Positions 1 through 64,000 of a stretch of 64,000 nucleotides of DNA are shown here, piece by piece (position 1 is the first letter of the stretch; each line of letters opens with the position of its first letter). Where the stretch lies: assembly GCF_940670685.1 (NCBI RefSeq), contig NZ_OW711693.1, positions 1,674,001 to 1,738,000 of the forward strand, read 5' to 3'. The translations under genes and the position numbers were made by a program. The stretch is from Anaeropeptidivorans aminofermentans (GTDB lineage Bacteria > Bacillota > Clostridia > Lachnospirales > UBA5962). The notes beneath the pieces are model-generated. The model was not told the DNA's origin. It did not search any database and worked only from the letters and a program-made list of their open reading frames with translations.

Positions 1-181
1 GATGATCGGCGGTATGCGTAATATGGACGGCTGTCTTCCGGCGGCCCTTTTGGTAGGCCTTGTAAATGCTTTTGGGGCAATCGTTCTTCCCCAGTATTAC
101 AATTTGCTCCCTGCCGCATTGATGGTTATTTGTATGTTTATTAAACCAAACGGTATATTCACTAAGAAAGGGGCGGCATAA
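1..181 (+). CDS. livH: Liv-type ABC transporter permease, C-terminal fragment (LivH-like)
   Basis: The reading frame is open from the window edge and ends at TAA 179-181, leaving about 59 residues of a hydrophobic protein ending in a short basic tail (IFTKKGAA). It lies immediately before livM with one base between them. In LivHMGF importers the first permease (LivH) precedes LivM, and the motif MIGGMRNMDG resembles the conserved LivH C-terminal glycine-rich loop. The rest of the gene, and probably the substrate-binding protein, lie upstream of the window. Identity rests mainly on position plus hydrophobicity. Confidence 0.75.
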   Translation, partial: MIGGMRNMDGCLPAALLVGLVNAFGAIVLPQYYNLLPAALMVICMFIKPNGIFTKKGAA

Positions 182-182
182 G

Positions 183-1163
183 GTGATCAGTCAATATAAA
201 AACATGTCCCAGACGAAACGTGATACTTTATTCGGTATTATTACCGTTTTAGCAATATTCATTGCTTCGCTTATGGCTTCCGACTCCGTTATGGACTTTT
301 TAAGCCGTATGGTAATTTTTATGCTTTTTGCATCCGCTGTAAACATAATACTGGGCTTTGGCGGCCTTAGACCTTTAGGCCAGGGTACTTATTTCGGCTT
401 TACCGCCTATGCTTATCTTTTTATGGTAGTGCGTATGCATATGCCTTTATTTACTGCCTTGATACTTGCCATTGTGCTGAATCTGCTCCTTGCGGCATTT
501 ATAGGAATACTTTGCTTAAGGTCAAATGATGACATGGCATTCGCATTTATGAATATGGGTATCAATACGCTCTTGTGGACTATGGTTCAAAAGCTTCAGA
601 TTGTAGGAAGCGATACAGGGATCACAGGAGCGGTTCGCTTACCCTTTGCCACAAGTACAAGAGCAAATTTTTATCTTTGCTTTATAGTTTCTGCAATATG
701 TATATTCCTAATTTATTTGTTTTTTAAATCTCCTTTTGCCAAGGTCTTAAAGGGAAGCCGCGAGAACCTTGAAAGGCTTACCTTCCTTGGCATAAACACA
801 AGAAATGTACGTTTAATCGCTTATATTGTTTCCTCTTTCTTCTGCGGAATTGCCGGGCTTCTTTACGCCATGAGAAACATGGGGGCCTTCCCGACCATGA
901 TTTCTTCAAATACCTCTCTTGACGGCCTTATTATGTGTCTGATAGGCGGTATGTACAGCTTCTTCGGCCCAATCGTAGGCGCGGCTATTATAACGATTAT
1001 CAATGTACAGCTTCCGATTATAACAAATTATTACCAGGCTATAGCCGGCGTAATTATTGTGCTTTGCGTGCTTTTCCTCCAAGGCGGCTTAATTAGAGAT
1101 AAATCCACTCTTGAACTGGAAAAAGGCAAGAAAGAAATCAAGAAAAAGGGAGGCGCAAAATAA
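183..1163 (+). CDS. livM: Liv-type ABC transporter permease (LivM-like)
   Basis: A 326-residue polytopic membrane protein of the LivM family, the second inner-membrane permease of branched-chain amino acid type ABC importers. Several hydrophobic segments are visible. The family EAA-like region includes LTFLGINTRNVRLIAYIVSS, followed by the glycine-rich GLIMCLIGGMYSFFGPIVGA. The start is GTG at 183, served by the GAAAGGGG stretch around 166; the ATG at residue 8 is an alternative. The stop overlaps livG in a TAATG junction, so translation is probably coupled. Although the family is named for amino acids, the sugar-catabolic genes downstream raise the possibility that this importer carries a sugar or sugar acid; that is inference. 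Confidence 0.88.
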   Translation: MISQYKNMSQTKRDTLFGIITVLAIFIASLMASDSVMDFLSRMVIFMLFASAVNIILGFGGLRPLGQGTYFGFTAYAYLFMVVRMHMPLFTALILAIVLNLLLAAFIGILCLRSNDDMAFAFMNMGINTLLWTMVQKLQIVGSDTGITGAVRLPFATSTRANFYLCFIVSAICIFLIYLFFKSPFAKVLKGSRENLERLTFLGINTRNVRLIAYIVSSFFCGIAGLLYAMRNMGAFPTMISSNTSLDGLIMCLIGGMYSFFGPIVGAAIITIINVQLPIITNYYQAIAGVIIVLCVLFLQGGLIRDKSTLELEKGKKEIKKKGGAK

Positions 1164-1918
1164 TGGCAAATCCTATTTTAAAAGTTGAAGGCCTGAACAG
1201 ATATTTCGGCGCCCTTCACGCAACAAAGGATGTTTCTTTTGAAGTGCCGGAAGGCCAGATACGCTCTATCATAGGCCCTAACGGAGCAGGCAAAAGCACT
1301 TTGATGGACCTGATATGCAACAGAACTGCCCCGTCAAGCGGAAAGGTAATATTCAAAGACGAAGATATTACGGGGCTTGCGCCCCATAAAATTGTAAAAA
1401 AGGGCATGTGCAAATGCTTTCAGATTACCCAGATATTTCATAATCTTACGGTTTATGAAAATGTTCAGGTCTCCCGTATTAATATGAATAAAAAGGCCTT
1501 TAATTTCTTAAGTGTAAGAGATAATTATCTTAAAGATGAAATAGAGCATTATCTTTCTATCGTAGGCATACAGGATAAAATCAATGAAGTTGCAGGCTTT
1601 ATGTCCTACGGTGACCAGAGAAGGCTTGATATTGCCATAGCCCTTGCTATGGAACCAACCCTTCTTATCCTTGATGAGCCTGCCGCCGGTGTTGCAAGAG
1701 AAGAAGCCTATAAGCTTATGGACTTGATTCACAAACTTGGAAAAGAGCAGAAGATGACCATTATGTTCATAGAGCATGATATGGATATCGTATTTAACTA
1801 TGCTGAAAGTATTTCCGTTATGAGTAATGGCTCTATGATCGCAACCGGCACCCCTGCTGAAATAAAACAAAATGCCTTTGTACAGGAGGCTTATTTGGGA
1901 GGTGTTTCCGGTGAGTAG
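1163..1918 (+). CDS. livG: Liv-type ABC transporter ATP-binding protein (LivG-like)
   Basis: A 251-residue ABC ATPase. Visible motifs are Walker A GPNGAGKST (near residue 40), a Q-loop region QITQIFHN, Walker B LLILDEPAAG and the H-loop IEHDMD. The C-terminal extension (GTPAEIKQNAFVQEAYLG) is typical of LivG, which ends with an AYLG motif. The normal LSYG signature is read here as MSYGDQRR, common in LivG. It starts in the TAATG overlap with livM and ends inside the start of livF. It pairs with LivF to power the LivHM permease at the inner face of the membrane. Confidence 0.93.
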   Translation: MANPILKVEGLNRYFGALHATKDVSFEVPEGQIRSIIGPNGAGKSTLMDLICNRTAPSSGKVIFKDEDITGLAPHKIVKKGMCKCFQITQIFHNLTVYENVQVSRINMNKKAFNFLSVRDNYLKDEIEHYLSIVGIQDKINEVAGFMSYGDQRRLDIAIALAMEPTLLILDEPAAGVAREEAYKLMDLIHKLGKEQKMTIMFIEHDMDIVFNYAESISVMSNGSMIATGTPAEIKQNAFVQEAYLGGVSGE

Positions 1919-2630
1919 TGTTTTAAAGCTTGAAAAGGTAAATGCTTATTATGATAAAAGCCATATCCTCTTTGATTTAAGCCTTGAGGTAGAAGAGGGC
2001 GATTCCGTATGTATTTTAGGAAGAAACGGTGTTGGAAAGTCCACCACCATGAAAACCATCATGGGAATCATGAACCCTAAAAACCATAACAAAACAGAAG
2101 GGCAAATTCTTCTGAACGGAGAGAACATTGTAGGCCTTCAGCCTTATGCCATAGCGCAAAAAGGAATTGCTTACGTTCCTCAGGGCCGTCATATTTTTTC
2201 TAACCTTACAACAAAGGAAAACCTTTTGATTGCGAAGAAAAAAGGCATAGACGGCAGCGAATACTGGACATTGGAAAAAATATACGAACTCTTTCCGCGG
2301 CTTAAAGAGCGTGAAACATCTATGGGGGGCCGGCTTTCAGGCGGAGAGCAGCAGATGCTCGCCGTTGCAAGAGGCCTTATGCAAAATCCTAAAATCATGC
2401 TTCTTGATGAAATTACGGAAGGCCTTGCACCTATTATTGTAAAACAGCTGGGAGAAATTGTAAAAGAGCTTACGGGTCTTGGCGTTACTATTTTACTTGC
2501 AGAACAAAGTGTTAATTTTGCAATAGACGTTTCCAGAAAATGCTATATTCTGGAGAAAGGCGAGGTTGTTTATGAATCTGCAACCGCGGACCTTTCAAAA
2601 GAGACCATCAATAAATATCTTGGAACATAA
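1911..2630 (+). CDS. livF: Liv-type ABC transporter ATP-binding protein (LivF-like)
   Basis: About 239 residues. Walker A GRNGVGKSTT, signature LSGGEQQMLAVARGL, Walker B IMLLDEITEGLAP and switch region AEQSVNFA are all visible; the EITEGLAP form of Walker B is characteristic of LivF. A longer frame is open from 1872, but GTG at 1911 is preferred because GGGAGGTG (1898-1905) sits at the right distance and it overlaps the livG stop by a few bases, matching the coupling seen elsewhere in this operon. It is the last transporter gene; the next gene begins 24 bases later. Confidence 0.92.
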   Translation: MSSVLKLEKVNAYYDKSHILFDLSLEVEEGDSVCILGRNGVGKSTTMKTIMGIMNPKNHNKTEGQILLNGENIVGLQPYAIAQKGIAYVPQGRHIFSNLTTKENLLIAKKKGIDGSEYWTLEKIYELFPRLKERETSMGGRLSGGEQQMLAVARGLMQNPKIMLLDEITEGLAPIIVKQLGEIVKELTGLGVTILLAEQSVNFAIDVSRKCYILEKGEVVYESATADLSKETINKYLGT

Positions 2631-2654
2631 AAACTTGAAAGGATGAATCTGGAA

Positions 2655-3638
2655 ATGAGAAAAATTGTGTCTTTTTTTGGAGATAGGACGGAAATATTTA
2701 ATATGCTTAACGACCGGGCGGAAAAATACGCCGAGTCTTTGGGGTTTGAATATAAATGGGCTCCGCAGCTTCCCTTTAATAAGGAGAACGTGATTGAGGA
2801 GCTTAAAAATGCGGATGCCGGAATCATCGACATCGAGCCTTATAATGATGAAATATTCAGCCAAGTAAAGGACAGCTCAAAGCTTCTTGTTCGTTTCGGT
2901 GTAGGCTTTGACAAGGTAGACCTTAAAGCAGCGAGCAAAAACGGCATTGCCGTGGCAAGAACAACCGCCGCTAACACCAGCGGCGTTGCCGAAATGGCCC
3001 TGACATTAATATTAAGCGCAAAAAGAATGATTAACCAAAATCAGGACTGCGTTAAAACAGGAAATTGGGTTAAAAATGTAGGCAACGAGCTTATAGGGGC
3101 TACAGTGGGTATTTTGGGCTTTGGAAACATCGGCAGAAAGCTTGCTGAATTATTAAGGGGATTTGACTGTACAATCCTTGTATACGATCCGTTCCCTAAT
3201 AAAGAAGCTATTGAGAAAGCCGGCGCAAAGCTTGTTACTCTTGAAGAAATCTTCAAATTATCTGACGCTATCAGTGTACACGTTCCCTATATGGAAGAAA
3301 CCCATAATATTGTAAACGCAGAAAGGCTTGCCTTGATGAAAGAAACTGCTGTTATCGTAAATACGGCAAGAGGCCACCTTATCGATGAGGACGCTCTTTA
3401 TGAAGCCTTACTACATAAAAAGATTGCAGGGGCAGGATTAGATGTGTTTGCCGTTGAACCGCTTCCGTTAACATCACCGCTTTTGAAGCTTGATAATATT
3501 GTACTTACGCCTCATGTATCCAGCCAGACAGTAGAGTCTCTTTGGAATATCTATAAAATGGCAATCGATATCTGTGCTGATTTTTATGCAGGAAAGGGTT
3601 CCCCGCATATACTCAATCAGGACTATAACGAAGCATAG
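2655..3638 (+). CDS. D-isomer-specific 2-hydroxyacid dehydrogenase
   Basis: A 327-residue NAD(P)-dependent 2-hydroxyacid dehydrogenase resembling phosphoglycerate dehydrogenase without the C-terminal ACT domain. The Rossmann motif is GILGFGNIGRKLAE. The family catalytic triad is present: Arg in NTARGHLIDEDAL, Glu in the FAVEPLP region and His in LTPHVSS. ATG 2655 is chosen over ATG 2643 because AGGATG (2640-2645) sits about nine bases upstream of it, whereas 2643 has no room for a ribosome binding site. It follows livF by 24 bases and is probably co-transcribed. The substrate is unknown; with L-xylulose genes downstream, a keto or hydroxy sugar acid is a reasonable guess. Confidence 0.85.
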   Translation: MRKIVSFFGDRTEIFNMLNDRAEKYAESLGFEYKWAPQLPFNKENVIEELKNADAGIIDIEPYNDEIFSQVKDSSKLLVRFGVGFDKVDLKAASKNGIAVARTTAANTSGVAEMALTLILSAKRMINQNQDCVKTGNWVKNVGNELIGATVGILGFGNIGRKLAELLRGFDCTILVYDPFPNKEAIEKAGAKLVTLEEIFKLSDAISVHVPYMEETHNIVNAERLALMKETAVIVNTARGHLIDEDALYEALLHKKIAGAGLDVFAVEPLPLTSPLLKLDNIVLTPHVSSQTVESLWNIYKMAIDICADFYAGKGSPHILNQDYNEA

Positions 3639-3683
3639 TTATCAGACTTAAAAATAAGTTTGATGACTATAGGGGGATGCTCA

Positions 3684-3796
3684 CCGGAAAAAGATTCATA
3701 AGCGTGGGCTTATATCTTTTTCCGGGTTCGCTTAGGCAAAAACAAGCAAAATATAGCATAATCAGGCTTAAATATGATTTTTATTTAAGCCTGATT
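3684..3796 (+). terminator. Two stem-loops ending the liv-dehydrogenase unit
   Basis: Two stems follow the dehydrogenase. The first pairs 3684-3695 with 3714-3725 (CCGGAAAAAGAT and its complement), with an inner ATAAGC/GCTTAT stem. The second is a perfect 14-bp stem, 3760-3773 with 3783-3796. Neither has a long T tract, so termination efficiency is uncertain. A leader RNA for lyxK is the alternative reading. Confidence 0.5.
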
Positions 3797-3904
3797 TAAT
3801 ATACTTGCATAAATATGAAATAGCAGCACGGTCAATTTGATTTTCTTCTTATTTACGAGTCATAAAAGCAAATTGACTGTATCGCCATAAGAAAGGAGTT
3901 ACAG

Positions 3905-5416
3905 ATGAAAAAATATGCTATTGGCGTCGATAACGGCGGTACTGTATCTAAAGCGGCCGTTTTTGACATGGAAGGCAATGAAATAGCTGTAGTTTCAAGA
4001 CAAACTCCGTTAATAACTTCAAGGCCGGGTTATAACGAAAGGGATATGGAGGAGCTTTGGCTGAATAATTGCATCTGTATAAAGGAAGCAATAAAAAAAT
4101 CAAAGATTCCGCCTTCGGATATTATAGGCCTTTCCGTATGCGGCCATGGAAAAGGGCTGTATTTATGGGGAAAGGACGAAAGGCCTGCCTATAAGGGCAT
4201 CGTTTCAACAGATAACAGAGCATGGCAATATCCCAAAAAATGGACCTCGGACGGCACTCTGGAAAAAATATATCCTAAGATATGCCAGAAGCTTATTCCA
4301 AGCCAGCAGGCGGCGCTTCTTGCGTGGTTTAAGGATAACGAAAGAGATGTTTATCACAATATAAAATGGGTGTTTTCCGTAAAGGACTATATACGCTTTC
4401 GTCTTACGGGTGAGGCCTACTGTGAAGCTACGGATATATCCGGCTCCGGCCTTATGAATGTAAAGAATGCCTGCTTTGATAAAGATATTCTTGAAAATCT
4501 GGGGATAGAAGAAATCTATGATAAGCTTGCCCCTATAAAATATTCCTATGAAAACTGCGGGAAAATTACAAGGGAAGCCGCTGAACTTACAGGGCTTCTT
4601 GAAGGAACTCCCGTATTGGGCGGTATGTTTGATATTGATGCCTGTGCTATTGCCATGGCTGTTACGGAGCCTGAACAATTATGTACCATAACAGGCACCT
4701 GGAGCATCAATGAGTTCATTTCTCCTGAGCCTATTACAGGAACAGCGATTTCTATGAATTCTCTGTATGCCATTCCGGGATATTATCTTTTAGAGGAATG
4801 CAGCCCCACCAGTGCAGGAAATATGGATTGGTTCATCAATAATTTTATGGAAAATGAAAAAATCCCCCCGGGAAAAGATTTATATACTTATATTAACGAG
4901 CTGGTTTCTTCTGTAAAGCCTGAAGAATGCGACGTATATTATCTGCCCTTTCTTTATGGGTCCAACAGGCACTCTCTTGCCAAAGGCTCCTTTATCGGTC
5001 TTACGACTTATCATACGAAGGCCCATATGTTAAGGGCTATTTATGAGGGTGTGGCATTTTCCCATAAATATCATATAGAAAAGCTATTATCGGCAAGGAA
5101 GCCCCCGGAATCGATTCGCATGGCGGGCGGCGCTGTAAACTCCGAAGTTTGGGTAAAAATTTTTGCAGATGTTCTTGGCTATCCTATAGAGACTGTTACA
5201 GGGGTGAAAGAGCTTGGCGCTTTAGGCTGTGCAATGGCTACCGCCGTTGGCGCAGGAGTTTATAAAGACTATAAGGAAGCGGCAGAAAACATGGTTTGCG
5301 TAAATAACCCTGTTCTGCCGGATAAGATAAACAGTGAAATATATGAAAAGAAATATAAAAAATATACGGCTATTACAGACGCCCTTGAATCTCTATGGGA
5401 TAGTTTTACAATATAG
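3905..5416 (+). CDS. lyxK: FGGY carbohydrate kinase, L-xylulose kinase (LyxK-like)
   Basis: A 503-residue FGGY-family sugar kinase. The N-terminal phosphate-binding motif GVDNGGTVSKAAVFD, the second-domain GGMFDIDACA and the C-terminal adenosine motif MAGGAVNSEVWVKIFADVLG are visible. The pattern ERDMEELW followed by GHGKGLYLW, and the overall layout, resemble Escherichia coli LyxK more than xylulokinase or ribulokinase as I recall those sequences. It would phosphorylate L-xylulose to L-xylulose 5-phosphate in the cytoplasm. The following genes encode the two epimerases that complete conversion to D-xylulose 5-phosphate, which supports the call. The ribosome site GAAAGGAG precedes ATG 3905. 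Confidence in the family is very high, in the substrate good. Confidence 0.88.
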   Translation: MKKYAIGVDNGGTVSKAAVFDMEGNEIAVVSRQTPLITSRPGYNERDMEELWLNNCICIKEAIKKSKIPPSDIIGLSVCGHGKGLYLWGKDERPAYKGIVSTDNRAWQYPKKWTSDGTLEKIYPKICQKLIPSQQAALLAWFKDNERDVYHNIKWVFSVKDYIRFRLTGEAYCEATDISGSGLMNVKNACFDKDILENLGIEEIYDKLAPIKYSYENCGKITREAAELTGLLEGTPVLGGMFDIDACAIAMAVTEPEQLCTITGTWSINEFISPEPITGTAISMNSLYAIPGYYLLEECSPTSAGNMDWFINNFMENEKIPPGKDLYTYINELVSSVKPEECDVYYLPFLYGSNRHSLAKGSFIGLTTYHTKAHMLRAIYEGVAFSHKYHIEKLLSARKPPESIRMAGGAVNSEVWVKIFADVLGYPIETVTGVKELGALGCAMATAVGAGVYKDYKEAAENMVCVNNPVLPDKINSEIYEKKYKKYTAITDALESLWDSFTI

Positions 5417-5579
5417 TTTTTTACGGATAAAAAAGTTTGTTACAGTGGTTTTCGCTTCAAATAACAGTAAGACAGTTTCATTTTATCTGATTTAAGGATT
5501 GACAAAACCACAGCTTACTTGCTGTTTAAAATGAAATTGCCTATACAGCAGAGAAATCCCTATTAAAAGGAGGAAAATT

Positions 5580-6269
5580 ATGTTAGAAGAGCTTAAACAA
5601 ATCGTGTTTAAGGCAAACCTTGAGTTGCCTAAATACGGACTTATAACCTTTACATGGGGCAATGTTTCCGGAATAGACAGAGAAAAGGGACTTGTAGTAA
5701 TCAAGCCTTCCGGCGTTGAGTATGATGAGATGAAAGCAGAAGATATGGTCGTTGTAGACCTGAACGGAAACAAAGTAGAAGGGGATTTAAAGCCGTCTTC
5801 CGATACCCCTACCCATATAGAGCTTTATAAGGCATTTCCCAATATCGGAGGCGTAGTTCATACTCATAGCAGATGGGCTACAACATTTGCCCAGTCCGGC
5901 ATGGGCATTCCCCCTTATGGAACGACCCACGGGGATTATTTTTACGGTGAAATTCCATGTACCAGGAGAATGACCGCTGAAGAAATAAAAGGGGAATATG
6001 AAAAGGAAACGGGTACCGTTATTATAGAACGCTTTAAAGATATAAACCCAGACCATATGCCTGCTGTTTTAGTGCATAGCCACGGCCCTTTTACATGGGG
6101 AAAAGACCCTATGAATGCGGTGCATAATTCTATAGTTTTAGAAGAGCTTGCTATGATGGCATGGCACTGCAAATCCCTTTCGGGCAATACCATAGAGCCT
6201 ATGCAGTCTGCTCTTTTAGATAAGCATTATCTTCGTAAGCACGGGGCAAATGCTTATTATGGACAGTAA
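5580..6269 (+). CDS. araD: L-ribulose-5-phosphate 4-epimerase (class II aldolase fold)
   Basis: A 229-residue member of the AraD/UlaF/SgbE group. Visible landmarks are the substrate-binding GNVSGID and SSDTPTH, the zinc-binding pair HTH in [13 protein letters not shown] plus a later His in [10 protein letters not shown], and the conserved acid after [12 protein letters not shown]. The length matches the family. It interconverts L-ribulose 5-phosphate and D-xylulose 5-phosphate. Paired with a LyxK-like kinase and a UlaE-like 3-epimerase it fits the ulaF/sgbE role as well as araD. AAAGGAGG lies just before ATG 5580. No arabinose isomerase or ribulokinase is seen nearby, so arabinose use is less likely. 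Confidence 0.92.
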
Positions 6270-6304
6270 GGCCATAAGAAACACCAATGAAAGGAGATGA
6301 ACCA

Positions 6305-7327
6305 ATGAAATTCGAAAAAAATCATTTATGTGACCTTAACTATTGCTATGCCGTATCTCCGCTTACAGTAGACGGAAAGGATAAATACGTTTTAGCTACT
6401 GATGATACAGGCCCATGCTATTTAATTGATGCAGAGACCTACGAGATTGAAACTGTATGGGAAGAGCCCGGCGGGACCATGTCTATTGTACCCCTTCCGG
6501 GAAAGAACGGAGAGTTTCTTGCTTCTCAGCAGTTTCTTCCCGGATTTACAGCATTGAAAGCAAGAATTGTAAGATGCTCTAAAAAGGAAGGCAAATGGCA
6601 GGTAGCGCCTTGGATTGATTTGCCTTATGTACACCGCTTTGATATCCTTGAGAGAAACGGCGTATATTATTTCCTCGGCTGTATTCTTACAACCACGGAT
6701 AAGCCTCAGACAGACTGGAACTTTCCGGGAAAGCTTGTGGTTGCGGAATTAAACAGCAATTTCGACCCGCCGAGGGAGTTTAAAACAATCTCCACAGGAA
6801 TGACGAAAAACCACGGTTACTGCCGTATTGAAAGAGAAGGCTATCCTGAGGCCTATATTGCCTGTGAGGAAGGTGTTTTTCAGGTGATACCGCCGGAGAA
6901 TAAAGACAGTCAGTGGACAGTGAATAAAATCCTTGACAAACCGGCTTCAGACGTAGCTTTAGTGGATATAGACGGAGACGGCATAGAAGAGCTTGCCGCC
7001 ATAGAGCCATTTCATGGTACAGATTTTGTCGTTTACCATAAAGATGGAGAGGAATATAAAGAAATATACAGGTATCCTGAAAAAATGGATTTCCTTCATG
7101 TTATATGGGGAGGCTGTCTTAAAGGAGAGCCTGTGTTTTTAGGCGGGTGCAGGGCCATTAATAAAGAATTTTTTGTATTAAGATATAAAGACGGAGAAAT
7201 AAAAGCTGAAATTATTGAAGAAGGCCATGGCCCAAGCAATGTAGCTATCATAAAAAGAGACGGAAAAGAGCTTATCCTTACTGCCAACAGGGAAAGCAAC
7301 GAAGGTGCTTTATTTACTGTGTTATAG
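6305..7327 (+). CDS. Uncharacterised beta-propeller-like protein
   Basis: About 340 residues with no signal peptide or membrane segment, so probably cytoplasmic. The sequence is rich in short beta-strand-like stretches and contains an FG-GAP/VCBS-like repeat, VALVDIDGDGIEELAAIEPF, around residue 220; the tail ends HGPSNVAIIKRDGKEL. ATG 6305 is preferred over ATG 6287 because AAAGGAG lies directly upstream of it and overlaps the earlier candidate. It is embedded between the 4-epimerase and the 3-epimerase, with gaps of 35 and 56 bases. A mutarotase, lactonase or regulatory role in the same pathway is possible but only guessed from location. I do not recognise a named family. Confidence 0.75.
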   Translation: MKFEKNHLCDLNYCYAVSPLTVDGKDKYVLATDDTGPCYLIDAETYEIETVWEEPGGTMSIVPLPGKNGEFLASQQFLPGFTALKARIVRCSKKEGKWQVAPWIDLPYVHRFDILERNGVYYFLGCILTTTDKPQTDWNFPGKLVVAELNSNFDPPREFKTISTGMTKNHGYCRIEREGYPEAYIACEEGVFQVIPPENKDSQWTVNKILDKPASDVALVDIDGDGIEELAAIEPFHGTDFVVYHKDGEEYKEIYRYPEKMDFLHVIWGGCLKGEPVFLGGCRAINKEFFVLRYKDGEIKAEIIEEGHGPSNVAIIKRDGKELILTANRESNEGALFTVL

Positions 7328-7383
7328 ATATAATGACGATAAAAATTAGCAAATAAATTAATAAGGCAGAAAGGAGCGCGAAA

Positions 7384-8244
7384 ATGGAATCATACCTTTT
7401 GGGGCTTTATGAAAAAAGCATGCCCAATAGCTTAACCATAAGGGAAAAGCTGGAGGCTGCTAAAAAAGCAGGTTTTGACTATATGGAGCTTTCCATAGAT
7501 GAAACTGATGAAAAGCTTTCAAGGCTCGAATGGAAAGATGAAGAAATATTTAAGCTTTTAACGGATATATATGAAACAGGTATCCCTATTAAGTCCATCT
7601 GTTTAAGCGGCCACAGAAAATACCCTCTGGGGCATTTAGATAAAGAAATACAGAAAAAAAGCCTTAATATTATGGAAAAGGCGATTGCTCTTGCTGAAAA
7701 GCTAGGGGTAAGAATCATTCAAATAGCAGGCTATGATGTATATTATACGGAATCTACAGAGGAAACGAGGGCTATATTTGCTAAAAACCTGAAAGCTTCC
7801 GTTAAAATGGCGGCAAAGAAGGGCATAATCCTTGCTTTTGAAACCATGGAAACAGAATTTATCAATACTGTAGGTAAGGCCAATCAATGGGTAGTCCAAA
7901 TGGATTCTCCATATCTTCAAATATATCCCGATATTGGGAACATAACAAATGCCGCAAAGGTCTACGGTACAGACGTACTGAAGGATTTGAGAAGCGGAGC
8001 AGGCCATATCTGCGCCCTTCATCTGAAAGAAACCGTTCCTAATGTTTTTAGGGAAGTACCTTATGGCACAGGCCATGTAGATTTTCCTAATGCAATTGCA
8101 ACGGCTTATGAACTTGGGGTAAGGCTCTTTGTAGGGGAATTTTGGCATTTAGGAGAAGAAAATTGGCCGGAGGTGCTTAAAGATAATAATTTATTCCTCA
8201 GAGATAATATCAAAAAGGGAATGAAAATTATAAATTGCAATTAA
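7384..8244 (+). CDS. ulaE: L-ribulose/L-xylulose-5-phosphate 3-epimerase (UlaE-like)
   Basis: A 286-residue TIM-barrel sugar-phosphate epimerase. Very close resemblance to UlaE/SgbU is visible along its length: GLYEKSMP near the start, MELSIDETDEKLSRLEW, SICLSGHRKYPLG, IIQIAGYDVYYTES, YPDIGN and the metal-binding Glu/His/Glu pattern through ALHLKETVPNVFREVPYGTG. It converts L-xylulose 5-phosphate to L-ribulose 5-phosphate, linking the upstream kinase to the 4-epimerase. AGAAAGGAG precedes ATG 7384. The decarboxylase UlaD/SgbH that would join this to ascorbate or diketogulonate breakdown is not in the window, so free L-xylulose is the simplest substrate. Confidence 0.92.
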   Translation: MESYLLGLYEKSMPNSLTIREKLEAAKKAGFDYMELSIDETDEKLSRLEWKDEEIFKLLTDIYETGIPIKSICLSGHRKYPLGHLDKEIQKKSLNIMEKAIALAEKLGVRIIQIAGYDVYYTESTEETRAIFAKNLKASVKMAAKKGIILAFETMETEFINTVGKANQWVVQMDSPYLQIYPDIGNITNAAKVYGTDVLKDLRSGAGHICALHLKETVPNVFREVPYGTGHVDFPNAIATAYELGVRLFVGEFWHLGEENWPEVLKDNNLFLRDNIKKGMKIINCN

Positions 8245-8400
8245 ATATATCTATATAGTCAAGACATGTTTAAGCGAGTATACATCTATGATATCCTGTA
8301 ATTGGTAAAGTTAACTAAATGACTGGCTTCTTTACCTTGCATACCTCTTTAAAGCCCTGGCGGTGGCTTTGTAACTGCCACAAATAATAATCCTTTCTTA

Positions 8401-8427
8401 AAAGACAGCCACCAAGCTGTCTTTTTT
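8401..8427 (+). terminator. Rho-independent terminator of the L-xylulose operon
   Basis: AAAGACAGC (8401-8409) pairs with GCTGTCTTT (8416-8424) around a six-base loop and runs into a T tract ending at 8427. It lies about 160 bases after ulaE and just before the phage remnant. Confidence 0.8.
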
Positions 8428-8461
8428 GTATAAAAAACTATAAAGTTGAGGTGATGATTAT

Positions 8462-8768
8462 ATGAAGTTAAAAAACGAACGACACGAATGCTTTTGTTAC
8501 AAATATATAATAGACTTAAATGGTACGCAGGCGGCCATAAGAGCCGGATACTCCGAAAAAACTGCAAGGGTAACAGTCGCAAAATTACTAACAAAAGCTA
8601 ACATTCAAAACAGAATTTCAAAGTTACAAGGCCGATAGGTCAAAGCGAACTGGAATTACTCAAGACATGGTTTTAAAGGAGCTTGCGCATATTGCTTTTG
8701 ATGATATAGATAACTATCTTGAGTTTAAGACCGAAAAGTACCTATTAAAGTCTTGGATATGGTTTTAA
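8462..8768 (+). pseudogene. Phage terminase small subunit, frameshifted remnant
   Basis: An intact frame 8462-8638 encodes 58 residues with the XtmA/terminase small subunit N-terminal pattern (YIIDLNGTQAAIRAGYSEKT). Right after its stop a different frame, starting at 8640, continues the family pattern (KRTGITQDMVLKELAHIAFD, then DDIDNYLEFK) to a stop at 8766-8768. A further frame switch near 8730 would extend it again. The natural gene is roughly 150-220 residues, so this is a broken copy. The product would bind packaging sites on phage DNA; the remnant is unlikely to be functional. Confidence 0.75.
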
Positions 8769-8786
8769 CCGAATATAGGACGCTTA

Positions 8787-9067
8787 TTGATAAGCGAGAG
8801 AGTAAAAGAGTTTGCAGCAGCCGGCAGAGAAGCAGGGGACGCCTATGCCACAGCATTTAACAGCGCCGTAGCTAGCATCATGGCTTCCACCGACAGCTAT
8901 TCGGCTTCTGCAGCAAGCGCCCAAATGGCAGCCTTGACCCAACGTCCATCTGTAACTACGAATAATGTGCAGCTCTATCAAAGCATAAACACCCCCCCAT
9001 TGCAAGCCTTGCTAAAGTGGCGAGAGAAAGTAAAAAGGCATTGGAAAATGCTGTTAAGTATTTATAG
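8787..9067 (+). pseudogene. Phage structural protein C-terminal remnant (tape-measure-like)
   Basis: The frame from 8787 reads an Ala/Ser-rich helical segment (VKEFAAAGREAGDAYATAF) up to a seven-C run at 8992-8998. Beyond that run the original frame appears to be lost: the frame beginning at 8999 gives IASLAKVARESKKALENAVK and ends at TAG 9065-9067, a far more protein-like tail than the continuing frame. A one-base indel in the C tract explains this. Composition and position after a terminase fragment suggest the end of a tail tape-measure protein, but the family call is weak. Most of the prophage between the two fragments has been deleted. Confidence 0.5.
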
Positions 9068-9150
9068 GTAAAAAGGAATAGCCCTCATATTTATTCTGTA
9101 GGGGGCTATTCCTTGAGCTATATGCTTACAACTATATTATCTAATCCCTG

Positions 9151-9516
9151 CTAGTCCTTATCACCTTTCGGACATTTAGTCCAGTGGCAGTAGCATGAAC
9201 AGTGGTAGTGGTATTTATCATATTGGGGTTCGTGTTTATCGCATTGGGGTTTGTGTTTATCGCATTGGGGTTTGTGTTTATCGTATTGGGGTTCGTGTTT
9301 ATCGTATTGGGGTTTGTGTTTATCGCATTGGGGTTTGTGTTTATCGCATTGGGGTTTGTGTTTATCGTATTGGGGTTTATGTTTATCGTATTGGGGTTCG
9401 TGTTTATCGTATTGGGGTTTGTGTTTATCGCATTGGGGTTCGTGTTTATCGCATTGGGATTCACATTTGTCACAGTGGAAACATTTTTTCTTGCAGTTGA
9501 GGCCACACTCACTCAT
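9151..9516 (-). CDS. Cys/His-rich tandem heptapeptide-repeat protein
   Basis: A 121-residue protein on the minus strand. The N-terminal 21 residues carry six Cys. Residues 22-98 are 11 perfect-length heptads of pattern [C/Y]DKH[K/E]PQ, flanked by degenerate units CDKCESQ and YDKYHYH, and the C-terminal tail is again Cys/His-rich (CSCYCHW, then CPKGDKD). No signal peptide or membrane segment is visible. ATG 9516 is chosen because GAGGTG (9523-9528) sits six bases upstream; the GTG at 9525 is part of that ribosome site. Regular His and Cys spacing suggests metal binding or a cross-linked coat or surface role, which is inference. The clean site and translatable repeat argue for a real gene. I recognise no named family. 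Confidence 0.65.
   Translation of the reverse strand: MSECGLNCKKKCFHCDKCESQCDKHEPQCDKHKPQYDKHEPQYDKHKPQYDKHKPQCDKHKPQCDKHKPQYDKHEPQYDKHKPQCDKHKPQCDKHEPQYDKYHYHCSCYCHWTKCPKGDKD
9223..9453 (-). repeat. 21-bp tandem repeat, 11 copies
   Basis: Eleven uninterrupted 21-base units encode the heptads of the minus-strand protein. Variation is confined to a few third and first codon positions (Cys/Tyr by TGT/TAT-type change, Lys/Glu by AAA/GAA-type change). The array is likely to vary in copy number between strains by slippage or unequal recombination. Confidence 0.95.
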
Positions 9517-9857
9517 TTTTTTCACCTCTATCTTGTAAATTTATGCTGATATTTTTTTGTAGCATACTATAGGTTATGGACGAACTATGCGTAAGTTGTG
9601 TCCGATTTTAAATGTTTATCAAAGACTAAGGACTGATGCTATGCAACGATTAAAATATATAAATTCCCGCGGTTTTGAGATGAAGTTTCTATCTAACCCT
9701 TTTGTTTTCTGAAAATTATACGGCATAACCTCTAGTGTTGTCCGTTCACATTCGACTCTTGGAATCAACTATAACAAAACTATGCCAATGCCTAACTAAC
9801 AATTTAAGTTTTTATACTGTCTCATGATAGGCTATCTTAAGGGTCTCTTTTTTTATT
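9517..9857. other. Intergenic stretch, nothing recognised
   Basis: This 341-base stretch upstream of the heptad-repeat gene holds no convincing coding frame on either strand and no RNA gene that I can identify. It probably contains the promoter of the minus-strand gene, but no clear consensus is seen. Confidence 0.5.
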
Positions 9858-9886
9858 AAAAAAGCCCCAGGCTAAGGGGCTTTTTT
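9858..9886. terminator. Bidirectional rho-independent terminator
   Basis: AAAAAAGCCCC (9858-9868) pairs with GGGGCTTTTTT (9876-9886), giving U tracts in both directions. Just downstream CCGTCAAAAAT occurs twice in tandem, a motif I have seen near phage integrase ends, possibly another trace of the lost prophage. Confidence 0.85.
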
Positions 9887-10027
9887 GTTACCGTCAAAAA
9901 TCCGTCAAAAATAACTGACAAGAATTAGTAAGACACAGAAAAAAACTAAAATAAAAAACGGCTATTTTACATGATTTGCATGCAGAAACAGAAAATTAAT
10001 ACACCACATAATATAAGGAATTTATGC

Positions 10028-10053
10028 AAAGCAAAAATTTGCTTTATTTTTTT
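10028..10053 (+). terminator. Possible plus-strand terminator
   Basis: AAAGCAAA and TTTGCTTT form a short stem followed by a run of T to 10053. No plus-strand gene is close upstream, so it may be incidental. Confidence 0.35.
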
Positions 10054-10073
10054 ATTTAATTGCTTTAGCGTAT

Positions 10074-10097
10074 AAAAAATCTCCGGCTATGCCGGAG
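10074..10097 (-). terminator. Terminator of the minus-strand ABC transporter unit
   Basis: CTCCGGC (10081-10087) pairs with GCCGGAG (10091-10097); on the minus strand the stem is followed by a T tract (complement of 10074-10080). It lies about 150 bases beyond the ATPase stop, past a family A repeat. Confidence 0.7.
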
Positions 10098-10108
10098 AGA
10101 GTAAAAAA

Positions 10109-10226
10109 CAAAGGAAAAACAATGAGAATTTTCACTTAGCGAAATACTGTAAATGGTATTTTAACCCAGTCAGGTTTTTTCAGCTTTTCCATTTGACAAT
10201 ACTATTATTTCATATGAATTCAAGTA
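10109..10226. repeat. Dispersed repeat family A, copy 1
   Basis: Strong similarity to 20501-20612 and 57040-57152: shared blocks are AATACTGTAAATGGTATTTT (itself an inverted repeat), CAGTCAGG, CCATTTGACAAT and ATTCAAGTA at the right end. No coding capacity. It lies at the 3' end of the minus-strand ABC operon. Confidence 0.8.
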
Positions 10227-10245
10227 TAGCAGAAACTTTAATAGC

Positions 10246-11265
10246 TTATTTGCTTAAATGAACGATGTCTTCATAGTTAATTTTTAGATATATGTTTTCT
10301 CCTTTTTCAAAGGATTCTGTATGGTCGTTTACTCTGTGGACTTTTAAAATATAATCGTTAATATTTACAATATATTGAATAAAGTTACCGTGAGGGATTA
10401 TATCGAGAATAATACCTGTATATAATTTGCCTTCCAAAATACCTTCTTCCGTATTTTTAGGGAAAATTTTAATGATTTCAGGTCTTATGGCAGCATAAGG
10501 GGAAGGGGATTGCCTTTGAAACACTCTTAAAAAATCCTCTTCAGAAAATAGATTATAATCCCCTATGAATTGGGCGGCAAAATATGTTTTAGGCATATTG
10601 TAAATATTTATGGGAGAATCATCTTGAATGATAGAGCCTTCATTCATAATGAATATTTTATCGGAAAGAACCATTGCCTCCTGCTGGTCATGAGTTACGA
10701 AAATAGAGGTCATATGCATCTTTTCATGGATATTTTTAATCCGCATTTGCAGTTCTTTTCTAAGCTTTGCATCGATTGCGCTTAAAGGTTCGTCATAAAG
10801 CATAATTTTAGGATTTGTGACGATGCTTCTGCCGATTGCTACTCTTTGCTTTTCTCCGCCTGATAATTGAGAGGGGTATTTTTTCTCATATCCTTTAAGG
10901 TCTACAATATCAAGGGCTTCTGTTACTTTAAGCTCTATTTCTTTTTTCGTAAGCTCTTTTCTGGATAGGCCGAAGGCAATATTTTCATAGACAGTCATCG
11001 TGGGAAACAAACTGTACTGCTGAAAAATCATGCCCATATTTCGATTTCTGGGCTTTATGCCTTTAATAGAGCTGCCTTCTAAGATCATATCTCCCGAATC
11101 TATATTTTCAAGGCCTGCAAGGCATCTTAACAATGTGCTTTTTCCGCAGCCGGAAGGACCAAGCAAAGTAATAAAACTGCCTTTTTCTATAGAGAAATTT
11201 ATATTTTGCAGAATTTTTTGTTTTCCATAGCTTTTATTTATGTTTTGGAGAACCAAATAAGACAT
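10246..11265 (-). CDS. ABC transporter ATP-binding protein (nitrate/sulfonate/taurine or spermidine type)
   Basis: A 339-residue ABC ATPase. Walker A GPSGCGKST, signature LSGGEKQRVAIGRS, Walker B KIMLYDEPLSAID and H-loop THD are clear. After residue 240 a TOBE-like beta-rich domain follows (AAIRPEIIKIFPKN onward), which lengthens it beyond the usual SsuB/TauB size of about 250 and recalls the PotA/FbpC group. AAAGGAG precedes ATG 11265. It is transcribed after the permease gene with a 12-base gap and is paired by location with the lipoprotein encoded divergently at 12367. It energises import at the cytoplasmic face. Confidence 0.9.
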   Translation of the reverse strand: MSYLVLQNINKSYGKQKILQNINFSIEKGSFITLLGPSGCGKSTLLRCLAGLENIDSGDMILEGSSIKGIKPRNRNMGMIFQQYSLFPTMTVYENIAFGLSRKELTKKEIELKVTEALDIVDLKGYEKKYPSQLSGGEKQRVAIGRSIVTNPKIMLYDEPLSAIDAKLRKELQMRIKNIHEKMHMTSIFVTHDQQEAMVLSDKIFIMNEGSIIQDDSPINIYNMPKTYFAAQFIGDYNLFSEEDFLRVFQRQSPSPYAAIRPEIIKIFPKNTEEGILEGKLYTGIILDIIPHGNFIQYIVNINDYILKVHRVNDHTESFEKGENIYLKINYEDIVHLSK

Positions 11266-11277
11266 AAGTAATCTCCT

Positions 11278-12042
11278 TTAATTTGTTCTGTCCTGATACC
11301 TAAGGGCGCGTTTTTCCATTATATCAAGTATTTTTAAAAATACACTTCCTGCAATCAGCATAAGCAAAAGGCAGGTCATAACTCTTTTGATATTATAATA
11401 AGACGTTGCAAAAGAAATCATCCAGCCGATACCGGCGGAAGCCCCCAGATATTCTCCTACAATAGCCCCTACCAACGCAGCCCCGATGCCTCCCTTAAGC
11501 CCTGAAATAATCCATGGGATGCATAAAGGAAAGATTACCTTATAGATGATTTTAAAATCATTGGCACCTAAAAGCTGAGCGGCCTCTTCCATTTCTTTAC
11601 CGACATTTTTAATTCCGCCGTAAGTTGCAAAAAATATCAGGAAAAAGGCCATAATGCTTGACATGAAAACTTTAGAAGTTAACCCTATGCCAAACCATAA
11701 TATGTAAAGGGGGGCCAAAGTAAGCTGGGGAATGCTGTTAAGAGCAGCAATAACAGGCTCAAAAATCTGGCCTAGAAACTTAAAATAGCTTAATATAAAA
11801 GCCAATATAATACCTGATAATGTACCGAAAAAAAGCCCCAAAGCGGCCTCCTTTAAAGTAATAAGAGAGTGCCGCATTAATTCTCCGCTTGCATAAAACT
11901 CTATAAAGTCTTTAAAAATATCTGACGGACAGCTGATATATATTTTATTGATTAAGCCTAACCATACGGATGTCTCCCAGAATAAAAGAAACAAAACGAT
12001 GGTTAAGGTTCTCATTAAAAGCTTCTTAAAATAATCATTCAT
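11278..12042 (-). CDS. ABC transporter permease (SsuC/TauC/ThiX type)
   Basis: A 254-residue inner-membrane permease of the BPD_transp_1 fold. Hydrophobic segments recur through the protein, and the cytoplasmic EAA loop appears as EEAAQLLGANDFKIIYKVIF, a spacing typical of SsuC-type permeases. CAGGAGAG lies before ATG 12042. It forms a divergent pair with the substrate-binding lipoprotein on the other strand; the 324-base gap between them must hold both promoters. The transported compound is not evident from the permease itself. Confidence 0.9.
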   Translation of the reverse strand: MNDYFKKLLMRTLTIVLFLLFWETSVWLGLINKIYISCPSDIFKDFIEFYASGELMRHSLITLKEAALGLFFGTLSGIILAFILSYFKFLGQIFEPVIAALNSIPQLTLAPLYILWFGIGLTSKVFMSSIMAFFLIFFATYGGIKNVGKEMEEAAQLLGANDFKIIYKVIFPLCIPWIISGLKGGIGAALVGAIVGEYLGASAGIGWMISFATSYYNIKRVMTCLLLMLIAGSVFLKILDIMEKRALRYQDRTN

Positions 12043-12155
12043 TGGAACTCTCCTGAAATTATTAAAAATATTTAAATTAAGTGAAATTTCTTTAGAAAAA
12101 TACGCTTTAAATATTCTAAAGTATTCTTAAACTTCTGTTCATGCATTTCTTTTTA

Positions 12156-12310
12156 GGAAATGTATTCGTGAATTAAATCAGCCAAAGCCTAAGTTGACTC
12201 ATATTCTACCATAATTTAAGTTCAATATAAAATTATAGTTATTTATACATTCATATCGTAAATATAACAAAATTCGATATAATTAACGGCGGAAATGTAT
12301 TTATTCGTGA
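12156..12310. promoter_or_regulatory. Divergent control region with a repeated candidate site
   Basis: The 324-base gap between the permease and the lipoprotein gene carries two direct copies of a GGAAATGTATT..TTCGTGA motif, at 12156-12171 and 12291-12310 (the second with three to four extra bases inside). Their placement on both sides of an AT-rich core suggests operator sites for a shared regulator. A TATAAT at 12322-12327 could be the -10 for the plus-strand gene. No local regulator gene is obvious. Confidence 0.35.
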
Positions 12311-12366
12311 TTGTTTTACTGTATAATGATAGAGCAAAATATAACACACTAAAAAAGGAGAAACAT

Positions 12367-13428
12367 ATGAAAAAATTAATTAAAAGCACTATTTTACTTA
12401 TACTTGCGGCAAGTATGTTAACGGCTTGCAGCGGCGTAGCTCAAAAAAATGAACCGGTAGAAAAGCCGGCAGCGGGAGAAGAATCTAAAGAGCCTGAAAA
12501 GAAGGAAGAAGAGAAAGAACTTACAAAAATAAGGATTTCTGACCTTAGGAGCGAGTTCTGGCTTCCTGCTTACGTTGCCCAGCAATTAGGCTATTATGAA
12601 GAGGAAGGCCTTGAAGCAGAATTTGTTACATTTAAAGACGGCCCTGTTGCTTTTCAGAGTATGCATGCAGGAGAAATTGATTTTTGCATGTTATCTACAG
12701 AGCCGGTTTTAATTGGCTATGACAACGGATTAAAATCAAAGATATTATTTACAGTGTTAAAAAACAAGCCTTTTATGTTAATTTCCAACTCCGAAATAAC
12801 AGAAATTTCTCAGCTTAAAGGTACTAAAATTGCCGCAGGGACTCCCGGCTCCGGCCCTTATGCGTTCATAACCTCTATTCTTAAGAAAAACGGAATTGAC
12901 CCCTTAAAAGAGGTAGAGCTTATTAATATGGATTATAATGCTACTCTTGTTGCCCTTGAGAATAATCAGATTCAGGCTACATTTTTCGATTCAACAAGAA
13001 AAAATGACGAGGCCATAAAGAATGCAAATGTGCTTGTGGATACTACAGACGAAGCCACCCATAAAGAAATTTACGGTTCAACGCTTTATGAATCTTCCGT
13101 AGTTACGACAACTGAAAAAATAGCTTCTGAAGAGCCTGAAAAGGTTCAAAAGTTTACAAATGCCATAGCAAAAGCTTTTAAATGGCAGAACGAGCATACT
13201 GACGAGGAAATAGCAGAACTTATTGCGCCTTTATTTGAAGGCACGGATATGACTGCCATTATCCCTGTTACAAGGTCTTCTTTATCGAAAGATGGAATCA
13301 TTTCAGAGGAAGGATACAAAACCATCGTTGATTTCTGCATTGAAGAAGACATTATAAAAAATGATATTCCTTTTGAAAACATCATAGATAATTCCTTTAT
13401 TGAAAAGTCTTGGAAGGAAATTAATTAA
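12367..13428 (+). CDS. ABC transporter substrate-binding lipoprotein (NMT1/THI5-like)
   Basis: About 353 residues. A lipoprotein signal peptide is clear: basic MKKLIKS, a hydrophobic core, then the lipobox LTAC with Cys near residue 20, followed by a charged linker rich in Glu/Lys. The mature part matches the SsuA/ThiY/NMT1 group (SEFWLPAYVAQQLGYYEEEG, then FQSMHAGEIDFCM and GTPGSGPYAF). ATG 12367 is used because AAAAGGAG precedes it; the frame is open upstream from 12295 without a site. It binds the ligand outside the membrane for the divergently encoded permease and ATPase. Ligands of this family include sulfonates, nitrate and pyrimidine precursors. Confidence 0.9.
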   Translation: MKKLIKSTILLILAASMLTACSGVAQKNEPVEKPAAGEESKEPEKKEEEKELTKIRISDLRSEFWLPAYVAQQLGYYEEEGLEAEFVTFKDGPVAFQSMHAGEIDFCMLSTEPVLIGYDNGLKSKILFTVLKNKPFMLISNSEITEISQLKGTKIAAGTPGSGPYAFITSILKKNGIDPLKEVELINMDYNATLVALENNQIQATFFDSTRKNDEAIKNANVLVDTTDEATHKEIYGSTLYESSVVTTTEKIASEEPEKVQKFTNAIAKAFKWQNEHTDEEIAELIAPLFEGTDMTAIIPVTRSSLSKDGIISEEGYKTIVDFCIEEDIIKNDIPFENIIDNSFIEKSWKEIN

Positions 13429-13430
13429 AA

Positions 13431-13934
13431 ATGGAACGAAGCAAAAAAATAGCTATTCTTGCCCATTGCATTTTGAACTGCAATTCCAAGGTAGTGGGCC
13501 TTTCGGGATACAAATCAAGCATAAGGGAAATCATCAATAAATACATGAATGAAGACATTGCTATTATCCAGCTTCCCTGTCCGGAATTTACTTTTCTGGG
13601 GCTTAAAAGATGGGGAATGACAAAAGAACAGTATATGCATAATAAATACCGTAATCATTGCAGAGAACTTTTAATGCCTTATGTAGAGCAGATAAAAATG
13701 TATCTTGAAGAGGGTTATGAGATTATAGAATATATGGGAGTGGATCATTCTCCAAGCTGTGGGGTAAACTATTCCTGCAGAGGATATTTAGGCGGCGATG
13801 TGTGTAACGGCAGAAACAGCATAGAGACTGTTTCCGAAGAAATGGGTGTATTTACGGAAGAATTTAAAGCACTTCTGGATAAGGAAGGTATTTCCATTTC
13901 TTTTAAGGCTATCGATGAAAAAGAATATTATTAA
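13431..13934 (+). CDS. TudS-related putative desulfidase (DUF523-like)
   Basis: A 167-residue cytoplasmic protein. Cysteines occur in CILNCNSKV near the N-terminus, in LPCPEFTFLG and in DHSPSCGVNYS, the same ordered motifs as DUF523/TudS proteins, where three Cys hold a [4Fe-4S] cluster that removes sulfur from thiouracil-type compounds. It resembles the shorter group annotated as TudS-related putative desulfidases in Clostridia. It begins two bases after the stop of the substrate-binding protein gene, so the two are almost certainly co-transcribed, suggesting that the importer brings in a sulfur-containing ligand. That functional link is inference; the cluster and chemistry are not shown. 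Confidence 0.75.
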   Translation: MERSKKIAILAHCILNCNSKVVGLSGYKSSIREIINKYMNEDIAIIQLPCPEFTFLGLKRWGMTKEQYMHNKYRNHCRELLMPYVEQIKMYLEEGYEIIEYMGVDHSPSCGVNYSCRGYLGGDVCNGRNSIETVSEEMGVFTEEFKALLDKEGISISFKAIDEKEYY

Positions 13935-13941
13935 CCTTAAT

Positions 13942-13981
13942 AACAAAACCCCGGTAATATAAATATTACCGGGGTTTTGTT
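13942..13981. terminator. Bidirectional terminator between convergent genes
   Basis: A perfect 19-bp stem pairs 13942-13960 with 13963-13981 and is A-rich on one side and T-rich on the other. It separates the desulfidase gene from the convergent regulator gene. Confidence 0.9.
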
Positions 13982-14006
13982 ATGGTTTATAAATAAATTT
14001 TTACTT

Positions 14007-14702
14007 TTACAGTGTATAGTCTTCATTATATATTTTAGTATAAAGCTCTTTTTTGTAAACGGTTAAATGCTTTTCAAGTATATCTTGGGCCTTGGCAATA
14101 TCCTTATTTTCCAATGCGAAGATATATTCTATATGCTCTTTTGCCTTATCTTCGAGTTTTCCCAAAGTGCTGGTATTTTGGTTAAGCGCAATAATAAGCT
14201 GCATGAAAATATTATGAAGCATACGGGAACGCCTTGGGCTTTTTGCAATATCCCATAAATAAGTATGGAATTCTAAATCCAGCTTATTGAGAGTAAACAC
14301 ATCGGAAGAGTGATCTGTCTTTTCGGCATTTTTCAACATATTATCGGCAAGCTGTTTCATGTTTTCAATATGCTCTTCATTAATATAATTATTTACTATA
14401 GCAAGTCTTATAATATCCTTTTCAAGAGATATTCTGATATCGAATATTTCATCAACATCTTCTTTGGTGAACATGGATACCAAACCGCTTTTTCTCGGCT
14501 TATGCTCTATTATTCCAGCTGCTTGAAGCTCGCTCATAGCTTCCCGTATAGGGGCTCTGCTTATATTAAGCTCCGAAGATATAGCATATTCATTTATTTT
14601 ATCCCCTGCAACCATATTCCCAGATAATATTTTATCCTCAATATATCGGACAACGGCCTCAGAAAGACTCAATGTATAATTGGAAATGCCATTTTGACTC
14701 AA
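14007..14702 (-). CDS. GntR-family transcriptional regulator, FCD domain
   Basis: About 231 residues. The N-terminal winged helix shows ELNISRAPIREAMSELQAAG, the standard GntR recognition region, and the C-terminal helical part (IRLAIVNNYINEEHIENMKQ, LDLEFHTYLWDIAK) is an FCD ligand-binding domain. TTG 14702 is the likely start because GGAG lies about seven bases upstream; GTG 14711 overlaps that site. It is transcribed away from the BCCT/grd operon, whose promoter region holds a palindrome and repeats, so it probably controls that operon in response to an amine or acid ligand. That target is inference from orientation. Confidence 0.88.
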   Translation of the reverse strand: MSQNGISNYTLSLSEAVVRYIEDKILSGNMVAGDKINEYAISSELNISRAPIREAMSELQAAGIIEHKPRKSGLVSMFTKEDVDEIFDIRISLEKDIIRLAIVNNYINEEHIENMKQLADNMLKNAEKTDHSSDVFTLNKLDLEFHTYLWDIAKSPRRSRMLHNIFMQLIIALNQNTSTLGKLEDKAKEHIEYIFALENKDIAKAQDILEKHLTVYKKELYTKIYNEDYTL

Positions 14703-15032
14703 ATTTATCACTCCTTGTTGTTAGCTCTTTAATGTTACTTCATCACAAGTAAATTTTCAATAGCTTATTCTTAAAACCTACGTTTACTTTCAGGGGTATT
14801 ATAAATAAATGGCGATTAAATAAATAATAAAAGCGTTTGAACAGGACAGCAATTTGAAACGGTAAAATTATAGTTAAAAATATCCCTTGGTAAAAATAAA
14901 TAAAAGTCATTATTTTAGAGCATATTGAAAAGAGCCGTTTTTAGAGATACTTTCTAAATTAAATGCCGATTTAACATAAAAATTATATTTTTAGGACATT
15001 TATAAATAAAAAATTAACAAAATATTTTATTT
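14703..15032. other. Intergenic stretch, no gene seen
   Basis: About 330 bases of AT-rich DNA between the regulator and the BCCT promoter. No reading frame, RNA gene or clear terminator is evident; the regulator promoter should lie here. Confidence 0.5.
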
Positions 15033-15085
15033 CAGTCGACTGTTTACTGTTTACTGTTGTCTTTAAGGAGATATTGTATTATAAT
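15033..15085 (+). promoter_or_regulatory. Promoter and candidate operators for the BCCT-grd operon
   Basis: A sigma-A-like promoter is visible: TTGTCT (15057-15062), 17-base spacer, TATAAT (15080-15085). Just upstream a perfect palindrome CAGTCGACTG lies at 15033-15042, overlapping three 7-base direct repeats ACTGTTT/ACTGTTT/ACTGTTG at 15039-15059 that run into the -35. These are good candidates for regulator binding, perhaps by the divergent GntR protein. Confidence 0.6.
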
Positions 15086-15220
15086 TTTTCATAGCGACAA
15101 TAATAAAGCATCAAAATTTGTTATTAGTCAATAAATCAAATAATTTGCCGAGAAGCAGCCACATGATTCTTTACAATATCTCCCGATACATCTTCTCTGT
15201 TAAGACAGCGGCTGCTTCTC
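15067..15220 (+). promoter_or_regulatory. Interlocked inverted repeats in the BCCT-grd leader
   Basis: Two long-range inverted repeats cross each other. GGAGATATTGTA (15067-15078, inside the promoter spacer) is exactly complementary to 15172-15183, with centres 105 bases apart. GAGAAGCAGCC (15150-15160) is exactly complementary to 15210-15220 and could form a stem in the leader RNA. A third imperfect stem pairs 15261-15270 with 15287-15296. The first pair suggests DNA looping between sites because one arm is in the core promoter; the second suggests an RNA hairpin. No known riboswitch class is recognised. Confidence 0.5.
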
Positions 15221-15329
15221 TATTTTGGTTATTTATAGATAGAAAGAAAAAATTAATTGCCATAAGACATATTTATATATATTTAATGCCTTATGTAAGC
15301 CTATCCAATAAAAACCAAAGGAGGACACT

Positions 15330-16811
15330 ATGGATAGTTCTAAGAAGAATAAAGGAAATGAAGTCTTTTTCATTTCTCTGGTTATTGTGCTTGCCATTTC
15401 TCTAATGGGCATAATTTCTCCGGAAAACCTTGGGGGAATAGCCGACTTTCTTTTTGCACAAATAACCGAAAAATTTGGATGGTACTATTTGGTGGTAATG
15501 TTTTTTTTCGTGGCATTTATGCTTTTTGTTGCTTTTAGCAAATATGGAAGCATAAGGCTAGGAAAAGATACGGACCGGCCGGAGTACAGCTATGGATCAT
15601 GGTTTGCAATGCTTTTTTCCGCAGGAATGGGTATAGGTATCGTTTTCTGGGGAATAGCGGAGCCGCTTAACCATTATATAAACCCTGACGGTATTGCAGG
15701 CGCAACACCAGAAGCAGCAAATTTCAGTATATTTTCCTCGTTTTTCCACTGGGGGATACACCCTTGGGCAAATTATTGTATAGTTGCGCTGCCTTTAGCC
15801 TATATGCAGTTCAGAAAAGATAAGCCCGGCTTAATAAGCAGTATTTTTATACCGCTGGTAGGAGAAGAAAAAATCAAGGGGCCTATAGGAAAGACCATTG
15901 ACATCTTTGCCATATTTGCTACTGTGGCAGGGGTAGCGACATCTCTTGGCCTTGGCGTTATGCAGATAAACAGTGGCTTGAATTTTCTTTTCGGGATACC
16001 TCAGAACATGTTTGTTCAGACCGTAATAGTTATTATTGTATCAGTGATATTCATCTGGACAGCCATAGCCGGAATTGACAAAGGGATTAAGTTTTTATCG
16101 AATATGAATATTGCTTTATGCTTTTTCTTAGTATTGGTTGTCTTTATCTTAGGACCGACCATACCTATTCTTAATTCATTTGTAAATGGATTAGGCCAGT
16201 ATATATCAGGCTTTGTATCTGAAAGCTTGAGAATTAGTTCTACCGGTGACAATACATGGATAAATAAATGGAGAATTTTCTACTGGGCTTGGTGGATTGC
16301 ATGGGCGCCTTTTGTTGGAATGTTTATAGCAAGAATATCTAAGGGAAGAACCATTAAGGAATTCATCTTAGGAGTTACAATTGTCCCTGCTTTAGGGTCA
16401 TGTTTATGGTTTGCAGTATTTGGTACAACTGGCATTAGCATGGGGCCGGAGATAGCGGAGGAAGCCATTAAAGTAACAGAAACAGCTTATTTTATAATTG
16501 TGCAGCATTTGCCTTTCGGTGGATTTTTATCTTTAATTACTGTTGCATTGCTTTGTACGTTTTTTATCACATCTGCCAACTCAGCTACTTTTGTATTAGG
16601 GATGATGGCAAGCAATGGGAATTTAAACCCAAGCAATTCCATGAAATTCCTATGGGGGGTTATTCAATCTATGATGGCTTTAGCCTTAATGTTTGCAGGC
16701 GGGCTTTCGGTGCTTCAAACAGGCTCTATCGTTGCATCGTTTCCTTTAGCTATAATTATGGTATTTGCATGCTTTTCACTGATTAAGGCGCTGAAAAGCG
16801 AGAAAATATAA
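15330..16811 (+). CDS. BCCT-family betaine/carnitine/choline transporter
   Basis: A 493-residue polytopic membrane protein of the BCCT family (normally 12 membrane helices). Landmarks are GMGIGIVFWGIAEPLNHY, the segment FHWGIHPWANYCIVALPLAY and the tryptophan-rich WWIAWAPFVGMFIARIS that lines the ligand site. It imports quaternary or N-methylated amines, usually with Na+ or H+. AAAGGAGG precedes ATG 15330. The next two genes encode component B of betaine- or sarcosine-type reductase, so the transported compound is most likely glycine betaine or sarcosine used as a Stickland electron acceptor. Confidence 0.93.
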   Translation: MDSSKKNKGNEVFFISLVIVLAISLMGIISPENLGGIADFLFAQITEKFGWYYLVVMFFFVAFMLFVAFSKYGSIRLGKDTDRPEYSYGSWFAMLFSAGMGIGIVFWGIAEPLNHYINPDGIAGATPEAANFSIFSSFFHWGIHPWANYCIVALPLAYMQFRKDKPGLISSIFIPLVGEEKIKGPIGKTIDIFAIFATVAGVATSLGLGVMQINSGLNFLFGIPQNMFVQTVIVIIVSVIFIWTAIAGIDKGIKFLSNMNIALCFFLVLVVFILGPTIPILNSFVNGLGQYISGFVSESLRISSTGDNTWINKWRIFYWAWWIAWAPFVGMFIARISKGRTIKEFILGVTIVPALGSCLWFAVFGTTGISMGPEIAEEAIKVTETAYFIIVQHLPFGGFLSLITVALLCTFFITSANSATFVLGMMASNGNLNPSNSMKFLWGVIQSMMALALMFAGGLSVLQTGSIVASFPLAIIMVFACFSLIKALKSEKI

Positions 16812-16839
16812 TTTATATTTATTTGAAAGGAGTGTTTAA

Positions 16840-18165
16840 ATGAAATTAACACTTGGCAATTTTTATGTCAAAGAAATTGTTTTTGGAGAAAAAACATCTT
16901 ACAATAACGGAATCCTCACTGTTAACAAAGAGGAAGCCCTTAACGTCGTAAAAGAAGACGAGCATATTACATTTGCTGACCTTCATATTGTAAAACCTGG
17001 AGACAGCGTAAGGCTCTGCCCTGTAAAGGAGGCTATAGAGCCAAGATACCGCGTAGGAGGCGGCCCAGTATTTCCTGGCGTTACAGGAGAGCTTTTACAA
17101 TGCGGCAACGGAACTACTTACGCCCTTAAAGATATGAGCATAATCGTTGTAGGAAAACATTACGGCGGTTTCCAAGACGGATTAATCGACATGAGCGGCG
17201 AAGGTGCTAAATATACTTATTATTCTCAGCTTAAAAATCTTGTTTTAGTTGCAGATTCAGACGAAGAATTTGAGCGTTTTGAACAGCAGAAGAAAAACAA
17301 AGCGTTAAGATGGGCAGGAATGAGACTTTCCGAATACATCGGCGCATGCCTTAAAGACTTAAAGCCGGAAGAGGAAGAAGTTTTCGAACTTGAACCCTTA
17401 ACAAAGAGGAGCAAGGAAGTAAATGGCCTTCCATCTGTAGCTCTTGTGTTACAGCCGCAGTCCCAGATGGAGGAAGACGGCTATAATGATTTAAATTATG
17501 GCTGGGATACGAACCATATGCTTCCTACATTTATGCATCCCAATGAAATTCTTGACGGCGCTTTAATATCCGGTTCTTTCATGCCTTGCTCTTCAAAATG
17601 GGCTACTTATGATATGCAGAACTTTCCTATGATCAGAAGACTTTATGAAGAACATGGAAAGACCATTAATTTTGCGGGTATTATCATGTCCAACCTTAAT
17701 GTTGCCCTTGAGCAAAAGGAAAGAGCTGCTCTTTTCGTAGCTCAGATAGCAAAATCCTTAGGCATCGATGCAGCAGTAGTTGCAGAAGAAGGCTACGGTA
17801 ACCCTGATGCAGACTTTATAGCATGTATCGTTGCCCTTGAGAATGCAGGGGTTAAGACGATAGGTCTTACAAACGAATGTACCGGTAGAGACGGCGCAAG
17901 CCAGCCTTTGGTTACTTTAGATGAAAAGGCAAACGCCATTGTTTCCTGTGGCGACGTATCCGACTTAATCGAGCTTCCTGCTATGGATTTAGTTTTAGGT
18001 GAGCTTGATGCCCTTTCGAGAGACGGAAATTCCGGCGGTTGGGATAATGATGAGAAGCTGGGGCCATCTGTACGCCCCGATGGTTCAATAATTATGGAGA
18101 ATAACGGCATGTTCTGCGGTGATCGAGTTGTTGGCTGGTCAACCAAGACAATGGTTGAATTTTAG
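16840..18165 (+). CDS. grdI: Betaine/sarcosine/glycine reductase component B, alpha/beta precursor
   Basis: A 441-residue GrdE/GrdG/GrdI-family proprotein. In this family a Cys near residue 240 or later becomes a pyruvoyl group on cleavage, forming the substrate-binding subunits; here an Asn-Glu-Cys-Thr-Gly motif (TNECTGRDGASQPLVTLDEK) is visible, and the C-terminal part with LGELDALSRDGNSGGWDN is typical. It starts with AAAGGAG before ATG 16840, 29 bases after the transporter. Absence of a grdA gene between it and the large subunit argues against the glycine operon order (grdE-A-B) and for the betaine (grdI-H) or sarcosine (grdG-F) pair. The betaine symbol is chosen because of the BCCT neighbour; substrate specificity is not proven. 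Confidence 0.85.
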   Translation: MKLTLGNFYVKEIVFGEKTSYNNGILTVNKEEALNVVKEDEHITFADLHIVKPGDSVRLCPVKEAIEPRYRVGGGPVFPGVTGELLQCGNGTTYALKDMSIIVVGKHYGGFQDGLIDMSGEGAKYTYYSQLKNLVLVADSDEEFERFEQQKKNKALRWAGMRLSEYIGACLKDLKPEEEEVFELEPLTKRSKEVNGLPSVALVLQPQSQMEEDGYNDLNYGWDTNHMLPTFMHPNEILDGALISGSFMPCSSKWATYDMQNFPMIRRLYEEHGKTINFAGIIMSNLNVALEQKERAALFVAQIAKSLGIDAAVVAEEGYGNPDADFIACIVALENAGVKTIGLTNECTGRDGASQPLVTLDEKANAIVSCGDVSDLIELPAMDLVLGELDALSRDGNSGGWDNDEKLGPSVRPDGSIIMENNGMFCGDRVVGWSTKTMVEF

Positions 18166-18176
18166 GAGGTGTACAG

Positions 18177-19499
18177 ATGAAAAAGGCTATTTTATATATA
18201 AATCAGTTTTTCGGTCAAATAGGCGGAGAAGATGTGGCGGATTATAAGCCCACAATTACAAATGAAACTGTAGGTCCGGCTCTTGCTTTTAAAGCCGCTT
18301 TAAAAGATGAAGTGGAAATTACCCATACGATTATCTGCGGAGATAACTTTATGGGAAGTAATACGGAAGAAGCCATCGAAACCATTTTAGGCTTTCTTTC
18401 AGATAAAGAGTTTGATATATTCTTTGCCGGTCCTGCGTTTTTAGCAGGAAGATACGGTGCAGCCTGCGGCCATATTGCAAAGGCCGTAAAAGAAAAATTC
18501 AATGTACCTGTAATTACTTCTATGAACGTTGAAAATCCCGGCGTTGAGATGTTCAGGAAGGAAATGTATATCTTTAAAGGCGGAAACAGCGCTGCCGCCA
18601 TGAGAAAAGATGTTCAAAATATGGCGAAATTCGCCCTTAAATTATTAAAGGGTGAAAAGCTTCTTTCAGCCAACGAAGAGGGCTATTTTGGCAGAGGTAT
18701 CAGGAGACAAATTTGGCTTGAGCCTCCTGTAAAGGCTACAGAAAGAGTTATTGATATGCTCCTCAAAAAAATCAATGGCGAGCCTTATCAAACAGAGCTT
18801 CCAATTGCTATGTCCGACAGGGTTGCTATAGCCCCTGCTATTTCACCAGAAGATTTAAGGAAAATGGAAGTTGCTCTTGTAACTACAGGCGGTATTGTTC
18901 CTGTTGGAAACCCTGATAGAATTCAATCTGCCTCTGCTACAAAATTCGGCAGGTATGATATTGCTGATCTTGACGATTTCAGAGTGGGCGAATACATGAC
19001 GATTCACGCAGGATACGACCCGGCAGCAGCTAATAATGACCCTGACGTATGCGTTCCTCTTGATGCTATGAGAAAATACGAAAAAGAGGGCAAAATCGGC
19101 GGTATATTCAAATATTTCTACACAACTGTAGGAACAGGAACCACCCAGGCAGAAGCTTCCAAAATGGGCAAGGCTATTGCTGAGGAACTTAATGCAAACG
19201 GAATAAAAGCTGTTATTATGACTTCCACCTGAGGTACCTGTACACGTTGCGGTGCAACGATGGTAAAAGAAATTGAAAAGACAGGTATTACAATTGTTCA
19301 GATGGCAAACCTTATCCCTGTTGCCAAAACTGTAGGCTCCAATAGAATTGTTCCAACCATCTCTATACCATATCCTCTTGGAGACCCTGCAACAACAGCA
19401 GAAGAGCAGTTTAAGCTCAGATACCATAGGGTAGGGGTTGCGTTAGACGCATTAACTACACCGATTACAGAGCAGACAGTTTTTAAAGTAAAATTTTAA
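18177..19499 (+). CDS. grdH: Betaine/sarcosine/glycine reductase component B, selenoprotein subunit
   Basis: A single 440-residue gene read through TGA at 19230-19232, which encodes selenocysteine at residue 352. The context is MTSTUGTCTRCGATMVKEI, the invariant active-site motif of GrdB/GrdF/GrdH. The frame on both sides of the TGA is the same and both halves match the family, so this is not two genes or a truncation. A hairpin suited to SelB recognition follows the codon. The subunit transfers the substrate carboxymethyl group to the GrdA selenoprotein, which, with components A and C and the sel genes, must be encoded elsewhere. AGGAGG precedes ATG 18177. It is the last gene before a terminator at 19554. 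Confidence 0.93.
19230..19259 (+). promoter_or_regulatory. UGA(Sec) codon and bacterial SECIS-like hairpin
   Basis: TGA occupies 19230-19232. Twelve bases later CGTTGC (19245-19250) pairs with GCAACG (19254-19259) around a GGT loop. An apical stem at about this distance with a G/U-bearing short loop is what SelB needs in bacteria. The hairpin also codes for CTRCGATM, so it is under double constraint. Confidence 0.8.
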
Positions 19500-19553
19500 T
19501 GATGCCCTAATTCTAAGGCAAAAACTTACCTCCAATTTGTTTATGCCTTATAT

Positions 19554-19582
19554 AAAACTCTCCTTAGGGAGAGTTTTATTTT
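19554..19582 (+). terminator. Rho-independent terminator of the grd operon
   Basis: AAAACTCTCC (19554-19563) pairs with GGAGAGTTTT (19568-19577) and is followed by further T residues. The remainder of the gap up to 19822 shows no gene or clear element. Confidence 0.85.
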
Positions 19583-19822
19583 TACATATGGTTAATTTAC
19601 TTTTATTCCGGCTGTATCGTCATGAAATAAAGCAAAAGTAAATTGATCAGAGCCTTTTTAAAGTGCGCCTGCGATAATTGAATTTATAGGAATTGCTGAG
19701 CGTTTTCTTCCGTAGAGGCCGAAGCCCTTTATTGCTCTATTATTAGAAATACTATTTTCTATGAACATAATTATAATTTCTATATAGATTTTAATATATC
19801 TATTTTAAGAAAGGAGATGTTT

Positions 19823-20383
19823 ATGAAACGAACAGTATGGACAAAGCAGCATAAGGATATTTTGAACGTACTTGAAGAAAAAGGGCGTTTTATTGCCATG
19901 AAAGAATATATTCTTCAGGGCAAAGAAGATATATCGCGATTTTATTTTGAGTCCTACAGATGGTATGCCGAAAGAGCGTCAAAGATAGTTGATAAACCGG
20001 AAGACGTTCATTATCCCATATGGGTTTCATTAAATAAGGAATCAATTCTTGGCCTTGACCCTGATACGGTTCTTCTTGAAATTGAAATAGACAGTGACCG
20101 TGTAGTAGAAATGGATTATTCTAAATGGGGATATGTGGTAAATTACTACTATATACCGGAGAATGAAAAAGATAATCAGCGTCACAATGAATTGCTGGAT
20201 AAATACGGAATTGACGATTCGACCGCCTATATGACAAGCTTTTATCCTCACATAAAGAAGGAAATAATAAAAAGTTGGGATAGTCTTTTTGATAAGAGCC
20301 GGTTTAATTCGAGAGAAAAGGTTGGAACCATTTGGGAAATAAAATCCCAATGGATTAAAAATGTCACTCACTATAAATCCTAA
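19823..20383 (+). CDS. DUF3841 domain protein
   Basis: About 186 residues matching the DUF3841 family as I recall it: MKRTVWTKQHKDILNVLEEK at the start, then SYRWYAERASKIV and YPIWVSLNK, VLLEIEIDSDRVVEMDYSKW. No membrane or signal segment is seen, so it is cytoplasmic. ATG 19823 is preferred over 19817 because AAGGAG (19811-19816) abuts the earlier codon and is six bases from the later one. It stands alone between the grd operon and a repeat-bearing gap. Its function is unknown; some homologues are found near stress or defence genes, but nothing here supports that. Confidence 0.8.
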   Translation: MKRTVWTKQHKDILNVLEEKGRFIAMKEYILQGKEDISRFYFESYRWYAERASKIVDKPEDVHYPIWVSLNKESILGLDPDTVLLEIEIDSDRVVEMDYSKWGYVVNYYYIPENEKDNQRHNELLDKYGIDDSTAYMTSFYPHIKKEIIKSWDSLFDKSRFNSREKVGTIWEIKSQWIKNVTHYKS

Positions 20384-20441
20384 TCTATTTTATATAGAAA
20401 AATTTAGCAGTATAGAAGCAGATATTGATAATCTTATAAAA

Positions 20442-20612
20442 TATAGTTAATTTGCCTTTTTCTCTATAAAGTATTAGGTTTTGACAGAATAAAAGAAGAA
20501 GAAAGCATAAGAATACTCGCTCCGCAAAATACTGTAAATGGTATTTTAATTCAGTCAGGATTTCTTCTATTCCATTTGACAATGCTACTATCTCATATGG
20601 ATTCAAGTATTA
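20442..20612. repeat. Dispersed repeat family A, copy 2
   Basis: The right part (20501-20612) matches 10109-10226 and 57040-57152; the left part begins TATAGTTAATTTGCC, matching TATAGTCAATTTGC at 56994. The left end resembles the termini of family B (TATAGTAAATTT), so the two may be related. No coding frame. Confidence 0.8.
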
Positions 20613-20677
20613 AGTAGGATTTGGATTTGCTTCATAAATTAAAACTGTCTTTTACGAAGTTCATTTTTTGTTACTCA

Positions 20678-20716
20678 AAAACAAAGTCCATCTTTAAGAT
20701 GAACTTTGTTTTTTTA
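20678..20716. terminator. Bidirectional terminator
   Basis: AAAACAAAGTcCATCT and the complementary AGATGaACTTTGTTTT form a long stem with one mismatch, with A and T runs on either side. It can end the minus-strand EIIA gene. Confidence 0.8.
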
Positions 20717-20734
20717 GAACGCTTCTATTTAGCT

Positions 20735-21271
20735 TTATTCAGGCATATCTTTTTTTGTCAATTTAATAATAGTATCCCCTGTATGAACATCTGTAGTTAA
20801 AGTTTTTTCAATATTAAATTCAGCTGAATTACTGATGGTTATAGGGGTTATTAATTCATAGCCTTTTGATTTAATTGCGGCCATATCAAATTCTAAAATA
20901 AGCTGGCCCTGCTTTACTTCATCTCCGCTTTCAACATGAGCTGTAAAATGTTCTCCACTTAATGAAACCGTATCCTTTCCCACATGGATTAAAACTTCCG
21001 CACCTATGGGCGTTTTAATAAATACAGCGTGTTTCGTATGAAAAATTGTTTCAATTTTTCCATCTATGGGAGAATAAAGCTTTCCTTCCAGAGGCTCTAT
21101 CCCTATGCCGTCTCCAAGCATTCCCGAAGCAAAGGTTTCATCCGGTATTTCGGTTAAAGGTATGATTTTTCCAGACAATGGGCTGGTTAAGTTTTCATAA
21201 TTGGATATTTCAGCGGTATCCTCTTCTTTATTACCAAAAAGGCGGGAGAAGAATCCCTTTTCACCTGCCAT
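20735..21271 (-). CDS. PTS glucose-type EIIA protein (Crr-like)
   Basis: A 178-residue soluble EIIA of the glucose family. The N-terminal extension FFSRLFGNKEED precedes the jelly-roll domain (SPLSGKIIPLTEIPDETFAS). The two active-site histidines are in KHAVFIK and in GAEVLIHVGKDTVSL, the latter being the phosphorylated one. ATG 21271 is chosen because AAAGGAGG lies seven bases upstream; the extra upstream frame lacks a site. Divergent from murQ, it probably supplies phosphate to MurP, which lacks its own EIIA domain, and may also act on other EIIBC permeases. Confidence 0.9.
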   Translation of the reverse strand: MAGEKGFFSRLFGNKEEDTAEISNYENLTSPLSGKIIPLTEIPDETFASGMLGDGIGIEPLEGKLYSPIDGKIETIFHTKHAVFIKTPIGAEVLIHVGKDTVSLSGEHFTAHVESGDEVKQGQLILEFDMAAIKSKGYELITPITISNSAEFNIEKTLTTDVHTGDTIIKLTKKDMPE

Positions 21272-21389
21272 ATTAATTCCTCCTTTATATTTCAAGTAAA
21301 TGATTCAATAAGATTGTATCCATAAGTTGTACATTATACTAAAAAATTTGATTTTTACGGATATATATGAGTATTCAGGGTATTAATAA

Positions 21390-21418
21390 ATTGTATTCAA
21401 AGCAATAGGCTTTGTCAA
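21390..21418 (-). promoter_or_regulatory. Sigma-A promoter for the EIIA gene
   Basis: On the minus strand TTGACA (complement of 21413-21418), a 17-base spacer and TACAAT (complement of 21390-21395) form a near-consensus promoter about 120 bases before ATG 21271. The 350-base gap to murQ also contains the murQ promoter, with TATAAT at 21574-21579 as a possible -10. Confidence 0.65.
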
Positions 21419-21598
21419 TGACTTAAAAGAAAAAACTAAACAACTTGCACTAAAAAATATATTATGTTTCATAAAAACTAACTATAATAGCTAAAAAGTA
21501 TCGACAAGTGAAACTTTATTTCAATAACTGCGCTTAATATTGATAACAAAATGATTATATATTATTATTCAAATATAATATGGTGCACATAAAAATAG

Positions 21599-22525
<927 letters not shown>

Positions 22526-22630
22526 ACCAAGAAAGAACTGTTTCTCAAAGCATGCATCTTGTTATTTCTAAGGGCTTTACAGACCTATGGTCTTTAAAAG
22601 GAATGGGAATATTCTATTAAAATAAAGCTG

Positions 22631-22762
22631 AAGGAAAAATATGGGTAATTTATGCCAAGTAAACTTTTAAAATTATATAAGCGTAAGCTTGTAAGCAGTT
22701 CTTCAAGTGAACGCTTCCTTGCAGTTAATAAACAACTGTAATATATAATCCATATTTTCCTT
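22631..22762. repeat. MITE-like repeat family C, copy 1
   Basis: Terminal inverted repeats AAGGAAAAATATGG (22631-22644) and CCATATTTTCCTT (22750-22762) bound an interior that matches, in reverse complement, the block at 27222-27305 (shared core AAGGAAGC.TTCACTTGAA and AACTGCTTA). It sits between murQ and murP in a 314-base gap without genes. Confidence 0.7.
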
Positions 22763-22839
22763 TAACTGAATTTGCTTAGGATATTTCTTAAAGGAGAGTT
22801 TGTAAGTAAATAAAATTTAATGAGAGAGGTGTTTAAATT

Positions 22840-24300
22840 ATGACAAACCAAGAATTGTCCGTAAGAATTTTGGAGCTGGTAGGCGGAAAAGAAAACGTTA
22901 TTTCAGCTGCAAACTGTATGACGCGTCTTCGAGTTAAGCTGAAAGATCCTTCCAAGGCCGATATTGAAGGATTAAAATCCACGGAAGGTGTGCTGGGTGT
23001 TGTAGAAGATGCCACATTGCAAATCGTTTTAGGCCCTGGAAAGGCAAGAAAAGTAACCGAATCATTTGTTGCCGAAGCTGGCGTTACATACGTACAGGCA
23101 GAGACAGAAGACTGGCAGGCTAACAAGCAGGCGATAAAGAGCGGGCAGAAAGATAATAAACTGAAAGACGCTCTTAGAGTAATAGCAGACATATTCATTC
23201 CTATGATACCTGCTATTATTGCCGCAGGTCTTTTCAACGGAGTTGCAAGCCTTCTTTCCCAGACGGCATTTGGCAAGGCGGCTATGACCGGCGGAATAGA
23301 AGCAGGCGGTTTCTGGTTTATATTTATAACCATGCTTCAGTTGATCGGCGGCGGTTTCTTAAGCTATTTCGCAATTTACACAGGTATCAATTCTGCCAAT
23401 AAATTCGGAGCAACGCCTGCTCTCGGCGGAATGATCGGAGCCATGAGTATTATGGGTCAGATTGTTACCATATCTCAAACCTTCGGCCTTTACAATGCAG
23501 AAGTTCCTCTGGAATCCATACTTACTACAGGAAAAGGCGGTATCATAGGTGTTATCGCAGGCGTATGGATACTTTCCAAAATAGAAAAGAAGATACGTAA
23601 GATTGTTCCCGATGTCTTGGATTTAATTATTACTCCTTTTGTTACTCTTTTGATTACGGCAGTCCTCTTTGTATTTATCATAATGCCGGCAGCAGGCTTT
23701 ATATCCGATATTTTAGTTAAGGGGCTTTCTGTAATTATAAATTCATCGAATCCGGTCGTTTCCGTAATATCAGGCTATGTGCTTGCAGCTGTATTTCTTC
23801 CTATGGTTCTCCTTGGGCTTCATCACGGATTAATCCCTATTTATTCTGTGCAGCTTGAAACATTTGTGGCTAAAATGGGGGTTCCCGGCGGCGTTACTCT
23901 TTTCCCCGTTCTTGCTATGGCAGGGGCAGGTCAGGTAGGCGCAGCGATTGCCATTTACCTTAAAGCACGAAAAGTTAACAACCTTCGCATGCAAAAAACT
24001 ATTATAGGTGCCCTTCCTGCCGGTTTCTTAGGTGTTGGAGAGCCCCTGATATATGGTGTAACCCTTCCCATGGGTAAACCGTTTATTACTGCCGGTCTTG
24101 GAGCAGGTTTCGGCGGAGCCTTTGTAAGGCTCATGGGTGTAGGCGCAACTGCATGGGGGCCTTCAGGCCTTGTTGCCATACCGCTTATGCAGACGGCAGC
24201 CATGATGCTTAATTTCTTCTTAGGTCTTGTGATTGCATACGTAGCCGGATTCATTATTACAAGTATATTTATTAAAAATGAAGATGTTGCATCAGCATAA
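22840..24300 (+). CDS. murP: PTS EIIBC permease for N-acetylmuramic acid
   Basis: A 486-residue glucose-superfamily EIIBC protein. The EIIB domain comes first, with the phosphorylated Cys in ISAANCMTRLRVKLKD near residue 26. The EIIC membrane domain begins near residue 110 (VIADIFIPMIPAIIAAGLFN) and includes HHGLIPIYSVQLE and GVGEPLIYGVTLPMGKPF. There is no EIIA domain, as in known MurP proteins, so phosphate must come from a separate Crr-like EIIA such as the one at 20735. It imports and phosphorylates MurNAc or, when MupG is present, MurNAc-GlcNAc. GAGAGGTG precedes ATG 22840. Confidence 0.93.
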   Translation: MTNQELSVRILELVGGKENVISAANCMTRLRVKLKDPSKADIEGLKSTEGVLGVVEDATLQIVLGPGKARKVTESFVAEAGVTYVQAETEDWQANKQAIKSGQKDNKLKDALRVIADIFIPMIPAIIAAGLFNGVASLLSQTAFGKAAMTGGIEAGGFWFIFITMLQLIGGGFLSYFAIYTGINSANKFGATPALGGMIGAMSIMGQIVTISQTFGLYNAEVPLESILTTGKGGIIGVIAGVWILSKIEKKIRKIVPDVLDLIITPFVTLLITAVLFVFIIMPAAGFISDILVKGLSVIINSSNPVVSVISGYVLAAVFLPMVLLGLHHGLIPIYSVQLETFVAKMGVPGGVTLFPVLAMAGAGQVGAAIAIYLKARKVNNLRMQKTIIGALPAGFLGVGEPLIYGVTLPMGKPFITAGLGAGFGGAFVRLMGVGATAWGPSGLVAIPLMQTAAMMLNFFLGLVIAYVAGFIITSIFIKNEDVASA

Positions 24301-25345
24301 TCCTTTAGGCTATTCGGTGTACCTGTCAAGCTTTGACAGGGTACACCGCTTTTTAGAAAATAAAGACACAAAAGACATAGAAATATTTACGTCCCTTCAT
24401 ATCTCAGAAGAATTCGGAGAAGATTACTGCAGGAAGGCCGAGGATATGTGCAGATGGCTTTCTGCAAAAGGCTATCGTATTTTAGCGGATATTTCTAAAA
24501 AAACCGTCAATAGCTTCGGTGAAAGTGATATGGTTAAGTTCGCTAAAAGACTGGGGATTTCAAGCTTAAGAATAGACTATGGCTTTACCGATGATGAAAT
24601 TATAGAAATATCTAAAGGAATTCCTATAGTTCTTAATGCTTCTACAATCAATGAAGCTTTGGCGAAAAAGATAGTGAAATCCGGCGGAAAGGCTTCTGCT
24701 ATGCATAATTTTTATCCAAGGCCTGAGACAGGGCTTTCAGATAAATTTTTTGCGGAGTCTTCTAAAATGCTTCAAAGTAACGGCATACCTGTATATGCCT
24801 TCATACCCGGAGATAAGGAAAAAAGGGGCCCTGTTTTTGAAGGCCTTCCTACTTTGGAAAAACACAGATATTGGCAGCCTTTCAGTGCCTATGCAGATTT
24901 CGTCCGAAATTTTAATGTGGACAGTATATTTGTAGGGGATATAGAGATAAGCGAGAAGGAGCTAAGGCTTATTGAGCGCTTTGCAAAGGAAGATATTTTG
25001 CCTATTCCGGTAACAGTGGAAGAAAAATATGCTTTTCTCTACGAAAAAGTATTTACTTCAAGGCCGGATTCTCCCGAAGGCGCAATACGCCTTTCAGAAT
25101 CAAGGGAATATTCATGCTTTGGAGACAGGGTAGAGCCTTCTGAAAAAGCTGAACGCCTAAGGGGAAGCATAACCGTAGATAATATTCTATACGGCAGATA
25201 TTCAGGTGAACTTCAAATCATCAGAAACAATTACCCGGCTGATGAAAGAGTCAATGTCATAGGCAAAGTAGACGAAAAATACCTTCCTCTCTTAGACTGT
25301 GTGCCCAACGGAAGCCAAATTAGGCTTGTTCCGGCAAATATGTGA
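24278..25345 (+). CDS. mupG: 6-phospho-N-acetylmuramidase (DUF871 family)
   Basis: A 355-residue protein of the DUF871/MupG family: GYSVYLSSFDR near the start, FTSLHISEEFGEDY, LRIDYGFTDDEI, HNFYPRPETGLSDKF and FIPGDKEKRGPVFEGLPTLE are hallmark segments, followed by a C-terminal beta domain. MupG hydrolyses MurNAc 6-phosphate-GlcNAc inside the cell, releasing MurNAc 6-phosphate for MurQ. The start overlaps the murP stop by 23 bases (ATG 24278, or ATG 24284); no separate ribosome site is seen, so coupling to murP translation is likely. With murQ, murP and the RpiR gene it makes a complete muropeptide salvage set. Confidence 0.9.
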   Translation: MKMLHQHNPLGYSVYLSSFDRVHRFLENKDTKDIEIFTSLHISEEFGEDYCRKAEDMCRWLSAKGYRILADISKKTVNSFGESDMVKFAKRLGISSLRIDYGFTDDEIIEISKGIPIVLNASTINEALAKKIVKSGGKASAMHNFYPRPETGLSDKFFAESSKMLQSNGIPVYAFIPGDKEKRGPVFEGLPTLEKHRYWQPFSAYADFVRNFNVDSIFVGDIEISEKELRLIERFAKEDILPIPVTVEEKYAFLYEKVFTSRPDSPEGAIRLSESREYSCFGDRVEPSEKAERLRGSITVDNILYGRYSGELQIIRNNYPADERVNVIGKVDEKYLPLLDCVPNGSQIRLVPANM

Positions 25346-25375
25346 TATTAGAAAAATGTGAATATTCTATGCTTT

Positions 25376-25418
25376 AAACGGCCCTTTAGGCTTCCGGCAG
25401 CCGAAGGTCCGTTTTTCT
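25376..25418 (+). terminator. Terminator after mupG
   Basis: AAACGG..CCTT and AAGG..CCGTTTTT form an imperfect stem-loop ending in five T residues, 30 bases after the mupG stop. Confidence 0.75.
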
Positions 25419-25485
25419 ATATGGAAGAAAAACTTATGAAACTTAAAAAAGACTGTTTTAAGCTTCATGAGTATATTTAATAAAG

Positions 25486-25523
25486 TATCGTTAACAAATT
25501 TGAACATCAATTTGTTAACGATA
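25486..25523. promoter_or_regulatory. Perfect 15-bp inverted repeat upstream of the RpiR regulator
   Basis: TATCGTTAACAAATT (25486-25500) is exactly repeated in reverse complement at 25509-25523 around an eight-base spacer. There is no T tract, so it is more like an operator or recombination site than a terminator. A second inverted repeat, AGTAAATCA at 25735-25743 with TGATTTACT at 25759-25767, lies 43 bases before the regulator start. The 464-base gap between mupG and the regulator holds no gene. Confidence 0.5.
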
Positions 25524-25809
25524 GAGGGCGCTCATTTAAAATGATTTACAGGCTTATTCTTGTATTATTTTTAAATTTGCTGAGTATAAAGTATACTTTG
25601 GGGAATAAGTTTATGATATACTGTAAATATAATTAATCCTGATTATTTATATCATTTGTATAAGTTGGTTATACTTATCCAAGCTCAAACCAGTCTTTTG
25701 TTTTAAACTTGAATAAGCTATCCTTAATCTTATAGTAAATCAACTTAGCTTTTTTAGCTGATTTACTGTATTAAGCATTATTTCCGGCTTATTTGATGGA
25801 GGGATATTA

Positions 25810-26706
25810 ATGAAAAGTGCTTTGCTTCTTATGAGAGAATCATTAGATACTGCCAGCGCTACGGAAAAAGTTATTATGGAACACTTGCTTAAAAATCCAG
25901 AGGATATTTTAAATTCCAGTATACATTCGCTTGCGGAGAAAACATTTTCATCGCCAGCTACGGTACTTCGCATGTGCAGAAAAATAGGATTTAAGGGCTA
26001 TAAGGAGTTCAGGCAATCGGTAATATACGAGCTTGCTTTGCGAAGAAAAAGCGAGGATGAGGAAAAAAAGGAAATCACAAGGCTTGACAGCCTTGAAGAA
26101 ATCGTCAATAAAATTACTTATAAAAACATTATATCCCTTGAAGACAGCAAAAACCTTATTGATATAGACGACGTAAGGCGCGCCGTAGATATGATATTTC
26201 AGTGTAAAACTGTATATTTATATGGAATCGGCTCTTCCCTTTGCGTGGCAAGGGATTTTTACCTTAAATTTCTAAGGCTTGGAAAGCCCTGTGTTTTAAA
26301 TGACGACTGGCATTCCCAGCTTCTTCAGGCGAGGAATACCTTCCCGGAAGATTTGGGTATAGCCATTTCCTATTCAGGCCAGACCGTTGAAGTCGTTGAA
26401 TGCATAAAACAAATGAAAAATAACGGCGCAAAGGTAATTTCAATTACAAGATACGGGGCTTCTCCTGTGACGGAACACAGCGATTTAAAACTATACGTTG
26501 CCGCAAATGAATCTACCTTCAGAAGCGGAGCCATGTCTTCAAGAATATCCCAGCTTAATCTTATTGATATTATTTATACGGATTTGGCAAACAGAGCCTA
26601 CGAACATTCCCTTACCCAATTTTCAAAGACCCATATACATAAGCCCAATATAATAAAAATGAAAAAAGAAACTACTTCAAAAGCTGACGAAAACGACTTA
26701 ACTTGA
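25810..26706 (+). CDS. murR: RpiR-family transcriptional regulator (MurR-like)
   Basis: A 298-residue protein with the RpiR layout: N-terminal helix-turn-helix (KTFSSPATVLRMCRKIGFKG) and a C-terminal SIS domain that binds phosphosugars (YLYGIGSSLCVARDFYLK, then LGIAISYSGQTVEVVECIK). By location it most likely senses MurNAc 6-phosphate and controls murQ-murP-mupG. GGAGGG precedes ATG 25810. Control of the neighbouring mannose-type PTS is an alternative, since its EIIA gene follows at once, though with its own promoter. Confidence 0.88.
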   Translation: MKSALLLMRESLDTASATEKVIMEHLLKNPEDILNSSIHSLAEKTFSSPATVLRMCRKIGFKGYKEFRQSVIYELALRRKSEDEEKKEITRLDSLEEIVNKITYKNIISLEDSKNLIDIDDVRRAVDMIFQCKTVYLYGIGSSLCVARDFYLKFLRLGKPCVLNDDWHSQLLQARNTFPEDLGIAISYSGQTVEVVECIKQMKNNGAKVISITRYGASPVTEHSDLKLYVAANESTFRSGAMSSRISQLNLIDIIYTDLANRAYEHSLTQFSKTHIHKPNIIKMKKETTSKADENDLT

Positions 26707-26730
26707 CAAAAGGATAATAAATGATATAAT
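26703..26730 (+). promoter_or_regulatory. Sigma-A promoter for the mannose-type EIIA gene
   Basis: TTGACA (26703-26708), a 16-base spacer and TATAAT (26725-26730) form a near-perfect consensus. The -35 overlaps the regulator stop codon, so EIIA is transcribed on its own. Confidence 0.8.
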
Positions 26731-26794
26731 CAATATCAGTCATACTTAGAGTGAATATGAATTATTATGATTGATTTAAAGTTAGGAGGCTGCT

Positions 26795-27208
26795 ATGAAG
26801 AGAAAAAACGTAATAATTACCCATGGAAATATGGCAGAAGGCATATTAAATTCCTGCTCACTATTTTTTGATATAACGGATTATAAGGCTTTTGGCCTTC
26901 AGCCCGGAGAAGACGTAGAGCTTTTTTACGATAAAGTTGAAAAAGAGCTGCTAGATGAAAACTATGAAAATATTTTGGTTCTGACGGATATTGTAGGAGG
27001 AACCCCATATAATACGGCGACAAAAGTATTCTTAAAAAATAGAGAAATTAAAAACATAGAGATTATTACCGGTGTAAATCTTCCCATGCTTTTAGAATTA
27101 GGCTTTAATGAAGAAGACGATATGGAAAAGTTAAAGGAAAAAGCTATAGATGCCGGTCAAGAAGGTATCATGGATTTAAAAAACAAATTAAAAAACCTAT
27201 ATAGTTGA
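26795..27208 (+). CDS. PTS mannose-type EIIA component
   Basis: A 137-residue soluble EIIA of the mannose (ManX, EIIA domain) family. The phosphorylated His is in IITHGNMAEGIL near residue 10, and VLTDIVGGTPYNTATKVFL is the second conserved block. GTTAGGAGG precedes ATG 26795. The matching EIIB, EIIC and EIID genes lie beyond the DeoR gene at 28364-30943, so in this genome the phosphate donor is split from the rest of the permease and driven by its own strong promoter. It could also serve other mannose-family permeases. Confidence 0.92.
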   Translation: MKRKNVIITHGNMAEGILNSCSLFFDITDYKAFGLQPGEDVELFYDKVEKELLDENYENILVLTDIVGGTPYNTATKVFLKNREIKNIEIITGVNLPMLLELGFNEEDDMEKLKEKAIDAGQEGIMDLKNKLKNLYS

Positions 27209-27221
27209 CAAACTTGAAAAC

Positions 27222-27305
27222 TTTTTTGTTAACTATAAGGAAGCATTCACTTGAAAAACTGCTTATGAGCTTATGCATGTATAATTTTTTAAGTTCGCAT
27301 AATAT
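27222..27305. repeat. Repeat family C, copy 2
   Basis: Matches the reverse complement of the interior of 22631-22762 (TTAACTATAAGGAAGC, TTCACTTGAAAAACTGCTTA and TATAATTTTTTAAGTT blocks). The bounding inverted repeats of copy 1 are not obvious here. Confidence 0.6.
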
Positions 27306-27344
27306 AAATCAATATTTTACATAATCAAACTTTTATCTTTATAT

Positions 27345-27374
27345 AAAAAACCGCGGAATATTCCGCGGTTTTTT
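27345..27374. terminator. Bidirectional terminator between EIIA and the DeoR gene
   Basis: AAAAAACCGCGGAAT pairs perfectly with ATTCCGCGGTTTTTT. It overlaps the last bases of the minus-strand regulator gene. Confidence 0.92.
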
Positions 27375-28134
27375 AATTTTCTTTAGGAATGTAGATATAC
27401 TGCTTATATTTTTCATAAAGTACATCGTCGAGTCCGTCATCACAAATTATTTTCGATATCCTTTCTATAGGGGCAAACCGGCAGAGAGAAACTTTTTCAA
27501 ATTTTGAATGGTCCGCCAGTAAAATGCTTTCCCCGGCTATTTTCATCATGCTTTCTTTAACCTTTGCAACATGGATTTTTGAAGCCGTAATGCCGTAATA
27601 GAGGCTTACGCCATTGGCGCCTAAAAAGGCTTTATTTACATGAAACTGATTGTATGCTTCCTCGGCAAAGGTACCGCTTGTGGCCATTGTGTTATTATTT
27701 AGATTTCCGCCGATGACAAAAACTTGGCAATTTTTATTTTTCGCCAGGTAATTTATTGACATGGTGTAATTTGTTATGACAAATAAAGATTTGCTTGATT
27801 CGCCGATTAATTTTGCAAGCTCTAAAGCGGTGGTTCCGGAATCGAGGACAATGCTGTCGTTTTCTTTAATGAGATTGAAAGCTTTTTCTGCAATCTGCCG
27901 CTTTTCAACGCTCATTACATCAGGAAGGAAATTACCGTCGTAAGTATAGTCTACAAAAATACTGCTGGCGCCGCCGTGAGTTCTTATAACTTTTCCGTTT
28001 GCGTCTAAATCTGCTAAATCTCTGCGGATAGTCGCTTCTGAAACATTCAAATAATTTTTTAAATCCTGCATAGATACGAATTTCATATCGTTTATTAAGC
28101 TCAGCATTTTTTTTCTTCTTTCATAAGCTTTCAA
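27373..28134 (-). CDS. DeoR-family transcriptional regulator
   Basis: A 253-residue regulator. The helix-turn-helix is VSEATIRRDLADLDANG with the following RTHGGA motif of the DeoR N-terminal domain; the C-terminal part is the phosphosugar-binding DeoRC fold (IVLDSGTTALELAKLI, FVIGGNLNN, FLGANGVS). The start is TTG 28134 with GGAGG eight bases upstream. It is divergent from the EIIB gene and so probably represses the mannose-type PTS and BtpA genes, relieved by a sugar phosphate. Confidence 0.9.
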   Translation of the reverse strand: MKAYERRKKMLSLINDMKFVSMQDLKNYLNVSEATIRRDLADLDANGKVIRTHGGASSIFVDYTYDGNFLPDVMSVEKRQIAEKAFNLIKENDSIVLDSGTTALELAKLIGESSKSLFVITNYTMSINYLAKNKNCQVFVIGGNLNNNTMATSGTFAEEAYNQFHVNKAFLGANGVSLYYGITASKIHVAKVKESMMKIAGESILLADHSKFEKVSLCRFAPIERISKIICDDGLDDVLYEKYKQYIYIPKEN

Positions 28135-28269
28135 TTTGTATTCCTCCGTATTGAACAGGTTGATTGATAGAATTATTATAATTGCGGTTTAAAAAATTGT
28201 CAACTTTAAACGCTCAAATACTGGCAAAAATGAATATATATTTCATCAAAATTATAGTATAAATTCTAA

Positions 28270-28298
28270 TTGACAAACAAAATGAAGCTTGATATACT
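28270..28298 (+). promoter_or_regulatory. Sigma-A promoter for the mannose-type PTS operon
   Basis: TTGACA (28270-28275), a 17-base spacer and TATACT (28293-28298) lie 65 bases before ATG 28364 and in front of the divergent DeoR gene. Confidence 0.8.
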
Positions 28299-28363
28299 CA
28301 AAACATGAAAAAACAATCAAAATAAGACTGAAATGTGATTGATTATGACGGGGAGGGTTAATT

Positions 28364-28834
28364 ATGAAAATTGCATTAGTGAGGCTTGATGAGCGTCTGA
28401 TCCATGGGCAGGTCATGACGGCATGGGTTTCATACTGCGGCGCAAAGGAAATTATTGTAATCGACGATGAGGTATATGCTGATGAATTTACGAGGGAAAT
28501 CCTTATGCTCTCCGTATTGGGAGGCATTAAAATCGATATTTTAAGCGTTGAAAAGTTTAAAGAGAAATTTGAAAGCTCTAAAGATGATACGCCTGTATTG
28601 ATTTTATATAAGACGCCGAAATACGTCCTTAACACCATAAAGGCAGGCATCAAGCTTGATGAGCTTATGGTAGGCAATATGGGCTCCGGAAAGGATAGGG
28701 AACGGGTATCTAATACCGTCTATATGTCGCCTGCAGAAAAGAAGATATTTGAAGAAATATCTGATACGGGGTGCAATGTTTATTTAAGAATGATGCCGAA
28801 AGAACCGGCTGTACCCTTTAAGGAAATTCAGTAA
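28364..28834 (+). CDS. PTS mannose-type EIIB component
   Basis: A 156-residue soluble EIIB. The phosphorylated His lies in VRLDERLIHGQVMTAWV at about residue 15, with VIDDEVYADEFTREIL and GNMGSGKDRERV as further family blocks. GGGGAGGG precedes ATG 28364. A 503-base gap, mostly a MITE-like element, separates it from EIIC, although all four genes downstream run in the same direction and likely form one operon. Confidence 0.93.
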   Translation: MKIALVRLDERLIHGQVMTAWVSYCGAKEIIVIDDEVYADEFTREILMLSVLGGIKIDILSVEKFKEKFESSKDDTPVLILYKTPKYVLNTIKAGIKLDELMVGNMGSGKDRERVSNTVYMSPAEKKIFEEISDTGCNVYLRMMPKEPAVPFKEIQ

Positions 28835-28867
28835 CAGCCGAAATGATTTAGAAATGAAAACTATGCT

Positions 28868-29253
28868 AAGCATGTTTTGAAACATTAAATCTTAGTTTAT
28901 TTGCCTGAAAGAAATTTCTTAATCAAAAATACTCAAAATGCACTTGGGCTCGCCTTATGAAATCCCAAGGGCTTTATAATAGAATTTATTTTAATCCCAA
29001 TTGCGTAAGGCTAAAAAGACAAAATATTCTTTGATATTTTAACGCTGTCCGTTTCAAGGCAATAGTGGTTTTTTATAAAAGCGGTTTTCTTTTCCAAGGG
29101 AAAGAAAAAGCTTAAAGAGTATTTCTGTGTTTTCTCAGGATTTTTGCTTCGTAAAACCTGAGTATAATGCCTTTGACATTATACTATACGGCTATCTGGA
29201 TTTCAATTTTTGAGGCGAAATCTCCACTGATATTCCGATTTCAAAACATGCCC
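28868..29253. repeat. MITE-like element family D, copy 1, inside the PTS operon
   Basis: CATGTTTTGAAA (28871-28882) is exactly complementary to 29239-29250, and the outer bases extend to GGGCATGTTTTGAAA on the right. The left 55 bases match the left end of the element at 41089 (TTGAAA..AAATC, TAGT.TAT.TTGCC.GAAAG). The interior holds several hairpins, e.g. TATAATG with CATTATA near 29160-29187. No reading frame. It explains the unusually long EIIB-EIIC gap. Confidence 0.7.
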
Positions 29254-29337
29254 TAATTGCAGGAACAATTATGTTCTGCAATTTAGTATTAATTTTCATT
29301 TCTTCTTCGGCTTAAACTATTAAGAGGAGGTCAGAGT

Positions 29338-30108
29338 ATGAATTTATTTTTACAATCTTTAATTGTGGGCTTGATTACCTGGTATGTAGCTACTGCTATG
29401 CCCATGTTCCTAAGATGGTCCTTTTATTTTGGTGCGCCCCTTGTGGGAGGCTTAGTGAACGGATTGCTTTTCGGCAATTTGGCCCTGGGGCTTCAAACAG
29501 GCGCTGTAATTCAAATGGCTTATCTTGGAACAATTGCTGTTGGAGGTTCTCTTCCATCGGACCTTGCCATAGCAGGATATCTGGGTACGGCTCTTGCGGT
29601 TTCTGCAAACCTAGAGCCGGAGGCTGCCCTAACTGTAGCTATTGCCCTTGGTGCATTAGGGCTTCTTTGCTTTAACGTTAAAATGACAATGAATGCTATT
29701 TGGGTGCAAAGGGCCGACAAATATGCCGTTGCCGGTGATATAAAAGGTATTCGTAATATGAATCTCTTTGCCTCTCAGATATTTCCCTTTATTACATATG
29801 CAATACCCTCGTTTCTTGCGGTCTATTTCGGTTCTCAGTTATTAGAAAGCATTATGTCGGTTATACCTCCCGTTATAATTTCAGGTCTTAAAATTACCGG
29901 AGGGCTTATCCCTGCCCTTGGAATTTCAATGCTTCTTTCCTATGTTTGGAAGATAAAATACGTTCCTTATTTTGTAATTGGTTTTATACTTGTATCTTAT
30001 TTAAAGCTTGATATTACTTTTATTGCAATTCTTGGTATATGCGTTGCCGCTATATATGTTTTGGGAAATAAGGATAAAGACGGAAAGGAAGGTGCTATAA
30101 ATGGATAA
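29338..30108 (+). CDS. PTS mannose-type EIIC component
   Basis: A 256-residue membrane protein of the EIIC mannose/sorbose family, forming the sugar channel with EIID. Conserved segments are LVGGLVNGLLFGNLALGLQT and the small-residue loop GTIAVGGSLPSDLAIAGYLG. GAGGAGGTC precedes ATG 29338. The stop overlaps the EIID start by eight bases. The sugar specificity cannot be read from sequence. Confidence 0.93.
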   Translation: MNLFLQSLIVGLITWYVATAMPMFLRWSFYFGAPLVGGLVNGLLFGNLALGLQTGAVIQMAYLGTIAVGGSLPSDLAIAGYLGTALAVSANLEPEAALTVAIALGALGLLCFNVKMTMNAIWVQRADKYAVAGDIKGIRNMNLFASQIFPFITYAIPSFLAVYFGSQLLESIMSVIPPVIISGLKITGGLIPALGISMLLSYVWKIKYVPYFVIGFILVSYLKLDITFIAILGICVAAIYVLGNKDKDGKEGAING

Positions 30109-30943
30109 TTCTAATGCAGCTGTTGCAAAGGCTTCAAATAAGCTTGAAAAAAGAGACCTTATAAAAGTATGGCTTACATGGATATGCTATGGCCAGATTT
30201 GCTACAATTATGAACGCCTTATGGGCCTTGGTTTTTGTCATGCCATTTCCCATGCCATTAAAAAGCTCTATACAGATAAAGATGATATTGCTGCCGCTCT
30301 CACAAGGCATATGGCTTTTTATAATACCGAAAACACATGGGGTGCAATCATTATAGGGATTGTAACGGCAGTAGAAGAAGAAAAGGCGGCATCGGGCAAT
30401 GTGGATGATTCTTTTATAAATAACCTTAAGGTTTCGCTCATGGGGCCTATTGCCGGAATAGGGGACTCCATTACCCAAGGTATTGTTAAAGTTATCCTTC
30501 TTGGCATCGGTGTAGGCCTTGCCCAGGAAGCCAATGCCTTCGGCCCTGTATTTTATGTTTTAGCATTTACTGCATATGCTCTTATTGTAAGCGGTTTCCT
30601 TTTCTTCTCAGGATATAATACAGGAAAGACATTTGTAATAAAACTGCTTTCATCTAATTTAATGAAAAGCGTAACAGATGCTATGAAAATAGTTACTATG
30701 ATGGTTGTGGGAGCCCTTGCGGCAACTTCCATTAAGGCTACGACTGCATTAAGCGTAACCATAGATGAAAGCCCAATTATTATACAGGACATATTAAATA
30801 AAATATTCCCTAATATGCTTCCTTTAGCTGTCTTAGGGCTTGTATTTTATCTTTACTTTAAAAAGAAAAAATCTACAGTATATATTTTAATTACGCTTTT
30901 TATAATCGGCTTTGTATGTGCATTCTTTAAAATATTGGCGTAA
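30101..30943 (+). CDS. PTS mannose-type EIID component
   Basis: A 280-residue EIID protein: NYERLMGLGFCHAISHAIKK near the start, RHMAFYNTENTWGAIIIGIV, and SLMGPIAGIGDSITQGIVKV are the signature blocks. C-terminal membrane helices follow. It overlaps EIIC by eight bases with GGAAGG as its ribosome site. EIIC and EIID are required together for transport. Confidence 0.94.
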   Translation: MDNSNAAVAKASNKLEKRDLIKVWLTWICYGQICYNYERLMGLGFCHAISHAIKKLYTDKDDIAAALTRHMAFYNTENTWGAIIIGIVTAVEEEKAASGNVDDSFINNLKVSLMGPIAGIGDSITQGIVKVILLGIGVGLAQEANAFGPVFYVLAFTAYALIVSGFLFFSGYNTGKTFVIKLLSSNLMKSVTDAMKIVTMMVVGALAATSIKATTALSVTIDESPIIIQDILNKIFPNMLPLAVLGLVFYLYFKKKKSTVYILITLFIIGFVCAFFKILA

Positions 30944-30960
30944 TATATCAGGAGGAAATT

Positions 30961-31764
30961 ATGACAAAGATTCAGGAACATCAGGAATTATTTAAAACGA
31001 AAGCGCCCTTAATCGGTTGTGTGCATTTCATGCCTTTACCGGGAACTCCTCACTATGACCCTACAGTATCCATGGCAGAACATGTTAAAAGAGCAAAAAG
31101 AGAAGCCAAAGCTTTGGAAGAGGCAGGATTTGACGCTATTATATTTGCCAATGAAGGAGACAGGCCTTACCTTTTTGAAGTAGGCCCGGAAATTATAGCT
31201 TCTTATACGAGAATTGCAACAGAAGTAATTCAAGATGTAAATATTCCCTATGGCTGCGGTGTGTTAATGGATGCTAAAGCTGCCATAAGCATAGCAAATG
31301 CAATAGGGGCCAAGTTCATAAGAGGATATATTTCAGGTACTTATTCAGATACATATGGCTTTCATCAAATAAGACCGGCAGATATTTATAGGTTTAAGAA
31401 AAATATAGGGGCGGACGATGTTCGTTTATACAGCTATTTTTCAGCCCACGGCGGGGTAATCCTTGACGATAGAGGCATTGAAAGAGTAGTTGAAGATGCT
31501 TTAGGCGTTTTAGAGCCGGCAGGTATTCTTGTTACCGATAAGGCAGGCACTACCCCGGATTTTGAACAGGTAATAACCCTTAAGAAAAATCATCCTAATA
31601 CGCCCGTATTGATTACAAGTGGAATTAATAACAGCAATGTAAAACAGGCGCTTGAAATAGGAGATGGCTGCGTTGTAGGAACAAATTTAAAATATGACGG
31701 CATTATCTGGAACGAAATAGATCCGGAAAGAGCCAAAAAGTTTGTTGAAACAGCAAGAGGATAG
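30961..31764 (+). CDS. BtpA/SgcQ-family protein
   Basis: A 267-residue TIM-barrel-like protein with the BtpA family opening LIGCVHFMPLPGTPHYDP, followed by FANEGDRPYLFEVGPE, GVLMDAKAAISIANAIGAKF and the C-terminal ITSGINNSNVKQALEIGDG, which resembles a phosphate-binding region. It starts 17 bases after EIID behind AGGAGG. SgcQ in the E. coli sgc cluster also sits with PTS genes, so a role in metabolising the imported sugar phosphate is likely, possibly as an aldolase- or isomerase-type enzyme. The reaction is not known to me. Confidence 0.88.
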   Translation: MTKIQEHQELFKTKAPLIGCVHFMPLPGTPHYDPTVSMAEHVKRAKREAKALEEAGFDAIIFANEGDRPYLFEVGPEIIASYTRIATEVIQDVNIPYGCGVLMDAKAAISIANAIGAKFIRGYISGTYSDTYGFHQIRPADIYRFKKNIGADDVRLYSYFSAHGGVILDDRGIERVVEDALGVLEPAGILVTDKAGTTPDFEQVITLKKNHPNTPVLITSGINNSNVKQALEIGDGCVVGTNLKYDGIIWNEIDPERAKKFVETARG

Positions 31765-31841
31765 TAATTATGCTAAGTGAACTTGAAAAAAATGCAAGTG
31801 TAAGTTTGTAAGTCTTTTTAAGTTTGGTAACGATAATACTA

Positions 31842-31880
31842 AAAATAAGAGCTGCCTGATTTACAGGCAGCTCTTATTTT
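31842..31880. terminator. Bidirectional terminator between convergent genes
   Basis: A 17-bp perfect stem pairs 31842-31858 with 31864-31880 and separates the BtpA gene from the convergent symporter gene. Confidence 0.9.
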
Positions 31881-31898
31881 AATATGAATTAATTTATG

Positions 31899-33251
31899 CT
31901 ATTTTTTATTTTGCTCATATTCCTTTGTAAGCTTTACTACGACACCGCTTAAGGCGAGAAGAGCAATAACGTTTGGTATAACCATGAATCCGTTAAAAAG
32001 GTCTGCCAATGCCCAAACAAAGTCAACCTTGAGCGTACAGCCTATTGCTACGAATACAGCTACTAAAATGGAATATACAGGAATTGCTTTTTTACCGAAA
32101 AGATATTTAACATTAGCCTGCCCGAAGAAATACCAGCCTACGATTGTTGCAAAAGCAAAGAAAAGAACGGATATTGCAACGAGAACATATCCCATATTTC
32201 CGAGAACACTTGCAAAAGCAGACTGCGTAAGCTCGATACCTGTTAATTTTCCATCGAGAGAACCTGTAGTAAGTATAACGAGAACTGTCATAGGAAGAAG
32301 AATAATCGTATCTATGAATACGCCCATCATTGCTACAAGACCCTGGTCACAAGGGTGCTTAACCTTGGCGAGGGCATGTGCATGAGGAGTTGAACCCATA
32401 CCGGCTTCATGGGTAAACAAACCTCTCGCAACGCCGTATCTTATGGCCTGCTGAATGGTTACGCCGAGAACACCGCCGAGAACGGCATCAGGATTAAAAG
32501 CACCTACGAATATTTGTACAAAAGAAGGTATAATCATGTCTGCTCTGGCAAAAATAACGATAAAAGAAGATATTGTAAAGAAAACGGCCATTAAAGGAAC
32601 GATTTTTTCTGTAACTGATACGATACGCTGAACTCCGCCTAAAAATACAATAAGGGCTAAAATAGCGAGGGCTATTCCTGTTATATAAGAAGGAATTCCA
32701 AAAGCAGCCTGCATTGCTCCGCCTATGGAGTTGGCCTGAACCATATTTCCCATGAAACCGAGAGCAAATATAATAAGCACGGAAAATATTGCCGCGATAG
32801 TTTTTCCTGTAGTGCCTTTAAAGGCAGCCTGTATGTAGTAAACCGGTCCGCCCACAACTTCGCCGTTTACAACAGTTTTATACTTTTGGGCCAAGGTTGC
32901 TTCAGCGTAAATGATTGCCATACCAAGGATTGCGCTTACCCACATCCAGAAAACGGAGCCTGGGCCGCCAAGTACCATAGCGGTAGCAACACCCGCAAGG
33001 TTTCCTGTACCTATTTGCGCCGCAATTGAAGTAGCAAGGGATTGAAAAGAAGTCATACCCTCAGCTCCGGCCTTATCTCCCTTAAGGCTTATGGAACCAA
33101 ATGTAGCTTTAAAGCTTTGACCAAACTTCCTGAATTGTACAAAGTTCAGCCGAATTGTGAAAAACAGTCCGGTACCGCAAAGAAGTGCGATTAAAAGCAC
33201 GTCCCAAATGAGACCATTCAGCTTATCAACAATACTGTAGAGCATTTCCAT
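31899..33251 (-). CDS. AGCS-family Na+:amino acid symporter
   Basis: About 450 residues, a polytopic AGCS (alanine or glycine:cation symporter) protein. Motifs include FTIRLNFVQFRKFGQSFKA, IGTGNLAGVATAMVLGGPG, GGPVYYIQ and the signature GMGSTPHAHALA. ATG 33251 is chosen because GGAGATG is nine bases upstream. The neighbouring genes encode a GlnK/GlnL-type two-component system; in Bacillus subtilis that pair controls the AGCS glutamine transporter GlnT, so glutamine is the likely substrate here. That is by analogy. The 438-base region upstream holds its promoter and a family B repeat. Confidence 0.92.
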   Translation of the reverse strand: MEMLYSIVDKLNGLIWDVLLIALLCGTGLFFTIRLNFVQFRKFGQSFKATFGSISLKGDKAGAEGMTSFQSLATSIAAQIGTGNLAGVATAMVLGGPGSVFWMWVSAILGMAIIYAEATLAQKYKTVVNGEVVGGPVYYIQAAFKGTTGKTIAAIFSVLIIFALGFMGNMVQANSIGGAMQAAFGIPSYITGIALAILALIVFLGGVQRIVSVTEKIVPLMAVFFTISSFIVIFARADMIIPSFVQIFVGAFNPDAVLGGVLGVTIQQAIRYGVARGLFTHEAGMGSTPHAHALAKVKHPCDQGLVAMMGVFIDTIILLPMTVLVILTTGSLDGKLTGIELTQSAFASVLGNMGYVLVAISVLFFAFATIVGWYFFGQANVKYLFGKKAIPVYSILVAVFVAIGCTLKVDFVWALADLFNGFMVIPNVIALLALSGVVVKLTKEYEQNKK

Positions 33252-33528
33252 ATAAACACATCTCCTCACATAAAAAAATATATAATAGTTTCAAAAAACT
33301 ACTATATACTTATTTTATAATAAGGGTTTCCAAAAACTACGAAAAATATCAAAAAGTTATAAAGGCGAATCGTTAAAAAAGTAACTTTAACAAAATATAC
33401 AAAAATTGAACAGTGTTTTTAAACAATATTACCGGTAAATATAGCTAAAACATATTATTGTAAATAATAGTGAAGAAACTTCAAAAAGACCAGGTTTATT
33501 CACTGTAGACTAAGGAAAATTTATCATT

Positions 33529-33661
33529 GTAGTAGATTTCTTATAAAGAAGCAACTAAAATCTATTCCTTAAAGAATCAAAATGCGGATTTCCTTCGGAA
33601 ACTGTACATTTTATCTACATAAATATACGGTTTTGTTACTATTAATTTTGAATTTACTATA
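33529..33661. repeat. Dispersed repeat family B, copy 1
   Basis: Ends are GTAGTAGATTTCTTATAAAG on the left and AATTTACTATA on the right, near-perfect inverted repeats. The interior has TTCCTTCGGAAA and ATATACGGTTTTGTTACT blocks shared with the other copies. The rest of the gap 33252-33528 shows no gene. Confidence 0.8.
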
Positions 33662-33689
33662 AATTTAAAATAAAAGACGGTTTTCAAGT

Positions 33690-34553
33690 TTAATAAGTAT
33701 AGATGATATCGGAAAGGGCATAAATAAAATTTCGCAAAGAGACTTTTCCCCTTTGGCTCGATTTTCCCCTAAGATAATCCATTTCCTTCTTAATTTGTTC
33801 AAATTGAAAAAGAACATTAGCATATTCGCTGAATACGTCATTATTATAGTCTTCAAGACCCATATGGACGATATTTGTCATAGCCTGGGAAACGGCTCTA
33901 CGCATACGCTGCTCCATAGATTTAGGACTTTGGCTGTATAAAGAACATAAGTCGGTGATGCTTGGCTTTGTTTTATCCAATCCATTTTGTACAATATGGC
34001 AGACGATTGTGCATATATCCTTAGAAGCAGGGTCGCCTCCGATTCCAAGTCTATGAAGAATCGAGGTTATTTTTGTTTCCATAGGTTTTAAGACGGAAAT
34101 GCCGTTAAGGGTATCGGCAGATGGGTTATTTTTTTCCGTTTCGCTTTGAAAAATAGAGTATATTTTCTTATAGGTTCTATCCATATTTATAAAGCTTTTA
34201 ACCCTATTTATCACATTTACGACTTCGATGCTGTTGACGGGCTTTTGAATAAAAAATTCGATTCCGGCGTCATAAGCTTTTTCAATCATATCTTTTGAGG
34301 ATACCTGACTTAACATGATATAACTTACATTGTTTAACTTTTTAGAAGATTTTTTTATAAAGCTTATTCCATCAAGCTCCGGCATAAGAAGATCTACGAT
34401 TATAATATCAGGTCTTGTATGGGATAACTCGTCAAGGGCATCGTTGGGATCGGCAAACATTCCGCAAACATTTCCCAAGTCATTCTTTTCTATTATTATT
34501 TTTAATATGCTTAAGACAGCTCTGTCATCATCTATAAGAAAAAAGTTGCTCAT
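33690..34553 (-). CDS. glnL: Response regulator with YcbB DNA-binding domain (GlnL-like)
   Basis: A 287-residue response regulator. The receiver domain has the acidic pair in FLIDDDRAVLS, the phosphorylated Asp in IIIVDLLMPELDG, Ser/Thr in MLSQVSS and Lys in FFIQKPVNS. The C-terminal part, with MRRAVSQAMTNIVHMGLEDY, matches the YcbB/GlnL domain, whose helices bind DNA. ATG 34553 is used because GGAGGG precedes it; the longer upstream frame overlaps the kinase gene. One base separates it from the kinase stop. It probably regulates the adjacent AGCS symporter. Confidence 0.87.
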   Translation of the reverse strand: MSNFFLIDDDRAVLSILKIIIEKNDLGNVCGMFADPNDALDELSHTRPDIIIVDLLMPELDGISFIKKSSKKLNNVSYIMLSQVSSKDMIEKAYDAGIEFFIQKPVNSIEVVNVINRVKSFINMDRTYKKIYSIFQSETEKNNPSADTLNGISVLKPMETKITSILHRLGIGGDPASKDICTIVCHIVQNGLDKTKPSITDLCSLYSQSPKSMEQRMRRAVSQAMTNIVHMGLEDYNNDVFSEYANVLFQFEQIKKEMDYLRGKSSQRGKVSLRNFIYALSDIIYTY

Positions 34554-34554
34554 A

Positions 34555-35814
34555 TTAACCCTCCAATATTTTAATAGGTAGTTTAAGAGTGAATTTTGTA
34601 TGCCCGTCTGCACTCTCCATTTCCAGCTTTCCGCTGAAATTTTCTTCAACGATTTCTTTAACAATAGGGAGGCCAAGGCCTCTGTTTATTTCGCCGGTAT
34701 CCTCATTTATTTTATTTGAAAAGCCAGGGGTGAATATTCTATCTATATAATCTTCGTCTACACCGCCGCAGTCGTCCGCCACTGTTAAAATAAAAAATTC
34801 ACCATCAGATGTTTCTCTAAGCCAGATGTTTCCAGCCTCGTCTCCTGCAGCATCGATGGAATTTGAAATAAGATTATGGAGAACGGACATTAAATAATAA
34901 TGCTTCGTCGTATAGAAATTATGGTCATATTCAATAAAAAGCTTAATATTTTTATCAGAACCGGATATTAGGCTTTTATCAAGTATATTGCATATATCCT
35001 TAAATTCCATTCCTACGTTTAGATTTGTGTTTAATAAAGCCTTTTCTATACCCCTTGTAATTAGGATATACTCTTTTTTTACCTCGTGAATATCCTTTGC
35101 AATACCCATGGCGGTTTTGCCGTAAGCCTTTGCTTCGGGTATCTTTTCAAGCTCATTATAGAGGCTAAAGGCATCAGAAACTGTTCGCTCTATAAGAGCT
35201 GCGCTTTTTTTCAGCCAGAAAATTTCACTGTTTAAATTGCTGCTCATAATCAAAAGCTGCCGATAGCGAATTGCATCGTCTCTTTTTATAACCAGGATGC
35301 CATAGTGTTCAAGAGAGGCAAGGACAACAAGAGATAAAAGGGAACGAAGAATTGCAACAATAAAAAGGCCTAAAAGAACATGGGGCATAAAAGCATTAAA
35401 ATCAAGCCTTATGAAAAGCTCGGCAGTATTTGAGGCAATGTCTATAATGACAAGAGGAATAAAGTTTCTATATCTATTGCTATAATTGGCATGCTTTACG
35501 AAATAAAGCCTAAGGAGCAATCCATATACAATATAAAAAGCCATTTCAGGCACACAGTTAGCCAATACGCCGGAAACTGTCTGATATTCATATAAATATA
35601 AAAGTATCCTTAATATTACCACCCCTATGGAGGAAAAGAGGGCAGTGGTAAAAAGAGGAAAGCCTTTAGATAAAAAGCCGAAAATAGGAAGGAATATGAT
35701 GGCTACGGAAATTACAAAGTTAGGGGTAACAAGGTTGATGTTTATCATTGCAAAAATAACGATAAGAAAAGTACCCATAGCCGCTTTTTTTAAAACAGGT
35801 TTTAAATTTGTCAT
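34555..35814 (-). CDS. glnK: Sensor histidine kinase (GlnK-like)
   Basis: A 419-residue membrane sensor kinase. The N-terminal half is hydrophobic with several membrane segments. The dimerisation region carries a His in AKDIHEVKKEYI, the GlnK-type phospho-acceptor motif, and the ATPase has an N box (LHNLISNSIDAAG), G1 (VADDCGGVDEDYIDRIFTPG) and G2 (RGLGLPIVKEIVE). It overlaps nothing and is followed directly by its response regulator. In B. subtilis the homologous kinase senses glutamine; the ligand here is inferred. Confidence 0.87.
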   Translation of the reverse strand: MTNLKPVLKKAAMGTFLIVIFAMININLVTPNFVISVAIIFLPIFGFLSKGFPLFTTALFSSIGVVILRILLYLYEYQTVSGVLANCVPEMAFYIVYGLLLRLYFVKHANYSNRYRNFIPLVIIDIASNTAELFIRLDFNAFMPHVLLGLFIVAILRSLLSLVVLASLEHYGILVIKRDDAIRYRQLLIMSSNLNSEIFWLKKSAALIERTVSDAFSLYNELEKIPEAKAYGKTAMGIAKDIHEVKKEYILITRGIEKALLNTNLNVGMEFKDICNILDKSLISGSDKNIKLFIEYDHNFYTTKHYYLMSVLHNLISNSIDAAGDEAGNIWLRETSDGEFFILTVADDCGGVDEDYIDRIFTPGFSNKINEDTGEINRGLGLPIVKEIVEENFSGKLEMESADGHTKFTLKLPIKILEG

Positions 35815-36013
35815 ATGAATGCCTCTTTGGTATTTTAATTTTGAGATTTGAACACTTTACTGTAAATCGGCACAAAGGTTTTATAAACATGTTTTTCTAT
35901 AATATTTTACCATAGTTTTTGCCTTGTGCATAAATATATTATTAAAAGGATATTTTATTGATTCTCCATAAAAAATAGCAGCATAAAACGCTGCTATAGA
36001 ATAAGTATTTATG

Positions 36014-36151
36014 TATAATAAATTTCTTATAAAGAAGTAACAAAACCTATTCACTAGGGATTCAAAAACACAGGTTTCATTTGGAAACCGTATATTTTTG
36101 AACCCTCGTGAATATACGGTTTTGTTACTGTTTCACTTAAAACTTATTATA
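36014..36151. repeat. Dispersed repeat family B, copy 2
   Basis: TATAATAAATTTC at the left and AACTTATTATA at the right bound the element; interior blocks AGTAACAAAACCTATTCAC and GTGAATATACGGTTTTGTTA pair with each other. It ends two bases from the aldolase stop codon and may serve as its 3' end. The other part of the gap 35815-36013 shows nothing. Confidence 0.85.
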
Positions 36152-36153
36152 GA

Positions 36154-37050
36154 TTATAAAAGGCCTGCCTCTCCAAGTATTTTTTCAAGCTCTTTCTTAT
36201 CATTTTCTTTTATTTGAAGCATGGGTTTTCTTACATATCCCCCGTTAAATCCAAGAAGGTCACAGGCATACTTTAATCCTGCTATTCCGTATTTACCTGT
36301 TACTGCACTGTTAACAGGAAAGACTCTTTCATAAATCTCCTGGGATTTTTTATAATTTCCGGCGTCATATTCCTTTTGAATATTTACACATTCTTCAGGG
36401 CAGCAATTTACAAGAGCCATTACGGAAGCTTCTATGCCTAATGTAAGGGCAGGGTACCATGCGGAAGCTGTTCCCACCATTAAATTAAAATCATTGTCTC
36501 CTACGGCCCTTTTTAAATCTATAAGCTGAGGGATGCTTCCGGAGCTATCTTTCATTCCTATAATATTAGGGTGGCCGGCTAATGCAGAGACTGCTTTAGG
36601 CGAAATATTCACATGGGTAAATTTTGTTACATTGTAAATAAGAGCAGGTATTTCTATCTCATCGGCAACTTCTGTATAATACCCTATAAGAGCCTCATCA
36701 TTCATATTTGAGCCATAGTAGAAAGGGGTTACCAAGAGGGCGGCGTCTGCCCCTAATTGAGCGGCCTTATTTGTAAGCTTTATGGTTTCTTTTGTAGATT
36801 CGAGGGCTGTGCCTACAAGCACGGGGATTCCGTCTTTTTTATTTTCAACGGTAAGCCTTATAAGCTCAAGCTTTTCTTCTTCATTCAAATATACGGTTTC
36901 GCTGTTTGAACCGAGAACGAGGTATCCGCCCAAGTCGTAATTGTTCCATTTTTTTACATTGACGATATGTTTGTCATAGTCTACATCGCCATTTTCTTTA
37001 AACGGAGTTATCATAGGCGGGATTACGCCCTTAAGCTTAAAAAATGCCAT
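36154..37050 (-). CDS. DapA-family aldolase, resembling 4-hydroxy-2-oxoglutarate aldolase
   Basis: A 298-residue class I aldolase of the DapA/NAL superfamily. The Schiff-base Lys is in NIIGMKDSSGS; the Tyr is in LIYNVTKF. Compared with my memory of the family it looks closest to eukaryotic-type HOGA1: GSNSETVYL, ESTKETIKLTNKAAQLGADA and especially the C-terminal NSAVTGKYGIAGLKYACDLL. Dihydrodipicolinate synthases keep a YNVP.RT motif that is altered here. HOGA splits 4-hydroxy-2-oxoglutarate into pyruvate and glyoxylate. ATG 37050 follows AAAGGG; GTG 37059 is an alternative. It is divergent from the LysR gene. Confidence 0.82.
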   Translation of the reverse strand: MAFFKLKGVIPPMITPFKENGDVDYDKHIVNVKKWNNYDLGGYLVLGSNSETVYLNEEEKLELIRLTVENKKDGIPVLVGTALESTKETIKLTNKAAQLGADAALLVTPFYYGSNMNDEALIGYYTEVADEIEIPALIYNVTKFTHVNISPKAVSALAGHPNIIGMKDSSGSIPQLIDLKRAVGDNDFNLMVGTASAWYPALTLGIEASVMALVNCCPEECVNIQKEYDAGNYKKSQEIYERVFPVNSAVTGKYGIAGLKYACDLLGFNGGYVRKPMLQIKENDKKELEKILGEAGLL

Positions 37051-37250
37051 TGGTATCACCCTTTCATATTTATAAAATAAAATATCAAATACTTTGTATT
37101 TTGATATAAAAAATACGATTTATAAGAAAAAATATGTTTAAACTAAGCTCTTTATATAGAGTAATTATACATAATTACGTCATAGTTGACTATTAAAAAA
37201 AACCACTATATAATATCTAAATATTAAAACTTGTATTTTTAAACATAAAG

Positions 37251-37369
37251 TAATATAGCTTTAAGGCAGTAACAAAAACCTATTTTTCATAAATGGCTTC
37301 ATCTATAGAAGCGCTTAAATGAAGCCATTCAAAATATACGCTTTTTGTTACCCTATTTAAGGTATATTA
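37251..37369. repeat. Dispersed repeat family B (subtype II), copy 3
   Basis: Outer arms TAATATAGCTTTAA and GGTATATTA with an inner AGTAACAAAAA/TTTTTGTTAC pair and a long stem ATGGCTTCA..TGAAGCCAT. It directly abuts copy 4. The interior resembles copies at 49693 and 53651. Confidence 0.7.
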
Positions 37370-37370
37370 C

Positions 37371-37610
37371 TATAGTAAGTTTCTAATAAAGAAGCAACAA
37401 AGCTTTATTTATAAGAGTCTCAAAAATATGGATTTTCTTCAGAAACATAGCGGGCTGCCTTTATACAGCAGTAAGATAATGAGATTTTCAATAAATAAAA
37501 TCAAATAAAGGCAATTTCACAAAATGCGATTTCCTGTATTTCTTCTAAAACGCATTTTAAGTCTAATTGAAGATACGGTTTTGCTACTGTTTATTTTTAA
37601 ATTTACGATA
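37371..37610. repeat. Dispersed repeat family B, copy 4, with internal insertion
   Basis: TATAGTAAGTTTC (37371-) and AAATTTACGATA (to 37610) are the ends. Compared with copies 1 and 2 the middle carries about 100 extra bases (about 37449-37550), as if another small element had inserted. The two copies fill most of the 604-base gap between the aldolase and LysR genes. Confidence 0.7.
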
Positions 37611-37654
37611 GTATATTGGAGCTTGAATTTTTATTCGCAGAATTTATTTCGGGG

Positions 37655-38587
37655 GTGAGTTGTATCAATATTTTAGGCATAAAAACTTTTCTGGCAATCG
37701 TCGAGACAAATAGTCTTGCTAAGGCCGCGGAAAAGCTTTTTCTTTCTCAGTCTACCGTAAGCTACAGGCTTAATGAGCTGGAGCAGGAGCTGGGGATTCA
37801 GCTGATAATGAGAGAGCAGGGGAAAAGATTCATAACCCTTACAAGAGAAGGAGAGGAGTTTATAGCCATTGCCGAAAGATGGCTTTCTTTGGAAAGAGAT
37901 ACCGATGACTGGAAGAATAAAGGCCAAGATAATATGTATTTAAAGATAGGCTCGGTAGATAGCCTCAATTCTTATATTTTTCCGCCTCTTTTCAGAAGCA
38001 TTATATCAGGAGATAATCCCTTTACTATCAATGTAAGTTCTCATTGGACCTTTACGGTATATAATCTTTTAAAAAACTATGAGCTTGATTTGGGCCTTGT
38101 ACTGGGAATCATCAATTTTAGCGATATTTTAAGCTATCCTGTATTTCAGGAAAAGCTGGTGCTTGCAACATACGATTATTCCAGAAAATTCACCGGCAAA
38201 GAAGAAATAAGCCCCTGTACGCTTGACCCTGAAAATGAAATATACGTTAACTGGGGAACGGACTATGTAAGCTGGCATGATAAATGGTGGGACCCTACAA
38301 AAAGGAAAAACCTTGTCGTAGATACGGCTGGCCTTGTGATGCAGTTTTTAAAAATATCGGATTATTGGTCTATAGTACCTTTGTCTATAGGTTCATTCCT
38401 CCAAAAAAATGATAAGGACATAAAACTATTCGAGATTTCAGAGCCTAAGCCCAAAAGAATATGCTATTTAGTAAAGCACAGATACCCTAAATTAAGCAGT
38501 ACAAAGGCAATAGAAGTTTTTGAAGAGCAGCTGGATATTTTCATAAAAGGCTGCAGCTTTTTAAATACAAATACAGAAATAGAGTAA
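37655..38587 (+). CDS. LysR-family transcriptional regulator
   Basis: About 310 residues. The N-terminal winged helix is FLAIVETNSLAKAAEKLFLS followed by QSTVSYRLNELEQELG, standard for LysR. The C-terminal ligand-binding domain follows. The start is uncertain: GTG 37655, with a G-rich stretch just upstream, places the first helix as in relatives, while a TTG at 37616 would add 13 residues. It is divergent from the aldolase and upstream of the aminotransferase gene, so either or both may be its targets. Confidence 0.88.
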   Translation: MSCINILGIKTFLAIVETNSLAKAAEKLFLSQSTVSYRLNELEQELGIQLIMREQGKRFITLTREGEEFIAIAERWLSLERDTDDWKNKGQDNMYLKIGSVDSLNSYIFPPLFRSIISGDNPFTINVSSHWTFTVYNLLKNYELDLGLVLGIINFSDILSYPVFQEKLVLATYDYSRKFTGKEEISPCTLDPENEIYVNWGTDYVSWHDKWWDPTKRKNLVVDTAGLVMQFLKISDYWSIVPLSIGSFLQKNDKDIKLFEISEPKPKRICYLVKHRYPKLSSTKAIEVFEEQLDIFIKGCSFLNTNTEIE

Positions 38588-38763
38588 GTATCATTGTATA
38601 AATTTTAATATATCAATATTTTCAATATGTCGTTGAAGAATTTATCCCGGAGTGTTATACTCTTTCTTAGTAGAAATAGCGGGTAAGAAGTTTTGCTGCG
38701 CTATAAAAGTATGATTAAAGTATATAACTAATATTTAAAAAATCCATATATGGAGGTTTAGCT

Positions 38764-39915
38764 ATGAAAAATAAAAAAGTTGTAATGATTCCCGGGCCTA
38801 CGCCTGTAGTAAGAAGCATTCAGGATCAAATGGGCAGAGAAGTTGCAGCCTTCGGGGACCCCGAGTTTGTAAAGGATTTTAAAGAAGTTGTAGACGATTT
38901 AAACGAGCTTTTCAATAACAGAAACGGAAAGAACTTTGTAATTGCAGCTACAGGTACTTTCGGAATGGAAATGGCCATATCCAATACCTGTAAAAGAGGC
39001 GACAATGTTTTAATCGTGTCAAACGGATTTTTCGGGGATCGCTTTATTGAGATATGCAAGAGAAAAGGCCTTAACATAGACGTAATTTCTGCCCCCTGGG
39101 GAAGAGCCGTAAGCCCTGCAGAAGTAGACGAAGCTTTAGGCAAAAAAGAATACGCTGCTATGACAGTAACCCATGTTGATACATCTACAGGCGTATCCGC
39201 CCCTATAAAAGAAATAGGCGAGGTAATTAAAAAATATCCCAATACCATGTACATCGTAGACGGCGTTTGCTCAACGGCAGCAGAGCCTGAAGACATGGAA
39301 GGCATGAACATAGACGTTCTCTTTACAGGCTCTCAAAAGGCCTTTGGCGTAAGCCCCGGCCTTACGATGGTTTGGGCAAGCAAAAAAGCCCTTGAAAGAA
39401 GAGAAAGCTTAGGAGATATTCCTGAGTATTATGCAGACTTTGAAAAATGGCTACCGATTATGAACGATACAAGCAAATATTTTGCGACTCCTGCCATTAA
39501 TCTCGTTTGGGCGCTTAAAGAGTCTGTAAGAATTATCAAAGAAGAAGGCCTTGAAAACAGGTACCAAAGACATATAAAATACGGCAGAGCCGTACAAAAG
39601 GCCGTATCAAGCTTAGGCTTCGGAATACTTGCAGATGAAGATGTAAGAGCTACAACCTTAACCAATTTCTTATATTTTGACGATATTAACGATCAGGAAT
39701 TCAGAAGTGCCATGTTGGAAAACGGTGTGGTTGTGGCAGGTGCTTTAGCCGGATATGCCGGAAAGGCTTTCAGGCTTGGTCACATGGGTAATGCCGATGA
39801 AAACGACATGATTGTTGCAATTGCAATGATAGAAAAATCCCTTATGAAATTAGGAAAGCTTAAAACTGCTCCCGGTCACGGCGTAGGCGTATTTTTAAGT
39901 GAAATATCCAAATAA
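38764..39915 (+). CDS. Class V aminotransferase, alanine-glyoxylate aminotransferase type
   Basis: A 383-residue PLP enzyme. The opening MIPGPTPVVRSIQDQMG, the FVIAATGTFGMEMAI PLP-phosphate region, VDGVCSTAAEP with the Asp that pairs with the pyridine nitrogen, and the Schiff-base Lys in FTGSQKAFGVSPG identify the AGT/serine-pyruvate aminotransferase group. It may transaminate glyoxylate to glycine. TGGAGG precedes ATG 38764. Presence of a HOGA-like aldolase two genes away, whose product would be glyoxylate, supports this reading; the exact amino donor is unknown. Confidence 0.87.
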   Translation: MKNKKVVMIPGPTPVVRSIQDQMGREVAAFGDPEFVKDFKEVVDDLNELFNNRNGKNFVIAATGTFGMEMAISNTCKRGDNVLIVSNGFFGDRFIEICKRKGLNIDVISAPWGRAVSPAEVDEALGKKEYAAMTVTHVDTSTGVSAPIKEIGEVIKKYPNTMYIVDGVCSTAAEPEDMEGMNIDVLFTGSQKAFGVSPGLTMVWASKKALERRESLGDIPEYYADFEKWLPIMNDTSKYFATPAINLVWALKESVRIIKEEGLENRYQRHIKYGRAVQKAVSSLGFGILADEDVRATTLTNFLYFDDINDQEFRSAMLENGVVVAGALAGYAGKAFRLGHMGNADENDMIVAIAMIEKSLMKLGKLKTAPGHGVGVFLSEISK

Positions 39916-39933
39916 AGAAGAAATAAGTATACT

Positions 39934-39957
39934 AAGCTCCCTTCGGGAGCTTTTTTA
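39934..39957 (+). terminator. Terminator of the aminotransferase gene
   Basis: AAGCTCCC (39934-39941) pairs with GGGAGCTT (39945-39952), continuing into a T tract. Confidence 0.9.
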
Positions 39958-39972
39958 TATGCAAAAAAGGGC

Positions 39973-39996
39973 AAAAAAAAAAGACCCTTCGGTCAT
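39973..39996 (-). terminator. Terminator of the minus-strand HAD gene
   Basis: On the minus strand GACC, a four-base loop and GGTC are followed by nine T residues (complement of about 39973-39982). It is just beyond the HAD stop. Confidence 0.75.
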
Positions 39997-40001
39997 TCTT
40001 G

Positions 40002-40814
40002 TTAAATTGCTATTTTTTCAAGAAATGCAGCAACACCGTCTTCTTGATTGGTTAAGGTGATTTCATTTGCAGCTTTTTTTACGGATGCTAAAGCATTTCC
40101 CATCGCAACCTTATAGCCTGCAAATCTCAGCATAGAGAGGTCATTTTCATTATCGCCTATAGCCGCCACTTGTTCTCTCGGAATATTCAGCATTCTGCAA
40201 AGCCTTCTTAAGGCTATTCCTTTTGAAGCTTCGAGGCTGTTGAACTCAATATTATTTGCTCCTGAAGAATTTACGTTAATGTTTTTAAATAAATGCTTTG
40301 AGCTTAATACTCTATTCTGGTCTTCGCGGCTTCTAGAAAGCATGGCTATTTTTTGGATAGGCGGTTTATTTTTTAAAATGTATTCCTCCATCATTTCTAT
40401 GGCTTCCTTCTGGTCCTTTAAAATGTTGGGGATTTCTTTCTGGCTTTCACCATAAGGGTCGGGGGCATTCAGGCTTTTGTCGTCTGAGTGGGCGTATATA
40501 TAGCCGTTAAAGCTTTTGAGCCTTCTTATGGTATCTACAGCGGCATCTGCCGGAAGATATGCTTCGTGAATAATTTTTTTATTCTTATAATCTGTAAGCT
40601 GTGCTCCGTTTGATGTAATGCTGTAGTCAATTCCTTCGATTCCCAAAACCTCTTCTATAAGATTAAGAGAAGGCCGTCCTGTGGAAGGTACTATTATAAT
40701 CCCTCTTGATATTAAGCGTTTGATTGCTTCTTTGGTCCTTGGGGATATTGTTTTATCGTCCCTGAGGGTAGTTCCGTCCATGTCAATTGCAATAAGTTTT
40801 AAGTTTTTTATCAT
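40002..40814 (-). CDS. Cof-type HAD-IIB hydrolase
   Basis: A 270-residue haloacid-dehalogenase phosphatase of the Cof subfamily. The nucleophile motif is IAIDMDGTTLRDD, motif II is VPSTGRP and the last acidic motif is AAIGDNENDLSML. The substrate is probably a sugar phosphate or cofactor phosphate but is not set by sequence. AAAGGAG precedes ATG 40814. Confidence 0.92.
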   Translation of the reverse strand: MIKNLKLIAIDMDGTTLRDDKTISPRTKEAIKRLISRGIIIVPSTGRPSLNLIEEVLGIEGIDYSITSNGAQLTDYKNKKIIHEAYLPADAAVDTIRRLKSFNGYIYAHSDDKSLNAPDPYGESQKEIPNILKDQKEAIEMMEEYILKNKPPIQKIAMLSRSREDQNRVLSSKHLFKNINVNSSGANNIEFNSLEASKGIALRRLCRMLNIPREQVAAIGDNENDLSMLRFAGYKVAMGNALASVKKAANEITLTNQEDGVAAFLEKIAI

Positions 40815-41088
40815 TCAATCACTCCTTTTGATTTATATTTTTGTAATTTTATAATAACAGAAAACATCTTATTATTCAAGCGGTTTACACAAATTTAACA
40901 TATGTTTAACAGTGAAAACTATTAAAAGTTCTTAAAAGTATGTTAAAATAGTCTGAAAATTATTACATGCCTTAATGATGATTAAAATATGATTCATCTT
41001 AGGCTTAATAAATAAGCGCTTTATGTTTTTGCTGGCAGAAATAAGCTAAATAAGGTATACTAATTGTAAATGTGAAAAGAATAATTTA

Positions 41089-41261
41089 GGGCGTGTTTGA
41101 AAAATCAAAATCCTAGTCTATCTTGCCAGAAAGCCCAGCTGCGTCATTGAAAATCCGCAAGATAGCGTTGCTGTCTCTGTGATTTTCTCCTTTATAAAAT
41201 AATGAATAAACTTTAGTTTATTTATTATTTTTACTGGGTTACCTATTCTCAAACACCGCCC
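41089..41261. repeat. MITE-like element family D, copy 2
   Basis: GGGCGTGTTTGAAAA at the left and TTCTCAAACACCGCCC at the right are imperfect inverted repeats bounding 173 bases with no reading frame. The left half is similar to the element at 28868. ATAATT occurs next to both ends and could be a target duplication. The rest of the 520-base gap before the ppx gene shows no gene. Confidence 0.7.
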
Positions 41262-41334
41262 AGGGCATAATTATTTTTCTGAAGTACATATTAAACAGGT
41301 ATCTATGGACTTAGTAGAGAGGTGAGTAATTATT

Positions 41335-42873
41335 ATGGCCGAAAAGAAAAAGGAAAATATTGTGGCTATAATAGATATAGGCTCAAACGAGCTTAGACTT
41401 CGTATAGCTGAAAGAAGCAAGAGAGGAATAGGATTTATCGAAAGCCTTCAATATCCTTTGAATTTAGCAAAGGATACATTCAATAAAGGCAAAATTTCCT
41501 ATGATAAGGTAAATAAGGTCTGTGAGATTTTACTGGGGTTTCTTAAGGTTTGTGAGGATTACGGAGTAAGCTTTATAAAGGCGATAGCTACAACTGCCAT
41601 AAGAGAAGCCGTAAACAGGCCCTATATACTGGACCAGATAAAAATTAAAACAGGGCTGGATATTAGGCTAATTGATGATAATACGGAAAAGCTTTATATA
41701 TTTAAAATGATGAGCTATATAATGAACGAGGAACTTAAGGATTCCACCATGATGAGCTATACAGGCTCCGGCTCTGTGGGTGTTGCCTTCTGGGAAAACG
41801 GAAGCATTCCCATAATCCAGAATATCAGGGCAGGAAGCCTTAGGCTTTCGGAGATGTTTGAGGCCCTTTCGGAATATTCTTCTGAATATTACCTTGTTTT
41901 TGAAGAATTTCTTTCGGATTACATGTCCAGCATGGAAAACAAAGCCCCAGAAAACATTAAAAACTTTATTGCATCGGGAATAGAGCTTCCCATGATAGCA
42001 AAGCTTTGTGAAAGCGGCAAAGATGAAAACTTTTTCCATATAGAAAGAGAAAAATTCCTTAAATTTTATGATGAGATTAAATTCAAGCCCTTTGAAAGAA
42101 TCGCTAAGGATTACGGTATTCCTCAGGATAAGGCTTATATTCTTCTTGCGGAAATGAGTATTTATAAAAGCCTTATTAATTTTACAGATGCCAAGGAAAT
42201 ACATGTTCCCAATATATTTTTAGCAGAGGCTCTTGCTTTTGAAAGTCTTTATTCTGATGAGCTTTCAAAAATAGATAAGGAATTTAATAAAAATACCCTT
42301 ATGTCTGCCGAAAGAATAGCAGAACAATATGGCTCATCGGAAGCGCATTACAGCCTGGTGTCAAAGTTCTGCATGGAAATATTTGATAAGATGAAAAAAA
42401 TTCACGGCCTTGGCAAAAAAGACAAGCTTCTCCTTCAGACGGCCGCCATTGTTCATGACTGCGGAAAATATGTAAATATGCAGGATCATCACATACATTC
42501 TTATCATTTAATAAAAGGCTCTGAAATAGCGGGGCTTTCAAAGGACGAAATAGATATTGTGGCAAATATTGCTTTATATCATTCCCGTAATGTGCCTAAC
42601 ATGGAAGATGATAATTATAAAGGACTTAAAGAATCAAAAAAGGTCCTTGTTTCAAAGCTTGCGGCTGTTTTAAGGCTTGCAGATGCCATGGACAGAAGCA
42701 AAATGCAGAAGTTCACGGATATTTCCGTAAGAATTGAAGGCAATGAGCTTATTGTAAATGCCTCTACCGATAAGAACTGTGAGCTTGAGCAATGGGCTTT
42801 TGAGGATAAAGGCGTATTTTTTGAAGAGGTTTTCGGTATGCGTCCGGTTATGAGAATTCGGAAGGTGATATAA
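41335..42873 (+). CDS. ppx: Ppx/GppA-family phosphatase with HD domain
   Basis: A 512-residue protein. The N-terminal ASKHA-type domain opens with VAIIDIGSNELRLRIAE and includes TTAIREAVNRPYIL and SYTGSGSVGVAFW, as in exopolyphosphatase/guanosine pentaphosphatase. The C-terminal HD domain has AAIVHDCGKYVNMQDHHIHS. It may degrade polyphosphate or pppGpp. The stop overlaps the ppk start in a TAATG junction, so making and breaking of polyphosphate are translated together. AGAGAGGTG precedes ATG 41335. Confidence 0.9.
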   Translation: MAEKKKENIVAIIDIGSNELRLRIAERSKRGIGFIESLQYPLNLAKDTFNKGKISYDKVNKVCEILLGFLKVCEDYGVSFIKAIATTAIREAVNRPYILDQIKIKTGLDIRLIDDNTEKLYIFKMMSYIMNEELKDSTMMSYTGSGSVGVAFWENGSIPIIQNIRAGSLRLSEMFEALSEYSSEYYLVFEEFLSDYMSSMENKAPENIKNFIASGIELPMIAKLCESGKDENFFHIEREKFLKFYDEIKFKPFERIAKDYGIPQDKAYILLAEMSIYKSLINFTDAKEIHVPNIFLAEALAFESLYSDELSKIDKEFNKNTLMSAERIAEQYGSSEAHYSLVSKFCMEIFDKMKKIHGLGKKDKLLLQTAAIVHDCGKYVNMQDHHIHSYHLIKGSEIAGLSKDEIDIVANIALYHSRNVPNMEDDNYKGLKESKKVLVSKLAAVLRLADAMDRSKMQKFTDISVRIEGNELIVNASTDKNCELEQWAFEDKGVFFEEVFGMRPVMRIRKVI

Positions 42874-44963
42874 TGGATTTATCTAATAAAAAATATTATA
42901 TAAATAGGGAATTAAGCTGGCTGGAGTTTAACGACAGGGTTCTTGAGGAGGCTCAGGATAAGAAAAACCCCTTAATAGAAAGGCTTAAATTTCTTGCAAT
43001 TACTTCTTCAAATTTAGACGAGTTTTTTATGGTAAGGGTCTCTACCCTTGTAAGCCAGATAGAGGCAGGCAGAGGCTTGCCGGACCCTTCAGGGCTTTCT
43101 CCTTTGGAGCAGCTTAAAAAAATCAGCATAAGAGTACACGATATGGTTTCAAAGCAATATAGCTGCCTTTACCGTTCCATTCTTCCAAGCCTTGAAAAGG
43201 AAGAAATATATTTTCTAAGCTACAATGACTTAAGTCCAAAGCAGGAAGAGTTTACAAGGCGATATTTCAATTCAACTATCTTTCCGATTCTGACCCCTAT
43301 GGCAATAGACAATTCAAGGCCCTTTCCGCTTTTAAACAATAAAGCACTGGTTTATCTTATAGAGCTTGAATCTGAAAACGATGATGAGGAAAATCTTCAC
43401 GCCGTAATGCAGGTTCCTACGGTTATTCCAAGGATAATCGAGCTTCCTAAAACAGAGGAAAGCAAAAGAGAATTTATATTTTTGGAAGATATCATCAAAA
43501 ACTTTATATCAGAGCTTTTTGAAGGCCATAAGGTATTAAAATCGGCTCTTTTCAGAATCACAAGAAGCTCCGATTTTGAAATTGACGAAGAAGATGCCCC
43601 TGATTTAATTAATGAAATTGAAAAGTATATAAAGCAGCGTAAATGGGGAAAGCCTGTACGCCTTGAAATAGAAAAGGATATGAGTAAAAGCTCCGTAAGC
43701 TTTCTTAAAAAAGAGCTTGATGTTCAAGAAGAGGATTTATATAGGATAAAAGGTTTTCTTGACTCTACGGTATGGTTTCAGTTTGAGGGTTTTAAAGGCT
43801 TTGAACACCTTAAAAATAGCACATTAAGGCCAAATCCCATAACAGACTTTATGGATAAGGATATTTTTGAAACCATAAGAGAAAAAGATATATTGCTCCA
43901 TCACCCTTATGACAGTTTTAGCTGTGTTATTGATTTTTTAAGAGAGGCGGCATTAGACCCTCAGGTTCTTGCCATTAAACAGACTTTATACAGGGTATCC
44001 GGAAATTCTCCCGTTGTAAATGCCCTTATGGAGGCTGCGGAAAATGGAAAGCAGGTTACTGTGGTAGTTGAGCTTAAGGCACGGTTTGATGAAGAAAATA
44101 ATATTAATTGGGCAAGGAAGCTTGAGCAGGCAGGCTGCCACGTAGTATACGGCTTAACAGGGCTTAAAACCCATTGCAAGGCCCTTCTTGTTGTACGAAA
44201 AGAAGAGGACAGAATAAGACGATATGTCCATTTAAGCACAGGTAATTATAACGACTCTACAGCGAAGCTTTATACGGATATAGGCTATTTTACATGCAAG
44301 GAGACCTTCGGAAAGGACATCTCCGCTCTTTTTAACGTTTTGACAGGGTATTCAAAAATTACAGGCTGGAATAAAATATACGTTGCCCCTGCAGGCCTTA
44401 GAAAGATGATTATAGAAGAAATAGAAAGAGAAGAAGAAAACGCTTTAGCCGGAAGGCCGGCTCAAATTATAGCAAAGATGAATTCCCTTGTAGATGAGGA
44501 GATTATAAAAGCTTTATATAAAGCATCGGAAGCAGGGGTTAAAATAAATCTTATCGTAAGGGGGATATGCTGCCTGCGTTCGGGCGTGCCGGAACTTAGC
44601 GAAAATATAAAAGTAGTAAGCATTGTGGACAGGTTTCTTGAACACAGCAGGATATATTATTTTGAAAATGACCAAAATCCCAGGATATTTCTTGCTTCTG
44701 CCGATTGGATGCCGAGAAATTTTGACAGAAGGGTTGAAATCGCTTTTCCCATAGAGGAAAAAGACCTTAAAGAAGAAATTATTAATATGCTTGATATTAC
44801 ATTATCAGATACGGATAAGCTTCGGATACAGAAAGCAGACGGCCTTTATGAAAGGGTTGACAAAAGGGGCAAAGAGCATATAAACTCTCAATTAGTGTTT
44901 TACGAACGCTCTAGAAAAAAATACCTTGATTTTCTTAAAGATACCACATACGGGGGAGAATAA
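42873..44963 (+). CDS. ppk1: Polyphosphate kinase 1
   Basis: A 696-residue enzyme, normal length for Ppk1. YINRELSWLEFNDRVLEEA opens the N domain. The catalytic His in TGLKTHCKALLVV and the second His in DRFLEHSRIYYFEN are both present, and VHLSTGNYNDSTAKLYTDIG is the conserved loop. It makes polyphosphate from ATP reversibly and is usually membrane-associated. It starts in the overlap with ppx. Confidence 0.95.
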   Translation: MDLSNKKYYINRELSWLEFNDRVLEEAQDKKNPLIERLKFLAITSSNLDEFFMVRVSTLVSQIEAGRGLPDPSGLSPLEQLKKISIRVHDMVSKQYSCLYRSILPSLEKEEIYFLSYNDLSPKQEEFTRRYFNSTIFPILTPMAIDNSRPFPLLNNKALVYLIELESENDDEENLHAVMQVPTVIPRIIELPKTEESKREFIFLEDIIKNFISELFEGHKVLKSALFRITRSSDFEIDEEDAPDLINEIEKYIKQRKWGKPVRLEIEKDMSKSSVSFLKKELDVQEEDLYRIKGFLDSTVWFQFEGFKGFEHLKNSTLRPNPITDFMDKDIFETIREKDILLHHPYDSFSCVIDFLREAALDPQVLAIKQTLYRVSGNSPVVNALMEAAENGKQVTVVVELKARFDEENNINWARKLEQAGCHVVYGLTGLKTHCKALLVVRKEEDRIRRYVHLSTGNYNDSTAKLYTDIGYFTCKETFGKDISALFNVLTGYSKITGWNKIYVAPAGLRKMIIEEIEREEENALAGRPAQIIAKMNSLVDEEIIKALYKASEAGVKINLIVRGICCLRSGVPELSENIKVVSIVDRFLEHSRIYYFENDQNPRIFLASADWMPRNFDRRVEIAFPIEEKDLKEEIINMLDITLSDTDKLRIQKADGLYERVDKRGKEHINSQLVFYERSRKKYLDFLKDTTYGGE

Positions 44964-44964
44964 T

Positions 44965-45402
44965 ATGCTTGAATTTAAATGGCTTAATGGAGCTGAAGAC
45001 GATATTTCAGCGGCTCTTAAAATAAGAGAGATTGTATTCGTTCAGGAACAAAATGTTCCAAAGGAAGATGACGACGATGAAGAAGGGGATAGAAATTCCC
45101 TTCACATGCTGATACTTGAAGACGGAAAGCCTGTAGGAACAGGAAGAATATTAATGACCGAAGAAAACTTTACCATTGGCCGTTTTGCCGTGTTAAAAGA
45201 GCATAGAGGCAAAGGCTACGGAAAGCTGGGAATGATTGCTCTAATGAATAAGGCTTATGACCTTGGCAGCAAAGAGCAGGTTATTCATGCTCAGTATTAT
45301 ATTAAAGATCTTTATGAAAGCCTTGGCTATAAGGAAGAAGGAGAGCCTTTCATGGACGCAGGGATAAAGCATATTACCATGCGCCATAAGGGAAGGGTTT
45401 AA
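44965..45402 (+). CDS. GNAT-family N-acetyltransferase
   Basis: A 145-residue acetyltransferase. The acetyl-CoA motif is VLKEHRGKGYGKLGMIALMN and the C-terminal SLGYKEEGEPFMDAGI block is seen in the ElaA/YjcF-type group. ATG 44965 is used since GGGGGAG precedes it; the longer frame overlaps ppk. The substrate is unknown. Confidence 0.87.
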   Translation: MLEFKWLNGAEDDISAALKIREIVFVQEQNVPKEDDDDEEGDRNSLHMLILEDGKPVGTGRILMTEENFTIGRFAVLKEHRGKGYGKLGMIALMNKAYDLGSKEQVIHAQYYIKDLYESLGYKEEGEPFMDAGIKHITMRHKGRV

Positions 45403-45441
45403 TATAAGACCATTAGGCATAGAAAACGGAGGTTTTTAATC

Positions 45442-46140
45442 ATGGCGGATATGTCGGGTTTTGGCGTTATATTTGATATGGACGGTACGATTATAGATAA
45501 TGAAGTACTATCTATATCTATGTTTAAGGATTTTTTTAAAGAGCAAAACGTAATTTTTAATAATGATATCGTAAAGGCCTGCATGGGAGCAAAAGACGGC
45601 TTATGGACGGCTATATTGAAGTTTAATCCCAAAGCAGATATTGAAAGCCTTAGGGAAGGCCTTAAAGAATATAGAAGCAAAAGACCCTTAAACTATAAAG
45701 AATTAATGCGGCCCAATATGAAAGTTCTTTTAAAAGGCCTTAAGGAAAGAGGGTTTAAGGTGGCCGTAGCCTCATCGACTTCTATGGCCGGCGTAAAGAG
45801 AAATCTTACACAATGCGAAATATTTGACGAATTTCATACAATTGTATCGGGAGATATGATTGTAATGGGAAAGCCGAATCCTGAAATTTATCTCTACTGC
45901 TGTGAAAAGCTTGGCCTTGAGCCTGAAAACTGCATTGCCATAGAAGATTCTCAAAACGGCCTTATTTCTGCGAAAAAGGCTGGAATGAAGGCCATAGCTC
46001 TTACAGACAGGCATTTTGGCTTTGATTTATCCTCTGCCGATAGGATAATGGATTTTTCTGATTTGACTGTTGAAAAAATTGAGCATATACTCATGAAGGA
46101 CAAAAACCAGATTTCAATAAAGAATTTCAGGAGGCCGTAA
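45442..46140 (+). CDS. HAD-superfamily hydrolase (beta-phosphoglucomutase-like)
   Basis: A 232-residue HAD enzyme. The nucleophile motif GVIFDMDGTIIDNE, a helical cap domain, VAVASSTSMAGVKRNL and KPNPEIYLYCCEKLGLEPEN fit the PGMB/phosphatase group. GGAGG precedes ATG 45442 and the stop overlaps cobT (TAATG). Position directly before cobT raises a possible role in cobalamin-related dephosphorylation, but this is only a guess. Confidence 0.88.
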   Translation: MADMSGFGVIFDMDGTIIDNEVLSISMFKDFFKEQNVIFNNDIVKACMGAKDGLWTAILKFNPKADIESLREGLKEYRSKRPLNYKELMRPNMKVLLKGLKERGFKVAVASSTSMAGVKRNLTQCEIFDEFHTIVSGDMIVMGKPNPEIYLYCCEKLGLEPENCIAIEDSQNGLISAKKAGMKAIALTDRHFGFDLSSADRIMDFSDLTVEKIEHILMKDKNQISIKNFRRP

Positions 46141-47234
46141 TGGAGGAAAAGTTAAAGGCAATTATTAGCAGCATAGAAGGCTGTGACAAAGAGGTATATA
46201 ATGAGGCAGTAAAAAGGCTGGATTCTCTTGCAAAGCCGCCAGGGAGCCTGGGAAGGCTTGAAAGCTTCTCAGCCCAGATTGCCGCAATAAAGGGAAAGCT
46301 TAAAAACAGCCTGGATAAAAGATGCCTTATTATCATGTGTTCCGATAACGGAATTGTAGAAGAAGGGGTAGCTTCCGCGCCCCAGAATGTTACATATTTT
46401 ATGAGCGTTAATTTTACAAGAGGGCTTACAGGAGCCGCTGTTCTTGCAAAACAGTATCATACGGACCTTAAAGTCGTGGACCTTGGCATAAACGCCGACC
46501 TTAATATAAAGGGCATCATCAACCGTAAAATACGAAAATCCACAGGCAATTTTACGAAAGAGCCTGCCATGACAAGACAAGAAGCTCTTCAGTCCATTAT
46601 GGCAGGAATAGAAATGGCAGATGAATGCTTTAAAGAAGGATATGACATCATAGGCCTCGGAGAAATGGGCATAGGCAATACCACTACCTCAGCGGCGGTT
46701 TTATCTGCTCTTTGCGGAATAGATACATTCTTAAGCGTAGGAAAGGGGGCGGGTTTAACCGATGAAGCTTATGAGAAAAAGAAAAGCATCATAGAAAAAG
46801 CCCTAAAGCTTCATCAGCCCGATTCTAAAGACCCTGTTGATGTACTCGCAAAGGTGGGGGGATTTGACATAGGGGCTATGGCAGGCGCTTTTATAGGTGC
46901 TGCAAAAAATAAAATGCCTGCTGTCATAGACGGATATATTTCTATGGTTTCGGCTCTTTTGGCCATAAGGCTTTGCCCGGAAGTAAAAGAATATCTCATA
47001 CCGTCTCACGCTTCCTATGAAAAGGGCTTTCAATATGCCGCCAAGGAAGCAGGCTTTGAACCTGTGCTTCATCTTAATATGCGTTTAGGCGAGGGAAGCG
47101 GCTGTCCTATCATGTTTTCTGTTCTTGACGGAGCCTGTGCCATTATGAATCATATGGCTACATTTGAAGAAGCAAATATAGCCACGGAATATTTAGATAA
47201 TATCAGTAAGGATAAAAGCTTTGAGGTAGAATAA
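46140..47234 (+). CDS. cobT: Nicotinate-nucleotide-dimethylbenzimidazole phosphoribosyltransferase
   Basis: A 364-residue CobT. LDSLAKPPGSLGRLE near the N-terminus, IGLGEMGIGNTTTSAAVLSA and the catalytic Glu region NMRLGEGSGCPI are all hallmarks. It activates the lower ligand base of cobalamin. It starts in a TAATG overlap with the HAD gene and is followed at once by cobU, so the two are probably coupled. AGGAGG is the ribosome site. Confidence 0.95.
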   Translation: MEEKLKAIISSIEGCDKEVYNEAVKRLDSLAKPPGSLGRLESFSAQIAAIKGKLKNSLDKRCLIIMCSDNGIVEEGVASAPQNVTYFMSVNFTRGLTGAAVLAKQYHTDLKVVDLGINADLNIKGIINRKIRKSTGNFTKEPAMTRQEALQSIMAGIEMADECFKEGYDIIGLGEMGIGNTTTSAAVLSALCGIDTFLSVGKGAGLTDEAYEKKKSIIEKALKLHQPDSKDPVDVLAKVGGFDIGAMAGAFIGAAKNKMPAVIDGYISMVSALLAIRLCPEVKEYLIPSHASYEKGFQYAAKEAGFEPVLHLNMRLGEGSGCPIMFSVLDGACAIMNHMATFEEANIATEYLDNISKDKSFEVE

Positions 47235-47807
47235 ATGAAGATTTTTATTTCAGGAGGCTGTAAAAACGGCAAATCTTATTACGCACAGAAGCTTGCCATG
47301 GCCCAGAGAAAGAAAAGCTTATATTATATAGCGACAATGCGCCCTGCAGATAAAGAGGACGACCTTCGGATAATCCGCCATAAGGAAGAAAGGAAGGATT
47401 GGGGTTTTGAGACAATTGAGTGCCCGGAGCATATAGAAAATATACTCAATATATGCAGTAAAGACGGTTCTTTTCTTCTGGATTCTCTTACGGCCCTTTT
47501 ATCTAATGAGATGTTTTCACCGGAAGGTAAATGTGATTTTTTTGCCTTTGAAAACATAAAAAAAGGCCTTGGAAAGGTTTATAAAAGCGTAGAAGATATC
47601 GTTGTAGTTTCGGACTATATTTATTCTGATGCATTTATATATGATGACTATACGGAAGGCTACAGAAGAAGCCTTGCTTGTCTCGATAGATTCTGTGCCG
47701 AACAATCAGACATTGTGATAGAATGCGTATTTTCAAGCCTAATCATACACAAAGGAAAAAAGGAGTTTGAAATGCTTTATGAGAAAATTAGCTCATTCCT
47801 TTTTTGA
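47235..47807 (+). CDS. cobU: Adenosylcobinamide kinase / guanylyltransferase
   Basis: A 190-residue CobU. The P-loop is ISGGCKNGKSYYAQKLA, ATMRPADKEDDLRI leads to the guanylylated His in IIRHKEERK, and LLDSLTALLSNEM is the Walker-B-like block. The late segment (VVVSDYIYSDAFIYDDYTEG) departs from the usual VSNEVG.GIVP pattern, which instead appears in the small protein at 48547. It overlaps cobS by 29 bases. Confidence 0.9.
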   Translation: MKIFISGGCKNGKSYYAQKLAMAQRKKSLYYIATMRPADKEDDLRIIRHKEERKDWGFETIECPEHIENILNICSKDGSFLLDSLTALLSNEMFSPEGKCDFFAFENIKKGLGKVYKSVEDIVVVSDYIYSDAFIYDDYTEGYRRSLACLDRFCAEQSDIVIECVFSSLIIHKGKKEFEMLYEKISSFLF

Positions 47808-48534
47808 GGCAGTTTCTATGTATACCATATTGCCTGCTCCTCATGGAGACTGGGAAGACGGCAGAGTAAAATATATCATGGCATTTCTGCCTTTGGTAGG
47901 CTTTCTTATAGGGCTTTTATGGGTTTTAGTTTATGCCGTATCTGCAAAGCTTCACATTCCCGTAATGCTGAGGGCTTTTATCATAAGTATTTTTCCGTTT
48001 TTTATCAGCGGATTTTTGCATATAGACGGTTTTATGGATACCTGCGACGCTTTATTTTCAAGAAGAGATTTGGACGAAAGGCTTCGTATTTTAAGAGATT
48101 CCCATGTTGGCTCTTTTGCCGTTACGAGCATTATAATGCTGATGCTGTGTAATTTTTCTTCGGCTCACGGAGTAATCACATTAAGCAAAGATTATTTTAT
48201 GCTTATAATCATTCCGATTATTTCGAGAAGCGGAGGGGCTGTTTTTCTTCTTAAAGCAAAGCCTTTAAAGGGAAGCAGCATGGGGGCATTTTTTAAAGAA
48301 AAAAGCCATGAAAATACGGTTTTATTCATTATAATTTCTATTATTCTATGCTGTATACTCTCGCTTATATTTTTTGGTATAAAAGGGCTTATACTTTCTT
48401 TCGCTTTGCTTTTTGCAGTAATCTTTACAGCGTACGGCTTAAATAAAAGCTTCGGCGGGTTCTCAGGAGATCTTACGGGCTTTTCCATCAGTGTTTGTGA
48501 GACATTGGGCTTATTTTTGCTTGCTGTTTTGTAA
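47779..48534 (+). CDS. cobS: Adenosylcobinamide-GDP ribazoletransferase (cobalamin synthase)
   Basis: A 251-residue integral membrane protein. HIDGFMDTCDALFSRR, then RLRILRDSHVGSFAV is the CobS signature, and GGFSGDLTGFS lies near the C-terminus. It joins AdoCbi-GDP to alpha-ribazole or its phosphate. ATG 47779 is preferred; AGGAG at 47761-47765 is 13 bases away and may serve through coupling to cobU, while TTG 47767 would be too close to it. Confidence 0.93.
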   Translation: MRKLAHSFFEAVSMYTILPAPHGDWEDGRVKYIMAFLPLVGFLIGLLWVLVYAVSAKLHIPVMLRAFIISIFPFFISGFLHIDGFMDTCDALFSRRDLDERLRILRDSHVGSFAVTSIIMLMLCNFSSAHGVITLSKDYFMLIIIPIISRSGGAVFLLKAKPLKGSSMGAFFKEKSHENTVLFIIISIILCCILSLIFFGIKGLILSFALLFAVIFTAYGLNKSFGGFSGDLTGFSISVCETLGLFLLAVL

Positions 48535-48546
48535 AGGGGAATTTGA

Positions 48547-48921
48547 ATGATACTTATTATAGGCGGAGCCTATCAAGGGAAGCTTGATACGGCAAAAAGA
48601 AAATACAATCTTTCCGATGAAGATGTAGTAAATCTTAAAACGGAAGCCATAGATTTCAATAAAAAGATATTTTATAATTTTCATGACTTTATTTATAGCC
48701 TTATTCTTGAAGGAAAGGATTCCATGGCCTTTTTGGAAAGCAATATGGATAAATTCAAGGATAAAATAATAATCTCTGATGATATTTCCCAAGGGGTGGT
48801 TCCCATAGACAGTAATTTCCGCCTTTGGCGTGAAGACCTTGGCAGGGCTTTGGGAAGGATAACGAGGGAATCTGAAACGGTTATAAGAGTTTTTGCAGGG
48901 ATAGAGACGGTGATAAAATGA
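48547..48921 (+). CDS. Small CobU-like protein with altered P-loop
   Basis: A 124-residue protein between cobS and cobC. The start LIIGGAYQGKLDTAKRKY resembles the CobU P-loop but with Leu in place of Ser after Lys. The middle of CobU, including the guanylylated His, is absent. The C-terminal ISDDISQGVVPID followed by RLWREDLGRALGRITRESET matches the conserved CobU tail, which the full-length cobU here lacks. It may be an accessory or partner subunit. GGGGAAT precedes ATG 48547; the stop overlaps the cobC start. Confidence 0.75.
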   Translation: MILIIGGAYQGKLDTAKRKYNLSDEDVVNLKTEAIDFNKKIFYNFHDFIYSLILEGKDSMAFLESNMDKFKDKIIISDDISQGVVPIDSNFRLWREDLGRALGRITRESETVIRVFAGIETVIK

Positions 48922-49517
48922 GTTTTGTTCTTTCTCTAATACGCCATGGAAAAACAATGCCTAATGAGAAGAAGCTTTACTGTGGCTGGGCGGACGTAGA
49001 CCTTTCCAAACAGGGAATAAAGGAAATGAAGGAATATGTAAAAGCCGGCATATACCCGCAGTCAGAGCTTTTTTTTACCAGCGGAATGAAAAGGGCCAAT
49101 GAGACGCTTAAGCTTATATACGGCAAAGACTGCGTATTTAAAGAAATGGCAAGCTTTAAAGAGCTTAATGTAGGCATATTCGATTTAAAATCCTATGAAG
49201 AGCTTAAAAATCATAAAGAATATATAGCATGGATAAGCGATAAGGAAGGAAGCTATCGCTGCCCTGGAGGGGAAAGCCGGAAAGAATTTTACCTTAGAGT
49301 AAAAAGAGGCCTATTTGAGCTTACCAATGAAATTATTAAAAGCAAGGCAGAATCTGCTGTTCTTCTATGTCACGGCGGAGTAATTGTCGCCATTATGGAG
49401 AGCCTTTTCCTATCAAACAATAACTTTTATGACTGGCAGCCAAAGTCCGGTATGGGCTATAAGCTTTTATATAACGGAACGGAATACTCAGGATATGAAA
49501 AAATAAATATAGAATGA
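48918..49517 (+). CDS. cobC: Histidine phosphatase, alpha-ribazole-phosphate phosphatase type
   Basis: A 199-residue member of the phosphoglycerate-mutase-like superfamily. The catalytic motif is LIRHGKTMPN, GWADVDLSKQG is the usual next block, and the second His is in VLLCHGGVIVA. At the end of the cobalamin genes it most likely acts as CobC, removing phosphate from alpha-ribazole phosphate or cobalamin phosphate. It starts in a four-base overlap with the previous gene. Confidence 0.88.
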   Translation: MSFVLSLIRHGKTMPNEKKLYCGWADVDLSKQGIKEMKEYVKAGIYPQSELFFTSGMKRANETLKLIYGKDCVFKEMASFKELNVGIFDLKSYEELKNHKEYIAWISDKEGSYRCPGGESRKEFYLRVKRGLFELTNEIIKSKAESAVLLCHGGVIVAIMESLFLSNNNFYDWQPKSGMGYKLLYNGTEYSGYEKINIE

Positions 49518-49537
49518 TGATAAAGTTTAAATTCAAT

Positions 49538-49673
49538 TATAGTAAGTTTTTTATAAAGAAGGAAGAAAAGCCTTCATTAGAGAATCAAAATACAAGTTTC
49601 CTTTGGAAACACTAGATTTTTGTGTCTATGTGAATATACGGTTTTATTTCTTCTTCATTTTAAATTTGTTATA
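49538..49673. repeat. Dispersed repeat family B, copy 5
   Basis: TATAGTAAGTTTTTTATAAAG on the left, AAATTTGTTATA on the right, with interior blocks GTTTCCTTTGGAAAC and GTGAATATACGGTTTTA shared with copies 1, 2 and 10. Confidence 0.85.
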
Positions 49674-49692
49674 ATTTAAACCCATCACTATC

Positions 49693-49822
49693 TATAGTCA
49701 ATTTCAAATTAAACAGTAATAAAAATCGTATATTTTGAATGGCTTAAACATAGGGATTTTATATGTTTAAGCCGTTTATAAAAAATAGATTTTTATTGCT
49801 TCCTTCTGTGAAATTTACTGTA
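49693..49822. repeat. Dispersed repeat family B (subtype II), copy 6
   Basis: TATAGTCAATTTCAAATTAA to GTGAAATTTACTGTA. It is the reverse complement of copy 9 at 53651 over most of its length, including the long stem GGCTTAAACAT..ATGTTTAAGCC. Confidence 0.85.
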
Positions 49823-49837
49823 AGTTCATGAATCTTT

Positions 49838-49887
49838 ATATTTCCGCAAAAAGACCGTCTCTAGAGACGGCCTTTTTGCGGAAATAT
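49838..49887. terminator. Bidirectional terminator between convergent genes
   Basis: ATATTTCCGCAAAAAG pairs with CTTTTTGCGGAAATAT, with inner CCGTCTC/GAGACGG. It lies between the cobC side and the convergent methyltransferase gene. Confidence 0.92.
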
Positions 49888-49920
49888 ATTCTTATCAATA
49901 ATGAGAAATGGTCAAATTAT

Positions 49921-51696
49921 TTATTGCTCAAAAGAAAGAGCCTGTATATTGGAAATGATGGAGCAGACGATTTCTATTCGTTTAAAAGGTGTCATGATAT
50001 AATATCCGTCTACATAAGGAAAGATTTCCTTTGCTATTTTCGTAGAAAGCTCTACGGCAAGCCTTCGGCCTTCTTCTTTTGAAACATTTTCATACATTTT
50101 TATTATTTCATCGGAGACATTTATTCCCGATATTTCATTATTCATAAAGCATGCGTTTTTATAGCTTATAATAGGCATTATTCCGCCTATGATTTTAACG
50201 TCTAAGGCATTTCTTGCTCTTTTAAGGTTTTCAAAGGCCTCGGGTGTAAGCACAGGCTGAGTAAGAAACATGGAAACGCCGCTTTTAATTTTATTTTCCG
50301 CATGTTTTAATTGTGCATCAAAATTTCTGGCGTTTACATTAAGGGCTCCGCTTATGAGAAAGGGACGGGTCAATATAGATTCGTTAAGGCTTGCTATATA
50401 AGAAGCAAGGTTTGCAGAGTTAAAGCTGAACATTGCCTTTATCTCGTCTCTTTGAGCAGAGGGGATAGGGTCGCCTGTAACTACAAGGACGTTTTCAATT
50501 CCTTCGATACTTAGCCCGAGAAGAAGGGCCTTGGTCGCATTAATATTCCTGTCACGGCAGGTAAGATGGGGCATAGTTTCAATATCTAAATCCCTTTTTA
50601 TTTTACATGCCAGAAGGCTTGAATCTACTCTTGCCCTTGCTATGGGGCAGTCTGCTATGGTAATTACGTCTATTCCTACAGATTTGAGCATTTTAGCGCT
50701 TTCAATAAAAAAGTCTATATCCGTATCCGTAGGAGGGTCAAGTTCAACGGCTATTATTTTATTGCCGGAATTTATTTTATCAAGAAGCTTAAAAGAAGAT
50801 TGAGAAGAGGATTGCTCCAAATGAAGCTCAGGGTGTTTTTTCGGCTCCTGTTTTTTTACGTTTTCAAGTATTTTTGCAGTCTGCTTTATGAATTCAGGGG
50901 TAGTTCCGCAGCAGCCTCCTAAAATAGCGACGCCCTGCTTGGCTATTTCAGCCATCTGAGAAGCAAAATAAGAAGCCCTTCCGTCAAAAAACGTTCTGTT
51001 ATTAATAACCGTGGGATAGCCTGCGTTAGGCATGATGCTGACGGTTTTCCCGTATATGTCTATTCCCTTTATATATTCAAGAAGATGCCGTGGGCCTGAT
51101 ATACAATTAAAACCTAAAGCGTCTATGGAATCTATTTCTGATACTTCATAGAATATTTTTTTGCCGGACATACCTTTTCTTGTATAGCCTTCGGGAGTAA
51201 CTGCAAATTCCGTGAGAATAAATGCTGTAGTTTTTTTGCTTTTGATATATAAAGAGATTTCCTTTAGATAATCTGTAGAGGGAAATGTTTCAAAAAGAAA
51301 GTTCTCTGCTCCTGCTTCAAGAAATATATCGGCTATTTCCATATAGCCTTCCAATGGGTCTTCCGAATTTACAGAGGGTATGGGTCCAATGTCTGCAAAG
51401 ACAAAAGCATCTTTCTTAGCGGCTTTTGAAGCTATGTCAAAACCTTCGGATATTATTTCTTTCAGAAGCTTTGAATCACAGTTAAGGCTTGTTTTATTTG
51501 CGCCGAAGGTATTGGTTTTTATTGCCTTTGCACCGGCGTCTATATATTCTCTATGTATTTTAAATATAGTTTCAGGGTCATTAAGATTTGCAAGTTCGCA
51601 GCTTTTCAAAGAAGAATTTGATTTGTCGGCATAGTAGGTTCCCATTGCTCCGTCAAAAAGTAAAATATTGTCTTTAATATATTCGATTGTTGTCAT
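49921..51696 (-). CDS. Homocysteine S-methyltransferase / methylenetetrahydrofolate reductase fusion
   Basis: A 591-residue two-domain protein. The N-terminal homocysteine methyltransferase has LLFDGAMGTYYAD, GFNCISGPRHLL and the zinc-binding Cys pair in GVAILGGCCGTTPEF. From about residue 300 an MTHFR domain follows (IAVELDPPTDTDIDFF, DCPIARARVDSS, LTCRDRNINATKALLLGL). Such fusions supply methyl groups for methionine synthesis. ATG 51696 follows TTTGGAG; the upstream extension has no site. It lies beside the cobalamin genes, fitting B12-linked methyl transfer, though it has no B12-binding domain itself. Confidence 0.92.
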   Translation of the reverse strand: MTTIEYIKDNILLFDGAMGTYYADKSNSSLKSCELANLNDPETIFKIHREYIDAGAKAIKTNTFGANKTSLNCDSKLLKEIISEGFDIASKAAKKDAFVFADIGPIPSVNSEDPLEGYMEIADIFLEAGAENFLFETFPSTDYLKEISLYIKSKKTTAFILTEFAVTPEGYTRKGMSGKKIFYEVSEIDSIDALGFNCISGPRHLLEYIKGIDIYGKTVSIMPNAGYPTVINNRTFFDGRASYFASQMAEIAKQGVAILGGCCGTTPEFIKQTAKILENVKKQEPKKHPELHLEQSSSQSSFKLLDKINSGNKIIAVELDPPTDTDIDFFIESAKMLKSVGIDVITIADCPIARARVDSSLLACKIKRDLDIETMPHLTCRDRNINATKALLLGLSIEGIENVLVVTGDPIPSAQRDEIKAMFSFNSANLASYIASLNESILTRPFLISGALNVNARNFDAQLKHAENKIKSGVSMFLTQPVLTPEAFENLKRARNALDVKIIGGIMPIISYKNACFMNNEISGINVSDEIIKMYENVSKEEGRRLAVELSTKIAKEIFPYVDGYYIMTPFKRIEIVCSIISNIQALSFEQ

Positions 51697-51973
51697 GGCG
51701 TTCTCCAAATTAGATGTGTTTAACTTATAGTACATGATAAGGCTGATTAAGTCAAGTTCCTGTTATAGTTAAATAAATAAAGAAATACGGAAAAATTAGA
51801 TTTTATAAACTTTTAAATTTGTGGTTTAAAATTTGTACTTATAAATGAAATAAGCCTTTTGTATATATATTTATTTTATCTGCATAAAATTAAATTGCTC
51901 TTATATAAAAAAACAGATATAATATATTAGAAAATAATCATCATAATTATTAAGCTGGAGGCTGGGGTTAAAA

Positions 51974-52675
51974 ATGAAGATATTTGCTTTAAAGGTTCTA
52001 AGTCTTATATTTGGGCTTTTTTTATGTGCCGTTTCCATTGTTATGAGTATTAATGCCGATTTGGGTATGGCACCGTGGGATTTATTCCATACGGGGGTAT
52101 CCATACATACAGGCCTTACGTTAGGGCAGGTTACAATATGCTTTTCCATTATTATTATATTAATAGACGTATTTGCCCTGAAAGTTAAAATTGGCCTTTC
52201 AACAATTATAAATATGTTTTCAATAGGGTTATTTGTAGATTTGGTAAATACTCTTAATTTTGTTCCCCACCAAACAGGGATAGCAAGTTATGTTCAATTT
52301 TTTGCTTCTATGGTGGTATACTCCTTTGGGCTTTATTTTTATATTGGTGTTGGCCTTGGAGCAGGCCCAAGAGACAGCATGTTTATCGGCCTTTGCAGAA
52401 AATACAATAAATCTACCCGTGTAGTAAAAACCGCTATAGAATCTGTAGTATTTATTCTCGGCGTTATTTTAGGTGCTAAATACGGAATAGGAACTGCTAT
52501 TTTTGCCTTTTGCACAGGCCCCATAATGCAGTTTATTTATAAAAAAATTAATTTTAATATAAGCGGAATAGAGCATGTTTATATTGATGAAACAATAAAA
52601 ATGATTAAAAATAAGGAAATGCCTTTTGAGGTGAAGCTTTCGGAAATCATTATTCATGGGGAGCAGAAGGCTTAA
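51974..52675 (+). CDS. YczE/YitT-type integral membrane protein
   Basis: A 233-residue protein with about five hydrophobic segments. IVMSINADLGMAPWDLFHTG and VGLGAGPRDSMFIGLCRKY are the duplicated GxGPxD-like motifs of the YczE family. A cytoplasmic tail of about 50 residues follows the last membrane segment. AGCTGGAGG precedes ATG 51974. Function is unknown; homologues are found as membrane proteins of unclear transport role. Confidence 0.88.
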   Translation: MKIFALKVLSLIFGLFLCAVSIVMSINADLGMAPWDLFHTGVSIHTGLTLGQVTICFSIIIILIDVFALKVKIGLSTIINMFSIGLFVDLVNTLNFVPHQTGIASYVQFFASMVVYSFGLYFYIGVGLGAGPRDSMFIGLCRKYNKSTRVVKTAIESVVFILGVILGAKYGIGTAIFAFCTGPIMQFIYKKINFNISGIEHVYIDETIKMIKNKEMPFEVKLSEIIIHGEQKA

Positions 52676-52680
52676 TACCG

Positions 52681-52717
52681 CATAAATTTGCAGTGTTTCT
52701 CTGCAAACTTATACGAA
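52681..52717. repeat. Small hairpin repeat family E, copy 1
   Basis: CATAAATTTGCAG..CTGCAAACTTATACG forms a stem of about 13 bp and is similar to 63880-63917 (shared GCAGTGTTT.TCTG and TTATACGAAT). No gene. Confidence 0.55.
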
Positions 52718-52779
52718 TAGCATCAGACGCACATTGATGTATCATACACATCCACATTCTAAGATAAGGCAGGTAGGAA

Positions 52780-53262
52780 ATGAATATAAGAACGGCTGTT
52801 ATGGAAGATTTAGAAAGTATAACGAAAGTGGAAGCTGCATGCTTTCCTAAAGAAGAAGCGGCTACCTCAAGTGATTTTGAAAAAAGGCTAAGGGTATATC
52901 CTGAGTATTTCTGGCTTTTAGAAGACGGCGGAAAAATAATAGGCTTTATAAACGGCATGGTTACAGATGAGCCTTTTATCCGGGACGAAATGTTTAAAGA
53001 CGCCTCTTTACATAACAAAAATGGTATGTGGCAAACTATATTCGGCGTAAATACCATACCTGAATACAGAAGAAAAGGCTATGCCGCAATGCTGATGGAG
53101 AAAGTTATTTCCGATGCCAAGGCCCAAGGAAGAAAAGGCTGTGTGCTTACATGCAAGGATAAGCTTATCCATTATTATGAGAAATTCGGCTATGTAAATG
53201 AAGGCATTTCAAGCTCTGCCCACGGGGGAGCCGTATGGTATGATATGAGGCTTACATTTTAG
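52780..53262 (+). CDS. GNAT-family N-acetyltransferase
   Basis: A 160-residue acetyltransferase. The start MNIRTAVMEDLESITKVEAA and the acetyl-CoA loop TIPEYRRKGYAAMLMEKVI are typical, and KFGYVNEGISSSAHGG near the C-terminus recalls arylalkylamine-type or serotonin-type N-acetyltransferases. AGGCAGGT lies before ATG 52780. Substrate unknown. Confidence 0.88.
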   Translation: MNIRTAVMEDLESITKVEAACFPKEEAATSSDFEKRLRVYPEYFWLLEDGGKIIGFINGMVTDEPFIRDEMFKDASLHNKNGMWQTIFGVNTIPEYRRKGYAAMLMEKVISDAKAQGRKGCVLTCKDKLIHYYEKFGYVNEGISSSAHGGAVWYDMRLTF

Positions 53263-53266
53263 TTCA

Positions 53267-53336
53267 TATAGTAAATTTCTCATAAAGAGGTAACAAAAGT
53301 TTATTTATTAGAGAATAAAATATATATTTATATAGT
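53267..53336. repeat. Dispersed repeat family B, copy 7 (truncated)
   Basis: Starts TATAGTAAATTTCTCATAAAG, includes GTAACAAAAG, then loses the right half; a TATAGTAAAA end is found where the terminator begins. Confidence 0.65.
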
Positions 53337-53371
53337 AAAAGCCGCCTTTTTATTTAAAAAGGCGGCTTTTT
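53337..53371. terminator. Bidirectional terminator after the GNAT gene
   Basis: AAAAGCCGCCTTTTTA pairs perfectly with TAAAAAGGCGGCTTTT, with T residues after. Confidence 0.9.
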
Positions 53372-53430
53372 GAAGGAAGTGAAATGTAACATGTGGTTTG
53401 GAATATTCTTAATAACCTTGTTTTTATTGT

Positions 53431-53486
53431 TATAGTAAATTTCTTATAAAGAAGTAACAAAACTTATTTACTTTAAATTTACTATA
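53431..53486. repeat. Dispersed repeat family B, copy 8 (minimal form)
   Basis: A 56-base copy with TATAGTAAATTTCTTATAAA and TTTAAATTTACTATA ends but nearly no interior, as if internally deleted. Confidence 0.8.
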
Positions 53487-53650
53487 ATAGATTTAAATAC
53501 CATAAAGCGGCTATGGCTTGAAAGCGCTGCTGGCTTTCTTCGTATATTTTTAAAAATAATTTGTATAAAAGGGTATTGTAAATTTAAAGGTATAATAAAC
53601 TTTTATATTTCAAGCGGTTGTTCTTTATGTTTTTATATAGGATTAGGCAC

Positions 53651-53780
53651 TATAGTAAATTTCACAGAAGGAAGCAATAAAAATCTATTTTTCATAAACG
53701 GCTTAAACATATAGAATCGCTATGTTTAAGCCATTCAAAATATACGATTTTTATTATTGTTTAATTTGAAATTTCCTATA
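53651..53780. repeat. Dispersed repeat family B (subtype II), copy 9
   Basis: TATAGTAAATTTCACAGAAGG to GAAATTTCCTATA, with stem GGCTTAAACATA..TATGTTTAAGCC; reverse complement of copy 6. Confidence 0.85.
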
Positions 53781-53838
53781 AGCTGTGAAAATGAATTAGA
53801 CGTATAAACTGATGAATTTCCTATTGATAATTGAATTA

Positions 53839-53972
53839 TATAGTAAACTTCTTTTAAAGAAGTAGCAAAACCTATTCACCATAGACCCCAAATACGGATT
53901 TCCTTCGGAAATGGTATCTTGAATTTATGTGAATACACGATTTTGTTTCTGTTTAACTTTATATTTACCATA
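53839..53972. repeat. Dispersed repeat family B, copy 10
   Basis: TATAGTAAACTTCTTTTAAAG to ATATTTACCATA with TTTCCTTCGGAAA inside. Shortly after, a 22-bp tandem duplication occupies 53985-54006 and 54007-54028. The rest of the 780-base gap 53263-54042 holds no gene. Confidence 0.85.
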
Positions 53973-54042
53973 ATTTCTAAAATATTGGAAAGGAATGTAT
54001 TTAATGTTGGAAAGGAATGTATTTAATGTCGGATATTTTTAA

Positions 54043-54831
54043 TTAGCTTGCTTTAAGCTCAAGACGAAGCCTGTCGGCTATAAGGGCGATAAATTCACTG
54101 TTTGTAGGTTTGCCTTTATGGGTATTTACGGTATAGCCGAATATCTTATCTATAGCGTCAACTTTTCCACGGCTCCATGCAACCTCTATAGCGTGGCGTA
54201 TGGCTCTTTCAACCCTGCTGGGGGTTGTACTGCATTTTTTAGCGATGGAAGGATAAAGTTCCTTTGTTATGTAATTAAGTACGTCGATATCGTTAACAGC
54301 CATCATAATAGCTTCACGCATATAATGGTATCCCCTGATATGTGCTGGAACCCCTATCTCATGCAGAATATTTGTGACTCTTGATTCAAGAGAAACAGCG
54401 CTTGAAAAAGGATTTGCAGCGGAAGGGCTGCTAAGGACCTTAGACGATGGCATTGACTTAAGATGACGAATTCTGCTTACGATGGATTCAAGGTCGAAAG
54501 GCTTTACTATATAGTAATCTGCGCCAAGGTCTATGGCTTTTTGGGTTATTCTTTCCTGGCTCATAGCTGAAAGAATAATACATATAGGCATACCGGGCCT
54601 ATTTGGCTTGTCCAGCTTTTCAAGTACTCCAAGACCGTCAAGTCGGGGCATAATACCGTCGATTATTGCAACATCAGGTTTAAGACACATTATCTTTTCA
54701 TAGGTCTCTATTCCGTCGTGAGCAATGCCTACAACCTCCATATCATCGAACTGATGAAAGAAATTATTCATAATATCACAAAAGTCTTTGTTGTCATCTG
54801 CCAATAAAATACTTATCTTACCATTACTCAT
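54043..54831 (-). CDS. spo0A: Stage 0 sporulation protein A
   Basis: A 262-residue response regulator, the master switch of sporulation. Receiver: acidic pair in [10 protein letters not shown], phospho-Asp in [13 protein letters not shown], Lys in YYIVKPFD. The effector domain carries [18 protein letters not shown] and the recognition helix [18 protein letters not shown], nearly invariant in Spo0A. AGGGATAAGG precedes ATG 54831. Its promoter contains a 0A-box-like site. It is flanked by a repeat cluster and the CYTH gene. Confidence 0.97.
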
Positions 54832-54962
54832 CCTTATCCCTCCAAATAGTATTTAAGTTAAGCAAATTAGTTATTATTGCAAAATATGGTAATAATTACC
54901 ATTTATGTTGATTATAATATAATGCCAAACATTATGCAATAGTGTTTTATCCCTACAAATAA

Positions 54963-54991
54963 ACAGTATTCGACAAATGAACAAATGTCAA
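54963..54991 (-). promoter_or_regulatory. spo0A promoter with overlapping 0A box
   Basis: Minus strand TTGACA (complement of 54986-54991), 17-base spacer, TACTGT (complement of 54963-54968). TGTCGAA, the Spo0A-binding consensus, lies at 54969-54975 between the two elements, so Spo0A could regulate its own promoter. Confidence 0.6.
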
Positions 54992-55070
54992 TAGTACAAA
55001 TGGTATAAAATATTGTAAAACAATTAGAATTTACTGAACTTTAAATAAAATTAGAAAAATAAGGCATCTT

Positions 55071-55535
55071 TTATATTTTTATATCATTAAGTCTGTTTCT
55101 GGCAATGTTTCCATTTTTATATCTATGGTCGAAAGTGACTTCCTCTGCGAACCATTCAGGCGGAATAAACGCCTCTGAAGCTTCTACGGATTCAAATTCC
55201 ACCTCTACGGTTCTAAGGGGTTCCAGGTCGTTTTTATACACATCTAGTTCCGCTGTAAGCCCGTTTTCTAAGGGAATGAGATATCTTATTTTTTCAACGG
55301 GATAGGATTCTATTTTTTTCCAAAGATTTTCAAAGGATTCATGGCTTATGGGAAGCTCAAATTCTTCTCTTTCTAAAAGACCTGAAGATTTCACTGTGAG
55401 AAAATATGAATCATTTTGCTTTCTTAAGCGTATTGTAGGGGAAAAAGAGATATATCCCTGAATGATATCAAGTGCTTTAAAGCCTTGAAGATCAGGAGCC
55501 GAACTTTTAATTAGGTATTTCCTTTCTATTTCCAT
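55071..55535 (-). CDS. CYTH-domain protein
   Basis: A 154-residue protein with the CYTH opening MEIERKYLI, then charged strands (TIRLRKQNDSYFLTVKS, REEFELPIS, VEVEFESVEASEAF) that form the family tunnel and bind a nucleotide or triphosphate with metal ions. Homologues are triphosphatases or class IV adenylate cyclases; bacterial stand-alone forms are often tripolyphosphatases. AGGTGA precedes ATG 55535. With ppx and ppk elsewhere in the window a polyphosphate role is conceivable. Confidence 0.87.
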   Translation of the reverse strand: MEIERKYLIKSSAPDLQGFKALDIIQGYISFSPTIRLRKQNDSYFLTVKSSGLLEREEFELPISHESFENLWKKIESYPVEKIRYLIPLENGLTAELDVYKNDLEPLRTVEVEFESVEASEAFIPPEWFAEEVTFDHRYKNGNIARNRLNDIKI

Positions 55536-55752
55536 AATTCACCTCATAAAATTTTTTGAGTATATTTTACAAATTTGTCAATAATTTATTATAGGACCTT
55601 TTTGTTCTGAAAAGCAAGAAGGCCTCATATAAATATTCTATGAACAGGAAACAAGCTTCCTGTAGGAGCTTTAAATTATTATTTTATAGTATCCAAATTA
55701 ATTATTTTTATATTAAAAATTTGATTATAATGCCTTTAAGGGGTGGAATAAA

Positions 55753-56253
55753 ATGGATAGAAAACCGGTACGAAGAAAGCCAAGGCCAACCACAGCTAAA
55801 AAAAGGAAAAAAACAAATAGATATGCAGCAGCCAGAGGATATTCTTTAAGTGAGGCTATTATTATTCAAAGCATGATTTGCGGAGTAATACTGCTGTTTT
55901 TTCTTATACTCAATTTATTTAATATGCCTTTTACCAATAATATAAAAAACGGAGTTAAAACAGCCATAAAAAGTAATATTTCAGAAGACGGCCTAGAGGA
56001 ATCAAAAGGCATGCTGGCTACGGCAGGAGGGGGTATTACAAGCTATATAAAGAATATTTTCGGAATAGAAGAAAAAAATAAAAATAATGATAAAGATCAT
56101 ACTACAGAAAATGTTTTTTTGAATACAGGTACGCCTTCCGACAGTAATCTGAGAATAGACGAGGATATATTAAAGCAGATGAGCACAGAGGAAAATGCTT
56201 TATTACCGGAGGCAGTTGATACGCAAAAAAAATCCACGGTTCCATTGAATTAA
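55753..56253 (+). CDS. M23 peptidase (SpoIIQ-like), N-terminal part before a frameshift
   Basis: This 166-residue frame begins with a basic stretch (RKPVRRKPRPTTAKKRKKTN), then one membrane segment (IIQSMICGVILLFFLIL) and a low-complexity linker. It ends soon after an A8 tract at 56225-56232. The following frame (GSIELKQRANGTYIKD and on) flows directly into the M23 domain encoded downstream, so both are halves of one gene of about 330 residues. A -1 shift, or one extra A, restores the full protein. Single-pass topology plus an LytM domain fits SpoIIQ or a similar cell-envelope peptidase. Sequencing error in the homopolymer is possible. Confidence 0.75.
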   Translation: MDRKPVRRKPRPTTAKKRKKTNRYAAARGYSLSEAIIIQSMICGVILLFFLILNLFNMPFTNNIKNGVKTAIKSNISEDGLEESKGMLATAGGGITSYIKNIFGIEEKNKNNDKDHTTENVFLNTGTPSDSNLRIDEDILKQMSTEENALLPEAVDTQKKSTVPLN

Positions 56254-56318
56254 AGCAGCGTGCCAATGGAACCTATATAAAAGATATTTATCTGGATAGC
56301 TATACTCAAACCGAGGAC

Positions 56319-56747
56319 ATGTATAAATGGATTAACCCTTTGACTGGCATTATAACATCGGGCTTCGGGGAGAGAATCAATCCTGTGTTAAATAAAAAAG
56401 AGCTGCACAACGGAATAGACATTGCCGCAGATGAGGGGACAGGCGTTCTTGCCGTTCAAAACGGAACGGTTACAAGAATTTACAGGTCTTCCACCTATGG
56501 AAACGCAATGGAATATAAAACAGACAACGGATACGATGTAATGTATGCCCATTTAAAGAAAGTTCTTGTAAAAGAAGGAGACAGAGTAGAAAAGGGCCAG
56601 ATCGTTGCCCTTTCAGGAAAAACAGGCCTTGTTACAGGCCCCCATCTTCACTATACGCTTATAAAGGACGGAAAGCTGATTGATCCTATTACCTTTGTAG
56701 AGCTTCCCTATACTGCTGATGTCAAAGCAAACCTTACGAAGAAATAA
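56319..56747 (+). CDS. M23 peptidase domain, C-terminal part of the frameshifted gene
   Basis: LytM/M23 metallopeptidase domain: ITSGFGERINPVLNKKELHN, HNGIDIAADEGTG with the zinc ligands His and Asp, GDRVEKGQIVALSGKTG, and the HLH motif in TGPHLHYTL. All zinc ligands are present, so the domain looks catalytically competent. The frame of this domain is open upstream to about 56226, where it meets the N-terminal half at the A8 tract; ATG 56319 is only the first internal Met and has no good ribosome site. It most likely acts on peptidoglycan during sporulation or growth. Confidence 0.8.
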   Translation: MYKWINPLTGIITSGFGERINPVLNKKELHNGIDIAADEGTGVLAVQNGTVTRIYRSSTYGNAMEYKTDNGYDVMYAHLKKVLVKEGDRVEKGQIVALSGKTGLVTGPHLHYTLIKDGKLIDPITFVELPYTADVKANLTKK

Positions 56748-56770
56748 TTTGAATACCCATAAAATTTTTC

Positions 56771-56800
56771 AAAGCCGCATAAACGGCTTTTTTTATTTTA
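56771..56800 (+). terminator. Terminator after the M23 gene
   Basis: AAAGCCG (56771-56777) pairs with CGGCTTT (56784-56790), followed by a T tract. Confidence 0.85.
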
Positions 56801-56993
56801 GGCTTATTAAAAGGTCAAGGTTATAATTAATAAATAGGAGAATTTAAGAGTTTTTAGTTTTTTTAAAGAAATAGGGAAGGTTTGAAAGTGAAGAGACAAT
56901 ATGCTATAATTATAAAAATTCTCAAAGAAGAATTTCCATGGATTTATATTGGTTAATTGAAAAAAGACACAAATTATAGATTCTATAGTCAAT

Positions 56994-57152
56994 TTGCTTT
57001 TATACCTTGTAAATTTTAGCTTTAGAGGATATAAAACAAAAAGCAATAAGAATTTTTACCCGCAAAATACTTTAAGATTAGAATGCCGTAAACGGCATTT
57101 TAATCCAGTCCGGATTTTTTTCTGTTTCATTTGACAATGCTGAATTCAAGTA
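56994..57152. repeat. Dispersed repeat family A, copy 3
   Basis: Begins TATAGTCAATTTGC and ends ATTCAAGTA; matches copies 1 and 2 in GCAAAATACT, CGGCATTTTAATCCAGTC and CATTTGACAATGCT. It occupies most of the 478-base gap between the M23 and MscS genes. Confidence 0.8.
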
Positions 57153-57225
57153 GAAATTCTTTTTCAAATAAGCCTTTCTATGCTTCATAAATCTTTTCAG
57201 GCTTTTTAATATAAAGGAGATTCCG

Positions 57226-58098
57226 ATGAGTTACTATTTTTCCACTTTTGCAATTGCAGAAAAGCTTGGCTTAAAGGGCTTTTTATTTGATTATGAAAAG
57301 CTTGAAGTAGTGCTTTTTAAGCTGCTTTATGTTGTATTAAGCATAATCATCGCTGTTATTTGCATAGGCCTTTCTAAAAGTCTTGTAAAAAAGCTTATAA
57401 AGCCTGTAAAGCTCAGAGACGGTACAATTATTTCTGAAAAAAGGGCCAATACCCTCCAGTCTGTTTTAGAAAGCTTTTTTAAATATATTATATATTTTAT
57501 AGCTGCCTATATGATTCTTTCAGAGATAAGCAATTCAAGGATAAACTCTGTTTTTAACGCTATTGCCGCCGCTGCGGGGGTTGCTGTGGGTCTTGGTGCC
57601 CAAAACCTTATAAAAGACGTTATAGCAGGCCTTTTCATTATATTTGAAGGCCAGCTTTCTCTTGGGGATATGGTTGAAATTGAGTCGAAAATGGGTATTG
57701 TTGAGTCTATAGGGCTTAGAAATATAAGAATTAAGGCTTTTACGGGAGAAATCCATATGATACCGAACGGCTCTATTGGTATCGTTACCAACTGGCAAAA
57801 AACTACCGCTGTAAGCTTTATAAAAATATATGTTCCTTATGATGAAAATATAGGGAAGGTTTTCGACGCAATCAATATAGAGCTTGATATGATAGGCGAT
57901 AACGGCATAGACGGCCTTGTTTCAAGGCCGAATCTTCTTGGCATCGGAGATTTATCCGAAACTAATGTACAGATTAGTATCAGTGCCGAATCAGCTACTG
58001 CTAAGCGCTTTTCCGTTGAAAGAGAAATAAGGCTTAGGATTAAAAAGCGCTTCGAAGAGGAAAATATAAAAGTGCCTTATAAATTTGGAGGAAAATAA
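57226..58098 (+). CDS. MscS-family mechanosensitive channel
   Basis: A 290-residue small-conductance mechanosensitive channel. An N-terminal membrane region (LLYVVLSIIIAVICIGLSKS), the pore-lining segment AAAAGVAVGLGAQNLIKDVI and the beta domain VGQLSLGDMVEIESKMG-type block (here GQLSLGDMVEIES) are seen, with HMIPNGSIGIVTNW closing. It opens under hypo-osmotic stress. AAAGGAG precedes ATG 57226; its stop overlaps the radical-SAM gene (TAATG). Confidence 0.93.
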   Translation: MSYYFSTFAIAEKLGLKGFLFDYEKLEVVLFKLLYVVLSIIIAVICIGLSKSLVKKLIKPVKLRDGTIISEKRANTLQSVLESFFKYIIYFIAAYMILSEISNSRINSVFNAIAAAAGVAVGLGAQNLIKDVIAGLFIIFEGQLSLGDMVEIESKMGIVESIGLRNIRIKAFTGEIHMIPNGSIGIVTNWQKTTAVSFIKIYVPYDENIGKVFDAINIELDMIGDNGIDGLVSRPNLLGIGDLSETNVQISISAESATAKRFSVEREIRLRIKKRFEEENIKVPYKFGGK

Positions 58099-59936
58099 TG
58101 ACAATACCTGAAGAAATACTGCTGCGGGTTACGAAGCCTGCACGATATATAGGCGGAGAAATCAATATGGTAAAGAAGAACCCTGAAAATGTGGATATTC
58201 GCTTTGCTTTTTGTTTCCCCGATGTATATGAAATTGGCATGAGCCATCTTGGTTTAGAAATTCTCTATTATTTTTTTAACAGACGTGAAGACACATACTG
58301 TGAAAGGGTTTTTGCCCCATGGACAGATATGGAAGAAATTATGCGTGAAGAGAAAATACCTCTTTTTACCCTTGAAAGCTTCGACCCTTTAAATAAATTT
58401 GATTTTATAGGCTTTACGTTGCAGTATGAAATGAGCTATACAAATTTAATTAATATGCTTGATTTGGCTGGAATCCCCATTCTCTCAAAAGACAGGAAAG
58501 GCAAGGATTATCCCATCATATGCGCCGGAGGACCCTGCGCCTATAATCCGGAGCCCCTTGCGGATATCGTAGATTTTTTCTATATCGGTGAAGGGGAAGC
58601 AGGCCTTGACAAGGTTCTTGATTTATACAAGAAAAACAAGAAAAATAACGGCGGAAGGGAAAAATTTCTCGAAAGCATTTTGGACTGCGGCGGTATCTAT
58701 GTGCCTGAATTTTATGATGTGGAATATGATGAAACGGGAGAAATAAAATCCTTTAAGCCTAATCATGAAAAAGCCCCTGAAAAAATAATGAAACTAATCG
58801 TAAAGGATATGGATAATGTTTTTTATCCTGAACGGCAGCTTGTTCCTCTTATAGAAACAGTACACAGCAGAGCCGCCCTTGAAATATTCAGAGGCTGTAT
58901 CAGAGGGTGCAGATTCTGTCAGGCCGGGTTCGTATACAGGCCCGTAAGAGAAAAATCCTGGGACAAGCTTATGGAAAAAGCCAACACCCTCATAGAAAAT
59001 ACAGGCCATGAGGAAATTTCTCTGATTTCTTTAAGTACAAGCGACTATACAGGTTTTGCCCCTCTTGCCACAGGGCTTATTAATGAATTTACAGACAAGA
59101 AGGTGAATATTTCTTTGCCTTCCTTGAGAATAGATGCTTTTAATCTTGACATTATGAATAAGGTTCAGGAAGTAAGAAAATCAAGCCTTACATTTGCCCC
59201 AGAAGCAGGTACCCAAAGACTTCGAGACATCATCAACAAAGGTCTTACGGAAGAAGAAATCCTGGAAGGGGCAAAGCTTGCCTTTGAAGGCGGCTGGAAC
59301 AGGGTTAAGCTTTATTTTATGATGGGGCTCCCCGGTGAAACTTATAATGATATTGAAGGCATTGCAAAGCTTGCGGAAAGCATTGCGGATAAATATTATG
59401 AAATGCCAAAGGAAAACAGAAGCCAGCCTGTAAGCCTTGTTTTAAGCACGGCTTGTTTTGTTCCGAAGCCTTTTACGCCCTTTCAATGGGAAGGGCAGAA
59501 CACCTATCAAGAGTTTATGGAGAAACAGCGTTTTCTTAAAAGTAAAATTTCCAGAAAGCAAATCAGATATAATTACCATGACGCTTATTTAAGCGTATTG
59601 GAAGGCGTTATTGCCAGAGGTGACAGAAGGGTTTCAAAGCTTATTATAAGGGCTTGGGAGCTTGGTGCGAGGTTCGACGGCTGGACGGATTTATTTAAGC
59701 CTGAACTGTGGGAGCAGGCTTTTAAGGATACGGGAATTTCCATAGATTTTTATTCTACAAGGCAGAGAAGCACAGACGAGATTCTTCCATGGGATCATTT
59801 AGACATCGGCGTATCCAAGGCCTTTTTCAAAAGAGAGCTTGAAAACAGCAGGAATGAAAAAGTAACATTAAATTGCAGGGCCGATTGCAGCGGCTGCGGA
59901 GCGGCATTATTCGGCGGAGGTGTCTGCTATGAATAA
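58098..59936 (+). CDS. B12-binding-type radical SAM protein (TIGR03960-like)
   Basis: A 612-residue protein with an N-terminal region resembling a cobalamin-binding domain (FPDVYEIGMSHLGLEIL) and a radical-SAM core with the CxxxCxxC cluster in GCIRGCRFCQAGFVYRP. Near the C-terminus a Cys-rich cluster, CRADCSGCGAALFGGGVC, may bind a second cluster. Firmicutes often place it in this same order with DUF2344 and RNase G; its reaction is unknown. It overlaps the previous and next genes, implying coupled translation. Confidence 0.92.
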   Translation: MTIPEEILLRVTKPARYIGGEINMVKKNPENVDIRFAFCFPDVYEIGMSHLGLEILYYFFNRREDTYCERVFAPWTDMEEIMREEKIPLFTLESFDPLNKFDFIGFTLQYEMSYTNLINMLDLAGIPILSKDRKGKDYPIICAGGPCAYNPEPLADIVDFFYIGEGEAGLDKVLDLYKKNKKNNGGREKFLESILDCGGIYVPEFYDVEYDETGEIKSFKPNHEKAPEKIMKLIVKDMDNVFYPERQLVPLIETVHSRAALEIFRGCIRGCRFCQAGFVYRPVREKSWDKLMEKANTLIENTGHEEISLISLSTSDYTGFAPLATGLINEFTDKKVNISLPSLRIDAFNLDIMNKVQEVRKSSLTFAPEAGTQRLRDIINKGLTEEEILEGAKLAFEGGWNRVKLYFMMGLPGETYNDIEGIAKLAESIADKYYEMPKENRSQPVSLVLSTACFVPKPFTPFQWEGQNTYQEFMEKQRFLKSKISRKQIRYNYHDAYLSVLEGVIARGDRRVSKLIIRAWELGARFDGWTDLFKPELWEQAFKDTGISIDFYSTRQRSTDEILPWDHLDIGVSKAFFKRELENSRNEKVTLNCRADCSGCGAALFGGGVCYE

Positions 59937-60612
59937 TGAAAATATAAAGTACAGGCTTAAATTTGAGAAAATAATGCGTCTTAAATTTATAGGTCATCTT
60001 GATTTGCTGGATATATTTCAAAGGACTATCAATAGAGCAGGGCTTCCCATAGCTTATTCTCAAGGGTTTAATCCTCATCAGCTAATGTCCTTTGCCCTTC
60101 CCTTAACCTTAGGCTTTGAAGGAAGGGGAGAATATATTGATATTGAACTTACAGAAGAAAGAGATACGTCCATCATAAAAGAAAGCCTTAATAAATCCTT
60201 CCCGGAAGGCCTTTTAATAATTTCTGCAAGAAAGCTTGAAAAAGGTGAAAAATCCGGTGCCTCTCTTACAGAAGGCGCATTATATGATGTTATTGTGCCG
60301 GAGGATTTTAAAATTACGCAAAAGGATATTGACGGCTTTTTAAACCTTAAAGAAATAAAAATCATGAAAAAAGGCAAAAAAAAGACCGTGGAAGAAGATA
60401 TACGCCCTGACATTTATGAAATTAAATTCTTTGACGAAGAAAGGCAAAGGATTCAAATGCTCATAAGCCAAGGCTCCATGAGGAATGTAAAGCCTGAGGC
60501 TGTTATGACGGAAATATGCAAATTTGTGGGCAGAGAATTTATCTTCCATAAATACAAATTTATAAGGCTTGAGCTTCTGAAAAGAACGGATTCGGGCTTT
60601 GCAGCCCTGTAG
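59929..60612 (+). CDS. DUF2344 / TIGR03936 radical-SAM-associated protein
   Basis: A 227-residue protein with the family opening LKFEKIMRLKFIGHLDLLD, then FQRTINRAGLPIAYSQGFNP and MSFALPLTLGFEGRGEYIDI. ATG 59929 is preferred over GTG 59920, because GGAGG is eight bases before it. It overlaps the radical-SAM gene by eight bases and is presumably its partner in tRNA or translation-linked metabolism, though this is not established. Confidence 0.92.
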   Translation: MNNENIKYRLKFEKIMRLKFIGHLDLLDIFQRTINRAGLPIAYSQGFNPHQLMSFALPLTLGFEGRGEYIDIELTEERDTSIIKESLNKSFPEGLLIISARKLEKGEKSGASLTEGALYDVIVPEDFKITQKDIDGFLNLKEIKIMKKGKKKTVEEDIRPDIYEIKFFDEERQRIQMLISQGSMRNVKPEAVMTEICKFVGREFIFHKYKFIRLELLKRTDSGFAAL

Positions 60613-60636
60613 GAAATAAAATTTGCGGAGATTTAT

Positions 60637-62067
60637 ATGAAAAAAATTATAGTTGATGTTTCCATAAGCGGTATTAAATCAGCTCTTTTACAAGATAAAG
60701 AGCTGATAGAGCTGATGGTTGACAGTTATGAAAATTCTTCTCTTGTAGGCAATATTTATTCCGGCAAGGTAGAAAGAATCATACCGAATCAATTTGCCTT
60801 TATCAATATCGGTGATGAAAAAAACTGCTTTTTACAGCTGGAAGACCATAAACAGCGGCTTGTGGATAAAAAGCTTAAAATGGGGGAGAACCTTACTGTT
60901 CAGGTGCTTAAGGATAAGCATGAGGAAAAAGGCGCTTTTGTTACTACGGAAATTTCCCTTCCCGGGCGATACGCCGTTTTGCTTAAAGGCGATGACAATG
61001 AACAGAGCATCGGTATCTCTCAGAAAATCGGCGATGAAAATTTACGCCGGGAGCTTAAAAAATATATTGGAACAATCCTTCCTAAAGGGTATAATATAAT
61101 TATACGGACGGAAGCGGCAGAAGCTTCCTTTGAAGATATAAAAACGGAAATAGAAGAGCTTTATGAAAAGCTCCGTAATATACTGAATTTAGGGGAATTT
61201 TCAAAGCCGCCGGCGGCCCTTTACATTGAGAGCAAGCTGGAAGGCATTATAAAGCCTCTTTTGTCTTCGGATATAGAAGAGATAATAGTAAATTCAGAGA
61301 AGCATATGGAGGATATTTCCCGCATATGCCGTGACTTTTTATGTGAAAATGCGCCTTCGGTGACCCTTTATGAAGGGGAGCTTGATATTTTATCCCATTT
61401 TGGAATCGATACCCAAATAGAAAAGGCGCTTCACGAAAGGGTATGGCTTAAGTCCGGCGGTTTTCTTATTATTGAGGAGACAAAAGCCTGTACGGTTATA
61501 GACGTTAACACGGGAAAATTCATTAACAAAAAGAACAGGGAAAAGCTGATTCTTCAGAATAATTTTGAGGCGGCAAAGGAAATAGCAAAACAGCTCCGCC
61601 TTAGAAATATTTCCGGCATGATTATTGTCGATTTTGTGGATTTGTATCATTCTGAGGACAGGGAAAGACTTTTGGCCTATTTTTCTTCTGAGCTTAAAAA
61701 GGACAGGCTTTCCGCTCATATCGTGGATTACAGCAGGCTTAATATCGTTCAGCTTACAAGAAAAAAGACTCATGCAAGCCTTAAAGATAAGCTTACGGAT
61801 AAATGCCCCCTTTGTGACGGAACGGGGCATATATTAAAAACCGATTATATAGCCGAGTCTATTTATAAAAAGGTAAAACGCATTCTTGTGCAGACAAGCT
61901 TTAATTATATAAAAATAAGCTCCAATAAAAAAATTATTCATTATATTGAAAAGATGAAAGTAATCAATGCTCTTGAAAAGGAATACAACGCTAAAATAGA
62001 GCTTGAAGTGATTAACACAGGCCGTTTTGATTATTTTGAATTGGAAAAGCAGACAAAGGGGGAATAA
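60637..62067 (+). CDS. rng: Ribonuclease G/E family
   Basis: A 476-residue RNase E/G. The N-terminal S1-like part includes SLVGNIYSGKVERIIPNQFA. The DNase-I-like catalytic region has TVIDVNTGKF and MIIVDFVDLYHSEDRERLL with the two metal-binding Asp residues, and the zinc link is CPLCDGTGH. It cuts single-stranded, AU-rich RNA and matures rRNA. GGAGATTT precedes ATG 60637. In many firmicutes rpmA/rplU follow, but here DJ-1 comes next. Confidence 0.94.
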   Translation: MKKIIVDVSISGIKSALLQDKELIELMVDSYENSSLVGNIYSGKVERIIPNQFAFINIGDEKNCFLQLEDHKQRLVDKKLKMGENLTVQVLKDKHEEKGAFVTTEISLPGRYAVLLKGDDNEQSIGISQKIGDENLRRELKKYIGTILPKGYNIIIRTEAAEASFEDIKTEIEELYEKLRNILNLGEFSKPPAALYIESKLEGIIKPLLSSDIEEIIVNSEKHMEDISRICRDFLCENAPSVTLYEGELDILSHFGIDTQIEKALHERVWLKSGGFLIIEETKACTVIDVNTGKFINKKNREKLILQNNFEAAKEIAKQLRLRNISGMIIVDFVDLYHSEDRERLLAYFSSELKKDRLSAHIVDYSRLNIVQLTRKKTHASLKDKLTDKCPLCDGTGHILKTDYIAESIYKKVKRILVQTSFNYIKISSNKKIIHYIEKMKVINALEKEYNAKIELEVINTGRFDYFELEKQTKGE

Positions 62068-62071
62068 TTGT

Positions 62072-62635
62072 ATGGAAGAAAAGAAAGCTTATATTTTTCT
62101 TGCAGATGGATTTGAGGAAATAGAGGCGCTTTCCGTTGTGGATATTCTAAGGAGAGGCGGCGTAAAGGTAACTACTATTTCCCTTAACACATCGGATATG
62201 GTAAAAGGCGCCCACGATATCATCGTTAAAGCAGACGCTACCTTTAATCATCTTAAAGAAGATTCCGACGTGCATATGATCATTTTCCCGGGAGGACCTG
62301 GGGTTGAAAATTTTCATGCCAATCCTTCTTTAATTAAGTTTACAAAAAAGTGCTATGCTGATAAAATATTGATCGGCGCAATTTGTGCGGCCCCTACCTT
62401 TATTGCTTCATTGGGTATTCTTGACGGCTGCAAGGCAGTATGTTACCCGGGCATGGAGCATCTTATGAATAATGTTACTATAGGCGATGAAAACGTAGTA
62501 GAATGCAGAAATATCATAACTTCTAAATGCCCTGCCACGGCGCCTTATTTTGCACTAAAGCTTCTTGAAAGACTTAGAGGAAAAGAAGTTTCCGACAAGG
62601 TAAAAGACCAGATGCATTTTGAGCTTTTATCATAA
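62072..62635 (+). CDS. DJ-1/PfpI-family protein
   Basis: A 187-residue cytoplasmic protein with the DJ-1 opening KKAYIFLADGFEEIEALSVV and the nucleophile Cys in LIGAICAAPTFIASLG. The nearby conserved Glu is in FEEIEAL. Such proteins are involved in stress response, deglycase or chaperone functions; which applies is not settled. AAAGGGGG precedes ATG 62072, four bases after the RNase gene ends; the longer frame overlaps it. Confidence 0.9.
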   Translation: MEEKKAYIFLADGFEEIEALSVVDILRRGGVKVTTISLNTSDMVKGAHDIIVKADATFNHLKEDSDVHMIIFPGGPGVENFHANPSLIKFTKKCYADKILIGAICAAPTFIASLGILDGCKAVCYPGMEHLMNNVTIGDENVVECRNIITSKCPATAPYFALKLLERLRGKEVSDKVKDQMHFELLS

Positions 62636-62913
62636 CATAAGCTTAACCATAAAATGATTTTATGAAAAATATCATACAATAATTTTAAAGAATATTGTAG
62701 ATTTTAGTCATTTTGACGAGGTTTATTTACATTAAAATGCAAGATTTGAAAAGTTCATTTGGTACTTTGCAAATCTTTCTGCAGAATCTCACCAAAATTA
62801 TATTTTAGCTGCAGGGCAAACGTATTTATGCGTTTATTCTGCCTTCAACGGACAAATTCTATAAAAAGCCCTTAAAACATATACTATAGAAAGATATGTC
62901 TTAAGGTGATAAT

Positions 62914-63177
62914 ATGTCAGTTGTGCGTACTTGTGATATGAAACAAAAGGAAGTAATCAATGTCTGCGACGGAAGCCGTCTCGGATATATTTGCGATATG
63001 GAAATAGATACGAAAAGCGGCAAAGTTGTGTCCATTATAATTCCAGGACCGGGCCGTGTATTTTGCATGTTCGGAAGCGACAAGGAATATAAAATAAAAT
63101 GGAGTGACATTTTACAGATAGGAGAAGACCTTATTCTTGTAGACGTCGACCCTAAGGAAGCCCTTGTGGACTGCTGA
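62914..63177 (+). CDS. YlmC/YmxH-family sporulation protein
   Basis: An 87-residue PRC-barrel protein: CDMKQKEVINVCDGSRLGYI, then KSGKVVSIIIPGPGRVF and IKWSDILQIGEDLILVD. In Clostridia and Bacillus this small protein is linked to sporulation, though its exact part is unclear. AAGGTGATA precedes ATG 62914. The 278-base gap before it contains no gene. Confidence 0.9.
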   Translation: MSVVRTCDMKQKEVINVCDGSRLGYICDMEIDTKSGKVVSIIIPGPGRVFCMFGSDKEYKIKWSDILQIGEDLILVDVDPKEALVDC

Positions 63178-63242
63178 TGCAGATTATAACTATACTTATT
63201 TAAAACGATTTACTGCATAAAAACTTACAGGCAGGTGATAAA

Positions 63243-63704
63243 ATGAAATGTCCCTTTTGCGGCTCTATAGACTCGAAGGTTGTGGACTCCAGAGCCATGG
63301 AAGACGGCAAGGCCATAAGAAGAAGAAGGCAGTGTGAAAGCTGCGGCGAGAGGTTTACGACCTATGAAAGAATTGATATTATCCCTGTTGCTGTCATCAA
63401 AAGAAACGGAGAAAGAGAATCCTTTGATAGAAGTAAGCTTTTAAACGGTATCATAAAATCCTGCAATAAACGCCCAATTTCCATGGAGGAAATGGAAAAG
63501 ATAGCCGATTATGTAGAGGGCTCCGTTCTTAATTCTTTAAATAAGGAGATCGAGAGCAACAAAATCGGCGAAATGGTGATGGACAAGCTTAAAGAGGTGG
63601 ACGAGGTTGCATATGTCCGCTTTGCTTCTGTATATAAGAAATTTAAGGATATTGATACCTTTATGGAGGAGCTTTCAAAGCTCTTAAGAGAAAAAAATAA
63701 TTAA
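63243..63704 (+). CDS. nrdR: Transcriptional repressor NrdR
   Basis: A 153-residue NrdR. The zinc ribbon is [15 protein letters not shown] with the second pair in [15 protein letters not shown], followed by an ATP-cone domain ([20 protein letters not shown], then [12 protein letters not shown]). It represses ribonucleotide reductase genes when dATP is high. GCAGGTGAT precedes ATG 63243. The target NrdR boxes are not seen in this window. Confidence 0.96.
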
Positions 63705-63707
63705 TTT

Positions 63708-63773
63708 AACGTGAATTCGACGAAGCCTTCCCCCTTGGTTTACCAAGGGAAAGCCCAGAGGACTTTTCACGTT
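63708..63773. repeat. Inverted-repeat element after nrdR
   Basis: AACGTGAA (63708-63715) and TTCACGTT (63766-63773) enclose the hairpin CCCTTGG (63732-63738) with CCAAGGG (63743-63749). It may act as a transcript end, though no T tract is seen. Confidence 0.5.
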
Positions 63774-63787
63774 ATGAATATGTAATT

Positions 63788-63868
63788 AACAAACTTGAAA
63801 GGAAGTTTGTGATTATAAGAAAACGTTCACCTGAAAATGCTTTTACAGTTTTACTGTAAGCATTTTCA
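63788..63868. repeat. Repeat family C-like segment, copy 3
   Basis: AACAAACTTGAAAGGAAGTT and ATAAGAAAACGTTCACCTGA resemble the cores of 22631-22762 and 27222-27305. It includes a strong hairpin CCTGAAAATGCTT..AAGCATTTTCAGG. Confidence 0.45.
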
Positions 63869-63879
63869 GGTTTCCTAAG

Positions 63880-63917
63880 TATAAATTCGCAGTGTTTTTC
63901 TGGAAATTTATACGAAT
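63880..63917. repeat. Small hairpin repeat family E, copy 2
   Basis: TATAAATTCGCAGTGTTTTT with TCTGGAAATTTATACGAAT. It matches 52681-52717 closely. Confidence 0.55.
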
Positions 63918-64000
63918 GTAGTAAATTTAAAGTTAGTTTAAAGTTAGAGAGTAACAAAACCGTATATTCGTGAGGATTCAAAAATGTACTGTTTCCGAAG
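63918..64000. repeat. Dispersed repeat family B, copy 11 (cut by window end)
   Basis: The segment reads TAGTAAATTTAAAG, AGTAACAAAACCGTATATTC and GATTCAAAAATGTACTGTTT, the reverse complement of the right half of copy 2. The remaining half lies beyond the window. Confidence 0.75.

Follow-up and report, generated by a model that had tools for sequence, protein, structure and literature searches.

A probable betaine reductase selenoprotein gene, grdH, of Anaeropeptidivorans aminofermentans and its UGA recoding site

A known example of the betaine reductase GrdH is that of Eubacterium acidaminophilum, an enzyme whose purification was reportedly described in 1995. In the partner subunit of glycine reductase, GrdE, the cleavage site is an Asn-Cys pair; GrdE is reported (Bednarski 2001) to be cut at a Cys, giving rise to a pyruvoyl group. 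The biochemistry of the family, from substrate and reaction to the binding of SelB, is outlined in excerpts of PMC10838667, PMC6778437 and PMC13188914. The excerpt of PMC10838667 further describes a fluoroacetate reductase, FarB/FarE, which resembles the betaine system in belonging to the component B family, in carrying selenocysteine, and in having a partner that, like GrdI, is not a pro-protein; its FarB is reported to have no CxxC, whereas the GrdH described here retains it. According to an excerpt of PMC1794560, Cys homologues of GrdB are scarce or absent in organisms that contain selenocysteine.

The gene described here lies in a 64,000-nucleotide stretch (the window; Table 1) of a 3.76-Mb genome assembled as a single contig. 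It shares with GrdH of the Eubacterium acidaminophilum type (NF040795) the full-length match above cut-off, the UxxCxxC motif, the SECIS element, a GrdI-type partner and a BCCT transporter; no difference of substance was found, and the gene, which in itself holds nothing novel, joins the GrdH family with a selenocysteine recoding site of the textbook kind. A single frame, with AGGAGG upstream of its ATG at 18177, runs through the TGA at 19230-19232 (codon 352) to the TAA at 19497-19499 and encodes 440 residues, as the preliminary description had read it. With TGA translated as U, the surroundings of the codon are MTSTUGTCTRCGATM, so that the in-frame UGA is followed by the remainder of the motif as U352-GTC-TRC. 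A mechanical list of open reading frames under table 11 cuts the gene into 351 aa (18177-19232) and 79 aa (19260-19499), the same two proteins that had been foreseen for naive gene calling.

Table 1. Features of the grdH locus and of two paralogues in the same genome (G000).
Feature	Position	Strand	Evidence or remark
GntR/FCD-type regulator, divergent	14007..14711	-	PF07729 + PF00392
BCCT transporter, probably glycine betaine	15330..16811	+	NF047988 653.3 bits (cut-off 650); PF02028
grdI, partner subunit of component B (Gly_reductase family), lacking the GrdE Asn-Cys site	16840..18165	+	PF09338 603 bits
grdH, probable selenoprotein subunit of betaine reductase component B (440 aa, U352)	18177..19499	+	TGA=U translation; NF040795; PF07355
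UGA, predicted selenocysteine 352	19230..19232	+	TGA at the equivalent site in homologues and paralogues
Bacterial SECIS element, Rfam RF01990 SECIS_4	19233..19270	+	65.1 bits, E 2.8e-13, gathering 38
Apical stem-loop of the SECIS	19245-19259	+	inside coding sequence
grdB-type selenoprotein gene with UGTS	L031:6551-7855		G000 about 3.27 Mb
grdB-type selenoprotein gene with UGTD	L033:8583-9887		G000 about 3.73 Mb

Judged from its sequence, the product is most likely the betaine reductase selenoprotein B, GrdH. The fused protein reaches 811.2 bits on NF040795 (betaine_GrdH; cut-off 775), its residues 3-440 covering positions 1-435 of 435 of the profile, which provides the full-length alignment through U352 that had been proposed as a check; it also reaches 529 bits on PF07355, and a search of PDB sequences returned no chain up to E 0.1. 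The preliminary description had assigned the gene to GrdB/F/H without distinction; the family stands, and the assignment narrows to GrdH, since the cut-offs of the GrdF model (NF040794, 565.3 bits against 800) and of the GrdB model (TIGR01917, 501.2 against 602.2) are missed and that of GrdH is passed. That the protein is instead GrdB or GrdF, acting on glycine or sarcosine, draws on the closeness of the family, in which it scores on both of these models and on TIGR01918 as well; this identity is nevertheless very improbable and was rejected, because neither cut-off is reached, because the partner encoded at this locus is a GrdI without Asn-Cys, and because other copies in the genome pass the GrdB model and one of their partners the GrdG model. 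L030 is a glycine GrdB by NCBIfam (740 bits, cut-off 602), and at L032 the model for sarcosine GrdG is passed by the partner (831 bits, cut-off 780); the B subunit of L032 passes the glycine model (620.5 against 602.2) and just misses sarcosine GrdF (776.5 against 800), its substrate type by NCBIfam being ambiguous. The genome's own glycine reductase GrdB (TIGR01917; L030:8447-9751) is 50.6% identical to the window's GrdH and shares the selenocysteine position and the SECIS element, but its partner is a GrdE with the Asn-Cys site.

In the window's GrdI, Ser-Phe aligns with N241-C242 of the GrdE from the same genome; Ser-Phe is also present in 79 of 80 GrdI relatives (from the homologous loci described below), the remaining one having Ser-Tyr. 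A GrdI-type partner without a pyruvoyl cleavage site is thus found next to grdH, and its Ser-Phe fits the statement, in the excerpt of PMC10838667, that the glycine-betaine GrdI is not a pro-protein. As betaine offers no amine for a Schiff base, this difference between GrdI and GrdE would make chemical sense. In NCBIfam the partner matches no GrdI model, its best match being GrdG at 351 bits against a cut-off of 780; the name grdI therefore rests on the Pfam family, the position, and the missing Asn-Cys. On the FarE model the same protein scores only 155 bits, against a cut-off of 675.

The operon neighborhood holds a transporter upstream of grdI; the divergent GntR/FCD-type regulator may, by its position, be linked to the operon. 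Farther upstream, a CD3072-family, TudS-related putative desulfidase (13431-13934) adjoins a gene for an SsuA-like solute-binding protein (12295-13428), and this pair is possibly an uptake cluster for sulfur or thio compounds. Elsewhere in the window, 9141-9549 is a low-complexity repeat with open reading frames of short units in several frames of both strands (KHKPQCD / NTNPNAI).

Reading the TGA as a true stop would make the gene either a pseudogene or the source of a shortened protein of 351 aa, and the open reading frame behind it a product of chance; it has on its side that a standard listing splits the gene there. Against it stands the comparison of homologous loci. The fused protein, a query that favors full-length relatives, matched 127 stretches in a scan of genome_contigs; 108 were confirmed and the best-scoring 80 kept, which do not represent 80 species, some contigs or genomes contributing two. 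In all of these best 80 of 108, TGA stands at the selenocysteine position and the frame continues for 78-91 residues (88 in most), the extremes being L055, with 78 at a contig end, and L082, with 91 after read-through of its own terminal TGA; the closest of the matches kept, L034, is from a Clostridiales metagenome-assembled genome (97% identity). A GrdI homologue accompanies all 80 of these grdH loci (best 80 of 108). In 79 of them the end of its best match lies 13-71 bases upstream of the GrdH match, and in L048 the distance is 1769 bases; a BCCT homologue occurs in 70 of the same 80 (again the best of 108), no match to it being found in the other 10, some of which are short.

An independent sample, taken from the order, gives the same picture. 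When 295 genomes of the order were searched with TIGR01918 (E <= 0.001; at most five candidates scored in genomes with more), 42 genomes matched, with at least 58 matches, and five of the six copies of the window's own genome were recovered. A single in-frame TGA is present in each of the 42 matches that span the selenocysteine position (480 bits or more; five of them from the own genome, and one, G113, without the first 37 positions). Of the remainder, two strong matches have no TGA and extend over only about positions 1-260; 14 more, of which 10 have TGA and 4 do not, are of short extent or low score, and most of these are, by their extent, probably D-proline-reductase-like. Thirty loci were retrieved from this sample, one being the own glycine-type copy, and all 30 have the motif with TGA. 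In a family sample of seven genomes, three match the GrdH model, of which the window's own passes the cut-off and none of the six others searched does. No homologue among those examined ends at the TGA, the outcome that would have spoken for a stop, and the general claim that these reductases always carry selenocysteine here holds among the loci examined (80 of 80 kept loci, 42 of 42 order matches that span the site).

Within the gene itself, 88 open codons follow the TGA, for which a simple independent-base estimate at the base composition of the window gives a chance of about 0.0015. By eye, no ribosome-binding site is seen before the ATG of the 79-aa frame, where the bases are those of the SECIS stem. 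Together with SECIS_4 above threshold at the site and the full selenocysteine machinery in the genome, the comparative data argue so strongly against a true stop or pseudogene that this reading was rejected as highly improbable. The segment 18177-19499 is thus confirmed as a single, ordinary bacterial selenoprotein gene, in which UGA is predicted to code for selenocysteine 352.

The SECIS_4 match begins directly after the UGA; at Rfam gathering thresholds the window has no other match. The 6-bp stem with a GGT loop that had been noticed past the codon is borne out as CGUUGC-GGU-GCAACG, starting 12 bases 3' of the UGA. Folding of the RNA after the UGA, also proposed at the outset, was the sole check not to come out favorably: the 43 nt from the UGA fold at -8.6 kcal/mol against a shuffle mean of -7.39 (z -0.54; 50 of 200 shuffles as good), a stability that is not significant; support for the hairpin is therefore taken from Rfam SECIS_4 and from the comparison across species. 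For the latter, codon choice was compared in 81 genes, the 80 kept loci plus the window, unweighted for relatedness. Arg at U+5 is encoded by CGT in all 80 genes that have Arg there (the remaining gene, L052, has its TGA but Leu at this position), against 13.2% of the 1364 Arg codons elsewhere in the same genes; Cys at U+6 is TGC in 79 of 81 (34.6% elsewhere in these genes), Ala at U+8 is GCA in 77 of 77 (41.1% elsewhere; four genes have Ser or Thr), and Thr at U+9 is ACG in 61 of 81 (9.3% elsewhere). TGT at U+6 is found only in L062 and L102, both of which have ACA at U+8, a compensatory change from C-G to U-A that restores the pair. All six stem pairs form in 58 of the 81 genes and five of six in the remaining 23; in 20 genes it is the outermost pair that is broken (ACA or ACC), and L060, L067 and L052 each have a single broken inner pair. 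The SECIS stem is thus constrained, with synonymous codons skewed towards pairing and a compensatory change in addition.

The genome also holds the machinery that the preliminary description had suggested looking for. The models for selB (374.2 bits, cut-off 242.25), selA (593, cut-off 267.9), selD (387.7, cut-off 125) and tRNA-Sec (65.8, cut-off 47) each find one match above their cut-offs; selD carries one in-frame TGA, as does the single grdA. In 14 well-known genomes searched as controls, the cut-offs were exceeded in 2 for selB, 1 for selA, 2 for selD and 5 for tRNA-Sec; none of the other three models is as unselective as that for the tRNA, and its position beside selA-selB therefore helps to support the tRNA call. 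A cluster at 927-937 kb contains selA, selB, tRNA-Sec, a glycine riboswitch, a GrdE-type gene, grdB and grdA, and in it grdC, grdD and trxB were also recognized, by eye and not by a model. That TGA is reassigned throughout the genome, for example to Trp, so that the residue is not selenocysteine, has nothing for it beyond the in-frame TGA itself and is of negligible probability, since six of 54 little-overlapping window frames of at least 150 aa (mechanical list) end in TGA, of which one is the 351-aa piece and the other five do stop there, since nine other scanned window proteins match families under table 11, and since selA, selB, selD and tRNA-Sec are present; it was rejected.

We regard it as nearly certain that the transporter-grdI-grdH cluster serves the reduction of glycine betaine, with the UGA at 19230 recoded as selenocysteine. 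The sequence shows the gene, the recoding site, the SECIS element, the selenocysteine machinery, the partner gene, the transporter, and grdA; glycine betaine is predicted as the substrate from homology and from the transporter, and substrate, reaction and SelB binding would follow the known biochemistry of the family. Component B, the substrate-specific part, would consist of GrdI and GrdH. For the ribosome to pass the UGA, selenocysteyl-tRNA would be delivered by SelB sitting on the SECIS hairpin that follows directly. Sec352 would then attack the methylene carbon of the substrate, with trimethylamine leaving, and the carboxymethyl group would pass to the shared GrdA and on to component C, yielding acetyl phosphate.

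Besides grdH, the genome has five further grdB-type genes, 39-51% identical to the window's GrdH and all with TGA at the equivalent place; SECIS_4 exceeds the gathering score in four, the fifth, L031, reaching 35.2 against 38. Three of them, L029, L031 and L033, pass no substrate-specific NCBIfam model, and in two of these the first cysteine of UxxCxxC is replaced, by Ser in L031 (UGTSTRCG) and by Asp in L033 (UGTDTRCG). Comparable cases are already published: one Synergistota strain has eight grdB genes according to the excerpt of PMC10838667, which also describes a FarB without CxxC, and the excerpt of PMC6778437 reports five clusters, two of unclear substrate, with one cluster that lacks UxxCxxC and is taken by its authors as a likely pseudogene. 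A bolder reading, which we hold to be less likely than not, is that two or more substrates still to be assigned may reach the single GrdA of this genome by way of component B variants in which selenocysteine is retained, with Ser (L031) or Asp (L033) for the first Cys and, in L029 and L031, partners without a pyruvoyl site.

As to their surroundings, L031 adjoins what looks by eye like an MFS-type transporter gene, and its neighboring partner lacks the pyruvoyl Cys; its layout is rather similar to that of the far operon, but the FarE score is 171 against a cut-off of 675. At L029 (7296-10009) the grdB-type gene precedes its partner, the partner coming first in the other five pairs of the genome; this partner has no Asn-Cys site, and nearby, judged by eye, are M20-like peptidases and a gene resembling amino-acid permeases.

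In annotation, selenocysteine or pyrrolysine codons split 28 gene pairs in one genome, according to the excerpt of PMC6778437. If recoding is left out of account, grdH appears as two fragments, and the capacity to convert betaine to trimethylamine may be missed or judged broken. For the biology of the family, the gene adds one probable betaine reductase to a well-described group.
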